A stretch of DNA of 64,000 bases from Desertimonas flava (lineage in GTDB: Bacteria; Actinomycetota; Acidimicrobiia; Acidimicrobiales; Ilumatobacteraceae): the NCBI RefSeq assembly GCF_003426815.1, contig NZ_QKYK01000014.1, forward strand, positions 1 to 64,000, written 5' to 3'. The position numbers and the translations under genes are program-made. Under the pieces are notes generated by a model. It had not been told where the DNA came from. It did not search any database and saw only the letters and a list, made by a program, of their open reading frames with translations. Positions 1 through 64,000 of this stretch are shown piece by piece (positions within the stretch are counted from its first letter, which is position 1; each line of letters begins with the position of its first letter).

Positions 1-51
1 CGTCAGCACCATCAACCGGCGAACCCGATCAGGAACACGACTCCGTGCCAT
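1..51 (-). CDS. Partial gene start, possible WYL-type transcriptional regulator
   Basis: Only the first 17 codons are in the window; the gene runs off the left edge on the minus strand. The start ATG (49-51 on the plus strand) is preceded by GGAGG with an 8-nt spacer. The visible protein reads MARSRVPDRVRRLMVLT. Actinobacterial WYL-domain (PafC-like) regulators often begin with a similar xxRVPDRVRRLL stretch before their N-terminal helix-turn-helix, so that family is a guess from a very short piece. It lies 71 nt downstream of the ABC-F gene on the same strand and could be co-transcribed with it. Confidence 0.35.
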   Translation of the reverse strand, partial: MARSRVPDRVRRLMVLT

Positions 52-122
52 CACCAACACCTCCAAGGCTCAAGGTGTTGCACTCACCGCTGGCGGGCAG
101 GCAGGCACCATCTGTTACCCGG

Positions 123-1739
<1,617 letters not shown>

Positions 1740-1761
1740 CCGTCAAGGTTGGCCGCTCGAA

Positions 1762-1789
1762 CGACCGGTTCCAACCGGGTTACCGGTCG
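1762..1789. repeat. 8-bp inverted repeat in the leader of the ABC-F gene
   Basis: The arms CGACCGGT (1762-1769) and ACCGGTCG (1782-1789) are perfectly complementary around a 12-nt loop, 23 nt upstream of the GTG start of the ABC-F gene. It could be an operator or a leader hairpin. There is no U-tract. Confidence 0.4.
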
Positions 1790-1801
1790 CCGTTGTCTCA
1801 T

Positions 1802-1842
1802 CCGAGTGCCGAGGGCCCCGATACTGGTCCCCCGGTACTCGG
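1802..1842 (-). terminator. Imperfect hairpin downstream of the SGNH lipoprotein gene
   Basis: The arms at 1802-1815 and 1829-1842 pair at 12 of 14 positions around a 13-nt loop, 30 nt after the stop of the minus-strand SGNH gene. The position fits a factor-dependent or non-canonical terminator. No T-run follows, which is common in high-GC actinobacteria. Confidence 0.4.
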
Positions 1843-1872
1843 GCGCCCTTCAGTACTCGGATGTGTGAACGG

Positions 1873-3498
1873 TCAGCCGTCGCCACCTTCATCAGGCGGC
1901 GGGGGCGGCGGAGGCGGCGGGTCGGTCGGGTTCGTCGGCGGAGGGTTGGTCTGGGGAGGATTCGTCGGCGGCGGGTTCGTCGCCGGAGGGTTCGTCGCCG
2001 GAGGGTTCGTCGGCTCCGGCTGCGGCTCGGTGGGCTGGGGCGCTTGCGTCTGCGGCGGGTTGGTCGGCTGCGGCCGGGTGTTCTGCGGCGGGTTGGTCCA
2101 CTGCGGTGGGTTGGTGTACGGCGCCTGGCCCGGAAGCGTGGTGCCGGTGCCGCTCGTGGCCGAGTCGTCGGTGAAGTCGGAGCCGAGGCAGTCGCCGGTG
2201 CTGCCATCGGGAGCGTCACCCAGCTCCTCGGCGAGCAGCTCGATCATCCGCGCCCGGCCCGAGTCACTGAGGTGCAGGCCGTCGCCGCCGACGAGGCTCG
2301 GGTCCTCGCTGGTCTCGGTCTCCCAGTCGATCACCCGGATGTTGTCGTGCTCGGCGGCGACCTCGTAGACGATGTCGTTCACCTCGGCCCGGTCGGGCCG
2401 GTACATGGTGACGGTGTAGAGGATGATCGGCATGCCGGGATCGCTGTCGATCAGCTCGTCGACGATGTCGCGCAGGCCGTCCTCGAACACGTCGGGGTTG
2501 GCGCCGTAGTTGTTGCCGAGCATCACCACGGCGACGTCGAAGCCGGCGTCGAGGCGGTCGTCGAGCACGCGCATGCCGAAGTCGATGAACCGTCCCGTCT
2601 CGGCGTTGACCTCGACGGCCCAGCCCGCCGGCTCGAGCTGGCGGCAGGCCTCGCCGCCGTACCGCGACGACGTCGACGCCATGATCGAGTCGCCGATCAT
2701 CAGCACACGGTTGTCGTCGACGAGATCGGCCGTGTCGGCGCCCCCGGCGAAGGTCTCGGGGTCGGCGTCGGCGGCGAACGCCTCCCAGCGGTCACGCGCC
2801 GACGCCAGGGCGTTCGGTCGGGCGGCGTCGGAACCGCCGGTCTCGTCGGTCGCCGTCTCGTCGGTTGCCGCTTCGCTCGCCGCCGACCCCGACACGTCGG
2901 TGCCGGCCGCCTCGGTCCCGGGCGTCGACACCTCGGTGGCGGACGCGCCGGTGTCGGTGGTGGCAGGCGCGCAGTCGGGGGCCGAGGACTCCGGCAACGT
3001 CGACTCCGGCAACGTCGACTCCGGCAACGTCGGCTCGGTCAACGTCGACTCGGTCGATGTCGACTCGGGAACGGATGACTCCGGGACGGTCGACTCCGGG
3101 ACGGTCGACTCGCTGACCGTGGACGCGGGAACGGAGCCCTCGACGGCGCACGGGTCGACGACGACGGCGGTCACCGGGACCGACGACTCGACGGACGATC
3201 CGGCGGCAGTCGGCTCGGCGCCCTCGGTCTCGGCGACCGGCTCGGTGGCCGCGGCCGTGTCCGGCGCCTCGGTGTCGCCGGGCGGCAGTGTCCCGCCGGG
3301 CAGCTCCACGACGGCCGGCGCCGCTGCTGCGGCGCCGGAGGCCACGGCGCCGCTGGTGTCAGGCAGGTTGCCGACGTTGGCGACGGTGGGGCTGGCCTCG
3401 ACCGTCGAGCCTGGGTCGTCGTTGCCGCAACCGGCGACGACGACCCCGGCCGTGAGGACGAGCGCGGCGAAGGAGGGAAGGCGTCGAAGTCGTATCAT
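1873..3498 (-). CDS. Secreted SGNH-hydrolase lipoprotein with low-complexity repeats
   Basis: The 541-residue protein begins with a lipoprotein signal peptide: basic MIRLRR, a hydrophobic stretch, then VVVAGC with the lipidated Cys at residue 24. Residues about 25-220 are a Thr/Ser/Glu/Pro-rich spacer with ESTVP/ESTLP pentapeptide repeats. The SGNH/GDSL fold follows: block I IGDSIMAS (Ser near 270), block III LGNNYG, and block V GDGLHLS supplying the Asp-His pair. The last 80 residues are Pro-rich TNPP repeats ending in a run of nine prolines. The domain suggests an esterase or acetyl-transfer role on cell-wall or surface polysaccharide, with the disordered arms spanning the wall. The substrate cannot be told. 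Confidence 0.8.
   Translation of the reverse strand: MIRLRRLPSFAALVLTAGVVVAGCGNDDPGSTVEASPTVANVGNLPDTSGAVASGAAAAAPAVVELPGGTLPPGDTEAPDTAAATEPVAETEGAEPTAAGSSVESSVPVTAVVVDPCAVEGSVPASTVSESTVPESTVPESSVPESTSTESTLTEPTLPESTLPESTLPESSAPDCAPATTDTGASATEVSTPGTEAAGTDVSGSAASEAATDETATDETGGSDAARPNALASARDRWEAFAADADPETFAGGADTADLVDDNRVLMIGDSIMASTSSRYGGEACRQLEPAGWAVEVNAETGRFIDFGMRVLDDRLDAGFDVAVVMLGNNYGANPDVFEDGLRDIVDELIDSDPGMPIILYTVTMYRPDRAEVNDIVYEVAAEHDNIRVIDWETETSEDPSLVGGDGLHLSDSGRARMIELLAEELGDAPDGSTGDCLGSDFTDDSATSGTGTTLPGQAPYTNPPQWTNPPQNTRPQPTNPPQTQAPQPTEPQPEPTNPPATNPPATNPPPTNPPQTNPPPTNPTDPPPPPPPPPDEGGDG
1876..2125. repeat. TNPP-type proline-rich coding repeats
   Basis: The 3' end of the SGNH gene is built of short in-frame units encoding TNPPA, TNPPP and TNPPQ, followed by a polyproline run near 1893-1919. 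The units are non-identical at the DNA level, so this is an old or purified repeat tract. Confidence 0.75.
2986..3114. repeat. 15-bp tandem coding repeats (ESTxP pentapeptides)
   Basis: On the plus strand the unit GACTCCGGCAACGTC occurs three times in a row near 2990-3030, followed by variants GACTCGGTCAACGTC and GACTCCGGGACGGTC. On the minus strand these encode ESTLP/ESTVP pentapeptides in the spacer after the lipid anchor. Because the unit is a multiple of three, copy-number change would lengthen or shorten the spacer without breaking the frame. Confidence 0.8.
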
Positions 3499-3543
3499 GG
3501 CGGATCGCCGACGAACCTAGCGTTCCGCCTCCGTGCTGTGTCG

Positions 3544-3912
3544 TCAGTTCTGACGCTGGGCCAGCAGATCGCGGATCTGGCTGAGCAGTGACAGCTCGGT
3601 CTCCGCGGTCACTTCCTCCTCGGGCTTGGCCACGTACTTGTTGTAGGCCTTGACGATGAGGAACAGGAAGAAGGCGACGAGGACGAACTTGATCAACGCG
3701 TCGATGACCAGCCCGATCGAGATGCGGGCGTCGCCGATGTCGAAGCCGATCTCGGTGAAGTTCGACTTGCCGAAGATGGCGGCGATGATGGGGTTGATCA
3801 CCCCGTCGAGGACGGCGTTGACGATCTCTTGGAAGTAGAGGGCCATCACCAAGCCGACGGCGATGGTGATGACGTTGCCCTTGTTGATGAAGTCCTTGAA
3901 CTCCTGGAGCAT
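3544..3912 (-). CDS. mscL: Large-conductance mechanosensitive channel MscL
   Basis: The 122-residue protein matches MscL along its length: N-terminal amphipathic MLQEFKDFINKGNVI, TM1 with the VGLVMALYFQEIV pore region, a periplasmic loop, TM2 IKFVLVAFFLFLIVKAYN, and a charged C-terminal helix ending LLSQIRDLLAQRQN. It forms a homopentamer that opens under membrane tension and releases solutes in osmotic downshock. ATG at 3912 is preceded by AGGAGG (3920-3925) at 7 nt, which decides this start over a longer in-frame option 26 codons upstream. The gene appears to be monocistronic. Confidence 0.97.
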   Translation of the reverse strand: MLQEFKDFINKGNVITIAVGLVMALYFQEIVNAVLDGVINPIIAAIFGKSNFTEIGFDIGDARISIGLVIDALIKFVLVAFFLFLIVKAYNKYVAKPEEEVTAETELSLLSQIRDLLAQRQN

Positions 3913-4029
3913 GACCGGTCCTCCTTGTCTGGCGCAGGATGGCGCAGCACGTGGACCCGGAAGCCTCCGGGCCGAGATCCAGTGAATCACACCGCCGGTG
4001 ACCCACTCGCGGATCTGGCGCCCCTGCGG

Positions 4030-5319
4030 CTACCCGTCGGCGGGCACCGGAATGGGCCGGACGTGACCGACGTCGACGTCCTCGAAGCGGTCGATGTCGC
4101 GCAACGCCGGGAACGCCACGGACCACACCGCCACGACGCCCATCGTGACCACACCGCCCAGCACGACGGCGGGGCCGACGCCGAGGAGCGAGCTGGCGAC
4201 GCCGCTCTCGAACGCGCCCACCTCGTTGGACGCACCCACGAAGACGTTCTCCACCGCCGACACCCGGCCGCGCATGTCGTCCGGTGTCGCCAGCGGGACG
4301 ATCGTCGTGCGGATGAAGACGCTGATGGCGTCGGCACCGGCGAGCACGACGAGGGCGAGGAAGGCGATCGCGTAGTTGCGCGTGAGCCCGAGCACCACCG
4401 TCGCGGCACCGAACACGGCGACGACGATCAGCAGGGCGCGGCCGACGCGCCGGCGGATCGGGCGGATCGCCATGGCGGCGGCAAACACCACGGCGCCGAT
4501 CCCGGGCGCGGCGCGCAGCCAGCCGTAACCGACGTTGCCGGCGCCGAGGCGGTCCTCGGCGATCGCCGGCAACAGGGCGACGGCACCACCGAACAGCACG
4601 GCGAACATGTCGAGGGCGATGGCGCCGAAGAGCACCGGCCGTCCGCGGATGAAACGCAGCCCCTCGAGGGCGTGGTGGAACGACGGCTGGACGTCGGCCG
4701 ACGTCCGGATCTGCGGACGGCGAGTTCGGACCGTGCCGATCGTGATCGCGGCGAGGAGGAAGAAGGCGGCCGCCGCCCCGTAGGGCAGGGCCGGCGACAC
4801 GTCGTACAGCAGCCCGCTGCTCGCCGGGCCGGCGATGAGCCCGATCTGCCAGGTGGCCGCGTACACCGCCATCACACGGGCGAGACCGCCGTCGGGGGCG
4901 ACGAGGGGCGGGATCGCCCGGTTGGACGGCGACACGAACGCCCTGGCCGTGCCGAAGACGGCGGCGATGAGGAACATCGGCCCCGCGCTCGTCGGATCGG
5001 TGAGGGCATAGAGGACGAAGGCGATCGCCGTGATCGCCTCGACCGACAAGCCGATGGCCGCCACGCGGCGCCGATCGAAGCGGTCGGCGACCGAGCCGGT
5101 GACCGGCAGCAGGAGGAACGCCGGGGCGAACTCGACGAGGCCGAGCATGCCGAGGAGGAACTCGCTGTCGGTGATGTCGTAGACGTGCTTGCCGAGAGCG
5201 GCGGCCTGGAGGAACATCGCCACTCCCGACATCGTCGACCCGAGCAGGTAGCGGCCGGCCGAGCGGTCCCGCAGAACGTCGAGCGCCGACGGCGGTCGGG
5301 CGGGTGGCGCGGGCGGCAT
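4030..5319 (-). CDS. MFS transporter, drug or siderophore exporter type
   Basis: The 429-residue protein has about twelve hydrophobic segments and the MFS loop motif GSVADRFDRRR after TM2. The N-terminal segment and overall pattern resemble EntS/MFS_3 proteins, which expel siderophores or toxic compounds in exchange for protons. Residues RARAFVSPSNRAIPPLV-like in the TM4-TM5 region fit that group. It ends with a short cytoplasmic tail. It lies 48 nt downstream of ureD on the same strand but is probably a separate function. The substrate is unknown. Confidence 0.85.
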   Translation of the reverse strand: MPPAPPARPPSALDVLRDRSAGRYLLGSTMSGVAMFLQAAALGKHVYDITDSEFLLGMLGLVEFAPAFLLLPVTGSVADRFDRRRVAAIGLSVEAITAIAFVLYALTDPTSAGPMFLIAAVFGTARAFVSPSNRAIPPLVAPDGGLARVMAVYAATWQIGLIAGPASSGLLYDVSPALPYGAAAAFFLLAAITIGTVRTRRPQIRTSADVQPSFHHALEGLRFIRGRPVLFGAIALDMFAVLFGGAVALLPAIAEDRLGAGNVGYGWLRAAPGIGAVVFAAAMAIRPIRRRVGRALLIVVAVFGAATVVLGLTRNYAIAFLALVVLAGADAISVFIRTTIVPLATPDDMRGRVSAVENVFVGASNEVGAFESGVASSLLGVGPAVVLGGVVTMGVVAVWSVAFPALRDIDRFEDVDVGHVRPIPVPADG

Positions 5320-5367
5320 CGGCGACGAGCGTACGGCGCCACCGCTCGACGCCCGCCATCCGTTGTG

Positions 5368-6093
5368 TCAGCCCTTGCGGGTGGCGGCCTCCGCCCGATC
5401 CAGCGCGGCACGGACTCCGGCCAGGTTGCGGCCAAGGACCGTCCACGCGCCGGCGTCCGGCGCCAGCGGATGGCAGGCCCAGGCGACCAGACCGTCGGTT
5501 CCCGCCGCGGCAGCGCCGGCCTGCTCACCGACCCGCACCGCCCCGGCGATGACGCGGTGGTCACCGAACGACGCGTCATCGATCCCGGCGTTACCGCCGA
5601 TCGCGACCTCGTTGCGGAGCAACGGCCGGCCCGCCCGGTCCACGTCGAGGCGCTGTCGCATCGCCCCGGACCGTTCGCCCGATCGGCCCCGCACCATGAC
5701 GTCGCACCAGCGCAGCCGCGAGGACTCGTCGGCCAGCGCGATCGAGGACCGTGCGTGGTGGCGGCAGCCGGTGACGGCCACCGTCGGCTGGGGGGCCCAG
5801 TCGAGGGCGGCTCCCGGTCCCACGGTGACGCTGACGTCGAGGGTCGACTCGTCCCCGCTCACGCCCGGATAGGCCAACGAGGCGGCAACGCTGCGGACGA
5901 CGAGCGACGCGCCGGCGCCGACCACCACGTCGAGGGCGAGCCGGTCCCCACCCAGCGGGGCGGCGGCGCTGCCGACGATCGAGATCTCGGCGGGCCCGGT
6001 CCGCCGCAGCGTCAGCGGCGGCTCGGAGCGCAGCTCGGCGACGCGCAGCCGCCCCGCGATCGACTCGACGACGATGCGGGATCGGGCCTCCAT
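5368..6093 (-). CDS. ureD: Urease accessory protein UreD (UreH)
   Basis: The 241-residue protein fits UreD, the scaffold that binds apo-urease and forms the nickel tunnel with UreF and UreG. Family-like features include the N-terminal RLRVAELRSEPPLTLRRTGPA strand region and an LVVRSVAASLAYPG-type segment. ATG at 6093 places the gene 22 nt after the ureG stop. Longer in-frame starts would overlap ureG and add a Ser/Thr-rich tail with no homology, so they were set aside. It is the last gene of the urea operon. Confidence 0.9.
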   Translation of the reverse strand: MEARSRIVVESIAGRLRVAELRSEPPLTLRRTGPAEISIVGSAAAPLGGDRLALDVVVGAGASLVVRSVAASLAYPGVSGDESTLDVSVTVGPGAALDWAPQPTVAVTGCRHHARSSIALADESSRLRWCDVMVRGRSGERSGAMRQRLDVDRAGRPLLRNEVAIGGNAGIDDASFGDHRVIAGAVRVGEQAGAAAAGTDGLVAWACHPLAPDAGAWTVLGRNLAGVRAALDRAEAATRKG

Positions 6094-6115
6094 CGACGAC
6101 GCGCTCCCCTGCCGC

Positions 6116-6835
6116 TCAGCGGGCCAGGGAACCGGCACCGTCGTGGTCGCGATGCTCGTGGTCGTCGTGCTCGTACTCGTGGGCATCGGCGGGCCACGAG
6201 CGCAGGCGGCTGCGGATGAAGGCCGCCACAGCGGCGGCGTCGGGCTGGTCGCGCAGGGACGTGATGACGAACGGGAGCTGGCCGCGCTTGGCCGCGGCGT
6301 CGGCGGCCATCACTTCGAGGTCGGCCCCGACGTGCGGCGCGAGGTCGCTCTTGTTGATCACCAACAGGTCGGAGGTCTCGATGCCGGGGCCGCCCTTGCG
6401 CGGCACCTTGTCGCCGCCGGCGACGTCGATGACGAAGATCTGCACGTCGACGAGCGCCCGGCTGAAGCACGCCGTGAGGTTGTCACCACCGGACTCGACG
6501 AGCACGACGTCGGGCGAGAACCGCCGCTCGAGCTCCTCGACGACCTCGACATTCTCACTGATGTCGTCGCGGATCGCCGTGTGCGGGCAGCAGCCGGTCT
6601 GCACGGCGACGATGCGCTCGGGTTCGAGCACGGCGCGCCGGTGGAGGATCTCGGCGTCCTCGCGCGTGAAGATGTCGTTCGTCACCACGACCACGTCGAG
6701 GTCGGAGAGCGCCCGGCACAGGCAGGCGACGAGCTCGGTCTTGCCGCTGCCGACCGGACCGGCGATGCCGACCCGCAAGGCGGCACCCTCCGGCGGGTGC
6801 CGGTGGGGGTGGTCTGGTCCGTGATGCGCTCCCAT
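6116..6835 (-). CDS. ureG: Urease accessory GTPase UreG with His-rich ends
   Basis: The 239-residue SIMIBI-class GTPase has P-loop GPVGSGKT (26-33), the CPH nickel-binding motif within [12 protein letters not shown], and the guanine-recognition motif NKSD. UreG dimers bind Ni and GTP and deliver nickel to urease through UreF/UreD. The N-terminus ([15 protein letters not shown]) holds five histidines in 13 residues and the C-terminus ([14 protein letters not shown]) adds five more. With no ureE in the locus, the two tails may store or hand over nickel; that is inference. ATG at 6835 is used. Confidence 0.95.
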
Positions 6836-6864
6836 GGTGTTTCTCTTTCTGCTGCTCTGTGCGT

Positions 6865-7545
6865 TCAGGTGGCGAAGTGCCGCGTCTCCCACGCGGCGTG
6901 GGCGGTCGCGGCGATGTCGACCATTGGCGACGACGACGCCGGCAGGCCGGTCAGCGGACCGCGGGCGGCGGCGACGGCGTCGGCGGCCAGGGCGGCCGAC
7001 AGCGGGGCGAGGCGGGCGACGATCGCCGCCACACCCACGGGGTCGAGTCCGAGCAGGCGCACGCCGGCCTGGGCCGGCGTCGTGGCCGCGTGATGCAGGG
7101 CGAGGGCGGCGATCTGGTCCGCCGAGGCGCCGATCACCGAGCCGGCACAGCCGATCGCCACGCTCTGGTGGGCGCCGTCGGGGCACGCCTCGGCGAGCGT
7201 GACGAACACGGCGTCCGGCCAGCAGCGTCCGGAGGCCCGGGCGAGCTGGCGGCCCAGTCGCCGCGACGAGCGCCGCAGCGCGGGCACGAGGATGCGGGCG
7301 TCGGCCTCCGCGTCCACGGCGCGGAGCGCGTCGAGGTCGAGCGGACCGGTCAGCGTGGCGGCGGCGATCGCCGCGTCGACGAGCCCCACCGTGGCCAGGC
7401 GCGCCGCCACGAACGCCTCGAGCGATGCCTCGTCGGTCACCCGCCCGTCGGCGATCGCCGCCTCGACCCCCGCCGAGTGCGCGTGCCCGCCCGCGGGGAA
7501 CCTCCCGTCGCCCAGCAACAGCAAACCCAGCAGCGAGTCAATCAC
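6865..7545 (-). CDS. ureF: Urease accessory protein UreF
   Basis: The 226-residue helical protein matches UreF. It opens with [22 protein letters not shown], equivalent to the family's LLQLaDsaFPtGgfaHS motif, and has the [17 protein letters not shown] helix near the middle. UreF bridges UreD and UreG and gates GTP hydrolysis during nickel insertion. The start is GTG at 7545, with GGAG about 7 nt upstream. It is separated from ureC by a 138-nt spacer, the longest gap in the operon. Confidence 0.93.
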
Positions 7546-7683
7546 GACGAGACTCCGGAGGACAGCGAGCGAAGCGAGCGTCCCGAGGTTCGAACGGGTA
7601 GGCGCCCGGAGCGCCAGCGGAGGGTGCCGGCGCGCCGGCCTGCGTGGCCACTGAGCCTCGGCGACCCGCCTGTAGGGAACGCA
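7546..7683. other. 138-nt spacer between ureC and ureF
   Basis: The only long gap in an otherwise overlapping operon. It holds a 14-bp perfect palindrome GCCGGCGCGCCGGC (7626-7639) and a near-palindromic AGCGAGCGAAGCGAGCG (around 7567-7583). Both could form hairpins in the transcript and reduce ureFGD expression relative to ureABC. No open reading frame in it looks real. Confidence 0.45.
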
Positions 7684-9390
7684 TCAGAAGAGGAAATAGC
7701 GCTGGGCCATGGGGAGCTCGGTGGCCGGGGCTTCGGTGACGAGCTCGCCGTCGATGGTGACGGCGAACGTGTCGGGGGCGACGCGCACGTCGGGGCGGGC
7801 GTCGTTGTTGGGCAGGTCGTCCTTGGTGAGCCGGCGGCAGTCGGTCACGGCGACCGCTCGCTTGGCGAGGCCGAGCCGGTCGAGGCTGCCGTCGTCGACG
7901 GCGAGCGGGGCGACGAAGTTCACGCTGGTGGCCGCCGCGGCACGCGGCGCGGCACCGAACATCGGCCGCGGGTACACGGGCTGGGGCGTGGGGATCGAGG
8001 CGTTGGCGTCGCCCATCTGGGCCCAGGCGATGAAGCCGCCCTTGAGCACCACGTGCGGCCGCACACCGAAGAACGCCGGCTCCCACAGGACGAGGTCGGC
8101 CAGCTTGCCCACCTCGACCGAACCGATCTCGTGGTCGAGTCCGTGGGCCACGGCCGGGCAGATCGTGTACTTGGCGACGTAACGCCGGGCCCGGTGGTTG
8201 TCGGCCGGCCCGTCGCCGGGCAGCGAGCCACGCCGCACCTTCATCACGTGGGCGGTCTGCCACGTGCGGATGACGATCTCGCCGACACGGCCCATCGCCT
8301 GGCTGTCGGAGCCGATCATCGAGATCGCCCCCATGTCGTGGAGGATGTCCTCGGCGGCGATGGTGGACGGGCGAATGCGGCTCTCGGCGAACGCCAGGTC
8401 CTCGGCGATCTGCGGGTTGAGATGGTGACAGACCATCAGCATGTCGAGGTGCTCGTCGAGCGTGTTCACCGTGTGCGGGCGCGTCGGGTTGGTGGACGAC
8501 GGCAGCACGTTGGGGTGCGAGCAGACCGTGATGATGTCGGGAGCGTGGCCGCCGCCCGCCCCCTCGGTGTGGTACGTGTGGATCGTCCGCCCGGCGATGG
8601 CGGCGAGCGTCGATTCCACGTAGCCGGCCTCGTTGAGCGTGTCGGTGTGGATCGACACCTGCACGCCCTGCTCGTCGGCGATGCGGAGGCAGGCGTCGAT
8701 CGCCGCCGGCGTGGTGCCCCAGTCCTCGTGGAGCTTGAACCCCGACGCGCCGGCGGCGAGTTGCTCGCGCAGGCCGTCGAGCGACGTCGTGTTGCCCTTG
8801 CCGAGCAGGGCGACGTTGACGGGCTGGCCGTCGAGCGCCTCGAACATGCGGGCGAGGTTCCACGCACCGGGGGTGAGGCTGGTGGCCTTGGTGCCCTCGG
8901 CCGGGCCCGTGCCCCCGCCGATGAGGGTGGTGGTACCGGCGGCGAGCGCCTCGTCGATCTGCTGCGGGGCGATGAAGTGCACGTGGCTGTCGATGGCGCC
9001 GGCGGTGACGATGCGCCCGTTGCCGGCGAGCACCTCGGTGGACGGGCCGATCACCAGGGCCGGGTCGACGCCGTCCATCGTGTCGGGATTGCCGGCCTTG
9101 CCGATGCCGACGATGCGCCCGTCCCGGATGCCGATGTCGGCCTTGACGACGCCCCAGTGGTCGAGGATCACGGCGCCCGTGATGACCAGGTCGGGGCTGC
9201 CCTCGGCCCTCGTGGCGCGGCCTTGACCCATCGATTCGCGGATGACCTTGCCGCCGCCGAAGACCGCCTCGTCGCCGACGCCCGCCAGATCGCGCTCGAC
9301 CTCGACGAGCAGGTCGGTGTCGGCGAGGCGGATGCGGTCGCCTGCGGTGGGCCCGAACAGGGCGGCGTAGCGGGCGCGTTCGATCCTCAT
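7684..9390 (-). CDS. ureC: Urease subunit alpha UreC
   Basis: The 568-residue catalytic subunit has the usual length. It hydrolyses urea to ammonia and carbamate at a dinuclear nickel centre. Visible elements are the metal-binding HVHF after GAIDS, the carbamylated lysine in [11 protein letters not shown] (K219), [22 protein letters not shown], and the mobile-flap histidines in MVCHHLN (H322/H323). It begins with the canonical [21 protein letters not shown] at 9390 overlaps the ureB stop by 4 nt. It is encoded separately from UreA and UreB, the usual bacterial arrangement. Confidence 0.98.
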
Positions 9391-9713
9391 CGGCCGGCCG
9401 CTGGAGAGTCGAGCGGACCCGCGGTCTCGCCCCGAAGTCCCGGCACGATGCGGTCGCCGGCGATGGCGACGAGTGTGACCGTCTGGTCGATGCCGGGCTC
9501 GAAGCGCACCGACGTGCCGGCCGGGATGGCGAGCCGGAACCCGCGCGCCGCGGCACGGTCGAACCTGAGCGACGGGTTGGTCTCGGCGAAGTGAAAGTGC
9601 GACCCCACCTGGATCGGCCGGTCCCCCGCGTTGACGACCTCCACCTCGACCATCTCCCGCCCGCCGAACAACTCGACGTCCCCCTCCCCGAACAAGATCT
9701 CCCCTGGCTTCAT
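9387..9713 (-). CDS. ureB: Urease subunit beta UreB
   Basis: The 108-residue protein has the UreB opening [20 protein letters not shown] and the core [19 protein letters not shown], which is strongly conserved in the family. It is a structural subunit packing against UreC in the (UreABC)3 urease. It overlaps ureA and ureC by 4 nt each, so the three subunits are translationally coupled. Confidence 0.97.
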
Positions 9714-10012
9714 TGAATCGGCTCGTGGATGGTGACGAGCTTGGTGCCGTCGGGGAACGTGGCTTCCACCTGGACCTCGGGGAGCAGTTCGGGGACGCCG
9801 TCCATCACGTCGTCGCGGGTGAGGACGTGCCGGCCGGCCGCCATCAGGTCGGCGACGGTGCGGCCGTCACGGGCGCCTTCCAGCACGAACGAGCTGATGA
9901 GCGCCGTCGCTTCGGGCAGGTTGAGCACGGCGCCACGCGCCTTGCGGTCGCGTGCGACCATGGCGGCGAGCGAGACCATCAACCGCTCCTGTTCGCGGGC
10001 TGTCAGCCTCAT
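9710..10012 (-). CDS. ureA: Urease subunit gamma UreA
   Basis: The 100-residue protein matches UreA end to end: [20 protein letters not shown] at the start, [21 protein letters not shown], and the [20 protein letters not shown] and [18 protein letters not shown] motifs. It forms the trimer core of urease. It lies 10 nt after urtE on the same strand, directly linking urea import to hydrolysis. Confidence 0.97.
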
Positions 10013-10022
10013 CGCGACGCAC

Positions 10023-10733
10023 TCATATGGCGAGGAGGCCGGTCAGGGCCTCGGCGTCCGCATCGGCGGTGGAGCCGGCGGCCACGATGGTCCCGCCCTC
10101 CATCACGGCGTAGTCGTCGGCGAGTCGCATGGCGAACTCAACGTACTGCTCGACGAGCACGATCGTCATGCCCGTCGTGGCGTGCAGGCGGGCGATGGCG
10201 TCCTCGATCTCCATGATGATCGACGGCTGGATGCCCTCGGTGGGCTCGTCGAGGATGAGCAGGCCAGGGCGCGTCGTCAGGGTGCGGGCGATGGCCAGCT
10301 GTTGCGCCTGGCCGCCGCTGAGGAGGCCGGCCGGCCGGCCGAGGAGCCGCCGGAGGGCGGGGAAGATCTCGAGCACCTCGTCGACGCGCTCGTCGACGCT
10401 CCCGCCGGCCCGGCTGCCCGCCGCCTTGGCAACGACCTCGAGGTTCTGCCGGGCCGTGAGGTGCGGGAACACCGGATGGCCCTGGGGCACGTAGCCGATG
10501 CCGGCGCGGGCCCGCTTGAACGGTGACATCCGGCCGATCTCGGTGCCGTCGAGGCGCACCTGACCGGAGCGTATGGGCAGCAGCCCGGTGACGGCGTTGA
10601 GCAGCGTGGTCTTGCCGACGCCGTTGCGACCCATGACGCACACGAGGGCGCCGCTCGGCACGTGGAGATCCACGCCGAACAGCACCTGGGTGCGTCCGTA
10701 GGCGACGGTGAGGCCGTCGATCTCCAGCTTCAC
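10023..10733 (-). CDS. urtE: Urea ABC transporter ATPase UrtE
   Basis: The 236-residue LivF-type nucleotide-binding protein has Walker [10 protein letters not shown], signature [14 protein letters not shown], Walker [17 protein letters not shown], and the [14 protein letters not shown] switch region. The EGIQPSII stretch is characteristic of UrtE rather than of amino-acid LivF. It energises urea uptake together with UrtD. The start is GTG at 10733, overlapping the urtD stop as GTGA. Confidence 0.95.
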
Positions 10734-11533
10734 GCGACGCCCTCCACATCGAGCGGGACGGTGGAGCCGTCCGGCACGGCGACGGCGCCGGAGCGCTCGT
10801 CACGGGCCCGGCCGAGGTAGACCTCGCGCACCACGGGATCGGCCTGGACCTCGGCCACAGAGCCCTCGGCGAGGACCTTGCCCTCGTGCAGCACGGTGAC
10901 GGTGTGGGCCCAGCGCCGCAGGAACGCCATGTCGTGTTCGATCACGACGATCGTGTGATCGCCGGCGAGATCGCGGAGCAGCTGCCCGGTCGCCTCGCGT
11001 TCCTCCACGCTCATGCCGGCCACCGGCTCGTCGAGCAGCAGCAGCCGGGGCTGCTGGACGAGGAGCATGCCGATCTCCAGCCACTGCTTCTGCCCGTGGC
11101 TGAGCACGGCCGCCGGCCGGTCGGCGGCGGCGGCCAGCCCGACCCGATCGATCGTGTCCTGGACGAGCGACGACACGCCGCGGCGGCGACGCAGCAAGGC
11201 GGGGATCGGGCGACGGAACGAGGCGGCGAGATCGAGGTTGTCGACGACGCTGAGGGCGTCGAACACCGTCGGCGTCTGGAAGCTGCGCCCGATGCCGAGC
11301 TGCACGCGCCGGAAGTCGCGAAGCCCGGTGATGTCGCACCCGTCGAACAGGACGCGCCCCGCGCTCGGCCGGGCGAGCCCGGTGACGACGTCGACGAGCG
11401 TGGTCTTTCCGGCCCCGTTGGGGCCGATGAGGAAGCGCAGTTCGCCGTCGTCGACCGAGAGGTCGACGTGATCGATCGCCCGGAAGCCGTCGAACGTCAC
11501 CGAGACGCCGTCGATGTGCAGGAGGGCGCTCAC
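10730..11533 (-). CDS. urtD: Urea ABC transporter ATPase UrtD
   Basis: The 267-residue LivG-type ATPase has Walker A GPNGAGKTT, the GIGRSFQTPTVFDALSV Q-loop region, signature LSHGQKQWLEIGM and Walker B LLLLDEPVAGMS. The LSHGQKQWLEIGMLL wording is the usual UrtD signature. GTG at 11533 overlaps the urtC stop as GTGA and was preferred over upstream in-frame codons that run into urtC. The C-terminal tail after LGRA is about 25 residues longer than typical and looks disordered. Confidence 0.95.
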   Translation of the reverse strand: MSALLHIDGVSVTFDGFRAIDHVDLSVDDGELRFLIGPNGAGKTTLVDVVTGLARPSAGRVLFDGCDITGLRDFRRVQLGIGRSFQTPTVFDALSVVDNLDLAASFRRPIPALLRRRRGVSSLVQDTIDRVGLAAAADRPAAVLSHGQKQWLEIGMLLVQQPRLLLLDEPVAGMSVEEREATGQLLRDLAGDHTIVVIEHDMAFLRRWAHTVTVLHEGKVLAEGSVAEVQADPVVREVYLGRARDERSGAVAVPDGSTVPLDVEGVA

Positions 11534-12681
11534 GACTCCACCCCCGCGGGAGCCGACGCCGATGTCGAGCGCCACGCGACGATCCTCGTCCGGACCGATC
11601 TGACGATGCCGACGAGGCCGCCGGGGGCGAACGCCAGCACGACGATGAAGAGTCCGCCCTGGACGTACTGCCAGTCGTCGGGCCGGGCGCTCGACACCGT
11701 GTCGCGCAGCCAGTTGACGGCGAGGGCGCCGAGGACGGCGCCCCACAGCGTGCCGCGGCCGCCGACGGCGACCCAGCACACGACGAGGATCGACGGGACG
11801 ATGCCGAACTGGTTGGGGGCGACGATGCCGATGATCGGCGCGGCCATCGCCCCGGCGATGCCGGCGATGCCGGCAGACGTGGCGAAGCCGATCGTCTTGA
11901 TGACGGCCGGGTTGTAGCCGAGGAACCGGACGCGTTCCTCGCCGTCACGCACGGCGACGAGCAGGCGGCCGAAGCGGCTGCGCACGAGGATCAGGGCCCC
12001 GGCGAGCACGGCGAACAGCACGCCGGCGGCGACCCGGTACAGCCACAGGTTGGTCCCGTCCTCGTACTTGTTGCGACCGAACACGATGGTGAAGTCGGTG
12101 AGCCCGTTGAAGCCGGCGGTCAGCGGCAGGTTGCCGATGAGGATGAGCGTGAACACGAGCGCCGTCGCCTGCGTGAGGAGGGCGAAGTAGGGACCACGGA
12201 CACGTCGGGTGAAGACGAGCAATCCGAGGCCGCTGGCGATCGCCACGGGGATGACCACGGCCAGGAACAGCGTCACGGCGAGGTTGTCGAACGGCCGCCA
12301 CAGCCACGGCAGCGTGTCGAAGTCGCTGTAGAGCGACATGAAGCTGGGCAGCTCGGACCCGTCGGGCATGTTGGCCAACGACAGGTACATCGCCATGCAG
12401 TAGGCGCCGATGCCGAAGAACACACCCTGCCCGAGCACGAGCATCCCGCCGTACCCCCACGCGATGTCGGCGCCGATGGCCAGCGTGGCATAGCAGAGGA
12501 ACTCGGCCCAGAGCCGGATGTCGGACGAGCCGTCGAGCAGCAGGTCGGGCAGGAACCAGATCACGGCGGCGAAGGCGACGAACGCCGCCCGCCGCGCCCA
12601 CGCGCTGCCGACGACGGGAAGCAGCCGTGACACCGGCCGCGACGCAGGCTCGGCGGCCGCAGTCACCACCGTCGTGGTCAA
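11530..12681 (-). CDS. urtC: Urea ABC transporter permease UrtC
   Basis: The LivM-type permease of about 383 residues has roughly ten membrane spans. The EFLCYATLAIGADIAWGYGGMLVLGQGVFFGIGAYCMAMYL-region is the conserved UrtC segment (quoted in parts: AWGYGGMLVLGQGVFFGIG). VGGRGTLWGAVLGA is the cytoplasmic coupling motif. No ATG fits; TTG at 12681 gives a 4-nt TTGA overlap with urtB and has GAGAGG 9 nt upstream, so it was chosen. It pairs with UrtB to form the urea channel. Confidence 0.92.
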   Translation of the reverse strand: MTTTVVTAAAEPASRPVSRLLPVVGSAWARRAAFVAFAAVIWFLPDLLLDGSSDIRLWAEFLCYATLAIGADIAWGYGGMLVLGQGVFFGIGAYCMAMYLSLANMPDGSELPSFMSLYSDFDTLPWLWRPFDNLAVTLFLAVVIPVAIASGLGLLVFTRRVRGPYFALLTQATALVFTLILIGNLPLTAGFNGLTDFTIVFGRNKYEDGTNLWLYRVAAGVLFAVLAGALILVRSRFGRLLVAVRDGEERVRFLGYNPAVIKTIGFATSAGIAGIAGAMAAPIIGIVAPNQFGIVPSILVVCWVAVGGRGTLWGAVLGALAVNWLRDTVSSARPDDWQYVQGGLFIVVLAFAPGGLVGIVRSVRTRIVAWRSTSASAPAGVES

Positions 12682-13577
12682 GACGTCAGGCCTCTCGTGC
12701 GAAGGGTGACCAGGCCGTTGGGGCGGACCTGGAGGAACACGATGACGAGGGCGAACACGAGGGCCTTGCCCATCGTGGCCGACGTGCCGTATTCGAGATA
12801 GCTGTTGGCGAGGCCGATGGCGAAGGCGGCGACGAGTGCGCCGCGCAGCTTGCCGAGGCCGCCGACGATCACCACGAGGAACGAGTCGACGATGTAGTTC
12901 GACCCGATCGTGAAGCCCACCGAGCCGACCAGGCCGATCGTCACGCCGGCGACGCCGGCGAGGCCCGACCCGATGAAGAACGTCGTGGCATCCACCCGCC
13001 CGGTGTCGAGGCCGCTGACCGCGGCGAGCTGGCGGTTCTGCACCACCGCCATCATCCGGTGGCCCTGCGGGAGGCGGTGCATGTAGGCCCACACCCCGGC
13101 GATCACCACCGCCGAGACGGCGATGATGAACAGCCGGGTGTGGGTCATCGTCACGCCGGCGACGTGCACGTTGCCCCGCAGCCACGTCGGGACCTTGACG
13201 TCGACGGGCTGAGCGCCGAATCGGTCCTTGGCGAACTGCTGGAGCACGAGGCTCACGCCGAACGTGACGAGGAGCGTGTCGAGCGGCCGGCCGTACATGC
13301 GCCGGAGCAGCAGCCGTTCGACGAGGAGGCCGAGCGCCCCGGCGACCACGAAGGCCACCGGGAACGCCGTCATGTAGGCGACACCGCTGAGACCGGCGAA
13401 CAACCCGACCTTGGCCTGCAACACGTACGGGGTGTACGCGCCGGCCATGATCAGTTCACCGTGGGCCATGTTGATGACGCCCATCTGGCCGAACGTGATC
13501 GCCAGACCGAGGGCGATCAGCAGCAGGATCGATCCCTGGCTGACCCCGATGAACGACTGGTTGAGGACGGTCTCCAC
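12678..13577 (-). CDS. urtB: Urea ABC transporter permease UrtB
   Basis: The 299-residue LivH-type permease carries the family motifs GLAITFGQMGVINMAHGELI, NRQLAAVSGLDTGRVD and GGLGKLRGALVAAFAIGLAN. It has about eight membrane spans. UrtB sequences in other bacteria have this MAHGE motif and the NYIVDSFLVVIVGG helix. It lies 11 nt downstream of urtA, within the same transcript. Confidence 0.96.
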   Translation of the reverse strand: METVLNQSFIGVSQGSILLLIALGLAITFGQMGVINMAHGELIMAGAYTPYVLQAKVGLFAGLSGVAYMTAFPVAFVVAGALGLLVERLLLRRMYGRPLDTLLVTFGVSLVLQQFAKDRFGAQPVDVKVPTWLRGNVHVAGVTMTHTRLFIIAVSAVVIAGVWAYMHRLPQGHRMMAVVQNRQLAAVSGLDTGRVDATTFFIGSGLAGVAGVTIGLVGSVGFTIGSNYIVDSFLVVIVGGLGKLRGALVAAFAIGLANSYLEYGTSATMGKALVFALVIVFLQVRPNGLVTLRTRGLTS

Positions 13578-13588
13578 GGCGGCTCGCC

Positions 13589-14908
13589 CTATCCCTCCGT
13601 GGTGGCCGGTGCTGCCTCGCTGGCCGCCGGATCATCCGACCCGGCGGGAGCCGCCGCAGCAGCGGCGTCGCACTCTTGCCGGGCCTCGCCGTCGGCGAGG
13701 CCGGCGGCCCACTCGTAGGTGTCGAGGCACGGATCCGGCTCGATGGGCTCACCCGAGTTCCAGACCTCGTCGATCAGACCCTCGGAGTTGACGACCCCGA
13801 TACGGGCCGTCTTGTAGACGTGATGGTTGAAGGCGTGGACCGTCAGCGGGCCCTCGGGTGTGTCGAGCTCGAGACCGGCGGCGGCGGCGATGACCGCCGG
13901 CACGTCGAGGGTCCCGGCCGCTTCGACCGCGGCCGCCCAGATGTAGACGGAGTTGTAGCCGGCTTCCACCGGGTCGGACGTGACCCGATCCTCGCCGTAG
14001 GCGGCCTTGAAGGCGGCGACGAACTCCTCGTTCCGCGGGTTGTCGGTCGTCTGGTAGTAGTTCCACGACACGAGATGGCCCTCGATGTTCTCGAGGCCGA
14101 TGCCGGCCACTTCCTCCTCGGCCACCGACACCGAGATCGTCTGGATCTGGTCGGGGGTGTTGCCCTTGGCCTTGAGCTCCTTGAAGAACGCCACGTTGGT
14201 GTCGCCGTTGAGCGTGTTGAACACCACCTGCGGCTCGGCGTCGAGCACCTTCTGCACGACCGTCTGGACGTTCGTGTCGCCGAGCTGCAGGTACTCCTCG
14301 CCGACGATCTCCAGGCCGTTGGCCTCGGCGTAGGCCTTGATCTCGGCGTTGGCCGTGCGGGGGAACACGTAGTCCGAGCCGACGAGGAACACCTTGGTGA
14401 GACCCTGCTCGACGAGGTAGTCGAGCGCCGGGACGATCTGCTGGTTGGTCGTCGCGCCGGTGTAGAAGATGTTCGGTGAGACCTCGAGGCCCTCGTACTG
14501 CACCGGGTAGAACAGCAGGCCGCCGAGGCCTTCGACCACCGGCTTCATCGCCTTGCGGCTCGCCGACGTCCACCCGCCGAAGACGACCGACACGCCGTCG
14601 TCGGAGAGGAGCTGCTGGACCTTGTCGGCGAACACCTCGGGCTTCGACTCACCGTCTTCGACCACGGCTTCGATCTGCCGCCCGAGCACGCCGCCGGCAG
14701 CGTTGATCTCGTCGATGGCGAGCAGCGTGCTGTCGCGCACGGCGACCTCGCTGATCGCCATCGTGCCGCTCAGGGAGTGGAGCACGCCGACCGTGATCGG
14801 GTCCTCCGACGATGCCGACACGCTGGTTGCCGTCGCCGCCGCGGCGGTCACCGCCGAGGCCACCAGCCCGGCCGCGACCAGTCGCGCCAGGGTTCGCCGT
14901 CCTGCCAT
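13589..14908 (-). CDS. urtA: Urea-binding lipoprotein-like periplasmic protein UrtA
   Basis: About 439 residues: a Sec signal peptide ([18 protein letters not shown], cleavage after ATSVSA) and a Periplasmic-binding-protein-6 fold specific for urea. Typical UrtA stretches are [41 protein letters not shown] and [12 protein letters not shown]. The C-terminus is an Ala/Ser-rich tail. The ATG at 14908 has GAGGA 5 nt upstream; in-frame ATGs at 14920 and 14947 are possible. It is the first gene of the urt-ure operon and so marks where the operon promoter should lie. Confidence 0.95.
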
Positions 14909-14947
14909 CTGCTTCCTCATTTCTGATGCGACGGTCCCCGTCGTCAT

Positions 14948-15133
14948 CTCTCGCCGTGGCGTCCATCACCACGGGTGCCCGGCGCCGACGGTAGGTAGGA
15001 GGTGTTGCCGGACGATGGCCGTCATGTGAACGCCGTGAGTCGAGAAGGCGGAACGCCGCTCGGCACATCCGCGCCGTAACGATGTGAGTACTCGTGTCGA
15101 ACTCAGCAGATCGACCCGACTACGGTCGACGCG
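14948..15133. promoter_or_regulatory. Divergent promoter region of the urea operon and the LLM gene
   Basis: This 186-nt gene-free stretch separates the minus-strand urt-ure operon from the plus-strand LLM oxidoreductase and must carry both promoters. I looked for GlnR-type boxes (paired GTnAC/GAAAC) because actinobacterial urea genes are often nitrogen-controlled, and saw only isolated GTAAC and GTTAC half-sites near 15075. No convincing -35/-10 pair can be assigned. Confidence 0.4.
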
Positions 15134-16033
15134 ATGAAGGTGCGCGTCGGTGTCGGGCTGGGGGTGCGGACGTGGCTGAACGGGCCCGAGTTCGGAGAGG
15201 TCGTCGACACCATCGAGGAGCTGCGCTTCGACAGCCTCTGGGTGTCCGAGCGGATCACCGGGGAGGCGCCCGACCCGGTGGTGGCGATGGCCTACGCCGC
15301 CGGCCGCACCTCCCGGCTCAAGTTCGGCATGGCGGTAATGGTGCTGCCGGGCCGCAATCCGGTCGTGCTCGCCAAGGAGATGGCCACGTTGTCGGTGATG
15401 TCGGGAGGGCGGCTGTTGCCGGCGTTCGGACTCGGCGCCGCCGACGGCCGCGAGCACGAGGCGTTCGGCGTCACCCGCGGCGAACGGGCTGGCTGGTTCG
15501 ACGAGGCGATGACCGTGATGCGCAAGTGCTGGAGCGGTGAACCGGTCGTGCACCAGGGTGTGCGATTCCACTACGACGGCCTGCAGGTCAAGCCGGTCCC
15601 CCGGCGGCTGGACGTGTGGTTGGGCGGGTTCGCTCCGTCCGAGCTGCGCCGCGTCGGGCGCCTCGCCGACGGCTGGCTGCCCTCGTTCGTCACCCCGGCC
15701 GACGCCGAGGCGGGGCGGGCGGTGATCGAGCAAACAGCGGCCGACCACGGACGGTCGATCGATGACGATCACTACGGCGTGCTGATCCCCTACACGCTCG
15801 GTTCGGTGCCCGACGCCGTACTCGCCGGCCTGGCCAAGCGGCGTCCGGATCTCGACGATCCGGCCGACCTGATCCCCGTCGGCTGGGATGCGGTCCGCGC
15901 CGCGATCAAGCGCTTCGTCGACGTCGGCACGACCAAGTTCGTGATCGTCTCGATGAAGGAGCCGGCATCCGTCGACGCCTGGCAGACCCATCTCACCGTC
16001 GCGGCCGCGGAGGTCCTCCCCCTCGAGACCTGA
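15134..16033 (+). CDS. LLM-class (F420-dependent) oxidoreductase
   Basis: The 299-residue protein has the luciferase-like monooxygenase barrel: an N-terminal strand then FDSLWVSERIT, the VMVLPGRNPVVLAKEMATLS segment typical of actinobacterial LLM proteins, GRLLPAFGLG, and VWLGGFAPSELRRVGRLADGWLP near the C-terminus. Such enzymes use reduced F420 or FMN to reduce or oxygenate small molecules. The substrate is unknown. It reads away from the urea operon. Confidence 0.85.
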   Translation: MKVRVGVGLGVRTWLNGPEFGEVVDTIEELRFDSLWVSERITGEAPDPVVAMAYAAGRTSRLKFGMAVMVLPGRNPVVLAKEMATLSVMSGGRLLPAFGLGAADGREHEAFGVTRGERAGWFDEAMTVMRKCWSGEPVVHQGVRFHYDGLQVKPVPRRLDVWLGGFAPSELRRVGRLADGWLPSFVTPADAEAGRAVIEQTAADHGRSIDDDHYGVLIPYTLGSVPDAVLAGLAKRRPDLDDPADLIPVGWDAVRAAIKRFVDVGTTKFVIVSMKEPASVDAWQTHLTVAAAEVLPLET

Positions 16034-16069
16034 GCCTTGCCCGCGACACGACACGCGCGTGGCGTCGGG

Positions 16070-17350
16070 TCAGGCGATGCGTGAAGGGTTCACCCAGATC
16101 TCGGAATGGTCGAGCCGTTCGCCGTACGGATGGCGGTACTCCACCGGGGTCGGCGGCGGTGGGGCCCCGGGTTTGGGCGGCGTGGGATGGAGTGGGATGA
16201 TGCGTCTGAAGCGGTCCCGGAACGTCAACCCCATGGGATCGTCGGCGTTGCCCTCGATGGTGAAGTACCCCTGGTGGATCGCGGTGTGGCAGCGGTCGCA
16301 GACGCCGACGAGGTTCCAGGTGTCGGTGGGTCCGCCGTCGGCCCAGTGCACGATGTGGTGCACATCGAGCCAGCGCGTGCGATTGCACCACGGGACCCGG
16401 CACTTGTGCCCGTCGCGGTGCAGCACCAGGCGGCGGGTCCGTTCGGGAACGATCCGCTGTGTCCGGCCGACCGAGACCGGCTTGCTGTCCCGGATGAACG
16501 TCGGGGTGACGTTGCCGTTGCACAGGACCCGTTCGGTCAGCCAGCCGGGCACGCCGTCGCGGGTGATCCAGCAGGCGGACGGCCCATCGCCTCCGTCGAC
16601 ACCGTCGACACCGTCGATGATCGTGTCGAGGTCGATGAACAGGTTGATGCGGTAGCGGTCACGACGCAGCTCGGAGGGTTCGCCGTCGAGGCCCCGTCGG
16701 GCCATCTCGGCGAGGGCGTCGACCCAACGGACGCGTGGAGGCGTGTTCGGGTTGGCGACCACCTCGCGGTCGGTGACGGGGTCGGCCGGCGGGTCGGCAC
16801 TCCGCTGGTGGAACAGCGCGTCCCGGCATTGCTCGAGCGCGTGCTTGACGAGCTGACCGTGTTCGGGCTCGAGTCCGAATCGGCCGTTCAGCCAGCCGTC
16901 GGTGTCGGTGCCGAATTCGAAGAACTCGCGGCGCGGTTCGGGATCCTCGGCCGGACGCGGCGTGTCGGCGAGCTTCATCACCTTCACGAAGACCCGCAGC
17001 TGCGACAGGGTGCAGTGCGCCGCGACCTCGGCCAGTTCGGCGTCGCGAGTGGCGTCGACCGTGACGGCCAACGCGGCCTGGGCGATCGACAGGCGTCCGT
17101 CGGTGAACATGCCGCACCGCACGGGATGCGTGTCGAACGCGGCGGCGACGCGCACCGCCCGGGCGGCTTCGGCCGACGAGAGCCCGAGCTGCCAGCCGAG
17201 CCAATGTTCGACGGATCGGACGCCATCGACTGCCCATGTTCCCGTTGATTCGAGGTGCCGAACCAGAGCGACGAGCTCGATATGGGCAGCATTGAGGTGT
17301 CCGGCAACGGCGAGCGCCTCACGCTCTTCCCGAGTGTCGCAGATCCCCAT
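16070..17350 (-). CDS. HNH endonuclease with DUF222 domain (13E12 type)
   Basis: The 426-residue protein has an N-terminal DUF222 region (SVEHWLGWQLGLSSAEAARAVRVA, about residues 45-68) and a C-terminal HNH nuclease: CRVPWCNRTRWLDVHHIVHWADGGPTD (read in parts: LDVHHIVHWADGG, then NLVGVCDRCHTAIHQG). The zinc cysteines CRVPWC and CDRCH and the HH/N/H metal-site residues are present. The family is multi-copy in actinobacteria and its biological role is unclear. A relative lies at 38808-39941. Confidence 0.9.
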   Translation of the reverse strand: MGICDTREEREALAVAGHLNAAHIELVALVRHLESTGTWAVDGVRSVEHWLGWQLGLSSAEAARAVRVAAAFDTHPVRCGMFTDGRLSIAQAALAVTVDATRDAELAEVAAHCTLSQLRVFVKVMKLADTPRPAEDPEPRREFFEFGTDTDGWLNGRFGLEPEHGQLVKHALEQCRDALFHQRSADPPADPVTDREVVANPNTPPRVRWVDALAEMARRGLDGEPSELRRDRYRINLFIDLDTIIDGVDGVDGGDGPSACWITRDGVPGWLTERVLCNGNVTPTFIRDSKPVSVGRTQRIVPERTRRLVLHRDGHKCRVPWCNRTRWLDVHHIVHWADGGPTDTWNLVGVCDRCHTAIHQGYFTIEGNADDPMGLTFRDRFRRIIPLHPTPPKPGAPPPPTPVEYRHPYGERLDHSEIWVNPSRIA

Positions 17351-17515
17351 GCACGGACCCTAGCACGCCATCAACATGGACACAACACCTGTTCTTACAT
17401 TTATTTGTTTGCGGCACAATTGTTGCCACCCATCAGAGTGTTGAACGACCCAGTCAGCGCGCCGCGGAGCCGGGATTCCGGGCCCGCCGAGAGCCGAGCA
17501 GGTACCCTGGCCCAG
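17351..17515. promoter_or_regulatory. AT-rich divergent promoter region
   Basis: 165 nt between the DUF222 HNH gene (minus) and the sunset-domain gene (plus). The stretch around 17390-17425 is markedly AT-rich compared with the rest of the window (for example TTACATTTATTTGTTTG). Promoters for both genes are expected here. I cannot place a firm -35/-10 pair. Confidence 0.4.
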
Positions 17516-18055
17516 ATGGTCGGAAGGCGCCCCCGCAGATCAGGTCGAAGAGGATCAGGTCGACGGTCGGCGACGGCAACGCTGGCGACGTGGAGACGAC
17601 GCCTGCGCTGGGCGCGCCGCGCGCTCGTCCTCGCCTCGCTCGTGGCCGGTGCGTTCAAGGCGCTCGGCACGTCGGGCGGCGGCAGCGGTGGGACTCCACC
17701 CGGTGGCGCCGGCCGCCCCTCGCCGTCGGGCGGACCGTCGCCGAGCCCTCGTCGGGCCGAGGCCCGTTCCGAGCCCGGCGCCGATGACACCGTCACCGAG
17801 GACGTCACCGCCACCGTCGTCACGCTGAACCGCGTGCGCACGACGGAGAGCGCCACGAGCGAGACGGCCGCCGATTGGGTCGAGGGCGGCGACGGCCACA
17901 CCGCGCCCGACGGGTTCCCGATCAAGGTCAACGTCCGCTCGGGCATCTACCACGTGCCGGGTGGTCGTGTGTACGAGCGGACCAACGCCGACCGGTGGTA
18001 CCGCACGACGGAGGCGGCCGAAGCGGACGGCTTCCGTGCCTCCAAGACGACATGA
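17516..18055 (+). CDS. Membrane-anchored protein with C-terminal sunset domain
   Basis: The 179-residue protein begins with an Arg-rich head, then one membrane segment ([15 protein letters not shown], about 35-50), a Gly/Pro/Ser linker and an acidic stretch. The last 45 residues match the actinobacterial sunset domain: [42 protein letters not shown]. The domain's function is unknown; it is often near histone-like or envelope proteins. ATG at 17516 was chosen because the 87 upstream in-frame codons lie in an AT-rich intergenic zone. Its stop overlaps a possible pyrF start as ATGA. Confidence 0.7.
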
Positions 18056-18093
18056 CCGATGACATGACGGACGACGTGACGGAGGACATCACG

Positions 18094-18912
18094 ATGAACG
18101 GCACGTTCCACGCCAAGCTCGCCACTTCGTGGGTTCGCTCGGGATCGATGCTGTGCGTGGGGCTCGATCCCGACCCGGCCCGTCTCCCCCGCCCGCTCGA
18201 CGGCGCCCCCGACGCGATCGAGAAGTTCTGCATCGCCATCGTCGACGCCACCGCCGACCTCGTGTGCGCGTTCAAGCCGCAGATCGCCCACTTCTCCGCT
18301 CACCGCGCCGAGGGCGCGCTCGAAGCGGTGTGCGCACACATCCGCGAGCACTACCCGGACGTTCCTGTGTTGCTCGATGCCAAGCGGGGCGACATCGGCT
18401 CCACTGCCGAGTTCTACGCCAGGGAGGCCTTCGGCCGCTATCGCGCCGATGCCGTCACCTACAACCCGTACCTTGGTACCGATGCCGCCCTGCCGATGCT
18501 CGAGCAGGGAGCCGTGGTCGCCATCTGCCGCACGAGCAATCCGGGCAGCGGCGAGCTGCAGGATCTCGACGTGGGAGGCCGGCCGCTCTACGAACGGGTC
18601 GCCGAGATGGTCGCCACACGGTGGTCGCAGCACGGCGAGTGCGGCCTGGTCGTCGGCGCCACGTGGCCCGAGCAGCTGCGGAGCGTTCGCGCCATCGCCG
18701 GGGACCTCCCGATCCTCGTGCCGGGCGTCGGCGCCCAGGGAGGCGACGTCGTCGCATCGGTGGCCGCGGGGTCCACCGGAGCAGGCACCGGGCTGCTGAT
18801 GAGCACGTCTCGTGACGTTCTCTACGCCTCGAGCGGCGAGGACTTCGCCGACGCAGCACGTGCTGCCGCGCTGCGCACCATCGACGCGATCAACGCCGCC
18901 CCGGTCGCCTGA
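18094..18912 (+). CDS. pyrF: Orotidine 5'-phosphate decarboxylase (type 2)
   Basis: The 272-residue enzyme makes UMP from OMP in pyrimidine synthesis. It belongs to the longer actinobacterial PyrF subfamily: [13 protein letters not shown] near the start, [10 protein letters not shown], and the active-site [18 protein letters not shown] containing the catalytic Asp-Lys-Asp. PGVGAQGGD and the phosphate-binding [14 protein letters not shown] close the barrel. ATG at 18094 has GGAGG 8 nt upstream. An in-frame ATG at 18052 overlaps the previous stop and would add [14 protein letters not shown]. Confidence 0.93.
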
Positions 18913-19533
18913 TCAGAGCACGCCGAGCTCGGCGAGCACCGCCCGGGCCTCGTCGGGGCCCTGCACATGGTGCGCCTCGAGCCCCACGGCTGCAGCCGCC
19001 TCGGCGTTGACGAGGTTGTCGTCGAAGAAGGCCACGCGGCCGGCGTCGAGGCCGAGCTCGTCGACCACGCGCCGGAAGATCGCCTCGTCGGGCTTGGCCA
19101 GGCCGAGCTGGTACGACGGGAAGTGCCGGTCGAACATCGGCAGGATCGTCGTCTCGCAGAACGGCGTCGTCCAGTGGATGACGTTGGTGTTCGACAACGT
19201 CGCTGTGGTCACGCCCGCCGCCCGGACCTCGGCGACCAGCTCCGCGGCGCCGGGAAGCAGGTCGCCTGGCCACGCCGCGAACTCGGCGATGAACTCGGCG
19301 CGATCGAGCACGACCCCGGTCTCGGCCAGGAAGGCATCGACGTAGGAGTCGGTGTCGAGCGCTCCCCGTTCGAAGTCGAAGTGCGCTCCCGATCCGAGCG
19401 CCTTGGCGAAGAAGGTGCCGAGGTCGAGCCGGTGGCGTTGGAGGAACGCCTTGAGCCCGGCGAGGTCGAGGATGACCCCGCCGAGATCGAACACCACGGC
19501 ATCGACGCGTCGAGACGGCTCGGGAGACGGCAT
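18913..19533 (-). CDS. HAD-superfamily hydrolase (IA subfamily, phosphatase-like)
   Basis: The 206-residue protein has HAD motif I DLGGVILDL (one Asp visible with a Gly-rich loop), motif II TLSNTNVIHW, the GLAKPDEAIFRRVVDELGL motif III region and motif IV AFFDDNLVNAEAAAAVGL. This resembles epoxide-hydrolase N-domain-like or alpha-D-glucose-1-phosphatase-like HADs. Motif I reads VVFDLGGV, where the second Asp of the usual DxD is Gly, as is common in this YihX-like group. It converges on pyrF with no gap between stops. Confidence 0.85.
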   Translation of the reverse strand: MPSPEPSRRVDAVVFDLGGVILDLAGLKAFLQRHRLDLGTFFAKALGSGAHFDFERGALDTDSYVDAFLAETGVVLDRAEFIAEFAAWPGDLLPGAAELVAEVRAAGVTTATLSNTNVIHWTTPFCETTILPMFDRHFPSYQLGLAKPDEAIFRRVVDELGLDAGRVAFFDDNLVNAEAAAAVGLEAHHVQGPDEARAVLAELGVL

Positions 19534-19555
19534 GTGTCGGAGGGTACGGCCACGC

Positions 19556-20173
19556 TCACCCCCCGGCCACCGTCTTCACGGCGAGGGCGGTCACCACCGC
19601 ACCACCGGCCACGGCACTCCAACGCCGACCGGCGGGCCCGGTCAGCACCGATCCGGCCGACGCTCCGGCCGCGGCGAGCACCAACTGCCAGCTCACCGAC
19701 GCCACTCCCACGGCGCCGGCGAACGCCAGGCGCTCGGCCGTCCGGTCGATCTCGCTCATCGACGAGCCGCCGATGAGCGCCGTGAAGTAGAGCAGCGTCG
19801 CCGGGTTGACGGCGGTGAGCGCGACGACGGTGAGGAAGGCCCGCCGCGCGGTCGGCGGGACGACGGCGGCCGGGTCGGCCGCTGTCTGCCTCCAGCCCGA
19901 GGCCACGAGCCGGACCCCGATGGCGAGGAGCACGACTGCGGCGATGGCCCGCAACGGCACTCGCAGCGGTTCGATGCGGGACGCGAGGATCGCGCCGAAC
20001 AGCACGGCGACGGTGGCGTACAGCGCGTCGACGACCGCGACACCCGCGGCGGCGGCCGCGCCGACCCGGAGCCCACGGTGGGCGCCGGTCAGGACGATCA
20101 GCGCTCCGATGGCACCGACCGGCACGGCGACCCCGTAGCCGGCGACCGCGCCCGACAGGACGGCGCGGATCAT
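19556..20173 (-). CDS. LysE/RhtB-family exporter
   Basis: The 205-residue membrane protein has about six spans and the LysE-family opening AVAGYGVAVPVGAIGALIV plus LTAVNPATLLYFTALIGG, the NP motif of the family. These proteins export amino acids or related solutes. ATG at 20173 was chosen because the 35 upstream codons encode a charged, non-homologous stretch lying in the intergenic region. It reads away from the two-component genes. Confidence 0.85.
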   Translation of the reverse strand: MIRAVLSGAVAGYGVAVPVGAIGALIVLTGAHRGLRVGAAAAAGVAVVDALYATVAVLFGAILASRIEPLRVPLRAIAAVVLLAIGVRLVASGWRQTAADPAAVVPPTARRAFLTVVALTAVNPATLLYFTALIGGSSMSEIDRTAERLAFAGAVGVASVSWQLVLAAAGASAGSVLTGPAGRRWSAVAGGAVVTALAVKTVAGG

Positions 20174-20338
20174 CGCACGGTGGCGGGTCGTCGCTCCTCG
20201 CTGACGGTGGTCTGCTGGCGCCCGGCGGCCATCGGCTCGGCACTCGGGCGATCGCTCAGACACAGGTTCATGGTGCAAGTGTGGCGGGACCGCCGGCCCT
20301 CGGCGACGGGAGTTTCGTCACGTCACGGACACCTACCG

Positions 20339-20360
20339 GCTCTCAGCAAGCTCTCAGCGT
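20339..20360 (+). promoter_or_regulatory. 11-bp tandem repeat, likely response-regulator site
   Basis: GCTCTCAGCAA is followed directly by GCTCTCAGCGT, an 11-bp period with 9 of 11 bases identical. It lies 19 nt upstream of the GTG of an OmpR/PhoB-family regulator. Family members bind tandem half-sites with 11-bp spacing, so autoregulation is likely. Confidence 0.55.
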
Positions 20361-20379
20361 CGGGGGCCACAATGAGCCC

Positions 20380-21090
20380 GTGACCTCGCACCTCCTGATC
20401 GTCGACGACGAGGACAACCTGCGCACGATGCTGGTCGCCGCGCTCAGCCATCACGGCTTCCGGGTCTCCTCGGTCGCCAACGGCCGGGACGCTCTTGCCG
20501 CCGTCACGGCAGCGGCCGGTGCCGACGTACCCGATCTGGTCGTGCTCGACGTGATGCTGCCCGACCTCGACGGCTTCGAGGTCTGCCGGCGCATGCGCCA
20601 GGCCGGCAACCACACGCCGGTGCTCTTCCTGACCGCCCGTGACACCACCGCCGATGCCGTCCGCGGGCTCACGCTCGGCGGCGACGACTACATGCAGAAG
20701 CCGTTCAGCCTGGAGGAGTTGGTGGCCCGGATCACGGCAGTGCTGCGACGGGCGGGCCAGACCCGGACGGAGACGGCGGTGCTCACGTGCGCCGACCTCA
20801 GCCTCGACGACGACGCCCATCGCGTCGTGCGGGGCGGCCAGGACATCTCGCTCTCACCCACCGAGTACAACCTGCTGCGGTACCTCATGCTCAACCAGGG
20901 TCGCGTGGTGTCGAAGGCACAGATCCTCGACTACGTCTGGCACTACGACTTCGGCGGCAACGACGGGATCGTCGAGACCTACGTCGGCTACCTGCGCCGC
21001 AAGCTCGACAACACCCCGGACGGCGAGACCCGACCCGACCTCATCAAGACCGTCCGCGGCGTGGGCTACGTGCTGCGCCCACCGACGTGA
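20380..21090 (+). CDS. OmpR/PhoB-family response regulator
   Basis: The 236-residue protein has a receiver domain (HLLIVDDEDNLR acidic pair; phospho-acceptor D57 in VLDVMLPD; conserved Thr in LFLTARD; Lys in MQKPFS) and a winged-helix DNA-binding domain (SLSPTEYNLLRYLMLNQGRV, VETYVGYLRRKLD, TVRGVGYVLR). The start is GTG at 20380; no upstream ATG is in a coding-like context. It overlaps the kinase gene by 4 nt (GTGA). Similar pairs (TcrXY/TrcRS, MprAB) respond to envelope or nutrient cues. The signal here is unknown. Confidence 0.95.
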   Translation: MTSHLLIVDDEDNLRTMLVAALSHHGFRVSSVANGRDALAAVTAAAGADVPDLVVLDVMLPDLDGFEVCRRMRQAGNHTPVLFLTARDTTADAVRGLTLGGDDYMQKPFSLEELVARITAVLRRAGQTRTETAVLTCADLSLDDDAHRVVRGGQDISLSPTEYNLLRYLMLNQGRVVSKAQILDYVWHYDFGGNDGIVETYVGYLRRKLDNTPDGETRPDLIKTVRGVGYVLRPPT

Positions 21091-22484
21091 CCGGCGGCCT
21101 CTCCCTCCGCACCCGCGTCCTCGCCGGGATGGGGGTGGTGGTGGTGACGCTGGTGCTCGTCGCCTTCGCCGTCACGTCGCTCACCCGCCGGCACCTCACC
21201 GACCAGATCGACGACAACCTGCGCCAGGCGGTGGCCACGCCCGGAGCGAGCTACGACGGCCCCAACCGTCCGGCGCCGCCGCGCCCGCGACTCGCCGACT
21301 ACATCGAGGGCAACTGCGAGCGAGGCGCCTTCGAGTGGGGGTACCACCCCGCCGTCTCGTCGACCCAGGAGCTGCCCGAGCTCGACTGCGAGGCGCTCGC
21401 CGACATGCTGGCGAACCATTCGATCCGCACGCTGACCGGAGACGGAGGGCAGCAGTGGAGAGCGATCGCGTCCACCGAGGGGGTGATCGTCGGGCTGCCG
21501 CTCGACGACGTGCGCGAGACCGTGCGGCGGCTGATCGCCGTCGAGGCGATCGCCCTCGGCGCCACGACGATCGTGCTCGGGCTCGTCTCGTGGTGGGTCA
21601 TTCGCCTCGGCATCAAGCCGGTCAAGCAGATGACCGCGACGGCGGCGGCGATCGCCGCCGGTGACCTCAGCCAGCGCGTTCCCGACCTGCCTCCGTCGAC
21701 CGAGGCGGGGCAGCTCGGCCAGGCGCTCAACCACATGATGGAGCAACTGGAGGGTGCCTTCAACGAACGAACACGGTCGCAGCGTCGCCTGCAGCAGTTC
21801 GTCGCCGACGCGTCGCACGAACTGCGGACACCGGTCACCACCATCCGCGGCTACGCCGAGCTGTACCGGCTCGGCGGGCTGAGCACCGGCGACGAACTGT
21901 CCGAGGCGATGCGCCGGACGGAGGACGAGGCCGTGCGCATGTCCCGCCTCGTCGACGACATGCTGTCGCTCGCCAAGTTCGACGAGGGCCGTCCGCTCGA
22001 GCGCCGTGACGTCGACCTCGCCCGCATCGTCACCGATGCCGCCGCCGACGCCCGCGCTGTCCAGCCCGACCGCCGCGTCACCGTCGACGCTCCGGCGCCC
22101 GCCGTGGCCAACGGCGACGAGGACCGGCTGCGCCAGGTGGTCGCCAACATCGTCGGCAACGCCCTCGTGCACACCCCGCCCGGCACCCCCATCGACCTGG
22201 CGGCCCGGGTCACCGACTCGAGCGTCGTGGTCACCGTGACCGACCATGGTCCCGGTATGCCCCCCGATGTCGCGGCCAAGGTGACCGAGCGGTTCTACCG
22301 CGCCGACCCGGGCCGGGCCCGGGCCCGCGGTGGCAGCGGGCTCGGCATGGCCATCGTCGACGCCGCCGTGTCCGCCCACGGCGGGAGCGTCACCGTGGCC
22401 AGCGAGGTCGGCTCGGGCACCACCGTGACCGTCACGCTCCCCCGCCCCATGCCCCCGCCGACGGTCGGCGCGCCGAGGCACTAG
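21087..22484 (+). CDS. Sensor histidine kinase, partner of the upstream regulator
   Basis: The 465-residue membrane kinase has TM1 at about 9-30, a short extracytoplasmic domain (about 31-150) with two Cys (NCERGAFEW and ELDCEAL), TM2 at about 152-172 and a HAMP linker. HisKA follows with phospho-His H244 in DASHELRTPVTTIRGYAEL. HATPase_c has the N-box NIVGNALVHTPPG, G1 DHGPGMPP and G2 GGSGLGMAIV. All catalytic motifs are intact. GTG at 21087 is coupled to the regulator's stop. The two Cys in the sensor domain may form a disulfide. Confidence 0.95.
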   Translation: MTGGLSLRTRVLAGMGVVVVTLVLVAFAVTSLTRRHLTDQIDDNLRQAVATPGASYDGPNRPAPPRPRLADYIEGNCERGAFEWGYHPAVSSTQELPELDCEALADMLANHSIRTLTGDGGQQWRAIASTEGVIVGLPLDDVRETVRRLIAVEAIALGATTIVLGLVSWWVIRLGIKPVKQMTATAAAIAAGDLSQRVPDLPPSTEAGQLGQALNHMMEQLEGAFNERTRSQRRLQQFVADASHELRTPVTTIRGYAELYRLGGLSTGDELSEAMRRTEDEAVRMSRLVDDMLSLAKFDEGRPLERRDVDLARIVTDAAADARAVQPDRRVTVDAPAPAVANGDEDRLRQVVANIVGNALVHTPPGTPIDLAARVTDSSVVVTVTDHGPGMPPDVAAKVTERFYRADPGRARARGGSGLGMAIVDAAVSAHGGSVTVASEVGSGTTVTVTLPRPMPPPTVGAPRH

Positions 22485-22659
22485 CCGGACACCGTCTCCG
22501 CCTCGTCGGGGTGGCCCGAGCGACGTTTGTCCAGGTAGATGACGCCCGACGGCTCCGACCCGACGTTGATGTCAAGTTTGGGTTACGTTGCGCTCTCGTG
22601 CGGAGTGACGTAGGACACAGGGCGCATGCCGGGCGGGGCCGGCGCGACGGGGACGGCCG
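22485..22659. other. 175-nt gap before the peptide ABC operon
   Basis: The upstream region of the Dpp-like operon. A locally AT-richer stretch near 22570-22592 (TTGATGTCAAGTTTGGGTTA) is the likeliest promoter zone. On the minus strand there is a 33-codon open stretch ending at 22481 but it has no start codon, so it was not called. Confidence 0.35.
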
Positions 22660-23742
22660 ATGGCGGCGGTAGCGATTGCTCCCCCGGAGACCATCCTCGA
22701 CGTCGAGGACCTCCGCACGCACTTCCTCACCCCGCGTGGCCGGGTCCGCGCGGTGGACGGCGTCAACCTCACGCTGAAGCGGGGCACGACGCTCGGTCTC
22801 GTCGGCGAGTCGGGCTCGGGCAAGACGATCTTCTCCCGCTCGGTGATGAACCTCCTGCCCAAGGAGAACGTCCGGCGGACGGGCCGCATCTCGTTCATGG
22901 GCCGTGAGCTGATCGGCCTCGACGACAACGAGATGCGCAAGCTGTGCGGGCCCGACCTGGCGATGGTGTTCCAGGACCCGATGAGCTCGCTGAACCCGGT
23001 GATGACCATCGGCAAGCAGATCACCGAGGGACTGCGGCGCCACCTCAAGCTCAACCGCAGCGGCGCCCACGACACGGCGGTGACGCTCCTGCGGTCGGTC
23101 AACATCCCCGAAGCCGAGCGGCGGTTCCACGAGTATCCGCACCAGCTGTCCGGCGGCATGCGCCAACGCGTGATGATCGCCCTGGCGCTGGCCTGCGGCC
23201 CACGGCTCCTGTTCGCCGACGAGCCGACGACCGCGCTCGACGTGACGGTGCAGGCCGACATCCTCAACCTGCTCCAGGACCAGCAGACCGAACGGTTCAT
23301 GACGATGGTGCTCGTCACCCACGACCTCGGCGTGGTCGCTGGCCGGACCGACGAGATCGCCGTGATGTACGCCGGGCGGATCGTCGAGCAGGCGCCGACG
23401 ACCGTGCTGTTCTCGAGCATGCGGCATCCCTACTCGGAAGCGCTGCTCCGCTCGATCCCCAAGATCGAGGACCCCAGCCACACGCGGTTGCGCGTGATCA
23501 CGGGACGGCCGCCCGATCTCGTCGCGCCCCCGCCCGGGTGCAAGTTCGCCCCGCGCTGCCCCTACGCACAACCGCAGTGCGAGATCGACGAGCCGACGCT
23601 CCAGGAGGCATCGAGCACGGGGCACCGGTTCGCCTGCCACCTGCCGCTCGGCACACCCGAGAATGCGGCAGCATTGCAATCGAATCTCGACAAGGGCCGG
23701 CCGCAGGCCCTGGCGATGCTCGACAGTTCGGCATCGTCGTGA
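22660..23742 (+). CDS. Peptide ABC transporter ATPase, DppD/OppD type
   Basis: The 360-residue nucleotide-binding protein has Walker A GESGSGKT, Q-loop VFQDPMSSLNP, signature LSGGMRQRVMIA, Walker B LLFADEPTTALDV, H-loop THDLG and the C-terminal oligopeptide/dipeptide domain with the Cys cluster CKFAPRCPYAQPQC. The Cys cluster marks the DppD/OppD/DppF group and can hold an iron-sulfur centre. It sits before the binding protein rather than after the permeases. Its partner at 27707-29068 supplies the second nucleotide-binding domain. Confidence 0.93.
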   Translation: MAAVAIAPPETILDVEDLRTHFLTPRGRVRAVDGVNLTLKRGTTLGLVGESGSGKTIFSRSVMNLLPKENVRRTGRISFMGRELIGLDDNEMRKLCGPDLAMVFQDPMSSLNPVMTIGKQITEGLRRHLKLNRSGAHDTAVTLLRSVNIPEAERRFHEYPHQLSGGMRQRVMIALALACGPRLLFADEPTTALDVTVQADILNLLQDQQTERFMTMVLVTHDLGVVAGRTDEIAVMYAGRIVEQAPTTVLFSSMRHPYSEALLRSIPKIEDPSHTRLRVITGRPPDLVAPPPGCKFAPRCPYAQPQCEIDEPTLQEASSTGHRFACHLPLGTPENAAALQSNLDKGRPQALAMLDSSASS

Positions 23743-23789
23743 TCCAACAACACAACGGGCCCGCGGGTCCGTCGACAAGGGGGAAGACA

Positions 23790-25622
23790 ATGAGACGGAG
23801 CAAGCGAACGGCAGCGCTCCTCGCCGGCCTCACGGCGGCGCTCGCCATGACCGCGTCGAGCACCATCGGCGCGGCGACAGAGCCGCCGGGGGGCACCGAA
23901 GCGGACAGTGACGCCTCCGCCCCGGTGTTGGAGGGACCGGGCGAGAACCACGTGGGTGACGAAGGTGAGCCCGTCCAGGGCGGCGACCTCGTGTACGGCA
24001 TCGAGGCCGACTCGGCCAATGGCTGGGCGCCCTATCGCACGAGCACGGCGACCGCCGGCTACGTGATGTTCGACTCCGTGTCGGACCCGCTGTTCGCGGC
24101 GACCGACACGGGCGAGATCGCCCCGATGCTGGTCGAATCGTGGGAGGCCAACGAGGACTACACCGTCTGGACGTTCAACATCCGCGAGGGCGTGACGTTC
24201 CACGACGGCACGCCGCTCGACGGCCCGGCCGTGGCGTTCAACATCGACAGCTGCCGCGGCTCGGCCCTGACGGGCGCCGCCCTCACGACGATCGCGTCGG
24301 TCGAGGGTGAGGGACAGACCGTCACGGTGACGCTCCACACGCCGAACGTCGTCCTGCCCCGCGGGTTCACCGAGCGCCAGTGCGCCTACATGTTCTCGCC
24401 TGACTGGCTGCGCAGCCTGCCCGACATCCCGCAGCGGCTCGAGGGCAACCTGGTGTACGACGAGGAGCTCGCTGCCACGCCGGCCGAGGGAGACCCGACC
24501 CAGCCGGTGGGGCTCGGCGCGTTCGTGTTCGAGTCGTACTCGCCGGGCAACGGCAACAGCTTCCGCCTCGTCCGCAACGAGGACTACTGGCGCGGCCCCA
24601 ACGGCGTGACCGGCGAGAGCCTGCCGTACCTCGACTCGATCGAAGGGGTCGTGTCGGTCGACATCGACAGCCGGTCGAACTCGGTGGAGTCCGGCGAGTT
24701 CGACGTCATCCACTCGTCCAACACCGACGAGATCGCCCAGTTCCTCGACGCCGGCGAGCTCGAGGTGACGTCGTCGAGCCGCTACGGCGACACGAACTAC
24801 ATCATGCTCAACGTGGCCGAGGGCGACATCGACCCCGAGGGGACCAACGCCGACAGCCCGCTGCTGAACGTGCACTGCCGCCGGGCGCTCGCGTTCGCGA
24901 CCGACCAGCAGCGACTGATCGACGAGCGCGGCGCCGGGCTCGGCACCCCGGCGACCGGTCCGTTCACCCCGGACATGATCGGCTACCTCGAGGACAGCGG
25001 GTACCCGACCTACGATCCCGAGCAGGCCCAAGGCGAGATGGACACGTGCCTCAGTGAGCTGGGGACCGACTCGATCCAGTTCTCGTTCAACACCACGAAC
25101 GACCCGTTCAACGTCGAGACCAACACGCTGATGATCTCGATGTGGCAAGAGGTGTTCGGCGATCAGGTCAACGCCACGATCGAGCCGATCGAGCAGGGCC
25201 AGTACATCGGTCTCGCCCTCGTCGGCACGTTCAACGCCTTCGCCTGGCGCAACCACGGCGGCATCGACCCCGACACCCAGAACTACTGGTGGCACAGCGC
25301 CTCGGCGGCGCCCATCGGGGCCCTGGCTCTGAACTTCGGTCGCTTCCGTGATCCCGACATCGACGCCCAGCTGGAGATCCTGCGGACGAACCCCGATCCC
25401 GCGGCCCGCGTCGCCGCTGCCGAGGAGGTCAACCGCATCTTCGGCGAGCAGGTGTACAACCTGTGGACCTCGTGGGCCATCTGGGGCGTCATCTCGCAGC
25501 CCTACGTCAACGGCGTGGAGACCAACGCGATCCCCGGCTCCGACGAGCCCGGCCTCGGGCTGGCGTTCTCCGGACGGCACCGGATGAACCAGATCTGGTG
25601 CAACGAGGGCGTCTGCGAGTAA
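23790..25622 (+). CDS. Peptide ABC transporter substrate-binding protein (SBP family 5)
   Basis: The 610-residue exported protein has a signal peptide (MRRSKRTAALLAGLTAALAM, cleavage near TIGAATE). Mature-domain motifs of family 5 include DLVYGIEADSANGWAPYR, EIAPMLVESWEANEDYTVWTF, LREGVTFHDGTPLDG-like NIREGVTFHDG, and NEDYWRG. It has no lipobox Cys, so it is probably secreted or held by the transporter. AAGGGGGAAG lies just upstream of ATG 23790. It should bind peptides or another family-5 ligand (nickel complexes, opines); the specificity is unknown. Confidence 0.92.
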   Translation: MRRSKRTAALLAGLTAALAMTASSTIGAATEPPGGTEADSDASAPVLEGPGENHVGDEGEPVQGGDLVYGIEADSANGWAPYRTSTATAGYVMFDSVSDPLFAATDTGEIAPMLVESWEANEDYTVWTFNIREGVTFHDGTPLDGPAVAFNIDSCRGSALTGAALTTIASVEGEGQTVTVTLHTPNVVLPRGFTERQCAYMFSPDWLRSLPDIPQRLEGNLVYDEELAATPAEGDPTQPVGLGAFVFESYSPGNGNSFRLVRNEDYWRGPNGVTGESLPYLDSIEGVVSVDIDSRSNSVESGEFDVIHSSNTDEIAQFLDAGELEVTSSSRYGDTNYIMLNVAEGDIDPEGTNADSPLLNVHCRRALAFATDQQRLIDERGAGLGTPATGPFTPDMIGYLEDSGYPTYDPEQAQGEMDTCLSELGTDSIQFSFNTTNDPFNVETNTLMISMWQEVFGDQVNATIEPIEQGQYIGLALVGTFNAFAWRNHGGIDPDTQNYWWHSASAAPIGALALNFGRFRDPDIDAQLEILRTNPDPAARVAAAEEVNRIFGEQVYNLWTSWAIWGVISQPYVNGVETNAIPGSDEPGLGLAFSGRHRMNQIWCNEGVCE

Positions 25623-25654
25623 GCCCGAGCAGGACGCTGGAGACGAGGAGCTGC

Positions 25655-26788
25655 ATGAAGTCAGCGTTCCGCAACCCGGGGGCGGTCACGGCCATCGCGG
25701 CCGTGGCCGTCCTCGTGGTCGGCGGTTTCGTCGGCCTTCCGCTGTTGTGGATGTGCCTGGTGTCGTTCACCCTCATCGTCCTCGGGGCGGTGGCGGTGAA
25801 CGGCACCCAGGTGCTCAAGCGACTGGCCCTCGTCATCCCGACCCTTCTCGCCGTCACCTTCTTCACGTTCTTCCTGCAGAACAGCCGGGGCGACACCCGC
25901 GACCTGGCATTCAACATCCTCGGTCCCGGCGCGACCGATGCCGGGGTCGACCGGATCGTCAAGGAGTTCCACCTCGACGAGCCGATGCACACCCGTTTCA
26001 TCCTCTGGCTCAGCGACGCCCTCCGCGGCGACCTCGGGAACTCCCCGATCCGCAGCGGCCAACCGGTGTCCGACGCGATCGCCGACGCCCTGCCGGTGAC
26101 GCTGCAGCTCATGCTCTACACGCAGATCGTCGCCCTCGTCCTGGCCGTGCCACTCGGCGTGTACGCCGCCTACCGGGCGAACCGGCGGGGCGACAAGGTC
26201 TCGAGCATGGTGGCGCTCGCCGCCCTGTCCGTCCCCAACTTCGTGATCGCCGCCGTCCTCGTGCTGATCTTCGCTCTCGACGGCTTCACGATCAAAGGCG
26301 TACGCGTGGGCTGGGAGATCTTCCCCGGCGCCCGCTACCAGCCCTTCGGCGAGGGCGCGTGGGAACATTTCAAGTACATGTTCCTCCCGACGATGTCGCT
26401 CGCCCTCGGGCAGGCCGCGGCGTACATGAGGGTCCTGCGATCCGACATGATCGCCACCCTCCAGGAGAACTTCATCACCACGGCCAAGGCCAAGGGTGTC
26501 CCCGACCGGCGCATCCTGTGGGGCCACGCCCTGCGTCCGTCGTCGTTCACGCTGATGACCGTGTTCGGTCTCAACACCGCCACCCTCATCGGAGGTGCGC
26601 TCATCATCGAGACGCTGTTCAACCTGCCCGGTCTCGGCACCACGATCGGGACGGCGATCGCCCAGAAGGACTTCCTCGTCGTGCAGGGCGTGGTCGTCGT
26701 GATCGCCGTCGGCTTCATCCTGATCAACTTCCTGGTCGACGCGCTGTACGGCGTGCTCGATCCGAGGGTCCGCCATGTCCGCGCTTGA
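25655..26788 (+). CDS. Peptide ABC transporter permease DppB type with extra N-terminal hairpin
   Basis: The 377-residue permease is longer than the usual 310-340. The standard DppB part begins near residue 53 (LKRLALVIPTLLAVTFFTFF) and includes FHLDEPMHTRFILWL, ALRGDLGNSPI and the EAA loop TTAKAKGVPDRRILWGHALR. Residues 1-52 add two further hydrophobic stretches (AVTAIAAVAVLVVGGFVGLP and LLWMCLVSFTLIVLGAVAV). ATG at 25655 has GAGGAG upstream. An internal start that would remove the extra hairpin has no ribosome binding site visible. It overlaps the next gene by 14 nt. Confidence 0.92.
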   Translation: MKSAFRNPGAVTAIAAVAVLVVGGFVGLPLLWMCLVSFTLIVLGAVAVNGTQVLKRLALVIPTLLAVTFFTFFLQNSRGDTRDLAFNILGPGATDAGVDRIVKEFHLDEPMHTRFILWLSDALRGDLGNSPIRSGQPVSDAIADALPVTLQLMLYTQIVALVLAVPLGVYAAYRANRRGDKVSSMVALAALSVPNFVIAAVLVLIFALDGFTIKGVRVGWEIFPGARYQPFGEGAWEHFKYMFLPTMSLALGQAAAYMRVLRSDMIATLQENFITTAKAKGVPDRRILWGHALRPSSFTLMTVFGLNTATLIGGALIIETLFNLPGLGTTIGTAIAQKDFLVVQGVVVVIAVGFILINFLVDALYGVLDPRVRHVRA

Positions 26789-27707
26789 CACACCGACGGT
26801 CGCGGCCGACGCGCCGGCCGAGATCGTCGATGCCACCGTCCCGGTCACCGTGGCCGAGGAGACCTATCGCCGTCGCCGGCTCGGCGTCGGGTTCTGGCTG
26901 GCCGTGGCCTGGCTCGTGGCCATCGTGCTCGCTGCCGCCCTCGCCGACCTGCTCCCCCTGAAGGACCCCAACCAGACGTTCTCGGGGGCGTCGAGGAGTG
27001 GCCCGTCAGCAGCGCACTGGTTCGGGGCCGACAACATCGGCAAGGACGTCTTCAGCCGATCGATCTACGGCGCCCGCCGTTCGCTGACCGTGGCGTTCCT
27101 CTCCACCGCCATCGGCGTGGTGATCGGCGCCGTGCTCGGCCTGATCTCGGGCTACTACCGGCGCGGTGTCGACCTCGCCACGTCGGCGCTGTTCAACGTG
27201 ATCCTGTCGATCCCTCCGCTCGTGCTCCTGCTCACGCTGATCGCCTTCCTCGCGCCGCCCGGCAAGGCATCGCCGACGACCCAGACGGCGTGGGTGATCG
27301 TCGGACTGGCGATCCTCGTCATCCCCAGCGTGGCTCGCGTGACCAGGGCGCAGACCATGGTCTGGTCGGACCGTGACTTCGTGCTGGCGTCGCGCACGCT
27401 CGGCGCTCACAACAAGCGCATCATCCTCCGCGAGATCCTGCCCAACGTCATCCCGGCGATCGTCTCGTTCGCGCTCATCGGATTGGCGGCCTTGATGCTG
27501 GCCGAGGCGGCGCTGGCGTTCTTCGGCGTCGGAGACGTCACCGGCGTCAGCTGGGGTCTGATGATCCAGAACGGACGGTCGCAGCTCGACCAGGCCCCGC
27601 ACATGGTCATCTTCCCGGCCCTGTTCATGTCGCTGACGATCTTCTCGCTGAACTTCGTCGGCGACGGATTGCGGTCGCGCTCCGAGGTGAAGGAGGGTGG
27701 TATCTGA
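26775..27707 (+). CDS. Peptide ABC transporter permease, DppC type
   Basis: The 310-residue permease has a cytoplasmic N-terminus of about 35 residues, TM1 (VGFWLAVAWLVAIVLAAAL), the DppC periplasmic motif HWFGADNIGKDVFSRSIYGAR and an EAA loop with ASRTLGAHNKRIILREILPN. About six spans are predicted. It pairs with the DppB-type protein to form the membrane channel. Its stop overlaps the next ATG as TGATG. Confidence 0.94.
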   Translation: MSALDTPTVAADAPAEIVDATVPVTVAEETYRRRRLGVGFWLAVAWLVAIVLAAALADLLPLKDPNQTFSGASRSGPSAAHWFGADNIGKDVFSRSIYGARRSLTVAFLSTAIGVVIGAVLGLISGYYRRGVDLATSALFNVILSIPPLVLLLTLIAFLAPPGKASPTTQTAWVIVGLAILVIPSVARVTRAQTMVWSDRDFVLASRTLGAHNKRIILREILPNVIPAIVSFALIGLAALMLAEAALAFFGVGDVTGVSWGLMIQNGRSQLDQAPHMVIFPALFMSLTIFSLNFVGDGLRSRSEVKEGGI

Positions 27708-29068
27708 TGGCCGGGAGCGGTACCGCACACCTGCGCGAGCGCACCGCCGGGACCATGGGGGACGACGACCTCGTCCTCCAGGTCGAACATCTCGTCGTCG
27801 AGTACGGCAGTCAGCGGGGCACCGTCCACGCCGTCAGCGACGTGAGCTTCGACCTCGCCGACCGCGAGACGCTCGGGATCGTCGGCGAGTCGGGCTGCGG
27901 GAAGTCGACCACGGGCAAGGCGATCATGCGGGTCCCGCCGCCGACGAGCGGTTCGGTGCATCTCAATGGTGTCGACATGGCGTCGCTGTCCACCGACCAG
28001 TTGCGCGAGGCGCGCACCAAGCTGCAGATGATCTTCCAGGACGCCATCTCGTCGCTCAACCCGCGACGGACGATCCGCGAGATCGTCGGCGAGCCCCTGG
28101 TGATCCGCCACCTCGACCGGTTCCCCCAGTCCCCCGTCATCCGGGCGTGGCACTGGTTCGTGCCGCGCATGGTCCGCCTCTGGCGCCATCCCATCGTGAG
28201 CAAGGCGGCCGGGGTCCTGCTGTCTGCGTTCTTCGTCGGGCTGGTCCTGCGCATCGCGGCAACGGCAATCGGGACCGAGGGCGAGGACGGGGTGCGCGAC
28301 GGGGGTGTCGCGGCCACGATCGGCAACGTCATCATGGGTGTGGCACTCAGCCTCCTGTCGCCGATCGCTCTCTTGTTCGTGGGCGGGGCGGTGATCTGGA
28401 CGATCCTGACGGTCCTCATGCCGGTCTCGGCGATCCCCCGCACCATCCGGCTGCGCCGGGCGCGGGCGGCATTCGAGGCCGACACCGAGCAACGGGTGCG
28501 GCGGGTGCTCGACGACGTCGGCATCGATCCCGACGCCGCCCTCGACCGTCGCCCGCACGAGTTCTCCGGCGGTCAGGCCCAACGCATCTCGATCGCCAGG
28601 GCGCTCATCCTCGACCCCGAGGTGATCATCTGCGACGAGCCGGTGTCGGCGCTCGACGTCTCGGTGCAGGCCCAGGTGCTCAACCTGCTCGAGGACCTCA
28701 AGGTGAAGTACGGCATCTCGCTCGTCTTCATCGCCCACGACCTCGCCGTCGTGAAGAACATCTCCGATCGTGTCGTCGTGATGTACCTGGGCAAGGTGTG
28801 CGAGGTGGCGTCTCCCGACGACCTGTTCAACCGCCCCCGGCATCCGTATACGGAGATCCTCGTCAGTTCGATCCCCATCACCGACCCGAGCATCGACCCG
28901 CGCGACGCGATCTCCGTCACCGGGGACCTGCCGTCACCCCTCGCACCGCCGTCTGGTTGCCGCTTCCGCACTCGCTGCCCGCGTGCGGCCGATCGCTGCG
29001 CCGTCGACGAGCCCGAGTTGCGCGAGCTGTCACCGGACCAGTTCGTGGCCTGCCACTTTCCGCTCTGA
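27707..29068 (+). CDS. Peptide ABC transporter ATPase (DppF type) with transmembrane insertion
   Basis: The 453-residue protein is a DppF/OppF ATPase: Walker A GESGCGKST (60-68), Q-loop IFQDAISSLNP (109-119), signature FSGGQAQR (286-293), Walker B VIICDEP (306-312), H-loop AHD (343-345), C-terminal CRFRTRCPRAADRC. Family members have about 20-30 residues between VGEPL and the helix before the signature. Here about 120 residues (about 138-257) intervene with hydrophobic segments at 165-187 and 203-240, separated by an acidic loop (TEGEDGVRDGG). Frame, GC3 bias and all catalytic motifs are intact, so it looks functional. AGGAGG precedes the ATG. Confidence 0.93.
   Translation: MAGSGTAHLRERTAGTMGDDDLVLQVEHLVVEYGSQRGTVHAVSDVSFDLADRETLGIVGESGCGKSTTGKAIMRVPPPTSGSVHLNGVDMASLSTDQLREARTKLQMIFQDAISSLNPRRTIREIVGEPLVIRHLDRFPQSPVIRAWHWFVPRMVRLWRHPIVSKAAGVLLSAFFVGLVLRIAATAIGTEGEDGVRDGGVAATIGNVIMGVALSLLSPIALLFVGGAVIWTILTVLMPVSAIPRTIRLRRARAAFEADTEQRVRRVLDDVGIDPDAALDRRPHEFSGGQAQRISIARALILDPEVIICDEPVSALDVSVQAQVLNLLEDLKVKYGISLVFIAHDLAVVKNISDRVVVMYLGKVCEVASPDDLFNRPRHPYTEILVSSIPITDPSIDPRDAISVTGDLPSPLAPPSGCRFRTRCPRAADRCAVDEPELRELSPDQFVACHFPL
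28112..28477 (+). other. Membrane-spanning insertion inside the ABC ATPase
   Basis: These bases encode roughly residues 136-257 of the DppF-type ATPase. They contain aromatic/basic lead-in WHWFVPRMVRLWRHP, hydrophobic helix AAGVLLSAFFVGLVLRIAA, a loop with four acidic residues, then a second long hydrophobic stretch (VIMGVALSLLSPIALLFVGG plus WTILTVLM) and a basic exit RTIRLRRARAA. An even number of spans would keep both halves of the ATP-binding domain in the cytoplasm. Confidence 0.8.
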
Positions 29069-29099
29069 CCCGGCGACCATCGTCGGTGGGTTGGTCACG

Positions 29100-31499
29100 T
29101 CAGGTCGGCGGATCGATCTCCACCGTCGATCGGAACGCCTTGTCGGTGACCTCGACCACCGGCATCTTGCCGGTCTCGACCTGGAACGAGCCCGCCGCCG
29201 CCAGCCGGTCGCTCGCCGACCCCACGAACACCTCGATCTCTCCGGCTTCGACGACGTAGCGGACGTTCCCGTCGACCTCGTCGTGGTAGCCGAGCTGGGC
29301 GACCGGCACCGAGAAGCGCAGGCGGCGCATCGCCCCCGCCGGCACTGGGACGCGGGCGAACGCCTTGAGCTCGAGCAGCGGCCGCGTGATCCGCGCTCGC
29401 GGATCACGGATGTAGAGCTGCACCACTTCGTCGCCGTCGCGGTCGCCGGTGTTGGCGACGTCGACGGTCACGACGACATCGTCGCCGAGCCGGGCGGTGG
29501 TCGGGCCGACGACAGCCGGCTCGAGACGGAACGTCGTGTACGACAACCCATGGCCGAAGGCGTAGAGCGGGGACACCGGCGCGTCGGCGTAGTCGCCCTT
29601 CCAGTGCGACCGTCCCCCCGAGCGCTTCTGCCGGTAGTACACCGGCACGTGACCGGCGCTGCGCGGGAACGACAGCGGCAGCTTGCCTCCCGGGTTGAGC
29701 TCGCCGACGAGGGCGGCGGCGATCGCCGCTGGCCCACTCGGTCCGGGGATCCACGCCTCCAACACCGCGGCCGCCGATTCGTGAGCCGCCACGCTGCCTG
29801 CGGGGCGGCCACCGAGATGGACGAGCACGAGCGGCGTGCCCGTCGCCGCGACCGCGGCGACGAGCTGCTCCTGAACCCCGGGCAGGTCGAGCGACGACCG
29901 ATCGCGTGCTTCACCGGCGGTGGCGTCGTTGGTCAGCCCTGACTTGTCGCCCACGACGACGATGGCGACATCGCTTCTGGCCGCCTCGGCGACGGCGTCG
30001 GCGATGCCGTCGGTTCCCGAGCCGCTGACCGTGCAGCCCTGGGCGAACCCGATCTCGACGCCGGTCAGCACTTCGGCCAGGGCCGAGCGGACCGTCCCGG
30101 CGGGCAGTACGACCTCGTCGAGGTCGAGGTCGTCGGGGACGGGCACGTTGAACGTGTTGTCGGTCGAGCGCATCTCCCGGAGCGACTCCACGTGCGCGGC
30201 GTAGCTGTAGTCGCCGTGGAGGATGCGGTCGTCGTCGGCGTTGGGCCCGATGACGGCCACGCGGCGGAGGGTCGCCGGGTCGAGCGGCAAGACGCCGTCG
30301 TTGCGGAGCAGCACCAGGCTCGCCGCGGCGAGCTCGTCGGCCAATCGGGCGGCCGCCGAGGAACCGACCTCGGCCGAGATCGCCGTCGCCGATTCGTCAA
30401 CGAACGGTCGCTCGAACAATCCCAGTTCGAACTTCGTCCGCAGCACCCGGGCGACGGACCGATCGACGACGTCGAGGCCCAGCCGTCCCGACTCGACGGC
30501 GGCGATCAGGTCGCCGGCGTAGCAATCGGTCGATGGCAGTTCCACGTCGATCCCGGCGGTCAAGGCGATGGCCGCCGCCTCGCGGCCGTCGGCGGCGAGG
30601 TGGTGGTAGTCCTCGAGCTGCCGGACCGAGAAGTAGTCGGCGACGACGCACCCGTCGAAGCCCCACTCCTCCCGGAGCACGCCGGTCAGCAGCGAGGCGT
30701 TGGCCGCACACGGGATGCCGTCGAGCTCGTGATACCCGTTCATGACCGAGCGCAGCCCGCCGGCGCGCACGGCGACCTCGAACGGGAACAGCTGCACCTC
30801 GCGCAGCTCGCGGGCGGGCACGAACGCCGGCGCCCAGTTGAGCCCGCCCTGCGAGGCGCCGTACCCCACGAAATGCTTCGCCGTGGCGACGGCGCCCGTA
30901 GCGAGCTCCGAGCCCTGCAACCCGGCGACGAACGCCAGCCCGAGTTCGGCGACGAGCTGGGGATCCTCGCCGAACGTCTCCTCGGTCCGACCCCAGCGTG
31001 GATCGCGGCAGATGTCGAGCACGGGCGACAGGCCCTGGTGGGCGCCGATCGCCCGCATCTCGCGGCGCACCACGTCAGCCATCTCCTGCACCCGCTCGGG
31101 AGACCACGTGCTGGCCAGGCCGATCGGCTGCGGGAAGACGGTGGCGTCCCGGGCCATCAGGCCGGCGCACACCTCCTCGTGGACGATCGCCGGGATGCCG
31201 AGCCGGGTGTGGTCCACCAGGAACCGCTGGATCGCGTTGGCGACGCGGGCGGCCGTCACGGCGTCCGCGTTGCTCGCCCCCGAGATCCGCGTCACCTGCC
31301 CGAGGCCGTCGGCCAACCGATCGGCGGCCTCGGGTCGAAGCTCGTCGCGCTTGGCGAGCTCGAACACCCACGCGCTGCCGAGCTGAGCCACCTTCTCGGC
31401 GAGCGTCATCCTGCCGAGCAGATCGGCGACGCGCTGGCCCACGGACAGTGACGGATCGCGGTAGCTCGCGTCGTCGTTGGTAGTCACCACGCTGTTCAC
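29100..31499 (-). CDS. Glycoside hydrolase family 3 beta-glucosidase
   Basis: The 799-residue enzyme has the GH3 N-domain barrel (LGIPAIVHEEVCAG, QGLSPVLDICRDPRWGR-type motif, TAKHFVGYG), nucleophile Asp288 in GCVVADYFSV, the GH3 C-domain (VAVIGPNADD) and a fibronectin-III-like domain at the end (GDEVVQLYIRDPRA). KHFVGYG and the RDPRWGR signature place it with beta-glucosidases/xylosidases. There is no signal peptide, so it should act on imported oligosaccharides. GTG at 31499 overlaps the permease stop as GTGA. The enzyme would cleave glycosides brought in by the adjacent ABC transporter. Confidence 0.93.
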   Translation of the reverse strand: MNSVVTTNDDASYRDPSLSVGQRVADLLGRMTLAEKVAQLGSAWVFELAKRDELRPEAADRLADGLGQVTRISGASNADAVTAARVANAIQRFLVDHTRLGIPAIVHEEVCAGLMARDATVFPQPIGLASTWSPERVQEMADVVRREMRAIGAHQGLSPVLDICRDPRWGRTEETFGEDPQLVAELGLAFVAGLQGSELATGAVATAKHFVGYGASQGGLNWAPAFVPARELREVQLFPFEVAVRAGGLRSVMNGYHELDGIPCAANASLLTGVLREEWGFDGCVVADYFSVRQLEDYHHLAADGREAAAIALTAGIDVELPSTDCYAGDLIAAVESGRLGLDVVDRSVARVLRTKFELGLFERPFVDESATAISAEVGSSAAARLADELAAASLVLLRNDGVLPLDPATLRRVAVIGPNADDDRILHGDYSYAAHVESLREMRSTDNTFNVPVPDDLDLDEVVLPAGTVRSALAEVLTGVEIGFAQGCTVSGSGTDGIADAVAEAARSDVAIVVVGDKSGLTNDATAGEARDRSSLDLPGVQEQLVAAVAATGTPLVLVHLGGRPAGSVAAHESAAAVLEAWIPGPSGPAAIAAALVGELNPGGKLPLSFPRSAGHVPVYYRQKRSGGRSHWKGDYADAPVSPLYAFGHGLSYTTFRLEPAVVGPTTARLGDDVVVTVDVANTGDRDGDEVVQLYIRDPRARITRPLLELKAFARVPVPAGAMRRLRFSVPVAQLGYHDEVDGNVRYVVEAGEIEVFVGSASDRLAAAGSFQVETGKMPVVEVTDKAFRSTVEIDPPT

Positions 31500-32347
31500 T
31501 CCTTCACGGCCCCGGTGAGGCCACTGACGATCTGTCGCTCGGCCAAGGCGTAGAACAACAGGGCGGGCACCATCGCCAGGGTGGTGTAGGCAAGCACCCT
31601 GGCGTAGTCGGTCGAGTATTGCGCCGAGATGTTGTTCACGCCGATGGGAAGCGTGTGCTGATTGGGATCGGTGAGCACGAGCAACGGCAGGAAGAAGCCG
31701 TTCCAGCTGCCCACCACCGTGATCACCGCGATCGTGCTGAGCACCGGGCGCGACAGCGGGAGCATCACCGACCAGTACAACCGGAAGGGACCGCACCCGT
31801 CGATCGATGCCGCGTCCTGCACCTCACGCGGGATCGCCCGGAAGAACGGGCGCATCACGACGATCGACAGCGGCAGGCCGAACGCCGCCTGCGGCAGCGC
31901 CACACCGAACGGGTTGTTCAGGAGGTTGATCTGCCGCAGGGTGATGAACAGCGGCAGGATGGCGACGGCGACGGGGAACAGCAGGCCGAGCGTGAACAGC
32001 CCGTACACCGCCTCGCGACCGCGGAACCGGTAGCGGGCGATGACGTACGCGGCGAGCGACGCCGCCGGAAGGACGATGCCCGCCGTCAGCAGGGCGATCA
32101 CGGTGCTGTTGCGCACCTGGCGCCAGAACGCGCCCGAGCGCAGGATTGCCGTGTAGTTGCTGCCGACCCACGGGTCGGGCCAGCCGACCGGGCTCTCGAC
32201 GAGCTGAATGTTCGTGCGGAACCCGCCGAGCACCGAGAACGTGAGGGGCACGATGATGACGGCGAGCACGACGAAGGCCACGAGGTAGAGCCCGAGGCTG
32301 CGGAGGATGCGTGAGCTAGCCAACGAGACCGGTCCCCTGGAGATCAC
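31496..32347 (-). CDS. Sugar ABC transporter permease, MalG type
   Basis: The 283-residue permease has six spans and the EAA motif EVQDAASIDGCGPFRLYWSVM. The N-terminal LGLYLVAFVVLAVIIVPLTF and C-terminal ALAERQIVSGLTGAVKE are typical of the MalG/inner-membrane family. The longest start is GTG at 32347, overlapping the upstream permease by 32 nt. A TTG at 32323 with AGGGGA 9 nt before it is a good alternative. It lies in the GH3/LacI operon. Confidence 0.92.
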   Translation of the reverse strand: MISRGPVSLASSRILRSLGLYLVAFVVLAVIIVPLTFSVLGGFRTNIQLVESPVGWPDPWVGSNYTAILRSGAFWRQVRNSTVIALLTAGIVLPAASLAAYVIARYRFRGREAVYGLFTLGLLFPVAVAILPLFITLRQINLLNNPFGVALPQAAFGLPLSIVVMRPFFRAIPREVQDAASIDGCGPFRLYWSVMLPLSRPVLSTIAVITVVGSWNGFFLPLLVLTDPNQHTLPIGVNNISAQYSTDYARVLAYTTLAMVPALLFYALAERQIVSGLTGAVKE

Positions 32348-33272
32348 GCCGCATCGCCGCCCGCTGGTAGGCGAGGGCGACGACGAGCGACAGGCCGAAG
32401 ATGACGATCGACACCGCGCTGGCGTAACCGAACAGGCTCTTGCGGAACTGCTCGTAGAGGAACGTCGCCATCGTCGAACTGGCGCCGATCGGCCCGCCCT
32501 TGGTGGTCACCCACACCATGTCGAAGATCTGCAGTGCCCCGATGATCGACAAGAACGCCGACACGCGCGCTGTGGGGCCGAGCAGCGGCAGGGTGATGTG
32601 ACGGAACCGCTGCCACGCCGTCGCCCCGTCGATCATCCCCGCCTCGGTCAGCTCCTTGGGAATCTGCTGGAGGCCGGCGAGGAGCAGGATCATGTGGAGT
32701 CCGAAGTACTTCCACGAGATGACGAAGAAGAGGCTGTAGAGCACGATGTCGGGGTCGGCGATCCACTCTCGGCTGAACCCCTCGGCGCCCACCGCGGTAA
32801 GCGTCTGGTCGACGAGGCCGTTGGGCCGCAGGATCTGGCGCCACACCACGCCGGTCACGACCTCGGACAGCACGTAGGGCGCGAAGAACAGGACGCGCAG
32901 CGCGCTGCGTCCGCGCAGCTTGGCGTTGAGCAGCAGCGCGAGCGCGAGGGCGACGGGCAGCTGGAGCACCAGCGACAGCACGATGATGACGCCGTTGTGC
33001 CGCATGGCGTCGAGGAACAGCTCGTCGGAGAACGCACGGCGGAAGTTGTCGAGCCCGACGAAGTTGGTGAGCGGCGCCAGGCCGTTCCACTCGTAGACGC
33101 TGTAACGGACGCTCTGGATGATCGGGTAGACGACGAACGTGAGGTAGAGGGCGACCGCCGGGAAGAGGAACAGGGCGACCGCGCGCCACGAGATCCCGCG
33201 CTCGAGGCGGCTGCGCCGCCTCGAGCGCGAGGCCCTGGCGGGTGGAGAGCCCACGCGGCCCTCCACCCGCAC
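32316..33272 (-). CDS. Sugar ABC transporter permease, MalF type
   Basis: The 318-residue permease has six membrane spans after a basic N-terminal tail. Family features are YPIIQSVRYSVYEWNG, FVGLDNFRRAF, and the EAA loop KELTEAGMIDGATAWQRFRHI. With the MalG-type protein it forms the channel of a carbohydrate importer. The gene starts with GTG at 33272, 20 nt after the binding-protein gene. No ATPase is encoded in the operon; a shared MsiK-type ATPase elsewhere is likely, as in other actinobacteria. Confidence 0.93.
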   Translation of the reverse strand: MRVEGRVGSPPARASRSRRRSRLERGISWRAVALFLFPAVALYLTFVVYPIIQSVRYSVYEWNGLAPLTNFVGLDNFRRAFSDELFLDAMRHNGVIIVLSLVLQLPVALALALLLNAKLRGRSALRVLFFAPYVLSEVVTGVVWRQILRPNGLVDQTLTAVGAEGFSREWIADPDIVLYSLFFVISWKYFGLHMILLLAGLQQIPKELTEAGMIDGATAWQRFRHITLPLLGPTARVSAFLSIIGALQIFDMVWVTTKGGPIGASSTMATFLYEQFRKSLFGYASAVSIVIFGLSLVVALAYQRAAMRRDLQGTGLVG

Positions 33273-33292
33273 GTCGACGTCGGTGACGGCCG

Positions 33293-34615
33293 TCAGCTCC
33301 CGCCGGCGACGGCCGTGATGGCCGCCGCCGCCTCTTCGGGAGAGGTCTCACCGGCGAACAGGAGCGCCGTCTGGTCGTTGACGGCCGCCCCGACCTCGGC
33401 CGTGTAGAACTGGTCGAGGAACTGCTGGTGGAACGTCGCGGCGTTCAACGCCTCGAGCACGGTCGCCATCACGGGGCCATCGGCGGCCGGGGTCTCCGTG
33501 ATCGCCGCGGTCGCTTCGATGTTGGCCGGGATGCCGCTGCCGCTGGTTGCCCACGTCCGCTGGTTCTCGGTGTTGAGGAGGAACGTCAGGAAGTCGGCCG
33601 TCTCCGGCGGGGCGTCGGCCCCGACCACGAACCCGTCGGCGCCTCCGAAGCCGTCGGTCGGCAGGCCGGCGCCGCCTTCCACCTCGGGGAAGGGGAACCA
33701 ACCGATGCGGAACGGCAGCGGCTCATCGGGTGAGTCGGCGAGGCCGGCCTGGTTGCGGAACGCACCGAGGGCCCACTGGCCCATCAGGTCCATCGCCGCG
33801 CTCTGGCTCGCCATCGCGCCCGACTCGCCGTCGGGAGCGTCCCACGGCGCGGCCAGGAAGCCGGGCTGGAACGGCTCGAGGGCCACCAGCTCGGCGACGT
33901 GCACACCGGCCTGGACGACCGCCGGCACGTCGAAGTTGTTGTCGGCGGCGATCTGGTTCATCACGTCGGCGCCACCGAGGCGCACCATGAGGTACGAGTA
34001 CCAGAAGTGGGCCGGCCACTTGTCGCCGGCGCCGACGGCGATCGGCGTGATGCCGGCGTCCTTCAACGTCTGGATGACCTCGAGGAGCTCGGCCCATGTC
34101 GTCGGGGTCTCGGTGATCCCGGCCTGCTCGAAGAGATCGACGTTGTACCAGAAGCCGACCATGCTCGTGTTGAAGGGCAGGCCGTACTGCACGCCGTCGA
34201 CGTTGTAGAGCGACGTGGCGCCCGGGTTCAGCGTGTCGATGATCGGTGCGACCGCCTCGGTGATGTCCTGCACGGCACCGGCCTCGACCTGGTCGAGCAG
34301 CACCCCGCCGCCCCACGACTGGAACAGGTCGGGCACGTCACCGGCCTGGATGGCGGGCTGAATCGCCGCCTTGAAGGCCTCGTTCTCCATCACGGTGATG
34401 TCGATCGTGACGTTGGGGTGCTCGGCCATGTACGCGTCGGCCATGTTCTGCCAGTCGGTCATGCCGGGATCGTTGTTGGTGATGTGCCACCAGGTGATCG
34501 TCACCTCCTCCTCGCCGCTCGCCGCCGCCATCCCGCCGCCAAGGGCGGCGGTGAGACATGCGGCCGTCGCCCCCACCGCGACCCACCGCCGCTGTCGCCT
34601 GCTCTGCTTGAACAT
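33293..34615 (-). CDS. Sugar ABC transporter substrate-binding protein (family 1)
   Basis: The 440-residue exported protein has a signal peptide (MFKQSRRQRRWVAVGATAAC, then AALGGGMAAASGEEE). The mature part has WWHITNNDPGMTDWQNMADAY and NTSMVGFWYNVDLFEQAGI, the family-1 hinge motif. It ends in an Ala-rich helix. The Cys at residue 20 is not in a clear lipobox. It should bind an oligosaccharide, plausibly a beta-glucoside given the GH3 enzyme. It lies 30 nt from the LacI-type gene. Confidence 0.93.
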   Translation of the reverse strand: MFKQSRRQRRWVAVGATAACLTAALGGGMAAASGEEEVTITWWHITNNDPGMTDWQNMADAYMAEHPNVTIDITVMENEAFKAAIQPAIQAGDVPDLFQSWGGGVLLDQVEAGAVQDITEAVAPIIDTLNPGATSLYNVDGVQYGLPFNTSMVGFWYNVDLFEQAGITETPTTWAELLEVIQTLKDAGITPIAVGAGDKWPAHFWYSYLMVRLGGADVMNQIAADNNFDVPAVVQAGVHVAELVALEPFQPGFLAAPWDAPDGESGAMASQSAAMDLMGQWALGAFRNQAGLADSPDEPLPFRIGWFPFPEVEGGAGLPTDGFGGADGFVVGADAPPETADFLTFLLNTENQRTWATSGSGIPANIEATAAITETPAADGPVMATVLEALNAATFHQQFLDQFYTAEVGAAVNDQTALLFAGETSPEEAAAAITAVAGGS

Positions 34616-34645
34616 GTGTGTACCCCCGTGTGGTGCTGTGGACTG

Positions 34646-35689
34646 TCAGCCCGTGGTTGTGGTGGCGCCGGATGGCGCCGCACACGACTGCCGCACGACC
34701 AGTGACGTGGGCAGCGTGATGTGCATCGGCTCCCCAGCCGATGAATCGGACCGCTCCGGGTGCTCGATGCGCTCGATGAGCGCACGCACCGCCGCCTCGC
34801 CGACGGCGTGGAGCGATTGGTCGATCGTGGTGAGCGGTGGGTCGGTCAACGCCGACTCCGGGATGTTGTCGAATCCGATGATCGACACGTCGCGCGGCAC
34901 CTCGATCCCGAGGTCGGCGGCGATGCGCATCGTCTGGATCGCGGTCAGGTCGTTGGCGGCGAAGATGGCCGTGGGCCGGTCCGGTCGTGACAAGAGCTGG
35001 TGGGCCGGGCCTTCCGCCGCGGCTGCGGTGAAGTCTCCCGACGTGATGAGACTGCTGTCGACGACGATGCCGGCGTCCTCGAGGGCGGTTCGGTAGCCCT
35101 GCTCGCGGCGCCGCGCCGATTCGAGGTCGGGACGACCGCCGATGAAGCCGATGCGGCGGTGGCCGAGCTCGACCAGGTAGCGGGTGGCGGTGATGGCACC
35201 CTCGAGGTTCTCGGTGTCGACGATCGGTAACCGCGACCCGTCGAGGTGCGGGTCGACGGCGATCACCGGCTGCGACGTCGTCACGTCGACGACCGTGGGC
35301 GTGAGGAGGATCGCGCCGTCGGTGAGCGTGCCGGCGAGCCGCGAGAGGTAGAGCTGCTCCCAGCCGTCGTCGTGGTGATGGCCACCGGAGTAGACGATCA
35401 ACTCGTACTCCGTCTTTCGGAGGGCGGCGGCGATGCCCTTGAGCACCTCGGCGCTGAACGGCTCGATGTCGGCGACGAGCACACCGATGACGTTGGTGCG
35501 ACCGCGGCGCAGGCTGCGGGCGATCAGACTGGTTTCGTAGCCCAGCTCCTCGATCGCCGCCTGCACGCGAGTGACGGTCGCCGAGGCGACGCCGTACCGG
35601 GCGTTGACCACTCGCGAAACGGTGGAGATCGAGACTCCGGCGCGCGCCGCGACGTCCTCGATCGTCGCCCGTCCGGCCAGTGCTTCCAC
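34646..35689 (-). CDS. LacI-family transcriptional regulator
   Basis: The 347-residue protein has an N-terminal helix-turn-helix (TIEDVAARAGVSISTVSRVV, about 9-28) with hinge NARYGVASATVTRV, and a sugar-binding domain ending SLVVRQSCAAP. It is first in the operon, before the binding protein, two permeases and the GH3 enzyme, so it probably represses its own operon until a glycoside is present. The start is GTG at 35689. An operator-like repeat lies 49-67 nt upstream. Confidence 0.95.
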   Translation of the reverse strand: MEALAGRATIEDVAARAGVSISTVSRVVNARYGVASATVTRVQAAIEELGYETSLIARSLRRGRTNVIGVLVADIEPFSAEVLKGIAAALRKTEYELIVYSGGHHHDDGWEQLYLSRLAGTLTDGAILLTPTVVDVTTSQPVIAVDPHLDGSRLPIVDTENLEGAITATRYLVELGHRRIGFIGGRPDLESARRREQGYRTALEDAGIVVDSSLITSGDFTAAAAEGPAHQLLSRPDRPTAIFAANDLTAIQTMRIAADLGIEVPRDVSIIGFDNIPESALTDPPLTTIDQSLHAVGEAAVRALIERIEHPERSDSSAGEPMHITLPTSLVVRQSCAAPSGATTTTG

Positions 35690-35737
35690 GCTTCGCGAAC
35701 CCCCTGCTCACGCGTTATGCAATCGATCTCGCAATCG

Positions 35738-35756
35738 TTGTCGAGAACGTTTGCAA
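35738..35756 (-). promoter_or_regulatory. LacI-type operator candidate
   Basis: TTGTCGAGAACGTTTGCAA is a partly symmetrical site centred on AACGTT, close to the LacI-family consensus (TTGnAAACGnTTnCAA class). The two copies of GCAATCG at 35719-35725 and 35731-35737 lie just downstream in the transcript direction. It is placed where the operon promoter should be. Confidence 0.5.
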
Positions 35757-35826
35757 TAACTTGCCATCGCCGGCGGCCGGCGTCAAGCCCTCCATTCGGC
35801 TGACCGGCCGTCTTCGCCGGTGACGG

Positions 35827-37095
35827 TCAGTTCGAGATGCCGCCGCTGGCCGTGCCCGATCCGATGCCCTGCATGTCGGCCTCGAGCGCAAATCGCCGGT
35901 CGGCCTCGGCCCGGGAGCTGCCCTGCACCGCTTCCCGCAGGAGGTCCAGCTGCTCCCGCAATGCCGGCCGGCGGTCGTCCGGTGCCACGTCGATCAGATC
36001 GATCAGGGCGGCGACGAGACGGCGGCTCACCTGCGGCGAGGCCCAGCCGGCGAGGCGAATCTCGTCGAACGCCAGGTGCACGTAGCCGTCCCAGCTCATC
36101 GTCGGGACGGTCAGACGGATCACACCGTGCCGGTCGCGGTACGTGCCATCGCCCAGGTCGCGCACGGCGAGTTGCCGCATCCCGTCATGGAGCCGATCGA
36201 TCGACTGCACCGCCGTCGTCGGGTCGAGGAAGGGCGAATCGGACAGCGACCGCTCGGCCACGTCGACCAGCATCCTGAACCCGTAGGCGACGTCCTCGCG
36301 CTGGGTACGTTCCAGGTCGGCCCGCAGCGCCGATCGGAGTTCGTCGCGGTCGAGCGCGGTGCTGTCGCCGGAGACACGGGCGAGCACCGAGCCTGCTGGG
36401 AGGAACGTCCCGACACCCGCGGTCAGATGGATGACGCACCCCGCGTCCTCGGCCAGGGCGACCAGGCGATCGATGTCGATGGCGGTGATCACCGCCGACT
36501 CCTCGACGAGGATCAGGTCGGTATCCGGCTCGGTGGCGCTCTCCTGCGGTGGGTACTCCTGGTCGATCAGGCGTCGGACGTCGTCGCCGACGAGCTCGAT
36601 GAGTGAGGACACCCGCAACGAGCGGCCGATGTGGTTCACGTAGATGACCAACATCGCGATGCTGACGAGGACGAGGACGTACGCGGTCGCGATGGCGACT
36701 CCGGGCACCTGGCCGTCTCCGTCGGTCGACACTTCCCGGAGGGCGAGCATCGCGTGCGCGAAGGTGGCGACGAACAGCCCGATCGCCAGCTGACTGGGCT
36801 TGTCCTTGAGGAACGTCTGCACGATGCGCGGGGAGAACTGCCCCATCGCCAACTGCACGACGACCATCGTGATCGTCAACACCAGTGCGGCGAGTGAGAC
36901 CATCGACGCGGCGATTGTGGTCAGCACGCCGACCGCCGCGTCGGGCCCACCCGTCAGCCACCTCGGCAGGACCTCGAACTCTCCCGCACGATCCACGGCA
37001 ATGGTCGACAGCGAGATGACGACGCCGGCGAGCACGCACATCACGGGAATGAACCACAGACGCGAGCCGGCCTGCTTGAGGTTCAGCTCAGGCAT
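35827..37095 (-). CDS. DUF2254 integral membrane protein
   Basis: The 422-residue protein has four hydrophobic spans in its first 190 residues: SRLWFIPVMCVLAGVVISLS, VGVLTTIAASMVSLAALVLTI, QLAIGLFVATFAHAMLAL and IATAYVLVLVSIAMLVIYV. MGQFSPRIVQTFLKDKPSQL is the conserved DUF2254 motif. The C-terminal half is soluble. Function is unknown; the family is widespread and sometimes linked to channel-like roles. ATG at 37095 was chosen over a longer start in a basic, unrelated stretch. Confidence 0.88.
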   Translation of the reverse strand: MPELNLKQAGSRLWFIPVMCVLAGVVISLSTIAVDRAGEFEVLPRWLTGGPDAAVGVLTTIAASMVSLAALVLTITMVVVQLAMGQFSPRIVQTFLKDKPSQLAIGLFVATFAHAMLALREVSTDGDGQVPGVAIATAYVLVLVSIAMLVIYVNHIGRSLRVSSLIELVGDDVRRLIDQEYPPQESATEPDTDLILVEESAVITAIDIDRLVALAEDAGCVIHLTAGVGTFLPAGSVLARVSGDSTALDRDELRSALRADLERTQREDVAYGFRMLVDVAERSLSDSPFLDPTTAVQSIDRLHDGMRQLAVRDLGDGTYRDRHGVIRLTVPTMSWDGYVHLAFDEIRLAGWASPQVSRRLVAALIDLIDVAPDDRRPALREQLDLLREAVQGSSRAEADRRFALEADMQGIGSGTASGGISN

Positions 37096-37172
37096 GTCGT
37101 GCCTGTACGCGCATGCCCGGTCTCTACCCCTTGCGGTGATTCCGTAACGACGCGTCGCGTAGCGTCGTGCGC

Positions 37173-37607
37173 ATGGCCGCCGCAAAGAAGACCGAGTCGT
37201 CCGAGCCCGTCCGGCTCTCCGGGGGCAATCCGCAGATCCCCAAGGGCGACGGCGACGAGCCGGTGCAGGCGTTCATCAGCGCCATGCCCGACTGGAAGCA
37301 CGACGTGGGCCGCCGCCTCGATGACCTGATCGTCGAGGTGGTGCCGGACGTCAAGAAGGCGGTCCGCTGGAACTCGCCGTTCTACGGCACCGACGAGCAC
37401 GCCTGGTTCCTCAGCTTCCACTGCTTCGCCAAGTACGTGAAGGTGACGTTCCTCAACGGGGCTCGCCTCGACCCGCCCCCGCCCGAGCCCTCCAAGGACC
37501 CCGACACCCGGTACCTCCACATCGGCGAGGACGGCGAGGTCGACGAGACCCAACTCCGCGAGTGGATCCGCCAGGCCTCCAGCCGCCCCGGGTGGGACGG
37601 CTTCTGA
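37173..37607 (+). CDS. DUF1801 domain protein
   Basis: The 144-residue cytosolic protein has the YdhG/DUF1801 pattern: FISAMPDWKHDVGRRLDDLI, VPDVKKAVRWNSPFYGTDEH, WFLSFHCFAKYVKVTFLNG. The family resembles iron-chaperone frataxin-like folds in structure, but the role is not settled. ATG at 37173 gives the natural start; a GTG two codons earlier is possible. Confidence 0.85.
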   Translation: MAAAKKTESSEPVRLSGGNPQIPKGDGDEPVQAFISAMPDWKHDVGRRLDDLIVEVVPDVKKAVRWNSPFYGTDEHAWFLSFHCFAKYVKVTFLNGARLDPPPPEPSKDPDTRYLHIGEDGEVDETQLREWIRQASSRPGWDGF

Positions 37608-37624
37608 CGGCTATTGGCCGGCGG

Positions 37625-38092
37625 CTACTCGCACGCGATCCCGTCGCCGTCTCGGTCGAGGTCGTAGACATCACGACCGATGACTTCCACGCGGCCTGTG
37701 TACGACGGACCGTTGCCTCGTCCTCCGGCGCAGTCGACGTCGGAATCGTTCGGGACGCAGCCGGTGTAGTTGGGGTTGCAGTTGCCGCGCGGCGAGGCGG
37801 CGACGACTGCCTGGACCGGAACGACCGCGGTCGTGGCCGGTACCGGGTTCCAGATGTCGAGCACCCCGGCCGTTTGAGGACCGACGATCCCGTCCACCGT
37901 GAGGCCGTGGACGGCCTGGAACAGCCGCACCTGACTGTCGGTCTCCGCGTCGAACACCCCGTCGACGTCCACGTCGGCGCCCGGAGTGATCTCGTCAAGA
38001 CGCTGCTGAAGACAGCTCACGGACGGCCCTGCATCTCCCTGGCGAAGCGTCTGTCCGACGCTGCACGTGGACGGCGTGTGCAGGTCGTACAT
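37625..38092 (-). CDS. Peptidoglycan-binding plus excalibur-like protein
   Basis: The 155-residue protein has a PG_binding_1 domain (LRQGDAGPSVSCLQQRLDEI, VDGVFDAETDSQVRLFQAVHG, TVDGIVGPQT) and a C-terminal calcium-binding-type excalibur segment (NCNPNYTGCVP, DVDCAGGRGNGPSYTG, YDLDRDGDGIACE). These domains normally sit in exported wall proteins, yet from ATG 38092 no signal peptide is present and no other start codon occurs in frame before the sigma-factor stop. The gene may have lost its signal sequence, or the start is misjudged. It follows the ECF sigma gene by 68 nt. Confidence 0.75.
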   Translation of the reverse strand: MYDLHTPSTCSVGQTLRQGDAGPSVSCLQQRLDEITPGADVDVDGVFDAETDSQVRLFQAVHGLTVDGIVGPQTAGVLDIWNPVPATTAVVPVQAVVAASPRGNCNPNYTGCVPNDSDVDCAGGRGNGPSYTGRVEVIGRDVYDLDRDGDGIACE

Positions 38093-38160
38093 CGGCAGCG
38101 GCGTCGTCGACGGCGGCGCCGCGACCCGTGCGCCGGACGACCGCCTCGCGCGGCGCCGGG

Positions 38161-38706
38161 CTACTGGCCGGCGGCGAGTTCGACGAGTCCGAGGAGGTCG
38201 GCGCGGGCTCGGGCGACGCGGGACCGGATGGTGCCGATGGGACAACCGACGACGCCGGCGGCTTCCTCGTAACTGAGCCCGACGAGCTGGGTCAGCACGA
38301 ACGCTTCCCGGCGGTCGGGATCGAGGGCGGCCAGCAGGTCGTCGGTCGCCGCGGGGGCGAGTCCATGGACGGGTGGAGCGTCGGCGCGGCGTGCCGCGGC
38401 CTCGGATTCCAAGCGCTGCATCAGACGTCGTTGGCGCTGCCGCTTGCGCACGTGATCGGCACACGTCCGCCGGGCGATGGCGAGCAGCCAGATCCGCACG
38501 GGCGCGTCGCCCCGGTACGTCGGCAGTGCCTTCACCGCGCGGAGATACGTGTCCTGGACGAGGTCTTCGGTCTCGCCGTGGGAGCCGAGCGCGGTGCAGA
38601 GCTGCCACACCGCGGGCTGCGTCTGTCGCACCAGTTCGGCCAACGCGGCGCCGTCGCCCTCGGCCGCTGCCGCGGCGAGGTGCCGCAGCTGATCATCCGT
38701 GCTCAC
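38161..38706 (-). CDS. ECF-type RNA polymerase sigma factor
   Basis: The 181-residue protein has sigma region 2 (ETEDLVQDTYLRAVKALPTYRG, with the -10-binding IWLLAIARRTCADHVRKRQRQ) and region 4 (LTQLVGLSYEEAAGVVGCPIGTIRSRVARARADL helix-turn-helix). GTG at 38706 is the start. It resembles SigC/SigK-like ECF factors. No anti-sigma gene adjoins it: downstream is the peptidoglycan-binding protein and upstream a DUF222 HNH gene. It may control envelope genes. Confidence 0.92.
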   Translation of the reverse strand: MSTDDQLRHLAAAAAEGDGAALAELVRQTQPAVWQLCTALGSHGETEDLVQDTYLRAVKALPTYRGDAPVRIWLLAIARRTCADHVRKRQRQRRLMQRLESEAAARRADAPPVHGLAPAATDDLLAALDPDRREAFVLTQLVGLSYEEAAGVVGCPIGTIRSRVARARADLLGLVELAAGQ

Positions 38707-38807
38707 AGCTTCAAGTCTGGTCGTTGGGGGCGACACCGGACAACCTCCGTGACAGCAGTCCGCCGGTGCTGGTCGGTCGGTTCCTGGTCGGGGCGACTGG
38801 CACCGTT

Positions 38808-39941
38808 TCATGCGGCGGGTTCGGTGGGTGGCGGGTTGGGCAGCAGGTTCGGTGTGTGGGTTCGGGTGTCGAGGTCGGGGTCGGCTGGTGGTGGGGTGCA
38901 GTAGGTGGGCGTGATGCGATTGTGGAACCGGCACATCAACCGGCCGTTGTCCTGCGAGGTGTCTCCGCCGGCGTGGACCGGCACGATGTGGTCGACATCG
39001 CACACGTCGATCGGGGCGTCACAACCGTCGGGGTGTCGACAGTGCCGATCACGCACTTGAATCGCCCGGCGCAACGCCCCGGTGAACGTGCGGGCATCGG
39101 ACTTCTCGATGGCCCGGAAATGACCGTCGAACACCATGGTCTCCACATCGACCGCATCCAGATGCGGGATCAGCTGACCGGGCGTGATGACGGTCCCGTC
39201 CGACAGTTCACACAACCGAGCGAACTCGGCTTGACCGATGACCACCGTGACCAGCGGCCTGGGTTTGCGGCTGCCGGGAGCGACCGCCAAGGCACGTCTG
39301 GCCATCTCGACCAGGGCGTCGGCCCGCAACACCCGCTTCGGGCGTCGCGTCCGGCCCGCATGCCTCGCGTCGATGGCGGCAAGCTCGCCGGCGATCCGTT
39401 CGACCGCGGCGGCGACCTCGGCACCACCGACAGGGTCGAGATCACCGAAGAACCGTCGTTCCCCGAACACCCCAGGCCGCGACCCGAAATGCCGGTCACT
39501 GTTCGGCTCGTCACCATCATCACCCACCGCCGCGTCCGTCTCGTTGCGCCAGTAGGCGGCATGGGTGACGAACCGCTCGAACCGCTTCGTCCTGGCCGTG
39601 CCGACCAGGTCAGCCTCGTCACGCCGATACGACTCGGCCCGACGGCGGGCGGTGCACGCGGCGAGACGATCGACATGATCGATCGAGATCTCCCCCGCTC
39701 CCAGCGCTGCCGCAGCCTGCGGCATGTTCACGAGTTGCCGGCCCTGCGTCAACACCCGGCCCGCCTCGCGACGCGGCACGTTCGCCACCGTCGCCAACCG
39801 TCCCGCCGCCTGACGGTGCCGGCCCACGGCCCACACCGCACGGCGTTCCCAACGCGGCGCAACCCGTCGTGCCAACGCGTCGGTGCGGTGCCCGAGCCGG
39901 ACCGCCGACACGATCACCGCATCCAACTCGGCGTCGCACAA
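38808..39941 (-). CDS. HNH endonuclease with DUF222 domain, doubtful 5' end
   Basis: The 377-residue protein is related to the one at 16070-17350. DUF222 covers about residues 5-250 (RRFFGDLDPVGGAEVAAAVERI) and the HNH nuclease lies at about 300-350 (CRHPDGCDAPIDVCDVDHIVPVHAGGDTS quoted in parts: CDVDHIVPVHAGG, NGRLMCRFHNRI). The only in-frame start is TTG at 39941, with no ribosome binding site, and a TGA lies five codons upstream of it. Homologues usually begin about ten residues earlier, so the N-terminus may be clipped. The nuclease motifs are complete. Confidence 0.8.
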   Translation of the reverse strand: MCDAELDAVIVSAVRLGHRTDALARRVAPRWERRAVWAVGRHRQAAGRLATVANVPRREAGRVLTQGRQLVNMPQAAAALGAGEISIDHVDRLAACTARRRAESYRRDEADLVGTARTKRFERFVTHAAYWRNETDAAVGDDGDEPNSDRHFGSRPGVFGERRFFGDLDPVGGAEVAAAVERIAGELAAIDARHAGRTRRPKRVLRADALVEMARRALAVAPGSRKPRPLVTVVIGQAEFARLCELSDGTVITPGQLIPHLDAVDVETMVFDGHFRAIEKSDARTFTGALRRAIQVRDRHCRHPDGCDAPIDVCDVDHIVPVHAGGDTSQDNGRLMCRFHNRITPTYCTPPPADPDLDTRTHTPNLLPNPPPTEPAA

Positions 39942-40064
39942 CTGGTCGGGGTCGACTCATCACAGATCACAGATTTTGGAATGATGTTTCGCGCGACATC
40001 GCATTTATCGGCCGGGCCGAGACGATGTGTCCGCCGCGCGGCGTCACGCGGCAGACTCGCGCCC

Positions 40065-40520
40065 ATGAGGTTTCGGCTCGAGCCCGCTCCCCCGCGACAC
40101 GTGGTCACGGCGCGCGTGAGCGTGGTCGGGGCCGACCCCGAGCAGCAGCGCCGGCTCCGCCTGCTCACCGACGACACGGTCGAGGTGGCGATCGACGCGA
40201 TCGGCGAGGCGCTCGGGTTGCCGGCCGATCCGGCGCAACGGCTCATCACGCCGATCCTGCGCCAGTACGGCCGCCCCGACCTGAAGGCCGAGCTCGGCTT
40301 CGGGCGACGCACGCTCGACGCGCGGAAGTACCCGTTGTTCGATGCGCTGTCCGAGGTCGGCGCGCTGGCGCGCATTCATCGCGCCGGGCAGGTCGTCGAC
40401 ATCGAGGTCGAGTCGATCTCGACTCCCGATCCCGACGCGGACTATCCGTCGGTCGACGCCGCCCCAGAGCCGGCGGGCGACCTGTCGAGCACGACGACCG
40501 ACCGCGGGCCGACCGAATAG
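40065..40520 (+). CDS. Hypothetical protein
   Basis: I do not recognise this 151-residue protein. It is soluble and mixed helix/strand (VVTARVSVVGADPEQQRRLR, EALGLPADPAQRLITPILRQYG), with an acidic, disordered tail. Codon bias is strongly GC3, as in real genes here, and the minus-strand reading of the region is compositionally poor. It reads toward glgX and their 3' ends overlap by 79 nt on opposite strands. Confidence 0.6.
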   Translation: MRFRLEPAPPRHVVTARVSVVGADPEQQRRLRLLTDDTVEVAIDAIGEALGLPADPAQRLITPILRQYGRPDLKAELGFGRRTLDARKYPLFDALSEVGALARIHRAGQVVDIEVESISTPDPDADYPSVDAAPEPAGDLSSTTTDRGPTE

Positions 40521-42310
40521 TCGGCGCCGTCGAGCGGCACGCCCGCAGCCACGATCTCGTCGGGCGCCGGCAACGAGGTGTCGACGACGCGCTGCCACGG
40601 GCCGGGCTCCTGCACGGCGAACGTGAGCGGCTCCCACCACGCATTGGCGATCACGTAGAGATCGCCGATGCACCACGCCAGCGACCGTGACTCGGGCCCG
40701 ACATCGGCGGGGCCGTCGACGCCGTACCAGCGGACGTCGTCGCCCCACCACTGGTCCTGCGACAGCACCGCGTGGCGCCGGCGCAGGGCGAGCAGTTCGC
40801 CGACGAACCGCTCGAGGTCGGTGAAGCGTTCGCGCCTGGCCCAATCGACCCACGACGTCACGTTGTCCTGGTTGTAGGCGTTGTTGTTGCCGCCCTGGGT
40901 CCGGCCGAACTCGTCGCCCATCGCCACCATCGGCACCCCGTGCGACATCGCCAGGAACGTCCACGCGTTGCGGAGCTGCCGGCGTCTGAGCCCCATGACG
41001 GCCTCGGGCGCTCCCTCGTCACCCTCCCAGCCACAGTTCCACGACCGGTTGTCCCAGGCACCGTCGCCGTTGTCGTGGCCGTTGGCCTCGTTGCGCTTGC
41101 AGTCGTAGGCGAACAGGTCGTAGAGCGTGAAGCCGTCGTGGCACGTCAGGAAGTTCACCGACTCCATCGCGGAGTCGAAGAGGTCCGGGCTCCCCTGGAT
41201 CCGCTGTTGCAGCACCTCGATCAGGCCCGGCTCGGCTCGCAGGAATCCGCGGACGTCGTCGCGGTAGCGGTCGTTCCACTGCAACCATCCAGACCCTGGC
41301 CAGGCCCGGCCGAGCTCGTGCGTGCCGACGGCGTCCCACGGTTCGGCGATCATCCGGACGCCGCGCCTCGCCGCCCAGGCGTCCAGCTCGGCGGCGAACG
41401 GCCGGTGGCGAACGACGACCGGTGCCAGGTCGAAGCGGAACCCGTCCACGCCGAGATCGGCGAGCCGGTCGAGCGACTCGATGATCAACGCCCGCGACGC
41501 TTCCGATGACGTGTCGACGTCGTGACCGCAGCCGGTGGTCTCGATGTACCCGCCATGCTCGTCGAGGGCGTAGTAGTGGCCGTCGGCCAGACCACGCAGG
41601 TGATAGGTGGGACCGGCAGCATCCACCTCGGTGGTGTGGTTGAACACCACATCGACCCAGATCTCGATGTCCCGAGCGTGGGCCGCGGCGACGAGCTCAG
41701 ACAGCTCGTCGTGCGGCTCGCCGGCCGCGTGGCCGTGCTCGACCGCCCCGAAGGCGAGGGGCATGTAGCCCCAGTAGCTGCCCTCCTGCGGGTCGCTCTG
41801 GTGCACCGGCATCAGCTCGATCGCCGTCACACCGAGGGCGACGAGGCGGTCGAGCTGCCCGATCATGCCGGCGAACGTGCCGGGTCGTACCTCATCGGGA
41901 TCGGTGATGGTGAAGCCGCGCACGTGAGCCTCGTACACCATCGGCGCCCGTGTCGACCACCGAGGCTGCGACACTGCCGAGCGGGGCCGGCGGGCCACCG
42001 CCAGCGGCCCCTCGCCGGAGTTGGACACCCCGCGGCCCGCGGCCGCAGCCCGACGGAACGCCGGCGGGAACCGGACTTCGCGACACCACGGGTCGAGCAA
42101 CACCTTGGACGGGTCGTACCGCCCTCCGGGTCCGTCGGCCACGAGCCCGTAGACCGTTCCGGCGGCGACCGTACCGGTCCACACGTCGCCGTCCCTCCGC
42201 AGCGCCCGCCGCTCGTGCTCGACGGCGCCCGCCTCGTCGAACAGCGCCAGCAGCACCGACCGTGCTGCCGGAGCGTGGACGCGGATCGTCACGAGGTCGT
42301 CTCCGGGCAT
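40442..42310 (-). CDS. glgX: Glycogen debranching enzyme GlgX / isoamylase-type
   Basis: The 622-residue GH13 enzyme hydrolyses alpha-1,6 branches. It has an N-terminal CBM48-like region (about 1-110), VYEAHVRGFTI, VDVVFNHTTEVD, nucleophile motif GFRFDLAPV, acid/base motif IAEPWDAVG and the transition-state Asp in LTCHDGFTLYDL. NCGWEGDEG and DEFGRTQGGNNNAYNQDN are GlgX/TreX signatures. ATG at 42310 was used; longer starts add a non-homologous stretch that includes the intergenic inverted repeat. The C-terminal domain is short compared with E. coli GlgX. Confidence 0.93.
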   Translation of the reverse strand: MPGDDLVTIRVHAPAARSVLLALFDEAGAVEHERRALRRDGDVWTGTVAAGTVYGLVADGPGGRYDPSKVLLDPWCREVRFPPAFRRAAAAGRGVSNSGEGPLAVARRPRSAVSQPRWSTRAPMVYEAHVRGFTITDPDEVRPGTFAGMIGQLDRLVALGVTAIELMPVHQSDPQEGSYWGYMPLAFGAVEHGHAAGEPHDELSELVAAAHARDIEIWVDVVFNHTTEVDAAGPTYHLRGLADGHYYALDEHGGYIETTGCGHDVDTSSEASRALIIESLDRLADLGVDGFRFDLAPVVVRHRPFAAELDAWAARRGVRMIAEPWDAVGTHELGRAWPGSGWLQWNDRYRDDVRGFLRAEPGLIEVLQQRIQGSPDLFDSAMESVNFLTCHDGFTLYDLFAYDCKRNEANGHDNGDGAWDNRSWNCGWEGDEGAPEAVMGLRRRQLRNAWTFLAMSHGVPMVAMGDEFGRTQGGNNNAYNQDNVTSWVDWARRERFTDLERFVGELLALRRRHAVLSQDQWWGDDVRWYGVDGPADVGPESRSLAWCIGDLYVIANAWWEPLTFAVQEPGPWQRVVDTSLPAPDEIVAAGVPLDGADYSVGPRSVVVLDRSPAGSGAASTDG

Positions 42311-42540
42311 GGCGAGCGACGGTAGCGGCCCGGCAGCGCCGGTTGTTGCGTTTTCGGGCGCTCCTGTAGCTGGACACGTCGAGAATCTGGGGCTCGATCG
42401 TGCCATTCGGTGATCTAGGGCTGGATCGTGACGAAAACCGTCACGATCCAGCCCTCGAAACATCCCCACGAGCCGCGCCGGAATACAGGACGCGAGGTGA
42501 GCATTCCGGTGCCGGGAGGGCGGCCAGTAGCCTCGGCGCG
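42311..42540. promoter_or_regulatory. Divergent intergenic region glgX / moxR
   Basis: 230 nt between two genes reading outward. It must contain both promoters. It holds the 17-bp hairpin described separately and an extra, imperfect copy of its left arm (GGGCTCGATCGTG at 42390-42402 against GGGCTGGATCGTG at 42418-42430), 28 nt apart. Confidence 0.6.
42417..42455. repeat. Perfect 17-bp inverted repeat with AAAAC loop
   Basis: AGGGCTGGATCGTGACG (42417-42433), loop AAAAC, then its exact complement (42439-42455). The flanking genes are divergent, so this is not an ordinary terminator. It could be an operator, a REP-like element or a cruciform. Confidence 0.85.
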
Positions 42541-43461
42541 GTGACTGAATCCCAGGCCGCCGACGTCTCCTCCGTCGAGGCGGTCACGACCGCCCTCACC
42601 AAGCACGGCTACCTGCCCGACGAGGGGTTGGCCACGGCGATCTTCCTGGCGATGACCCTGCGTCGGCCGCTCCTCCTCGAGGGCGAGGCCGGAGTCGGCA
42701 AGACCGAGGTCGCCAAGGTCCTCGCCGCATGGACGGGAGGCGAGCTCATCCGCCTGCAGTGCTACGAGGGCATCGACGCCGCCCAGGCCGTGTACGACTG
42801 GGACTACGCCCGCCAGCTGCTGCACCTCCGCGCCGCCGAGGCCAGCGGCGAGGCCGAGGCCCGCACCAGCGACGCCCTCGAGGCCGATCTCTATCAGGAG
42901 CGCTTCTTGGTGAAGCGGGCCCTCCTCCGGGCGATCGAGCCGCGGCTGCAGCCGCCCGTGCTGTTGATCGACGAGATCGACCGCGCCGACGACGAGTTCG
43001 AGGCCTACCTGCTCGAGGTGCTGTCCGACTGGCAGGTGACGATCCCCGAGCTCGGTGTCGTCCGTGCCGACACGCCGCCGCTCGTGATCCTCACGAGCAA
43101 CCGCACCCGCGACGTGCACGACGCCCTCAAGCGCCGCTGCCTGTACCACTGGGTGGAGCATCCGTCGTTCGAACGCGAGGTGGCGATCGTCCACCTCAGG
43201 CTGCCCGAGGTCTCGGGCGCACTGGCCCGCCAGGTGGCCGCCGCCGTCGAGGCGCTCCGGTCGCTCAACCTCTACAAGGCACCAGGGGTCGCCGAGACCA
43301 TCGACTGGGCCGCCGCGCTCGGCCGCCTCGGCGTCACTCAGCTCGACGAGCAGTCGGTCGCCACCACGCTCGGCACCGTCCTCAAGTACCGCGAGGACCA
43401 CGAGCGCGTGGAGCAGCACGGCTTCGCCGACATCGTGAAGCGGGCCCTCGACCGCAAATGA
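42541..43461 (+). CDS. MoxR-family AAA ATPase (CoxD-like)
   Basis: The 306-residue ATPase has Walker A EGEAGVGKTE, Walker B VLLIDEIDRAD, sensor-1 ILTSNRTRDVHDALKRRC and the GYLPDEGLATAIFLAMTLRRPLLLEG-type lead-in quoted in part as PDEGLATAIFLAMTL. It resembles CoxD, which with CoxE inserts sulfur/copper into the molybdenum-copper centre of aerobic CO dehydrogenase, although MoxR/VWA pairs also serve other complexes. GTG at 42541 is the start. It overlaps coxE by 4 nt. Confidence 0.93.
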   Translation: MTESQAADVSSVEAVTTALTKHGYLPDEGLATAIFLAMTLRRPLLLEGEAGVGKTEVAKVLAAWTGGELIRLQCYEGIDAAQAVYDWDYARQLLHLRAAEASGEAEARTSDALEADLYQERFLVKRALLRAIEPRLQPPVLLIDEIDRADDEFEAYLLEVLSDWQVTIPELGVVRADTPPLVILTSNRTRDVHDALKRRCLYHWVEHPSFEREVAIVHLRLPEVSGALARQVAAAVEALRSLNLYKAPGVAETIDWAAALGRLGVTQLDEQSVATTLGTVLKYREDHERVEQHGFADIVKRALDRK

Positions 43462-44585
43462 GTGACACGGCGACGTCCGCCGCGCCCGAGCGCATCGCCG
43501 TCGCGTTCGGGCGCGTGCTGCGCGGCGCCGGGGTGGCGACACCGGTGAGCAGCGTCGTCGCGTTCACGGAGGCGCTCGGGGTGGTCGGCATCGAGGATCG
43601 CGACCGGGTGTACTGGACCGCCCGGGCCACGCTGGTGCGCCGGCCGGAGGACGTCGAGCCGTTCGACCGGGCGTTCCGTGTCTTCTTCGATGCGGCCACC
43701 GGGCCCACCGAGACGGTCGAGGAACCCGAGGTCACCGTCACGCTGGCGGTCGACAGCGACGACGAGGACGGGGCCGACGCGCCGGGAACGCCGAGCGACG
43801 ACGAGACCCTGGAACTCCGGTTCAGCGTCGCCGAGGTGCTGCGGGACCGGGACTTCGCCGACTACTCGGACACCGAGCTGGCCGAAGCCCATCAGTGGAT
43901 GACGCGGCTGCGCGTCACCGGTTCCCCCCGCCGGTCGCTGCGACTCACGGCGAGCCGCCGGCGGTCGCGTCGCCCCGACCTGCGGCGCACCGTGCGAGCG
44001 GCGATCCGCACCCGTGGCGACCCGCTCGAGCGCCGCTACCGGGAGCCGGCCGCCAAGCATCGTCGCGTGGTGCTCGTGCTCGACATCTCGGGCTCGATGG
44101 AGCCCTACGCCCGGGCCCTGCTGCGCTTCGTGCAGGCCGCCGTCTCGGGTCGCCAACGCATCGAGGCCTTCGCTCTCGGCACGCGGCTCACGCGGATCAC
44201 CCGCGAGCTCGGCTCGCACGATCCCGATCTCGCGCTGCGCCGAGCGGCCGGCCGGGTGCAGGACTGGTCGGGCGGGACGCGTCTCGGTGACGGGCTCGCC
44301 ACGTTCAACGATCAGTGGGGTTGTCGGGGCATGGCGCGCGGTGCCGACGTCGTGATCCTCTCCGACGGCTGGGATCGCGGAGATCCCGACTTCCTCGCCG
44401 AGCAGATGCAGCGCCTCTCGCGGGTGGCCCACCGCATCATCTGGGTCAACCCGTTGAAGGTGTCGCCCGGCTACGCGCCGCTCGCGCGGGGAATGGCGGC
44501 CGCGCTCCCCTACGTTGACGAGTTCATCGAAGGCCATTCCCTCAACGCCCTCGACAACCTGACGGAGGTTCTCAACCGTGCGTGA
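43458..44585 (+). CDS. VWA-domain protein (CoxE-like)
   Basis: The 375-residue protein begins with a helical region (AFGRVLRGAGVATPVSSVVAF), has an acidic linker (DSDDEDGADAP) and a C-terminal von Willebrand A domain. The MIDAS motif is DISGSM, and VVILSDGWDRGDP carries a further metal ligand. The CoxE family (PF05762) acts with the MoxR ATPase. It is translationally coupled on both sides, with an 8-nt overlap to the next gene. Confidence 0.92.
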   Translation: MSDTATSAAPERIAVAFGRVLRGAGVATPVSSVVAFTEALGVVGIEDRDRVYWTARATLVRRPEDVEPFDRAFRVFFDAATGPTETVEEPEVTVTLAVDSDDEDGADAPGTPSDDETLELRFSVAEVLRDRDFADYSDTELAEAHQWMTRLRVTGSPRRSLRLTASRRRSRRPDLRRTVRAAIRTRGDPLERRYREPAAKHRRVVLVLDISGSMEPYARALLRFVQAAVSGRQRIEAFALGTRLTRITRELGSHDPDLALRRAAGRVQDWSGGTRLGDGLATFNDQWGCRGMARGADVVILSDGWDRGDPDFLAEQMQRLSRVAHRIIWVNPLKVSPGYAPLARGMAAALPYVDEFIEGHSLNALDNLTEVLNRA

Positions 44586-44895
44586 GATCTTGGACGACAT
44601 CGATCGGTGGCGGTCGGCGGGCAAGCGGGTGGCGCTGGCGCGTGTCGTCGACGTGGAGGGATCGGGGCCGCGCCTGCCCGGCGCGGCGATGGCGGTGAGC
44701 GAGGACGGCGAGGTGGCCGGCAGCGTGAGCGGCGGCTGTGTCGAGGGCGCCGTCGTGTCGGAGGCCCTGGCCGTGCTCAGCGGCGAGGCCGAACCCCGAG
44801 TGGTCACGTTCGGCTACTCCGACGACGAGGCGTTCGCCGTGGGGCTCACGTGCGGCGGCACGATCCGTCTCTTCGTCGAAGCGCTGGACTGGTGA
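44578..44895 (+). CDS. XdhC/CoxI-family protein, small N-terminal-domain form
   Basis: The 105-residue protein has the XdhC_CoxI N-terminal domain: ALARVVDVEGSGPRLPGAAM, GSVSGGCVEGAV and GLTCGGTIRLFVE. These proteins bind sulfurated molybdenum cofactor for delivery to xanthine-dehydrogenase-family enzymes. The Rossmann half is missing here and is in the next gene, so the two small proteins probably work as a pair, as in CoxI/CoxF. It overlaps the VWA gene by 8 nt. Confidence 0.9.
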   Translation: MREILDDIDRWRSAGKRVALARVVDVEGSGPRLPGAAMAVSEDGEVAGSVSGGCVEGAVVSEALAVLSGEAEPRVVTFGYSDDEAFAVGLTCGGTIRLFVEALDW

Positions 44896-44905
44896 CGGGC
44901 ACACG

Positions 44906-45709
44906 ATGAGTGGACTCTTCGACATCCTCGCCGCGGCGATCCGCACCAACGAGCCCGTGGCCCTGGCCACGGTGATCGACGGACCGCACCGCGGCGCCAA
45001 GCTGCTGGTGCGGCCCGGCCAGGAGCCGCTCGGCACGCTCGGTGACGCCGAGCTCGACCGGGTCGTCGCCCGCGACGCGCTCGCCGAACTGGAGGCCGCC
45101 CGTTCCGGCGTCCGCCACTACGGGCCCGGCGGCGAGACGACGCCCGAGGACCTCGAAGGGGCGCCGATCGTGCGGGTCTTCGTCGAGTCCCACGCCCGCC
45201 CGCCCCAGATGTGGATCTTCGGGGCCGTCGACTTCACCGCCGCGCTGGCGAAGGTCGCCAAGGTCCTCGGGTACCGGGTCACCGTGTGCGACGCCCGCGA
45301 GGTCTTCGCCACCCGGCGGCGCTTCCCGATGGCCGACGAGGTGATCGTGTCCTGGCCGTCGCCCGTGTTCGACGAGCGGGGCGTCACGCTCGGCCAGCGC
45401 GACGCCGTGTGCGTGCTCACCCACGACCCGAAGTTCGACGTGCCGGCCATCGTCGGCGCCCTCGCCACGAAGGTCGGCTACATCGGGGTGATGGGCAGCC
45501 GGACCACCCACGACAAGCGGCTGCAGCGCCTCTCCGAGGCGGGGGTCACCGATCCGGCCCAGCTCGACCGCCTGATGTCGCCCATCGGTCTCGACCTCGG
45601 CGCCCGCACGCCGGAGGAGACGGCGATCTCGATCTGCGCCGAGATCATCGCCCGCCGCACCGGCCACAACGCCCCCAGCCTCAAGGACGCGTCCGGCGCC
45701 ATTCACTGA
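44906..45709 (+). CDS. XdhC/CoxF-family protein with Rossmann domain
   Basis: The 267-residue protein has a degenerate XdhC N-terminal part (LATVIDGPHRGAKLLVRPGQ) and an XdhC Rossmann domain: MWIFGAVDFTAALAKVAKVLGY, VCDAREVFATRRRFP, VLTHDPKFDVPAIVGAL, YIGVMGSRTTHDKR and SPIGLDLGARTPEETAISI. It is expected to carry or sulfurate molybdenum cofactor with the preceding protein. ATG at 44906 lies 10 nt after the previous stop. Confidence 0.92.
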   Translation: MSGLFDILAAAIRTNEPVALATVIDGPHRGAKLLVRPGQEPLGTLGDAELDRVVARDALAELEAARSGVRHYGPGGETTPEDLEGAPIVRVFVESHARPPQMWIFGAVDFTAALAKVAKVLGYRVTVCDAREVFATRRRFPMADEVIVSWPSPVFDERGVTLGQRDAVCVLTHDPKFDVPAIVGALATKVGYIGVMGSRTTHDKRLQRLSEAGVTDPAQLDRLMSPIGLDLGARTPEETAISICAEIIARRTGHNAPSLKDASGAIH

Positions 45710-45722
45710 CCCGGACGCCGCG

Positions 45723-48395
45723 ATGAGCCTGCTGCTGGCCTCCAAACTCAAGGCCCCGCAGCGACGCCGCGGCACCGTTCCCAGGCCGCGGCTCGACGAG
45801 CGCCTCGAGCCTGCCAACCAGCCGGCGCTGACCCTGGTGTCGGCCCCGGCCGGGTTCGGCAAGACGACACTGCTGGCCGACTGGGTCGCCGCCCGCGCCG
45901 AGCGGGGGCATCCGACGGCTTGGCTGTCCCTGGACGCCGACGACAACGACGCGCCCCGGTTCTGGCACTACGTCGTCGCCGCCGTGCGGACGGTGGCGCC
46001 CGAGCTCGGACGAACCACGCTGTCGACGCTGGCGTCGATGCCCGACGCCCTCACCGCTGCCGTCTCGGCGCTGGTCAACGACGTCGCCACCCTCCCCGTC
46101 GGCATCGGCTTGGTCCTCGACGACTACCACCTCGTGGACAACCACGACATCCACGGCTCGATGCGGTTCCTGGTCGAGCACGCGCCGCCCCAGCTGCGCA
46201 TCGCCGTCGCGTCCCGGGCCGACCCGCCGTGGCCGCTGGCCCGGCTCCGGTCGCGCGGCGAGCTGTTGGAGGTGCGCGGCGCCGACCTGCGGTTCACGAC
46301 CGAGGAGGCCGGGACGTACCTGAACGGCTCGATGGGGCTCGATCTGGCGGCGGTCGACGTGGCGACGCTGGGTGAGCGCACCGAAGGCTGGATCGCCGCC
46401 CTGCAGCTTGCGGCCCTGTCGATGCGCGACCGCGACGACACCGCCCGATTCGTCCACTCGTTCGCCGGGACCGACCGGTTCGTCGTCGACTATCTCGCCG
46501 AGGAGGTGCTCGAACGCCAGCCGCCTGACGTCCGGTCGTTCCTGCTGCAGACGGCGGTTCTCGGTCGGCTCTGCGGACCGCTGTGCGACGCCGTCACCGG
46601 TCGGGCCGGCGGTCAGGCGACGCTCGTCGATCTGGAGGCGGCAAACCTCTTCGTCGTCTCCCTCGACGACCAGCGCGAGTGGTACCGCTATCACCACCTG
46701 TTCGCCGACGTCCTGCGCGCCCGCCTGCTCGCCGAACAGCCCGCCTCCGTGGCCGAGCTGCATCGCCGGGCCAGCGACTGGTACCGGGTCCACGACGCCT
46801 GGCCCGAGGCCGTCGATCACGCCCTGTCGGCCCACGACCACGGGCGTGCCGCGCAACTCGTCGAGCTGGCCGCACCCACGATGCGCCGCGATCGGCAGGA
46901 GGCAACGCTGCGCCGATGGCTGGAGGCGATGCCCTCCGACCTCCTCGCCGAGCGCCCGGTGCTCGGCATCGCTCTCGTCGGGGCGCGGATGGCGACGGGC
47001 GATCGGGAGGGCGTGGCCGACCTCCTCGACGACGTCGAACGGCACCTCGGCGACCCCGGCGATCCATCGCGTTCGGCTCCCGTCGTGTTCGATCAGGACG
47101 AGTACGCCCGGCTCCCCGAACAGGTCGCCGTGTATCGCGCGGCATTGTCATTGCTCGCCGGTGACACCAGCGCCACGCTCGCCCATGCCCGGCGGGCCCT
47201 CGCGCTCGCCGAACCGGCCGACCACCTGCGGCGTGGTGCGGCCACCGCCCTCACCGCCCTCGCTCGATGGACCGAGGGTGACCTCGACGAGGCCGTCGAT
47301 CGCTATGGCGACGCGATCGGACACTTCGTCGAGCTCGGCCACGTGTCCGACGTGCTCGGCCTCTCACTGGCCATGGCCGACCTGCAGATCACCCAGGGCC
47401 GTCTCCGTGCCGCGCGGCAGACGTACGAATCGGCGTTGTCGCAAGCGGGCCGACACGGCGTGGTTCGCGGCACCGCAGACATGCGCGTCGGCCTGGCCAC
47501 CGTGCTGATCGAGCAGAACGAGCTCGACGCGGCCGGTGAGCAGCTGGTGCTCGTCGACCGTCTCGGCGAGCATGCCGGGCTCCCCCAGAACGCATACCGG
47601 CGGCGGGTCGCCGCCGCCCTGCTGCTCCGGGCTCGCGGTGACCTCGACGGCGCCCTGCAGCTCCTACGCGACGCCGAGGCGGTCTACGACACCGACTTCT
47701 CCCCCGCCGTCCGGCCGGTCGCCGCCCTGATCGCTTGTACGCAGCTGATGCGGGGCGACGTCGGCGAGTCCGAGCGTTGGGCGGCCCGATCACAGCTGAC
47801 CCCGAACGACGATCTCGCCTACGTCCACGAGTTCGAGCACGTCACCCTGGCCCGCCTCCTCCTGCACCGCAGGGACGACGAGAGCACCGGGGCGGCCGTC
47901 GAGCTGCTCCGGCGGCTGCGTGATGCCGCCGACGAGGGCGGCCGGACCGGCCCGCTGATCGAGGTCCTCACCCTGCTCGCATCGGGATCGGCCGACTCCG
48001 GTGATCGCGCCGCCGCCGTGGAGTCGCTCGAACGCGCCTTGACGCTTGCCGCGCGCGAGCGTGCAGCGCGGGTCTTCCTCGACTCGACGCCGACCGTCGC
48101 CCGGATGCTCCGCACCGTCACGCTGGCGGGCGTGGCCGGCGAACACCGCCGCCACGTGCTGGCCGCGTCGACGACCCCGACGACCAGCCGGTCCAGTCCA
48201 CTCGCCGACCCGTTGAGCAGCCGCGAGCTGGACGTGCTGCGCCTCCTCCGCGGCGACCTCAGCGGGCCCGAGATCGCCCGCACGCTGCACGTGTCGCTCA
48301 ACACGTTGCGCACGCACACCAAGAGCATCTACTCCAAACTCGGGGTCTCCAGCCGCCGGGGTGCCGTGCGACGCGCCAGCGAGCTCGACCTGTAG
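45723..48395 (+). CDS. Large LuxR-family (MalT/LAL-type) regulator
   Basis: The 890-residue protein has an N-terminal STAND ATPase (Walker A SAPAGFGKTT at about 40-49, VLDDYHLVDN Walker B region), a winged-helix region (YRYHHLFADVLRARL), a long TPR-like helical domain and a C-terminal GerE helix-turn-helix (LSSRELDVLRLLRGDLSGPE, ARTLHVSLNTLRTHTKSIYS). MalT-like proteins bind a ligand and ATP, oligomerise and activate promoters. It lies 13 nt after the CoxF-type gene and could regulate the molybdenum-enzyme genes; that link is positional only. Confidence 0.93.
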   Translation: MSLLLASKLKAPQRRRGTVPRPRLDERLEPANQPALTLVSAPAGFGKTTLLADWVAARAERGHPTAWLSLDADDNDAPRFWHYVVAAVRTVAPELGRTTLSTLASMPDALTAAVSALVNDVATLPVGIGLVLDDYHLVDNHDIHGSMRFLVEHAPPQLRIAVASRADPPWPLARLRSRGELLEVRGADLRFTTEEAGTYLNGSMGLDLAAVDVATLGERTEGWIAALQLAALSMRDRDDTARFVHSFAGTDRFVVDYLAEEVLERQPPDVRSFLLQTAVLGRLCGPLCDAVTGRAGGQATLVDLEAANLFVVSLDDQREWYRYHHLFADVLRARLLAEQPASVAELHRRASDWYRVHDAWPEAVDHALSAHDHGRAAQLVELAAPTMRRDRQEATLRRWLEAMPSDLLAERPVLGIALVGARMATGDREGVADLLDDVERHLGDPGDPSRSAPVVFDQDEYARLPEQVAVYRAALSLLAGDTSATLAHARRALALAEPADHLRRGAATALTALARWTEGDLDEAVDRYGDAIGHFVELGHVSDVLGLSLAMADLQITQGRLRAARQTYESALSQAGRHGVVRGTADMRVGLATVLIEQNELDAAGEQLVLVDRLGEHAGLPQNAYRRRVAAALLLRARGDLDGALQLLRDAEAVYDTDFSPAVRPVAALIACTQLMRGDVGESERWAARSQLTPNDDLAYVHEFEHVTLARLLLHRRDDESTGAAVELLRRLRDAADEGGRTGPLIEVLTLLASGSADSGDRAAAVESLERALTLAARERAARVFLDSTPTVARMLRTVTLAGVAGEHRRHVLAASTTPTTSRSSPLADPLSSRELDVLRLLRGDLSGPEIARTLHVSLNTLRTHTKSIYSKLGVSSRRGAVRRASELDL

Positions 48396-48431
48396 GGACC
48401 ACGATCACCACCACGATCACCAGATGATGTG

Positions 48432-48716
48432 ATGCGCCCTCACCAGGTCGGTTCGTACCGTCCTGGAGTGGCAGCGAACACCGACCGCCGACAGTACGAG
48501 ATCAGGGTCAGGGGACACCTCGGCTCGGCGTGGGCCGCGTGGTTCGACGGGTTCGACGTCACCGACGACGACGGCGGGATCACCGTCATCCGCGGCACCG
48601 TGGCCGACCAGGCCGCGCTCCACGGCGTCTTGCAGAAGCTGCGCGACCTCGGCATCCCGCTGGCGTCGCTGACCGACCTCGGACCGGACCCGTCCGGTCG
48701 CAACGAAAGGAAATGA
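48432..48716 (+). CDS. Small conserved hypothetical protein
   Basis: The 94-residue soluble protein has the pattern YEIRVRGHLGSAWAAWFDGF, GGITVIRGTVADQAALHGVL and KLRDLGIPLASL. Similar small proteins are common in actinobacteria beside DUF4386 membrane proteins, exactly as here. No function is known. ATG 48432 is used; GTG at 48468 is equally possible and would remove 12 residues that look non-conserved. Confidence 0.75.
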   Translation: MRPHQVGSYRPGVAANTDRRQYEIRVRGHLGSAWAAWFDGFDVTDDDGGITVIRGTVADQAALHGVLQKLRDLGIPLASLTDLGPDPSGRNERK

Positions 48717-48721
48717 TCGAC

Positions 48722-49492
48722 ATGTCCACCGTGTCAACCGCTGGCCCGACCACCATCCCGGCCGGACGCGGTCTGCGCCGGACGGCGCTGGTCGCCGGCC
48801 TGCTCTACATCGCCACGTTCGTGTTCTCCATCCCGGCCAAGTTCGGGCTCTGGGAGGACGTGCTCAACACTCCCGATTTCGTCACCGGCGGCGGGAGCGA
48901 CGGCGGCGTGCTGTGGGGGGCGTTGTTCGAGGTGTTCACGGGCCTTGCCGGGGTCGGCACGGCCGTCGTGCTGTTCTCCATCGCCCGGCGACACCACGCA
49001 CGTCTCGGGCTCGGCTTCCTCGCCTCCCGCCTGTTGGAGGCGGCGATGATCTTCGTCGGCGTCCTCGCCGTGCTGTCGGTGTACACGCTGCGCCACGAGT
49101 CGACCGGCGGCGACAGCGACTCGCTGCTCGCCACCGGCCGCGCCCTGATCGCCGTGCACGACTGGTCGTTCCTGTTCGGTCCTGGCCTGATGTCGGCGAT
49201 CAACGCCCTGTGTCTCGGAACGATCATGTACCGCTCCCGGCTGGTGCCCCGCGCGATCCCGACGATCGGCCTCATCGGTGCGCCGATCCTGCTCGCCTCG
49301 GACGCCGCCACGCTGTTCGGCGCCTACGACCAGGTGTCGGCTCCCTCCGCCCTGCTCGCCGTTCCGGTGGCGATCTGGGAGTTCTCGCTGGGTGTCTGGA
49401 TGACCGTCAAGGGCTTCCGGACGGCGCCGAGCGGGACGGCGGTGTCGCCGCAGCCGAGCGCCACCACCCCGCTCACCGTCGCCTTCGATTGA
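48722..49492 (+). CDS. DUF4386 membrane protein
   Basis: The 256-residue protein has about six hydrophobic spans, for example RTALVAGLLYIATFVFSIPA, ALFEVFTGLAGVGTAVVLF, and PTIGLIGAPILLASDAATLF. The pattern matches DUF4386, of unknown function. ATG 48722 has AAAGGA 10 nt upstream; an ATG three codons earlier overlaps the preceding stop but is too close to that site. It probably shares a transcript with the small protein before it. Confidence 0.85.
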   Translation: MSTVSTAGPTTIPAGRGLRRTALVAGLLYIATFVFSIPAKFGLWEDVLNTPDFVTGGGSDGGVLWGALFEVFTGLAGVGTAVVLFSIARRHHARLGLGFLASRLLEAAMIFVGVLAVLSVYTLRHESTGGDSDSLLATGRALIAVHDWSFLFGPGLMSAINALCLGTIMYRSRLVPRAIPTIGLIGAPILLASDAATLFGAYDQVSAPSALLAVPVAIWEFSLGVWMTVKGFRTAPSGTAVSPQPSATTPLTVAFD

Positions 49493-49494
49493 AC

Positions 49495-49542
49495 TTCCTG
49501 TACTGATTCCTTGCCACGAGTGACGAGAAATCAGTACAGGAA
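49495..49542. terminator. 14-bp inverted repeat between convergent genes
   Basis: TTCCTGTACTGATT (49495-49508) is exactly complementary to AATCAGTACAGGAA (49529-49542), with a 20-nt loop. It begins two bases after the DUF4386 stop and ends eight bases before the NlpC/P60 stop. The position fits a bidirectional terminator. The sequence is AT-richer than usual here, and there is no T-run. Confidence 0.65.
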
Positions 49543-49550
49543 CGCGACGA

Positions 49551-50252
49551 CTATGCGGTCGGGTCGCCGTAGCGCACGCTGTCGGCGCGTCCGTCGGACA
49601 ACACCCACAGTTCGACATCGCTCTCGGGGTTCGACGAGTGGACCACGGCGTTGCCGAGACCAAGCGACATCATCACGTGACCGGGATACTCGACCAGGTC
49701 CCCGGCCATCACCGTGTCTCGGGTGCGCTCGTCGGCCGCGGCGATCTGATCCCCGCTCCGGCGGTTCAGCTCGAACCCGGCCTCTCCCCAGGCGTACGAC
49801 GTGAGGCCCGAGCAATCGAACCCGACGCCGGGCTCCGAGGTCATCGACCGATACTCCACTCCGAGCTGCGTGAGCGCGGTGAGCAGCGCCACCTGATGCG
49901 GACGGTCTGCCGAGTGCCAGGCCAGCTGCATCGCCCGATGATTGAGCCCGATCTCGGTGGCCGTGGCCGCCGCCGTGGCGGCGAGTCCGTCCCGGTAGGC
50001 GGCGAGATCGGCGGCGTCGTCGCTGCGCTGGTAGCGGGCCAGCGCAGTCAGCGTGTCCAGCGCATGCTGGGCGACGACCGGCGAGTGCGGATCGCCGGGC
50101 ACCTCGCTGGGGAGCGGGGCCGCCGAGGCGGACCCACCTCCGAGAGCGAAGGCCGAACCGGCGGCGGCGGCGAGAGCGACGAGGGCGATCCGGGCGCTGC
50201 GGCGAGTGCGCTGCGAGCCGGGCCGGCCGGTATGACGATCGGTGATCTGCAT
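49551..50252 (-). CDS. Secreted NlpC/P60 peptidase
   Basis: The 233-residue protein has a signal peptide (RRSARIALVALAAAAGSAFA, cleavage near ASAAPLPSE), a helical spacer and an NlpC/P60 domain with catalytic Cys in GVGFDCSGLTSYAWGEAG and His in VEYPGHVMMSLGLG. These enzymes cut peptide bridges in peptidoglycan. ATG at 50252 was chosen because the next upstream ATG lies in the leader. It converges on the DUF4386 gene. Confidence 0.9.
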   Translation of the reverse strand: MQITDRHTGRPGSQRTRRSARIALVALAAAAGSAFALGGGSASAAPLPSEVPGDPHSPVVAQHALDTLTALARYQRSDDAADLAAYRDGLAATAAATATEIGLNHRAMQLAWHSADRPHQVALLTALTQLGVEYRSMTSEPGVGFDCSGLTSYAWGEAGFELNRRSGDQIAAADERTRDTVMAGDLVEYPGHVMMSLGLGNAVVHSSNPESDVELWVLSDGRADSVRYGDPTA

Positions 50253-50624
50253 GTTGAAGGCGATTCCCCTGGCTTGAGAGAGGCCGTCCGGACCCAACAA
50301 CACTGGAGGTCTTTCGCGGCCGGGGTTACGTCGTGAAGGCGCAAAGCTACTGTCACGGAAACGACACAATCAACCTCAACGACAACTTTCCGTCATCATT
50401 TCGTAATAGCGAGCGCGACGACATCGAGTTGGCTAGTGCCGTGGCCATGAACGGTCGCCTCGTCCACGGCGAGTCGGGGGCGTCGCTGGCAAGGCGCGGC
50501 GACGACGTGCCTGCCTTGCCCAACCACGAGGAGCAGCAACGCAGCCAGCGGCGGCATCCGGCCGTCGTGGCGTGCGAACGTTTGTGGTCACGGCACTTGG
50601 GCCGCGGCGGGTCAGAATGAGGGG
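50253..50624. promoter_or_regulatory. 372-nt divergent intergenic region with a structured NlpC/P60 leader
   Basis: No gene is visible here. An AT-richer block (50340-50415) probably holds promoters for both flanking genes. On the minus strand the leader has nested complementary segments CCCC-GGCCG and CGGCC-GGGG just before the NlpC/P60 start. NlpC/P60 genes in actinobacteria often carry a cyclic-di-AMP (ydaO) riboswitch, but I do not see its conserved core. Confidence 0.4.
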
Positions 50625-51263
50625 GTGAGTGCAGGTCGAGCAGGCGAGGTGATCGCCGTGGTGCTCGCCGCCGGTGGCGGCACTCGCTACGCCGGCCCGA
50701 CGCACAAGCTCGACGCGGTGGCCGACCCCGACGGGCGCACGGTCGCCCGCCGCGCCGTGGACGCCGCCCGCGAGGCGGGCATCGGCCCCGTCGTCGTCGT
50801 GACGGCCGACCACGTCCGCACCACGCACCCCGCCGACGTCACCGTCATCACCAATCCGGCCTGGAACCAGGGCCAGGCGACGTCGCTGCGCTGCGGCCTC
50901 GACGCCGCCCGAGCCGCCGGTGCCACGCGCGTCGTCGTCGGCTTGGGCGACCAGCCGGGGGTGACGGCCGAGGCGTGGCGCGCGGTGGCCGCGGCGGGAA
51001 CGGTGTCGCCGATCGCCATCGCCACGTACGACGGACGCCGCGGTCACCCGGTGTCACTCGACGAGTCGGTGTGGAGCCTGCTGCCGACCGAGGGCGACGA
51101 GGGAGCCCGCTCCCTGATGCGTCTTCGACCCGATCTCGTGCGTGAGGTACCGTGCCAAGGTTCCCCCCGGGACATCGACACGTTGGAGGATCTTCACCGA
51201 TGGCAGAACAGCTCGTCAACGAGTTCACCGTCAACCGCCCGATCGACGAGGCGTGGACCGTGA
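50625..51263 (+). CDS. MocA/MobA-like nucleotidyltransferase
   Basis: The 212-residue protein has the nucleotide-binding loop VVLAAGGGTRYAGPTHKLDA and VVVGLGDQPGVTAEAW, matching molybdenum cofactor cytidylyltransferase (MocA) proteins, which make the cytosine-dinucleotide form used by CO and xanthine dehydrogenases. The end DIDTLEDLHRWQ is typical; the last 20 residues after it overlap the CoxG gene. The start is GTG at 50625. With CoxG it forms a second island of maturation genes. Confidence 0.88.
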   Translation: MSAGRAGEVIAVVLAAGGGTRYAGPTHKLDAVADPDGRTVARRAVDAAREAGIGPVVVVTADHVRTTHPADVTVITNPAWNQGQATSLRCGLDAARAAGATRVVVGLGDQPGVTAEAWRAVAAAGTVSPIAIATYDGRRGHPVSLDESVWSLLPTEGDEGARSLMRLRPDLVREVPCQGSPRDIDTLEDLHRWQNSSSTSSPSTARSTRRGP

Positions 51264-51928
51264 TCACCGACGTCGAGCGCATCGCGCCCTGCCTTCCCGG
51301 AGCGCAACTCCAGGAGATCGAAGGTGAGACGTACCGCGGCGTCGTGAAGATCAAGCTCGGTCCGGCGACCATGCAGTTCAAGGGCCAGGCCACGTTCATC
51401 GAACAGGACGACCAGGCCCACCGTGGAGTGCTGAAGGCGGAGGGCCGCGACACCAGCGGCCGGGGCAACGCTGCGGCCGAGATCACCGCTCAGGCCGAGA
51501 GCCTCTCGCCCACGAGCACCAAGGTCGTCGTCACCACCGACCTCCACATCACCGGCAAGGTCGCCCAGTTCGGCCGAGGCGTCGTCGGCGACGTGTCGAA
51601 GAAGCTGATGGCCCAGTTCGCCACCAATCTCAACACGATGCTCGATGACCAGGGCACCGGCGATCCGGCACCGGCCGAGGAACCGGTGGCGGCCGCCGCC
51701 CCGTCCGCCGACGGCGACGAGGCGCCAGCCGCGTCGGACGCCGCGTCCTCCGGTGGCGATGCCGGGTCGACGGCCGCCGAATCGGCGCCGCGGGTGCGCA
51801 AGATCGACAGCCCGGCCACCGAGCCGGTCGACCTGGCGGGCGTCGGTGGACCGGCGGTCCTCAAGCGGCTCGGACCGGCCCTCGCGGCCATCCTCCTGCT
51901 CCTGTTCGTGCTGCGGCGGCGGCGCTGA
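51200..51928 (+). CDS. coxG: CoxG-like SRPBCC protein with C-terminal membrane anchor
   Basis: The 242-residue protein has a SRPBCC/CoxG domain (about 1-150): FTVNRPIDEAWTVITDVERI, CLPGAQLQEIEGETYRGVVK, KLMAQFATNLNTML. An Ala/Pro/Asp-rich linker and a C-terminal hydrophobic anchor (PALAAILLLLFVLRRRR) follow. CoxG anchors aerobic CO dehydrogenase to the membrane and links it to the quinone pool. GGAGG lies 10 nt before ATG 51200. The gene overlaps the end of the MocA-like gene by 64 nt. Confidence 0.92.
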   Translation: MAEQLVNEFTVNRPIDEAWTVITDVERIAPCLPGAQLQEIEGETYRGVVKIKLGPATMQFKGQATFIEQDDQAHRGVLKAEGRDTSGRGNAAAEITAQAESLSPTSTKVVVTTDLHITGKVAQFGRGVVGDVSKKLMAQFATNLNTMLDDQGTGDPAPAEEPVAAAAPSADGDEAPAASDAASSGGDAGSTAAESAPRVRKIDSPATEPVDLAGVGGPAVLKRLGPALAAILLLLFVLRRRR

Positions 51929-51991
51929 CCGAGTCGACGTCCAGTTCGCACCACGAACATCAGCCCCGAGTCACACTGTGCAGCCGGGCCC

Positions 51992-52900
51992 ATGAACAGC
52001 GACCGTGAACGCGTCGCGGCGTTGCTCGGCCGCGTGCCGGACGGGGACTTCGACGTCGTGGTACGCGATGCCAGCGGCGACCCGGTCGTCATCCGCAACG
52101 CACCTCTGCTCGCCGACGGCACGCCGATGCCGACTCGCTACTGGCTCGTCGGGCGCCGTGAGAACGTGGCTGTGAGCCGGCTGGAGGCGGACGGCGGTGT
52201 GCGCGCCGCCGAGTCGGCCATCGACCCCGCCTCCATCCGTGCCGCGCACGATCGCTACGCCGCCGAACGCGACGCAGCGGTGCCGCCCGACGCGGTCCAC
52301 CGGCCGAGTGGCGGCGTCGGCGGCACGCGTGAGGGGGTCAAGTGCCTCCACGCCCACTACGCCTGGCACCTGGCCGGTGGTGACGATCCGGTCGGCCGGT
52401 GGGTGGCCGACGAGCTGCGCGGCCGCCTCGACGTGACGCTCTCCCAGCACCGCGTGACCGTCCGTCACTTCGACATCTCGGCGACACTCGCGACCACCCC
52501 GAGCGATCTGCTCGCCGAGTTCCTCGGCGACGGCGACCCGCCCCGGCCTGAGGCACTCACCAACTGCCTCGGCACCGTCAGCGACGCCGTCGACGACCTG
52601 GTCCGCGATCACCCGGACGTCATCGGCGTCGACCGCGCGACGTTCCGCGGCGACGAGGCCTGGCACCTGGCCCAGGTCGAGCGGGGCACGACGGTCCTGG
52701 ACGAGGCGGTGGTGATCGATCGCCACGATCTCGAGGACCTGTTCCGCACGATCGTCGCCGAGACGCGCGCCGACCGGCTGCACAACCCGGCGATCGACCC
52801 GGCGCGAATCGACTCGATCGTGGCCACCTGCTGCGTCACACTCGGTCTCATGCGGCGCCTCCACCTGGACGCCGCCACCTTCTCCTCCAGGAGCGCGTGA
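51992..52900 (+). CDS. DUF501 protein fused to a Ppx/GppA-like C-terminal half
   Basis: The 302-residue protein starts as DUF501 (about 1-145): LLGRVPDGDFDVVVRD, PTRYWLVG, REGVKCLHAHYAWHLAGGDD. In most actinobacteria DUF501 is followed by a separate Ppx/GppA phosphatase gene. Here residues about 150-301 resemble the C-terminal part of Ppx (VTVRHFDISATLAT, DPPRPEALTNCLGTV, RADRLHNPAIDPARIDSIVA, LGLMRRLHLDAATF) while the N-terminal half with the nucleotide-binding and catalytic motifs is absent. It looks like a fusion after an internal deletion. Phosphatase activity is unlikely. Confidence 0.72.
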   Translation: MNSDRERVAALLGRVPDGDFDVVVRDASGDPVVIRNAPLLADGTPMPTRYWLVGRRENVAVSRLEADGGVRAAESAIDPASIRAAHDRYAAERDAAVPPDAVHRPSGGVGGTREGVKCLHAHYAWHLAGGDDPVGRWVADELRGRLDVTLSQHRVTVRHFDISATLATTPSDLLAEFLGDGDPPRPEALTNCLGTVSDAVDDLVRDHPDVIGVDRATFRGDEAWHLAQVERGTTVLDEAVVIDRHDLEDLFRTIVAETRADRLHNPAIDPARIDSIVATCCVTLGLMRRLHLDAATFSSRSA

Positions 52901-53535
52901 TGCTGCGACATCCGTCCGGGCGGCCGACGGTGCCCTCTCCCCTGCGCCTGTACGGCAAGCGGGTGCTGCTCCGACCACTCGTGCTCGAGGACTTCGGGGC
53001 ATGGCGCGAGGTCCGGGAGCACAACGAGTCGTGGCTCACGCCGTGGGAACCGCGTCGCCCTCTCCCCGAGTTCGACCCCACGTCGAACCGCAGCGCGTTC
53101 GCCGCGCGGTGCACCGCGCGCGACCGCGACGCCACCAACGGCCTGTCCTACGGCTTCGGCGTGTTCGTCGATCAGCGCTTCCGTGGCGAGGTGAACCTCA
53201 ACAACGTGCAGCGCGGCGCGGTGCAGACCGGCACGATCGGGTACTGGATCGACCAGCGCACGGCCGGCCAGTCACTCATCGCCGAGAGCGTCGTCGTGTT
53301 GGCCGAGTTCGCCTTCGAGACGCTGTGGCTCCACCGCTTGGAGATCTGCATCGTCCCGCGCAACCACAAGAGCAGGCGAGTGATGGAGAAGCTGGCGATC
53401 CGAGAGGAAGGGATCGCTCAGCGGCTCGTCGAGATCAACGGCGTGTGGGAGGACCACATGCGGTACGGCTTCACCGTGGAGGAATGGAATGAGCGCGCCA
53501 CGGAGTTGCGCGAGGCCTGGTTGATCCCTCAATGA
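52900..53535 (+). CDS. GNAT acetyltransferase (RimJ/RimL type)
   Basis: The 211-residue protein has the RimJ/L pattern: KRVLLRPLVLEDFGAWREVR, GEVNLNNVQRGAVQTGTIGY, WIDQRTAGQSLIAESVVVLA, FETLWLHRLEICIVPRNHKS (acetyl-CoA region) and MRYGFTVEEW. It probably acetylates a protein N-terminus (such as a ribosomal protein) or a small amine. ATG 52900 has AGGAG 6 nt upstream and overlaps the preceding TGA as TGATG. Confidence 0.92.
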   Translation: MLRHPSGRPTVPSPLRLYGKRVLLRPLVLEDFGAWREVREHNESWLTPWEPRRPLPEFDPTSNRSAFAARCTARDRDATNGLSYGFGVFVDQRFRGEVNLNNVQRGAVQTGTIGYWIDQRTAGQSLIAESVVVLAEFAFETLWLHRLEICIVPRNHKSRRVMEKLAIREEGIAQRLVEINGVWEDHMRYGFTVEEWNERATELREAWLIPQ

Positions 53536-53544
53536 ACGCGGTCG

Positions 53545-53571
53545 CCTCCCCGGCCCGACGGGCCGGGGAGG
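53545..53571. terminator. Strong GC-rich bidirectional terminator hairpin
   Basis: CCTCCCCGGCCC (53545-53556), loop GAC, then the exact complement GGGCCGGGGAGG (53560-53571). GTC/GAC can extend the stem across one mismatch. It lies between convergent genes, 10 nt after the GNAT stop and 12 nt before the stop of the minus-strand small gene. Confidence 0.85.
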
Positions 53572-53583
53572 TGACTCGAACGA

Positions 53584-53901
53584 CTACTCGGCGGCGAGCT
53601 TGAAGGCGGCGGCGCGAGCCTGACGCAGCGCCGAACGGCGCTTCCACATCTTCGTCTTCCAGTGCCGCTTGGCACGCGAGCGCTTGGCCAGCTTGGAGCG
53701 GGCGACGTCGGGATCCCGATGATGCTCGGGCTTCCAAGCCGCTCCCGGTTCGTGGAGGTCGGCCGGGTCGAGACCGGCACTGACCTGCGTCGCCACGTTC
53801 GACAGTTGGACGTGGATCCGGTGCCGCTCGCTGTGAGCGTGCGCCCGAAGCTCCTGCTTGGGCTGCATCGGCAGCTCGGCATCTCGATGCCGCTGGCTCA
53901 T
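53584..53901 (-). CDS. Small basic hypothetical protein
   Basis: I do not recognise this 105-residue protein. The first half is His/Glu/Arg-rich (SQRHRDAELPMQPKQELRAH) and the C-terminal 35 residues are very basic and helical (KLAKRSRAKRHWKTKMWKRR, then an Ala-rich end). AAGGAGG lies 7 nt before ATG 53901, one of the strongest ribosome binding sites in the window, so the gene should be well translated. The basic tail suggests nucleic-acid or ribosome binding. Confidence 0.75.
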   Translation of the reverse strand: MSQRHRDAELPMQPKQELRAHAHSERHRIHVQLSNVATQVSAGLDPADLHEPGAAWKPEHHRDPDVARSKLAKRSRAKRHWKTKMWKRRSALRQARAAAFKLAAE

Positions 53902-54039
53902 TCTCTACCTCCTTGTTACGTCCTGTTCGGACGCCGTTTCCTGGATGAGAGCTGGTTGGCCCTTGCAGGTTCACCATAGCCCAGCAGCTGACCGATAGGG
54001 GCCACCTCGGGTGTGATTCTGGTGACGAGATCGTGACGT

Positions 54040-54810
54040 TCAGCGCTTCGACGAGATGCGCGCCTGGAGGGCCGCGACGCGCTCGGCGAACCACGGTTGA
54101 CGGGTGCTCCACAGCTGCGGTGTGAGCTCGGTGGCGACCGCTTCGTCGTGCGACGTGACGCCCGCCATGGTCGCCAGCGTGCGCTTGGTCTCGATGGCGA
54201 GCTCACGCGGGACCGAGGCCGCCCGGGCCGCCATGTCGTGGGCTGCGGCCAGCAGGTCGGCGTCGTCGACGACGCGATAGGCGAGCCCGACCCGCTCGGC
54301 CTCGGCCCCGTCGAGCACGTCGCCGAAGAGGACGGCGGCCGCCGCCGCCTGCGGCCCGGCGATCCGGCGCAACATCCACGTGTGCCCACCGCCGGGATGG
54401 ATCCCGAGCTGCAGGAAACGGGTGTCGAACTTCGCCCGCCGGGCGGCCAAGCGCACGTCGCACCCGAGCGCGAGGTTCATGCCGGCCCCGACCGCCGCAC
54501 CGTTGACGGCAGCCAGCGTGGGCAGCGTGCTGCGGGCGATGCGCAGGAACCCCTCGTAGATGCGACCGAGGCTCGATCCGTCCGCCTCGGCGAGGTTGCC
54601 GAGATTGGCGCCGGCACAGAAGGCGGGCGGTGTCCCCGTGACCACCACGGCACCCACGGACTCGTCGGCCTCGAAACCATCCATCGCGGCGACGATCTGC
54701 TCGACCATCGGGGCCGTGAGCGTGTTGCGCTCGTCGGGATTGTTCAACGTCAGCGTGCCGACCCCGTCTGCGACGTCGGTCAGGACCAGGCTCGAGTCAG
54801 GGCTGCTCAT
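54040..54810 (-). CDS. Enoyl-CoA hydratase/isomerase family protein
   Basis: The 256-residue crotonase-fold protein has oxyanion-hole segments VVVTGTPPAFCAGANLGNLA and AAVNGAAVGAGMNLALGCDV, then FDTRFLQLGIHPGGGHTWML. The second catalytic Glu position (usually E in PE/GA) reads as HPGGG here, so it may not be a true hydratase. It acts on acyl-CoA thioesters. ATG 54810 was preferred to an upstream in-frame ATG without a good site. Confidence 0.88.
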   Translation of the reverse strand: MSSPDSSLVLTDVADGVGTLTLNNPDERNTLTAPMVEQIVAAMDGFEADESVGAVVVTGTPPAFCAGANLGNLAEADGSSLGRIYEGFLRIARSTLPTLAAVNGAAVGAGMNLALGCDVRLAARRAKFDTRFLQLGIHPGGGHTWMLRRIAGPQAAAAAVLFGDVLDGAEAERVGLAYRVVDDADLLAAAHDMAARAASVPRELAIETKRTLATMAGVTSHDEAVATELTPQLWSTRQPWFAERVAALQARISSKR

Positions 54811-54890
54811 GCCGCCGAGTCTGTCAGGACACCCTCTCTCGGTCCTATCCGACGCTGCCTCCATGCTCTCCCCAGTAGCCTCAATTCCAC

Positions 54891-55514
54891 ATGCTCGATC
54901 ACGTCTTCACCGATGCCATCAGCGCGCTCCGCGACGCGTTCGAGGCGGCGTTCCTCGAACGGCAGGCATTCGAGGAGCACTTCCAGGTGGACGTGCTGCT
55001 CGGCGACGTCACCTGGGAGACCAGCTACGGCCTTCCCGGTGAGGGGCAACCCCCGCGGGTGGTCGCCCACGTCACGTTCGACTGGCCGACCTGGAGCCAG
55101 ACGGCCTACCGCCGGTGGTACGTGGACGAGGAGCTGGAGAGCCCGCCGGCGATCGAGATGGAGATCGTCCTGCGCGTGCAGCGGCTCGCCGAGACCCCCG
55201 ACATCAACCGCATCTACGAGTCGATCCCGACGGCCAGCCCACTCGTCGGCGAAGGCCGCCTCGAGCGCGCCGGGCTCACCGTCGAGGTCATCCACCCAGA
55301 CCCCAGCGACCCCACCGAGATCGAGCTGTCGTATGCCGTCGAGGTCACCTACGAAGGGCTCTACGAGCTGGCCGAGGAGACGCTCGCCGACGGTACGTCG
55401 TCGGTGCTCGACGACCACTTCGGTGCGCTCGGCGGCTGGGTGGCGTCGACGCTCGTGCGCCTGGGCGACCTGCGCTTCGCATTCCTCCCCGCCGACGACA
55501 GCACCGCCGAGTAG
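54891..55514 (+). CDS. Conserved hypothetical protein
   Basis: The 207-residue soluble protein is acidic with beta-rich composition: HVFTDAISALRDAFEAAFLE, VLLGDVTWETSYGLPGEG, RVVAHVTFDWPTWSQTAYRR. I do not recognise a family. It lies between two enoyl-CoA hydratase genes and reads in the same direction as the second. Codon bias is normal. Confidence 0.75.
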   Translation: MLDHVFTDAISALRDAFEAAFLERQAFEEHFQVDVLLGDVTWETSYGLPGEGQPPRVVAHVTFDWPTWSQTAYRRWYVDEELESPPAIEMEIVLRVQRLAETPDINRIYESIPTASPLVGEGRLERAGLTVEVIHPDPSDPTEIELSYAVEVTYEGLYELAEETLADGTSSVLDDHFGALGGWVASTLVRLGDLRFAFLPADDSTAE

Positions 55515-55557
55515 ACCGCCTCGTCGCGACGCGTCGAGCCTGCAAGAATCGCCCTCG

Positions 55558-56346
55558 ATGACTGCCGGTACCCCTGTGCTGCTCGACGTGGCCGAGCGCA
55601 TCGCCACGATCACCCTCAACCGGCCCGAGGCGCGCAATGCGCTGTCGAGCGAGGTGATGCGACTCCTCGCCGAATCGATCATCGCGGCCGAGCACAACCA
55701 CGACGTCGACGTCATCATCCTCACCGGCGCCGACCCTGCGTTCTGCGCCGGGCTCGACCTCAAGGAGCTCGGCTTGGAGGGCAACTCGCTCGTCGGCTCC
55801 AGTTCCACCGAGACCTCGCGAGGTGGCCACCAGGTTCGAGGGCCGTTCCCGCGCCACACCAAGCCGTTGATCGGTGCCGTCAACGGCGTGGCGATCACGG
55901 GCGGGTTCGAGCTGGCGCTCAACTGCGACTTCCTCATCGCGTCGGAACGGGCGAAGTTCGGCGACACCCACTCGCGCGTCGGCGTGATGCCGGGATGGGG
56001 ACTCACGGTGCTGCTACCCCAGGCGATCGGGGTGCGCCGGGCGCGGGAGATGAGCTTCACCGGGAACTTCATGGGCGCCGAGGAGGCTCTCGCTTTCGGG
56101 CTGGTCAACCACGTCGTCCCCCACGACGAGTTGATCCCGTTCACCCGCTCCATCGCCGCCGACATCATCGGCAACGATCAGCCGGGCGTGCGCCAGATCC
56201 GCGCCACGTACGCGGCCATCACCCACGACGACGACGCGTGGGAGACCGAGGCCCGGGACGGTCGGGCCTGGCTGCGTACGACGTTCAGCCCCGAACGCGT
56301 GGCGGCCCGGCGCGCCGCCATCATCGACCGCGGCCGCACTCAATGA
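55558..56346 (+). CDS. Enoyl-CoA hydratase
   Basis: The 262-residue crotonase-family enzyme begins VAERIATITLNRPEARNALS and has VIILTGADPAFCAGLDLKEL and IGAVNGVAITGGFELALNCD (oxyanion hole), then FGDTHSRVGVMPGWGLTVLL. One of the two usual catalytic acids is not obvious (GVMPGWG in place of GxxPGxG with Glu), as in several actinobacterial EchA paralogues. It probably acts in fatty-acid degradation. ATG 55558 is used, and the stop overlaps the next ATG. Confidence 0.92.
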   Translation: MTAGTPVLLDVAERIATITLNRPEARNALSSEVMRLLAESIIAAEHNHDVDVIILTGADPAFCAGLDLKELGLEGNSLVGSSSTETSRGGHQVRGPFPRHTKPLIGAVNGVAITGGFELALNCDFLIASERAKFGDTHSRVGVMPGWGLTVLLPQAIGVRRAREMSFTGNFMGAEEALAFGLVNHVVPHDELIPFTRSIAADIIGNDQPGVRQIRATYAAITHDDDAWETEARDGRAWLRTTFSPERVAARRAAIIDRGRTQ

Positions 56347-57989
56347 GCGAAGCCGGCGACGCCGGCCCTGCCCGGCACCGCGACCGCACGCGGTTGATCT
56401 CTGGTGGCATGCTCGCCGCGGTCGTCATCGCCGCGGCCGTCGTGGCCCTGCGCCTCCATCGCAACGGGCACGGACTCGGCGACGACTTCGCGCTCTACAT
56501 CAACCAGGCCCGCAGCCTGTTCGAGGGCAACGTCGCCCAGGTCATCACGGACAACCGCTTCCTCTGGCAGAACTCGGTGGCGGTCACGCCACCGATCTAC
56601 CCGTGGGGTTTCCCGATCCTGCTGTCGCCGTTCGTCCACCTCTGGGGCATCGAGGCCTATGACAAGTTGAAGGTCGTCGAGGTCGCCGCCTTCTGCGTGT
56701 GGCTGGTCCTCTTCCATGGCATCGTCCGGCGCCGCACCGGCCGGGTGATCGCTCTGGCGCTCACCGTCGCCTTCGCCAGCGCGCCGCTGTATCTCGTGCA
56801 CACCGACCAGCTGCTGACCGAGTTCCCCCACATGGCGGCCACGGCCACCGTGATCTGGTGGCTCGACCGGCTGCAGCGTTCTCCGGCCACGCAGGCCGCG
56901 ACAACGGCTCAGTGGGTGGAGAGACGGGTCGGGCTGCTGACGGCTTCGACGGGCCAGCTCGTCACGCTCGGCCTGCTCATGGTCGCCGCCTACAACATCC
57001 GCCGCGAGAGCATCGTGCTGCTGGCGGTCCTCGCTGCGGCGATGGTGGTCGACACCGTCGGCTCGCTCTCGACGTGGCGCTTCCCCGGTGGCTCGGTCGT
57101 GTCGCGCCTCAAGGCGCTCGTCCACGCCATCCCGTGGCGCCGGATCGGCACACCGTTCCTGGCCTTCGCCGCCGGGGCGTTCCTCTTCCAGCTGCTGTTG
57201 CCGTCGACGTTGATCCCCGACAACGGCAACTCCAAGCGGTTCATCACCGAACGACTCTTCAGCACCGACACCAAGACGAAGGACTACCCGTTCCAGCTGA
57301 CGCTCCAGCTCGGCATCGGGCCCCATCCGCTGCTCGGACTGATCCTCATGGCGATTGCCGCGGCCGGAGTGATCGTCGCGTGCATCCGCCGGCCCCGGCT
57401 CAACATCCCGATCGCCGTCCTCACCGCGTGCACGATGCTCGTGGTCGGCACCCACATGCGAATGGTCGCTCGCTACTACTTCCAGATCACGCCCTTCATC
57501 GCCTACTTCGCGCTGATGCTGCCGATCTCGTACGCCGAGCTCCTCCTCGGGCACCGGCGGCTCGGCGTGACGACACGCCGTGCCCTCCTCGCCTGCCTGT
57601 CGGTACCGGCGCTGTGGATCGCCGCCCTCCACGTGCATGACCTCCCCGCCCGCCTGCGCGCCGCCGACCGCTACAACGACTCGGGACAGGTTCAGTCGGG
57701 TGGCGTGACCGAGATCTCGGCGCCGGCGTTCACCGCGATCGAGCGGTACACCGATGCCGACGACGTGATCGTCTACTACCGCGTCCGCACGATGACGCTG
57801 TACACGGGACGGCGGGGCGTGCAGACCACCAACCTCGACAAGGCCGCCCGCCTCGGCGACTACTTCATGCAGAACCTCCAGCGCGAGTACTCCCAGCCCA
57901 AAGCGACCGAGAACGACCTGCTGGCCAGGGGTTGGGTCGTGGTGTGGGAGGACGAGAACTGGCGGCTCTGGGAGATCCCGTCCGGCTGA
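56343..57989 (+). CDS. Multi-spanning membrane protein, glycosyltransferase-39-like
   Basis: The 548-residue protein has about ten membrane spans and a C-terminal extracytoplasmic part of about 110 residues. The first loop carries DDFALYINQARSLFEGN, like the acidic pair of GT-C (ArnT/PMT) mannosyltransferases, and YPWGFPILLSPFVHLWGIEA matches their TM3 region. It may transfer a lipid-linked sugar to wall or lipid acceptors; the sequence is suggestive, not decisive. ATG 56343 overlaps the hydratase stop as ATGA. Confidence 0.72.
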   Translation: MSEAGDAGPARHRDRTRLISGGMLAAVVIAAAVVALRLHRNGHGLGDDFALYINQARSLFEGNVAQVITDNRFLWQNSVAVTPPIYPWGFPILLSPFVHLWGIEAYDKLKVVEVAAFCVWLVLFHGIVRRRTGRVIALALTVAFASAPLYLVHTDQLLTEFPHMAATATVIWWLDRLQRSPATQAATTAQWVERRVGLLTASTGQLVTLGLLMVAAYNIRRESIVLLAVLAAAMVVDTVGSLSTWRFPGGSVVSRLKALVHAIPWRRIGTPFLAFAAGAFLFQLLLPSTLIPDNGNSKRFITERLFSTDTKTKDYPFQLTLQLGIGPHPLLGLILMAIAAAGVIVACIRRPRLNIPIAVLTACTMLVVGTHMRMVARYYFQITPFIAYFALMLPISYAELLLGHRRLGVTTRRALLACLSVPALWIAALHVHDLPARLRAADRYNDSGQVQSGGVTEISAPAFTAIERYTDADDVIVYYRVRTMTLYTGRRGVQTTNLDKAARLGDYFMQNLQREYSQPKATENDLLARGWVVVWEDENWRLWEIPSG

Positions 57990-58092
57990 CGATCGATCGT
58001 CTCCGACCGGTTCATCGGAAGTTCACCACCGCGTCGCCCGACCGGTGGCCGGCGGCAAGCGACCAGCCAGCCGGCACTGGGAAGGTCGCGGC

Positions 58093-59562
58093 ATGCCTCT
58101 CAACAGACGACAGCTCCTCAATCGCGGCGCCGCCGGCGCCGGCCTCCTCGTCGCCGGCAACCTCGGCGTCACGTTCCCCCGGGCCGGCGCGACCGCCGGC
58201 ACGCCCGGCGGCAGCGCCCTCGGCGGCGCCGTGCTCGGAACCCTCCGGGAACGACGCGGCGGGTACGGCCCGCTGGTCGCCGACCCGGACCAGCTCCTCG
58301 ACTTGCCCGAGGGCTTCAGCTACACGATCGTCTCCGAGGCGGGCACCGCCACGACCGACGGCGGCGTGATCCCCGACAACTTCGACGGCACGGGCCTCTT
58401 CGTCGGCGCCAACGGCAACTCGTACCTCGTGCGCAACAGCGAGCAGGGAGCGATCGAGGGCGTGGACGACGGCGAACCGTACGTGCTCGAGTTCCCGGCC
58501 ACCGCAGCTGCCGAGTACGTCTACGACGCCACCTGCGGCGGAGGCACGACCACCACCGAGATCGGCCCGGACGGCTCCGTCGTCAACGAGTACGTCAGCC
58601 TGGCCGGCACGAGCGAGAACTGCGCCGGCGGCGTGACACCGTGGGGCACGTGGCTGACGTGCGAGGAGACCGAGGACCGCATCGCCGACGGGTTCGAGAA
58701 GGACCACGGGTTCGTGTTCGAGGTCGACCCGGTGAACGTCGAGAACAACCAGAACCCGACGCCCCTCGAAGGTCTCGGCCGCTTCGCTCACGAGGCCGTG
58801 TCGATCGACCCGGCGACGGGCATCGTCTACCTCACCGAGGACGCCTCCGAGCCCAACGGGTTGCTCTATCGCGCGACGCCCAACGACACGTCCGGCACCT
58901 ACGGCTCGCTGCGCGCCGGGGCCACGCTCGAGGCCCTCGCCGCCACCGACGAGGCCGGCGAGTTCGTGCCTGACCTCTCGGCCTACAGCGAGGTCGGCAC
59001 GGTGCTCAACCTCGGGTGGGTGGCGATCCCCGATCCGCTCGCCACCGAGCAGTCGACCCGCATGCAGGTCGAAGAGGTCACCCGCTCCCGCAAGCTCGAG
59101 GGCACGTGGTGGGGCAACGACGCGGCCTACATCGTCGCGTCGTACGCACGCCTCGACGACGGCTCCGCCGGCGAGCACGACGGCCAGGTGTGGAAGCTCG
59201 ACCCGGTCGCCGAGACGCTCGAGTTGGTCGTGCACTTCACGGTCAACGCCGATCCCGACAGCGACAACTTCGACTCGCCCGACAACATCACCGTCGCCCC
59301 GTGGGGCGGGCTGATCCTGTGCGCCGACGGCGAGGGTGTGCAACACCTCTGGACCGTCGCCGCCGACGGGTCGAACCAGATGTTCGCCCGCAACGCACGC
59401 GACGACGGCGAGTTCGCCGGCGCCGTGTTCTCGGCCGACGGCCAGACGCTGTACGCCAGCCTGCAGTCGCCCGGCGTCACGTTCGCCATCACCGGCCCGT
59501 GGGACGGCGGCACCCCGGCGTCGACCATGGCTGCCGACGGCAGCCCCGCCACCACGGCCTGA
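58093..59562 (+). CDS. Tat-exported PhoX/DUF839-family phosphatase
   Basis: The 489-residue protein starts with a twin-arginine signal (PLNRRQLLNRGAAGAGLLVA). The mature part has the PhoX/DUF839 motifs NCAGGVTPWGTWLTCEET, GRFAHEAVSIDPATGIVYLT and DNITVAPWGGLILCADG, giving the six-bladed propeller with an iron/calcium site. PhoX is a secreted alkaline phosphatase; some DUF839 members have other roles. ATG 58093 gives the Tat signal at the true N-terminus. Confidence 0.88.
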   Translation: MPLNRRQLLNRGAAGAGLLVAGNLGVTFPRAGATAGTPGGSALGGAVLGTLRERRGGYGPLVADPDQLLDLPEGFSYTIVSEAGTATTDGGVIPDNFDGTGLFVGANGNSYLVRNSEQGAIEGVDDGEPYVLEFPATAAAEYVYDATCGGGTTTTEIGPDGSVVNEYVSLAGTSENCAGGVTPWGTWLTCEETEDRIADGFEKDHGFVFEVDPVNVENNQNPTPLEGLGRFAHEAVSIDPATGIVYLTEDASEPNGLLYRATPNDTSGTYGSLRAGATLEALAATDEAGEFVPDLSAYSEVGTVLNLGWVAIPDPLATEQSTRMQVEEVTRSRKLEGTWWGNDAAYIVASYARLDDGSAGEHDGQVWKLDPVAETLELVVHFTVNADPDSDNFDSPDNITVAPWGGLILCADGEGVQHLWTVAADGSNQMFARNARDDGEFAGAVFSADGQTLYASLQSPGVTFAITGPWDGGTPASTMAADGSPATTA

Positions 59563-59570
59563 GCGCGCGG

Positions 59571-60368
59571 TCAACGCGCCGGCGTGAGGCCGGTCAGGGC
59601 GATCTCGTAGTGCTCGGTGTAGTGGACGACCCCGATGGGTGAGCCCTCGACGGTGGCGTTGTCGACGACCCGGCGCACGACGAGGTCGGTCCCGGCGCGG
59701 TACCACGTCTCGGTGCGCTGGCTGTCGTCGGGATCGCCGTTGTCGATGGTGACGACGACGTGCTCGACGTCGACGGGCTCGTCACCGACGACGAGTCGGC
59801 CCGGCTCGAGGACCTCGCCGGTCCACACCGCGGTCTCGCCCTCGCGTACGCACGTGGTCGTCCACGTCGTACCCGCGGGCGCTCGGAGCGGTCGTGGCTC
59901 GCCGGTGCAGAGGTGGGACTCGCGGTCGTCGACCCCGAAGAACCGGTGGAATGCGGTGAACGCCACCGTCTCCACTCCCCCGCCGACCGCGCACGTCAGC
60001 ACCTCGTCGCTCCGCTCGACGGCGGCGACCCACAGCTGCGACACACCGCAGGACGCAGCGGTGACGGTGAGTGTCGTGACGTCCGGGTACACGTGCTCGC
60101 CGCCACCGAGAGCATCGACGCCGTCGCCACCCGAGGTCGCGTAGGTGTACACCCCCGGCTCGGGCAGGGCGGCGGCGAGGATCGAAGCGACCGAGCCGCC
60201 GGACACCTCGGCGTTGAAGTCGGCCAATGCGTGGTCCACGCCGACCGGTGTGACCTCGCTGTCCGTCTTGTAGCGGAACAGAGCAAAGGCGCCTGCGGCG
60301 AGCACCACGGCGAGGACGAGCCCGCCGACCAGCAGCCTCCGACGCCATCGACGCACACGCGCAGTCAA
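59571..60368 (-). CDS. Membrane-anchored hypothetical protein
   Basis: The 265-residue protein has a basic N-terminus and one membrane segment (LLVGGLVLAVVLAAGAFALF, about 12-31), followed by an extracytoplasmic domain with four Cys (AASCGV, VLTCAVG, HLCTGEP, TTTCVRE), probably two disulfides. I do not recognise the family. The 3' end lies 8 nt from the PhoX stop on the opposite strand. Confidence 0.7.
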   Translation of the reverse strand: MTARVRRWRRRLLVGGLVLAVVLAAGAFALFRYKTDSEVTPVGVDHALADFNAEVSGGSVASILAAALPEPGVYTYATSGGDGVDALGGGEHVYPDVTTLTVTAASCGVSQLWVAAVERSDEVLTCAVGGGVETVAFTAFHRFFGVDDRESHLCTGEPRPLRAPAGTTWTTTCVREGETAVWTGEVLEPGRLVVGDEPVDVEHVVVTIDNGDPDDSQRTETWYRAGTDLVVRRVVDNATVEGSPIGVVHYTEHYEIALTGLTPAR

Positions 60369-60432
60369 TCACCGTGGGCCCCGACGATCGGGGATGCCCG
60401 ACTGACGGGACGTGCCTGGCACATCCCGTCAG

Positions 60433-61182
60433 TCACGCCGTGAGGGTCGACGGGCGGGGCCCGACCGGCAGGAGGCGGGGTTCGCGGAGGTAACTCCGGA
60501 GGCGCTTGATCGCCTGGTCGCGCCGGTACCGGACCGAGCGGGCGTCCATCCGCACGACGACCGCCAGCTGGGCGGCGCTACCGTGGTTGACGATGCCGGC
60601 GACCACCTCGACGTCGCGCTGCGGCAGCCCGTGGTCGCGAGCGTCGGCCAGCAGTCCGGTGAGCTCCTCGAACGGCGAGCGGTCGGTCCGCGCCTCGGGC
60701 TCGTGCAGCCGGTGCGGCGGGCAGGGCGACTCGCTGACCCGCCGCCGTCGCCGCGGATTGGTGAACGCCCGGTGGCGGGCGTCGGTGAGCAGGCGGGCGG
60801 CGATGTCCCGATCCCGCGCCGCCACCGGATACCGCACGATCGACATCCACGCCTCCGCGAGCAGCACGTCGAACGCGTCGACGCCGGGCGACCGCCGCTG
60901 CTCGTCACGCACGATCACGAGCAAGCCGGGCAGCAGCCGCTGCAACACCATCCGTGCGGCGAGCGGCTCGGTGCGCGCCCGTTCGACCAGCCGGCCGAGC
61001 AATGCGTTCGACTGCGGCGTCGGTTGGCACCGGAGGCCGGTGCGACGCAGGAGGTCGTCGAGGCTGGTGATCGGTGGGTCGTCCGGATCGACGAGGTTCC
61101 AGCGGCGAACCGTGTCGAGGAGCGCCGAACGGCGTCCCATCCGGGTCCACTCGAGGTCGAGGCGGGCCGACAAGTTGGTCAT
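60433..61182 (-). CDS. Putative sigma-like/HTH hypothetical protein
   Basis: The 249-residue soluble protein is helix-rich: RTEPLAARMVLQRLLPGLLV, EAWMSIVRYPVAARDRDIAA, and a C-terminal helix-turn-helix-like segment (EVVAGIVNHGSAAQLAVVVR, then SVRYRRDQAIKRLRSYL) that resembles sigma region 4. Similar proteins in actinobacteria are annotated only as hypothetical. ATG 61182 is used; an in-frame ATG at 61308 would add 42 residues of doubtful sequence. It reads away from the exporter operon. Confidence 0.65.
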   Translation of the reverse strand: MTNLSARLDLEWTRMGRRSALLDTVRRWNLVDPDDPPITSLDDLLRRTGLRCQPTPQSNALLGRLVERARTEPLAARMVLQRLLPGLLVIVRDEQRRSPGVDAFDVLLAEAWMSIVRYPVAARDRDIAARLLTDARHRAFTNPRRRRRVSESPCPPHRLHEPEARTDRSPFEELTGLLADARDHGLPQRDVEVVAGIVNHGSAAQLAVVVRMDARSVRYRRDQAIKRLRSYLREPRLLPVGPRPSTLTA

Positions 61183-61386
61183 GCGGCGACGGTGACGGAA
61201 CCCGCTCACCGCCCGACTCACCGGCCCGAGCGCACGGAGGTCCGGCGAACTCACCGACGCTCTCACCCGCGCACCGGCGGGCTCACAGGCCCTGGTCAGC
61301 GACGTCATCCACGGGCGTGATCGGAGAAGGCCCGGAGACGATTCAGGGACATCACCGACTGGGCAACGGGCCCACGTTCCCGTACG

Positions 61387-62337
61387 GTGGCGGCGGTGAG
61401 CATCGGTGATCCAGTGGGCGGCCCGTCGCCCGTCCTGCGCCTGCAGCAGGTCACCAAGCAGTACCCGGCCGTGACCGCTCTCGACGGCATCACCGTCGAC
61501 GTCCCCGCCGGCCGCACCGGGCTGGTGGGGGCCAACGGCGCGGGGAAGACGACCACGTTCCGGCTCCTGCTCGGCCTGGCTCACCCCACCTCCGGCCGAA
61601 TCGAGGTGTGCGGCATCGACGTCGGGACCGATCCGGTCTCGGTACGCGCCCGTCTCGGCTACATGCCCGAGCACGACTGCCTGCCCCTCGACCAGACGGC
61701 CGCCGACGTCGTCGCCACGTTCGGTGAGCTGAGCGGGTTGCCGGCACGCGTGGCCCGCCAACGGGCGTCCGACATCCTCGATCTCGTCGGCCTCGACGAA
61801 GCCCGGTTCCGGCCGATCGGCGGCTTCTCGACCGGCATGCGCCAGCGGACCAAGCTCGCTCAGGCGATCGTCGGCGACCCCCAACTCATCCTCCTCGACG
61901 AGCCCACTGCGGGCCTCGATCCCATCGGCCGCGAGGAGATGCTCAGCCTGATCGCCCGCCTCGGCGACTTCGGGATCTCCGTCCTGATGGCCACCCACCT
62001 GCTCGACGACGTGCAGCAAGTGTGCGACCACGTCGTCATGATCGACGCCGGCCGGCTGGTGGTGTCCGGGGCCACCGAGTCGCTGCTCGAGACCACCGGC
62101 ACGGTCACGCTCGACGTCGGTGGCGCCGACGCCGCCGCCACACTCGCCGCCGCGCTCGAGCGGAGTGGTCTCGGCGCCCGCACGGTCGACGGCCACGCCG
62201 AGGTCAGCGTCGAGGGCGACGCCGACCTCGACACGGTCCGCGACGTCGTCGCCGACCTCGGCCTGCCGCTGTACCGACTCTCCAACCGCCTCACGTCGCT
62301 CGACGATGTGTTCCTGCGAGATCGGAGCGCGCCATGA
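61387..62337 (+). CDS. ABC-2-type exporter ATPase
   Basis: The 316-residue nucleotide-binding protein has Walker A GANGAGKTT, Q-loop YMPEHDC, signature STGMRQRTKLAQA, Walker B LILLDEPTAGLDP and H-loop ATHLL. A C-terminal ACT-like region follows (TVTLDVGGADAAATLAAALE). The PTAGLDP wording and GFSTGMRQ signature are typical of ABC-2 exporters. GTG at 61387 or 61396 is the start. It is coupled to the permease by ATGA. Confidence 0.92.
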   Translation: MAAVSIGDPVGGPSPVLRLQQVTKQYPAVTALDGITVDVPAGRTGLVGANGAGKTTTFRLLLGLAHPTSGRIEVCGIDVGTDPVSVRARLGYMPEHDCLPLDQTAADVVATFGELSGLPARVARQRASDILDLVGLDEARFRPIGGFSTGMRQRTKLAQAIVGDPQLILLDEPTAGLDPIGREEMLSLIARLGDFGISVLMATHLLDDVQQVCDHVVMIDAGRLVVSGATESLLETTGTVTLDVGGADAAATLAAALERSGLGARTVDGHAEVSVEGDADLDTVRDVVADLGLPLYRLSNRLTSLDDVFLRDRSAP

Positions 62338-63232
62338 GCAGCGTGACGTCCGGCGCCGTCTACGACCGCGGCTACCGACCGTACGACGGCCCGCGGGGCC
62401 GGCGCGGAGCGGCGACGTGGGCGCTGTACAAGTCGACCATCCGCCGCGCCCTCGGCATCCGCCGCTCGTGGCGCCAGAAGGTCCCCCCGTTCGTGCTGCT
62501 CGCCGTCGTCACCGTGCCGGCCATCGTCAACATCGGCATCGGCTACGTCACACGCGACCGCGCCATCATCTCCGAGCGGTTCGAGATCATCACCTACCGC
62601 GACTACGTCGGCGTGTCGTCGGCCCTGCTGTTGTTCGTCGCCCTCGTCGCGCCCGACATCATCTGTCCCGACCGTCGCCAGCACGTCCTGCCCCTGATGT
62701 TCGCCCGCCCGCTCAACGGATCGGACTACGTCGCCGCCAAGGTCGGGGCGATGGCGACGATCCTCTTCGCCTTCTCGTTCATCCCCCAGGTCATCCTCTA
62801 CGTCGGCAACATGCTCGTCAGCGACAACGCCCTCGACTACCTCACCGGGCACCTCGACGTGTTGTGGCAGATCCCCCTCGCCGTCGTGATGCTCGCCGTC
62901 TATTACGCCGTCGTCGGCGTGGCGATCTCGTCGCTCACCGATCGTCGCATCGTCGCCGGCGCCGTGATGATCGGGCTGTTCCTCGTCACCTCGATCGCCG
63001 CCGGCGTGATCGTCGGCGAGGACCCCCGCTTCGATGGCGGATCGATCGCCGCCCTGCTGAACGTGCTGACACTGCCGCTGTTCCTGCGCGACCTCGTGTT
63101 CCTGGGCCACATCGACCGCGGCTCGCAGCTCAACGGGGTCGAGTACGGCGGTCTGCTGGCGATCATCGAGTACGTGGTCATCGTCGTCCTCGGCACGATC
63201 GTGCTGTTGCGCCGCTACCGGTGGGTGGAACG

Positions 63233-63236
<4 letters not shown>
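62334..63236 (+). CDS. ABC-2-type exporter permease
   Basis: The 300-residue membrane protein begins with the recurrent VYDRGYRPYDGPRGRR motif of actinobacterial ABC-2 permeases, then about six spans including FVLLAVVTVPAIVNIGIGYV and LLAIIEYVVIVVLGTIVLLR. Loop residues DRRQHVLPLMFARPLNGSDY match this group. It forms the membrane part with ATPases on both sides. It overlaps both neighbours by 4 nt. Confidence 0.9.

Positions 63237-64000
<764 letters not shown>

Follow-up and report, generated by a model that had tools for sequence, protein, structure and literature searches.

The gene at positions 51992-52900 of the window (the whole 64-kb stretch of Desertimonas flava DNA that was analyzed) almost certainly encodes, judging from its sequence, a DUF501 domain followed by the whole of domain II from a relative of the Ppx2-type exopolyphosphatases (Ppx). 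This predicted pseudoenzyme half is tied to DUF501 throughout the family Ilumatobacteraceae and is no relic confined to a single genome. The reading that we prefer, at a probability of ca. 0.6, is that the half serves as a folded, non-enzymatic partner domain of DUF501 that is under relaxed but real selection. The features of the locus are as follows.

50625-51263, plus strand: MobA-like NTP transferase gene, upstream (PF12804, E 9.9e-27)
51152-51928, plus strand: CoxG-like gene, upstream (PF06240, E 9.5e-17); coordinates taken from the first GTG, and the true start may be further in
51992-52900, plus strand: DUF501-half-Ppx2 fusion gene, 302 codons and stop, ATG start
51992-52417, plus strand: DUF501 part, residues 1-142 (PF04417 at residues 24-139)
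52418-52897, plus strand: Ppx domain II alone, residues 143-302, domain I being absent (VIA-align 2 and Ppx2 HMM)
52436-52459, plus strand: former DIGGGSTE phosphate loop, residues 149-156, now TLSQHRVT (alignment columns D134-E141)
52897-53535, plus strand: GNAT acetyltransferase gene, downstream (PF13302, E 1.9e-19)

The fusion protein passed the curated Pfam cut-off for DUF501 (83.2 bits against 23.8; E 2.2e-23), and the domain is present as a single copy in the genome. The conserved KCLHAH motif lies at residues 117-122 of the window protein; K117, C118, L119 and H120 were found in 112/112 acidimicrobial DUF501 sequences and in 26/26 others from the phylum. Two DUF501 cysteines that are common in the rest of the phylum (24/26 and 23/26) are mostly other residues in the Acidimicrobiia, the commonest being D (71/112) and G (90/112), with C118 and H120 kept throughout (112/112). 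The window has D26 (52067-52069) and G54 (52151-52153) in these columns, and a possible metal site of DUF501 may have been lost in the Acidimicrobiia.

The standard profile libraries alone left the identity of the C-terminal segment open, as its scores fell below their thresholds: PF02541 scored 14 bits at residues 239-299 (cut-off 27; E 0.034), and the NCBIfam exopolyphosphatase model TIGR03706 was likewise weak (E 0.006). A lineage HMM was built from 66 full-length Ppx2 sequences that adjoin DUF501 in relatives. This profile matched the window segment with E 4.6e-29 and all 46 distinct halves with E 2e-41 to 1.4e-13; the best of 46 reversed segments, used as a control, reached only E 0.09. 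The profile-profile match of the half with full Ppx2 had an E of 2.9e-38 and began at the strand that bears DIGGGSTE in the full-length protein. Once the lineage profile is used, the Ppx identity of the segment is certain, and the structural comparison agrees. An AlphaFold2 model of the fusion (70-row alignment) had a pLDDT of 96.1 and a pTM of 0.86. Structure searches with this model returned mostly Ppx matches, the best Foldseek matches in the PDB being Ppx/GppA proteins (E 6e-9), and VIA-align 2 placed residues 143-302 onto residues 135-297 of Aquifex Ppx 1t6d_B (Z 21.6, rmsd 1.6, 153 residues). A sequence search of the PDB with the window protein gave chance-level matches only; among plasmid records there were three matches, all to DUF501 alone and each spanning less than 80% of the query. 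The retained part is domain II, and the cut sits at the domain border. The sequence-only reading, which had described an in-frame joining of DUF501 to a Ppx half without the catalytic lobe, is thus borne out by Pfam, the Ppx2 HMM and the structure; residues 150-302, which it had assigned to Ppx and offered as a point of refutation, do match Ppx, but the Ppx part begins at ca. residue 143, in the first strand of domain II. The pTM only suggests a fixed arrangement of DUF501 and domain II in the model. For the full-length fusion at locus L077, the pTM was only 0.69 and the linker was floppy, so a tight contact between the two domains is not evident there.

Relative to full-length relatives, ca. 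410-460 nt are missing. The ORF has no domain I, and with it P-loop 1 and the conserved Arg and Glu (R82 and E110 in L041, whose numbering is used for residue columns) are missing. Roles have been assigned to single catalytic residues in Ppx enzymes, and E110 is presumably the position of the catalytic Glu. For residue and profile counts, only distinct partner sequences were used; L110, L116 and L117 (cut by contig ends), L072 and L100 (contig ends before the partner), repeated sequences and, from the residue counts, a heterogeneous set of 10 additional sequences that included at least three Ppx1 pieces were left out. This gave 46 halves, 66 full Ppx2, 19 Ppx1 and 26 Ppx from the phylum that lie beside DUF501. 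The P-loop 1 motif was found in 57/66 full Ppx2 vs. 0/46 halves, and the DIGGGS motif in 64/66 vs. 0/46. The alignments show domain I to be missing at the domain border and the rest of the predicted ligand site to be gone; with domain I, P-loop 1 and the DIGGGSTE loop all missing, the known Ppx active site is impossible in the half. When all six frames of the 64-kb window were scanned with full-length and domain-I-only HMMs, no further Ppx piece turned up (next best E 0.09), so the missing half is not encoded in a separate frame nearby, an outcome that had been named as a possible refutation.

The gene order in the window, by Pfam, is MobA-like, CoxG-like, DUF501-half and GNAT; the stop of the fusion gene is overlapped by the start of the GNAT gene, and the G+C content by codon position in the fusion ORF (0.77/0.50/0.90) is of the coding type. 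The GNAT gene is a conserved neighbor that also occurs at L066, L104, L106 and L138, and the CoxG-like gene is a conserved upstream neighbor that is also found at L104 and L106. At L104 (full-length Ppx2), CoxG lies before the pair and an aminotransferase class V gene and GNAT lie behind it; at L138 (fused full-length Ppx2), MobA lies before and the same two genes behind. Halves are directly followed by GNAT at L106, where CoxG precedes, and at L066. The fusion locus and the intact two-domain form are in synteny. The aminotransferase class V gene was seen downstream of full-length Ppx2 at L104, L131 and L138 (before GNAT at L104 and L138), and none was seen between the half and GNAT at L066, at L106 or in the window; the family may have lost this gene as well.

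The window protein was matched in 181/200 genomes of the family and in 78/79 of the good ones. In total, 133 loci were read (53 from the genome set and 80 from named records, with some genomes in both). Separate genes with a full-length partner accounted for 51 of these, fused full-length forms for 20, separate halves for 25 and fused halves for 35; in the remaining 2, the contig ended before the partner. Measured from where DUF501 ends, the stop of the partner lay either 462-588 nt or 881-1221 nt away, the only exception being L110, which is cut by a contig end. In the 53-locus set, 39 genomes bear the half, either joined to DUF501 or encoded directly after it, and they span 15 of the 27 sampled genera (g1, 5, 7, 8, 10, 12, 13, 14, 16, 17, 18, 19, 20, 21 and 26). 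The same predicted half is thereby shown to occur across the family, and the change that produced it is old and shared. In 17/18 separate halves of the genome set, the start codon forms a 4-nt overlap with the DUF501 stop (the start codon nearest to that stop having been chosen); a small frameshift would thus be enough to join the two genes. Both fused and separate halves occur in g10 and g17, and both separate and fused full forms in g22; joining or splitting must therefore have occurred repeatedly. Two records titled Bifidobacterium breve (L096 and L112) carry acidimicrobial-type DUF501-Ppx2 loci; their nearest rows in the DUF501 tree are MAGs of Acidimicrobiia or Actinomycetota, and the record titles look wrong.

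DUF501 and domain II go together in the family. DUF501 was found in 177/200 genomes (76/79 good ones), and the domain II profile matched in 188/200 (78/79 good ones). A domain II match was present in 176 of the 177 DUF501-bearing genomes, counted per genome, with adjacency read in the fetched loci only; the exception was G148, where DUF501 lies at a contig end, and the match in G198 was weak (1.1e-5). Two good genomes, G071 and G106, had domain II without a DUF501 match; in each case a contig end coincides with the start of the Ppx gene. One good genome (G053) had neither. In several drafts (e.g. G085 and G173), domain II was matched weakly (E 3e-8 and worse) and DUF501 was not; these domain II matches were taken for Ppx1.

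Outside the family, the Ppx2 beside DUF501 is full-length. Because half genes lie in open frames of up to 359 codons in this G+C-rich DNA, distances were used rather than frame lengths. An order-wide draw comprised at least 118 genomes, from which those outside the family with DUF501 and domain II matches on one contig were counted (G200 and G223, with a domain II match only, were left out). The unexplained stretch between the DUF501 and domain II matches was 380-728 nt in 34/34 measurable order genomes listed outside the family, as expected if domain I is present; in the family member G009 it was 14 nt. In a phylum-wide draw of 70 genomes, the full Ppx2 profile was matched at full length in most, and, apart from short or broken matches (e.g. 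G340 and G352), the only good-scoring ones that started inside domain II came from three family members, namely G000, G012 and G018. DUF501 lay directly upstream in 26 of the 30 best Ppx loci from this draw, in keeping with the earlier statement that DUF501 and Ppx are usually separate neighbors; 6/38 phylum Ppx loci without an adjacent DUF501 were kept apart. As far as sampled, the half is a trait of the Ilumatobacteraceae.

The trees were compatible with more than one history. The DUF501 tree (112 rows, 148 columns), in which most deep forks are weak, needed 6 changes between half and full forms, and a single clade of all halves was not rejected on it (AU p 0.215). An RpoB tree of 35 genomes (made with a quick method, 9/35 rows being under half filled) needed 3 changes; in it, the nested full-length carriers G003, G005, G008 and G010, together with the half-bearing G006, split the halves. 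There may have been several losses of domain I, or fewer losses combined with transfer of the full gene.

Selection was estimated as omega by the Nei-Gojobori method on pairs hand-picked from close relatives, in which sequences were shared among pairs and some synonymous distances were near saturation. For domain II in 16 pairs of halves, omega was 0.10-0.95 (median 0.32) and lay below 1 in 16/16; for DUF501 in the same pairs it was 0.035-0.21 (median 0.09), and for the partner part of 8 full-length pairs 0.05-0.24 (median 0.11). At ca. 3.5 times the value for DUF501 and ca. 3 times that for full-length Ppx2, domain II is clearly less constrained, and the selection on it, as estimated from these sequences, appears to be purifying but relaxed. 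Such values would also suit a degenerating remnant, in which domain I has been lost and domain II is drifting toward loss while being carried by the DUF501 frame or the operon. A neutral simulation of a 156-codon frame, considering stops only, points the same way: at one substitution event per site, 14% of frames were still intact, and the persistence of an open frame in a single lineage therefore proves little. The weight for retention therefore rests on invariant residues and on the spread across genera rather than on survival of the frame. The half has been retained in 15 of 27 sampled genera; in 25/133 loci it is a separate gene, with nothing to force the frame; none of the 46 distinct halves is shortened; and the model has a pLDDT of 96. 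Seven residues are invariant in 46/46 halves, namely L189, E230, G232, R252, R262, P266 and R288 of the window protein (L041 L177, E218, G220, R242, R252, P256 and R278). A remnant, which the sequence-only reading had proposed as one outcome, is consequently unsupported and we regard it as unlikely; its other proposal, a new regulatory protein, is possible.

The invariant residues are of different kinds. R262 (L041 R252) is general, occurring in 18/19 Ppx1 and 25/26 phylum Ppx. E230, R252 and R288 (L041 E218, R242 and R278) were each found in 63/66 full acidimicrobial Ppx2, in 0/19, 1/19 and 0/19 Ppx1, and in 2/26, 7/26 and 12/26 of the phylum Ppx beside DUF501; from these alignments, they look like an acidimicrobial feature that predates the loss of domain I. 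With so few occurrences in the phylum set, a universal DUF501 interface formed by these three residues was unsupported. The invariant residues could be a local core, rather than an interface.

In Ppx enzymes, domain II contributes half of the ligand cleft, and its fold is kept in the half. It could then be supposed that domain II binds a nucleotide, an alarmone or polyphosphate without hydrolysis and thereby controls DUF501. The window protein is the one copy of 46 that keeps L041 R262 (its R272), a residue found in 66/66 full Ppx2, 19/19 Ppx1 and 26/26 phylum Ppx; it is also the sole copy with A in place of G at L041 G257. The other cleft residues tell against such a sensor. In the halves, D134 is kept in 4/46 and G137, G138, E141 and G209 are each kept in 0/46; all five are present in 19/19 Ppx1 and 26/26 phylum Ppx, and in full Ppx2 they are present in 66/66, except for G138 (64/66). 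The opposite wall of the cleft, domain I, is missing as well, and a ligand sensor seems distinctly improbable.

The half might instead be one subunit of a split enzyme, its counterpart being a domain I or a full Ppx produced from another locus. The search of the D. flava genome for another full Ppx, which had been proposed as a check, yielded one, full-length with domain III, on contig 47, and a PF02541 match better than 1e-20 was found in 12 of the 39 half-bearing genomes (G000, G004, G006, G013, G019, G025, G037, G038, G049, G054, G065 and G087). However, the other 27, which include the one-contig genome G018, gave no PF02541 match better than this threshold, and the half is thus unlikely to need another Ppx. 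A Ppx1 query likewise found no match in 9/41 relatives, each of which carries the half; two of them, G011 and G018, are one-contig genomes. Moreover, the scan of the 64-kb window revealed no lone domain I, and the half of the site that lies in domain II has itself been lost. A split enzyme is thus very unlikely, and the notion that the half is the dependant of some other Ppx was judged unlikely because half-bearing genomes without one exist. Several large genomes of the family (G007, G009, G011, G012, G015, G016, G017, G018 and G020) seem to be without any full-length Ppx/GppA, and many small ones carry Ppx1 as well as Ppx2; the way in which polyphosphate is handled may vary with lifestyle in the family.

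A sequencing, assembly or frame artefact is refuted in practice, since the same cut recurs in 39 genomes of 15 genera, including the one-contig genomes G018, G037 and G011.

The reading of the half as a partner domain of DUF501 draws on the confident domain II fold, the profile match of all 46 halves, the kept residues and the co-occurrence in 176/177 genomes, as well as on the repeated joining and splitting, the 27/39 genomes without another strong Ppx and the omega below 1 in every pair. It is weakened by domain II omega values as high as 0.95, by the restricted occurrence of E218, R242 and R278 (L041) in the phylum and by the floppy linker of L077. If it is correct, DUF501 and Ppx2 would act as a complex in Actinomycetota, as their neighboring genes and repeated fusion suggest, and domain II would be the lobe that DUF501 needs. 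The phosphatase or ATPase activity would have become dispensable in the Ilumatobacteraceae, and domain II would have stayed as the partner of DUF501, perhaps through a surface that includes E230, R252 and R288. More tentatively, at somewhat short of even odds, the locus may be a natural domain deletion, in which the phosphatase lobe of Ppx2 was removed in one family and the other lobe stayed tied to DUF501.

Among known systems, the nearest are Ppx2 and Ppx-GppA proteins (PF02541; Rv1026, Aquifex 1t6c/1t6d and Bifidobacterium 3cer). The half shares their domain II fold (Z about 21) and occupies the same position behind DUF501 as the full-length Ppx2 of relatives, but it is without domain I, P-loop 1 and the DIGGGSTE loop and scores below the Pfam cut-off. 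With DUF501 proteins (PF04417; Rv1025, cgp_1113 of C. glutamicum and a gene reported as essential in C. diphtheriae), the window protein shares the full domain, the KCLH motif and the single copy; it differs in bearing a C-terminal Ppx lobe and, like other acidimicrobial copies, in being without the two phylum cysteines. Fusions of DUF501 with full-length Ppx2 in other Acidimicrobiia (20/133 loci, e.g. L077) have the same order of parts in one frame; unlike the window gene, they retain domain I and the phosphate loops. In PMC9846249, FtsB of M. smegmatis is described as fused to DUF501. There, too, DUF501 is fused to the product of an operon neighbor, although the partner is a divisome protein before DUF501, whereas in the window it is a Ppx lobe behind it. 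In published work on DUF501, Rv1026 and Ppx-GppA, covered mostly by title and with few subscription journals, no truncated Ppx-DUF501 fusion was recognized.

According to PMC3411833 (Choi et al.), Rv1026 had no detectable exopolyphosphatase activity, no pppGpp hydrolysis and a modest ATPase activity. PMC10166564 reports the DUF501 gene to be essential in C. diphtheriae, in C. glutamicum and, as Rv1025, in M. tuberculosis, and one of its figure legends gives enolase, Ppx/GppA and DUF501 among the neighbors of ftsB homologues. These reports of essentiality and of proximity or fusion to ftsB suggest that the DUF501-Ppx pair may serve growth or division in some basic way.

If the domain-deletion reading is true, the conserved job of the Ppx2 beside DUF501 in Actinomycetota would be, at least in part, to lend domain II as a binding partner, a role that does not require the hydrolysis of polyphosphate or alarmones. 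A lobe of an actin-like (ASKHA) enzyme would then have become a free-standing non-enzymatic domain. DUF501 is without an assigned function, though PMC10166564 reports it to be essential, and its Ppx2 neighbor can lack polyphosphatase activity (Rv1026, PMC3411833). A lineage that discarded the catalytic lobe and kept domain II would provide a ready-made separation of functions. The fusion, as a single-chain, confidently predicted protein, is suited to structural and binding work, and the half indicates which lobe of Ppx2 DUF501 might require.
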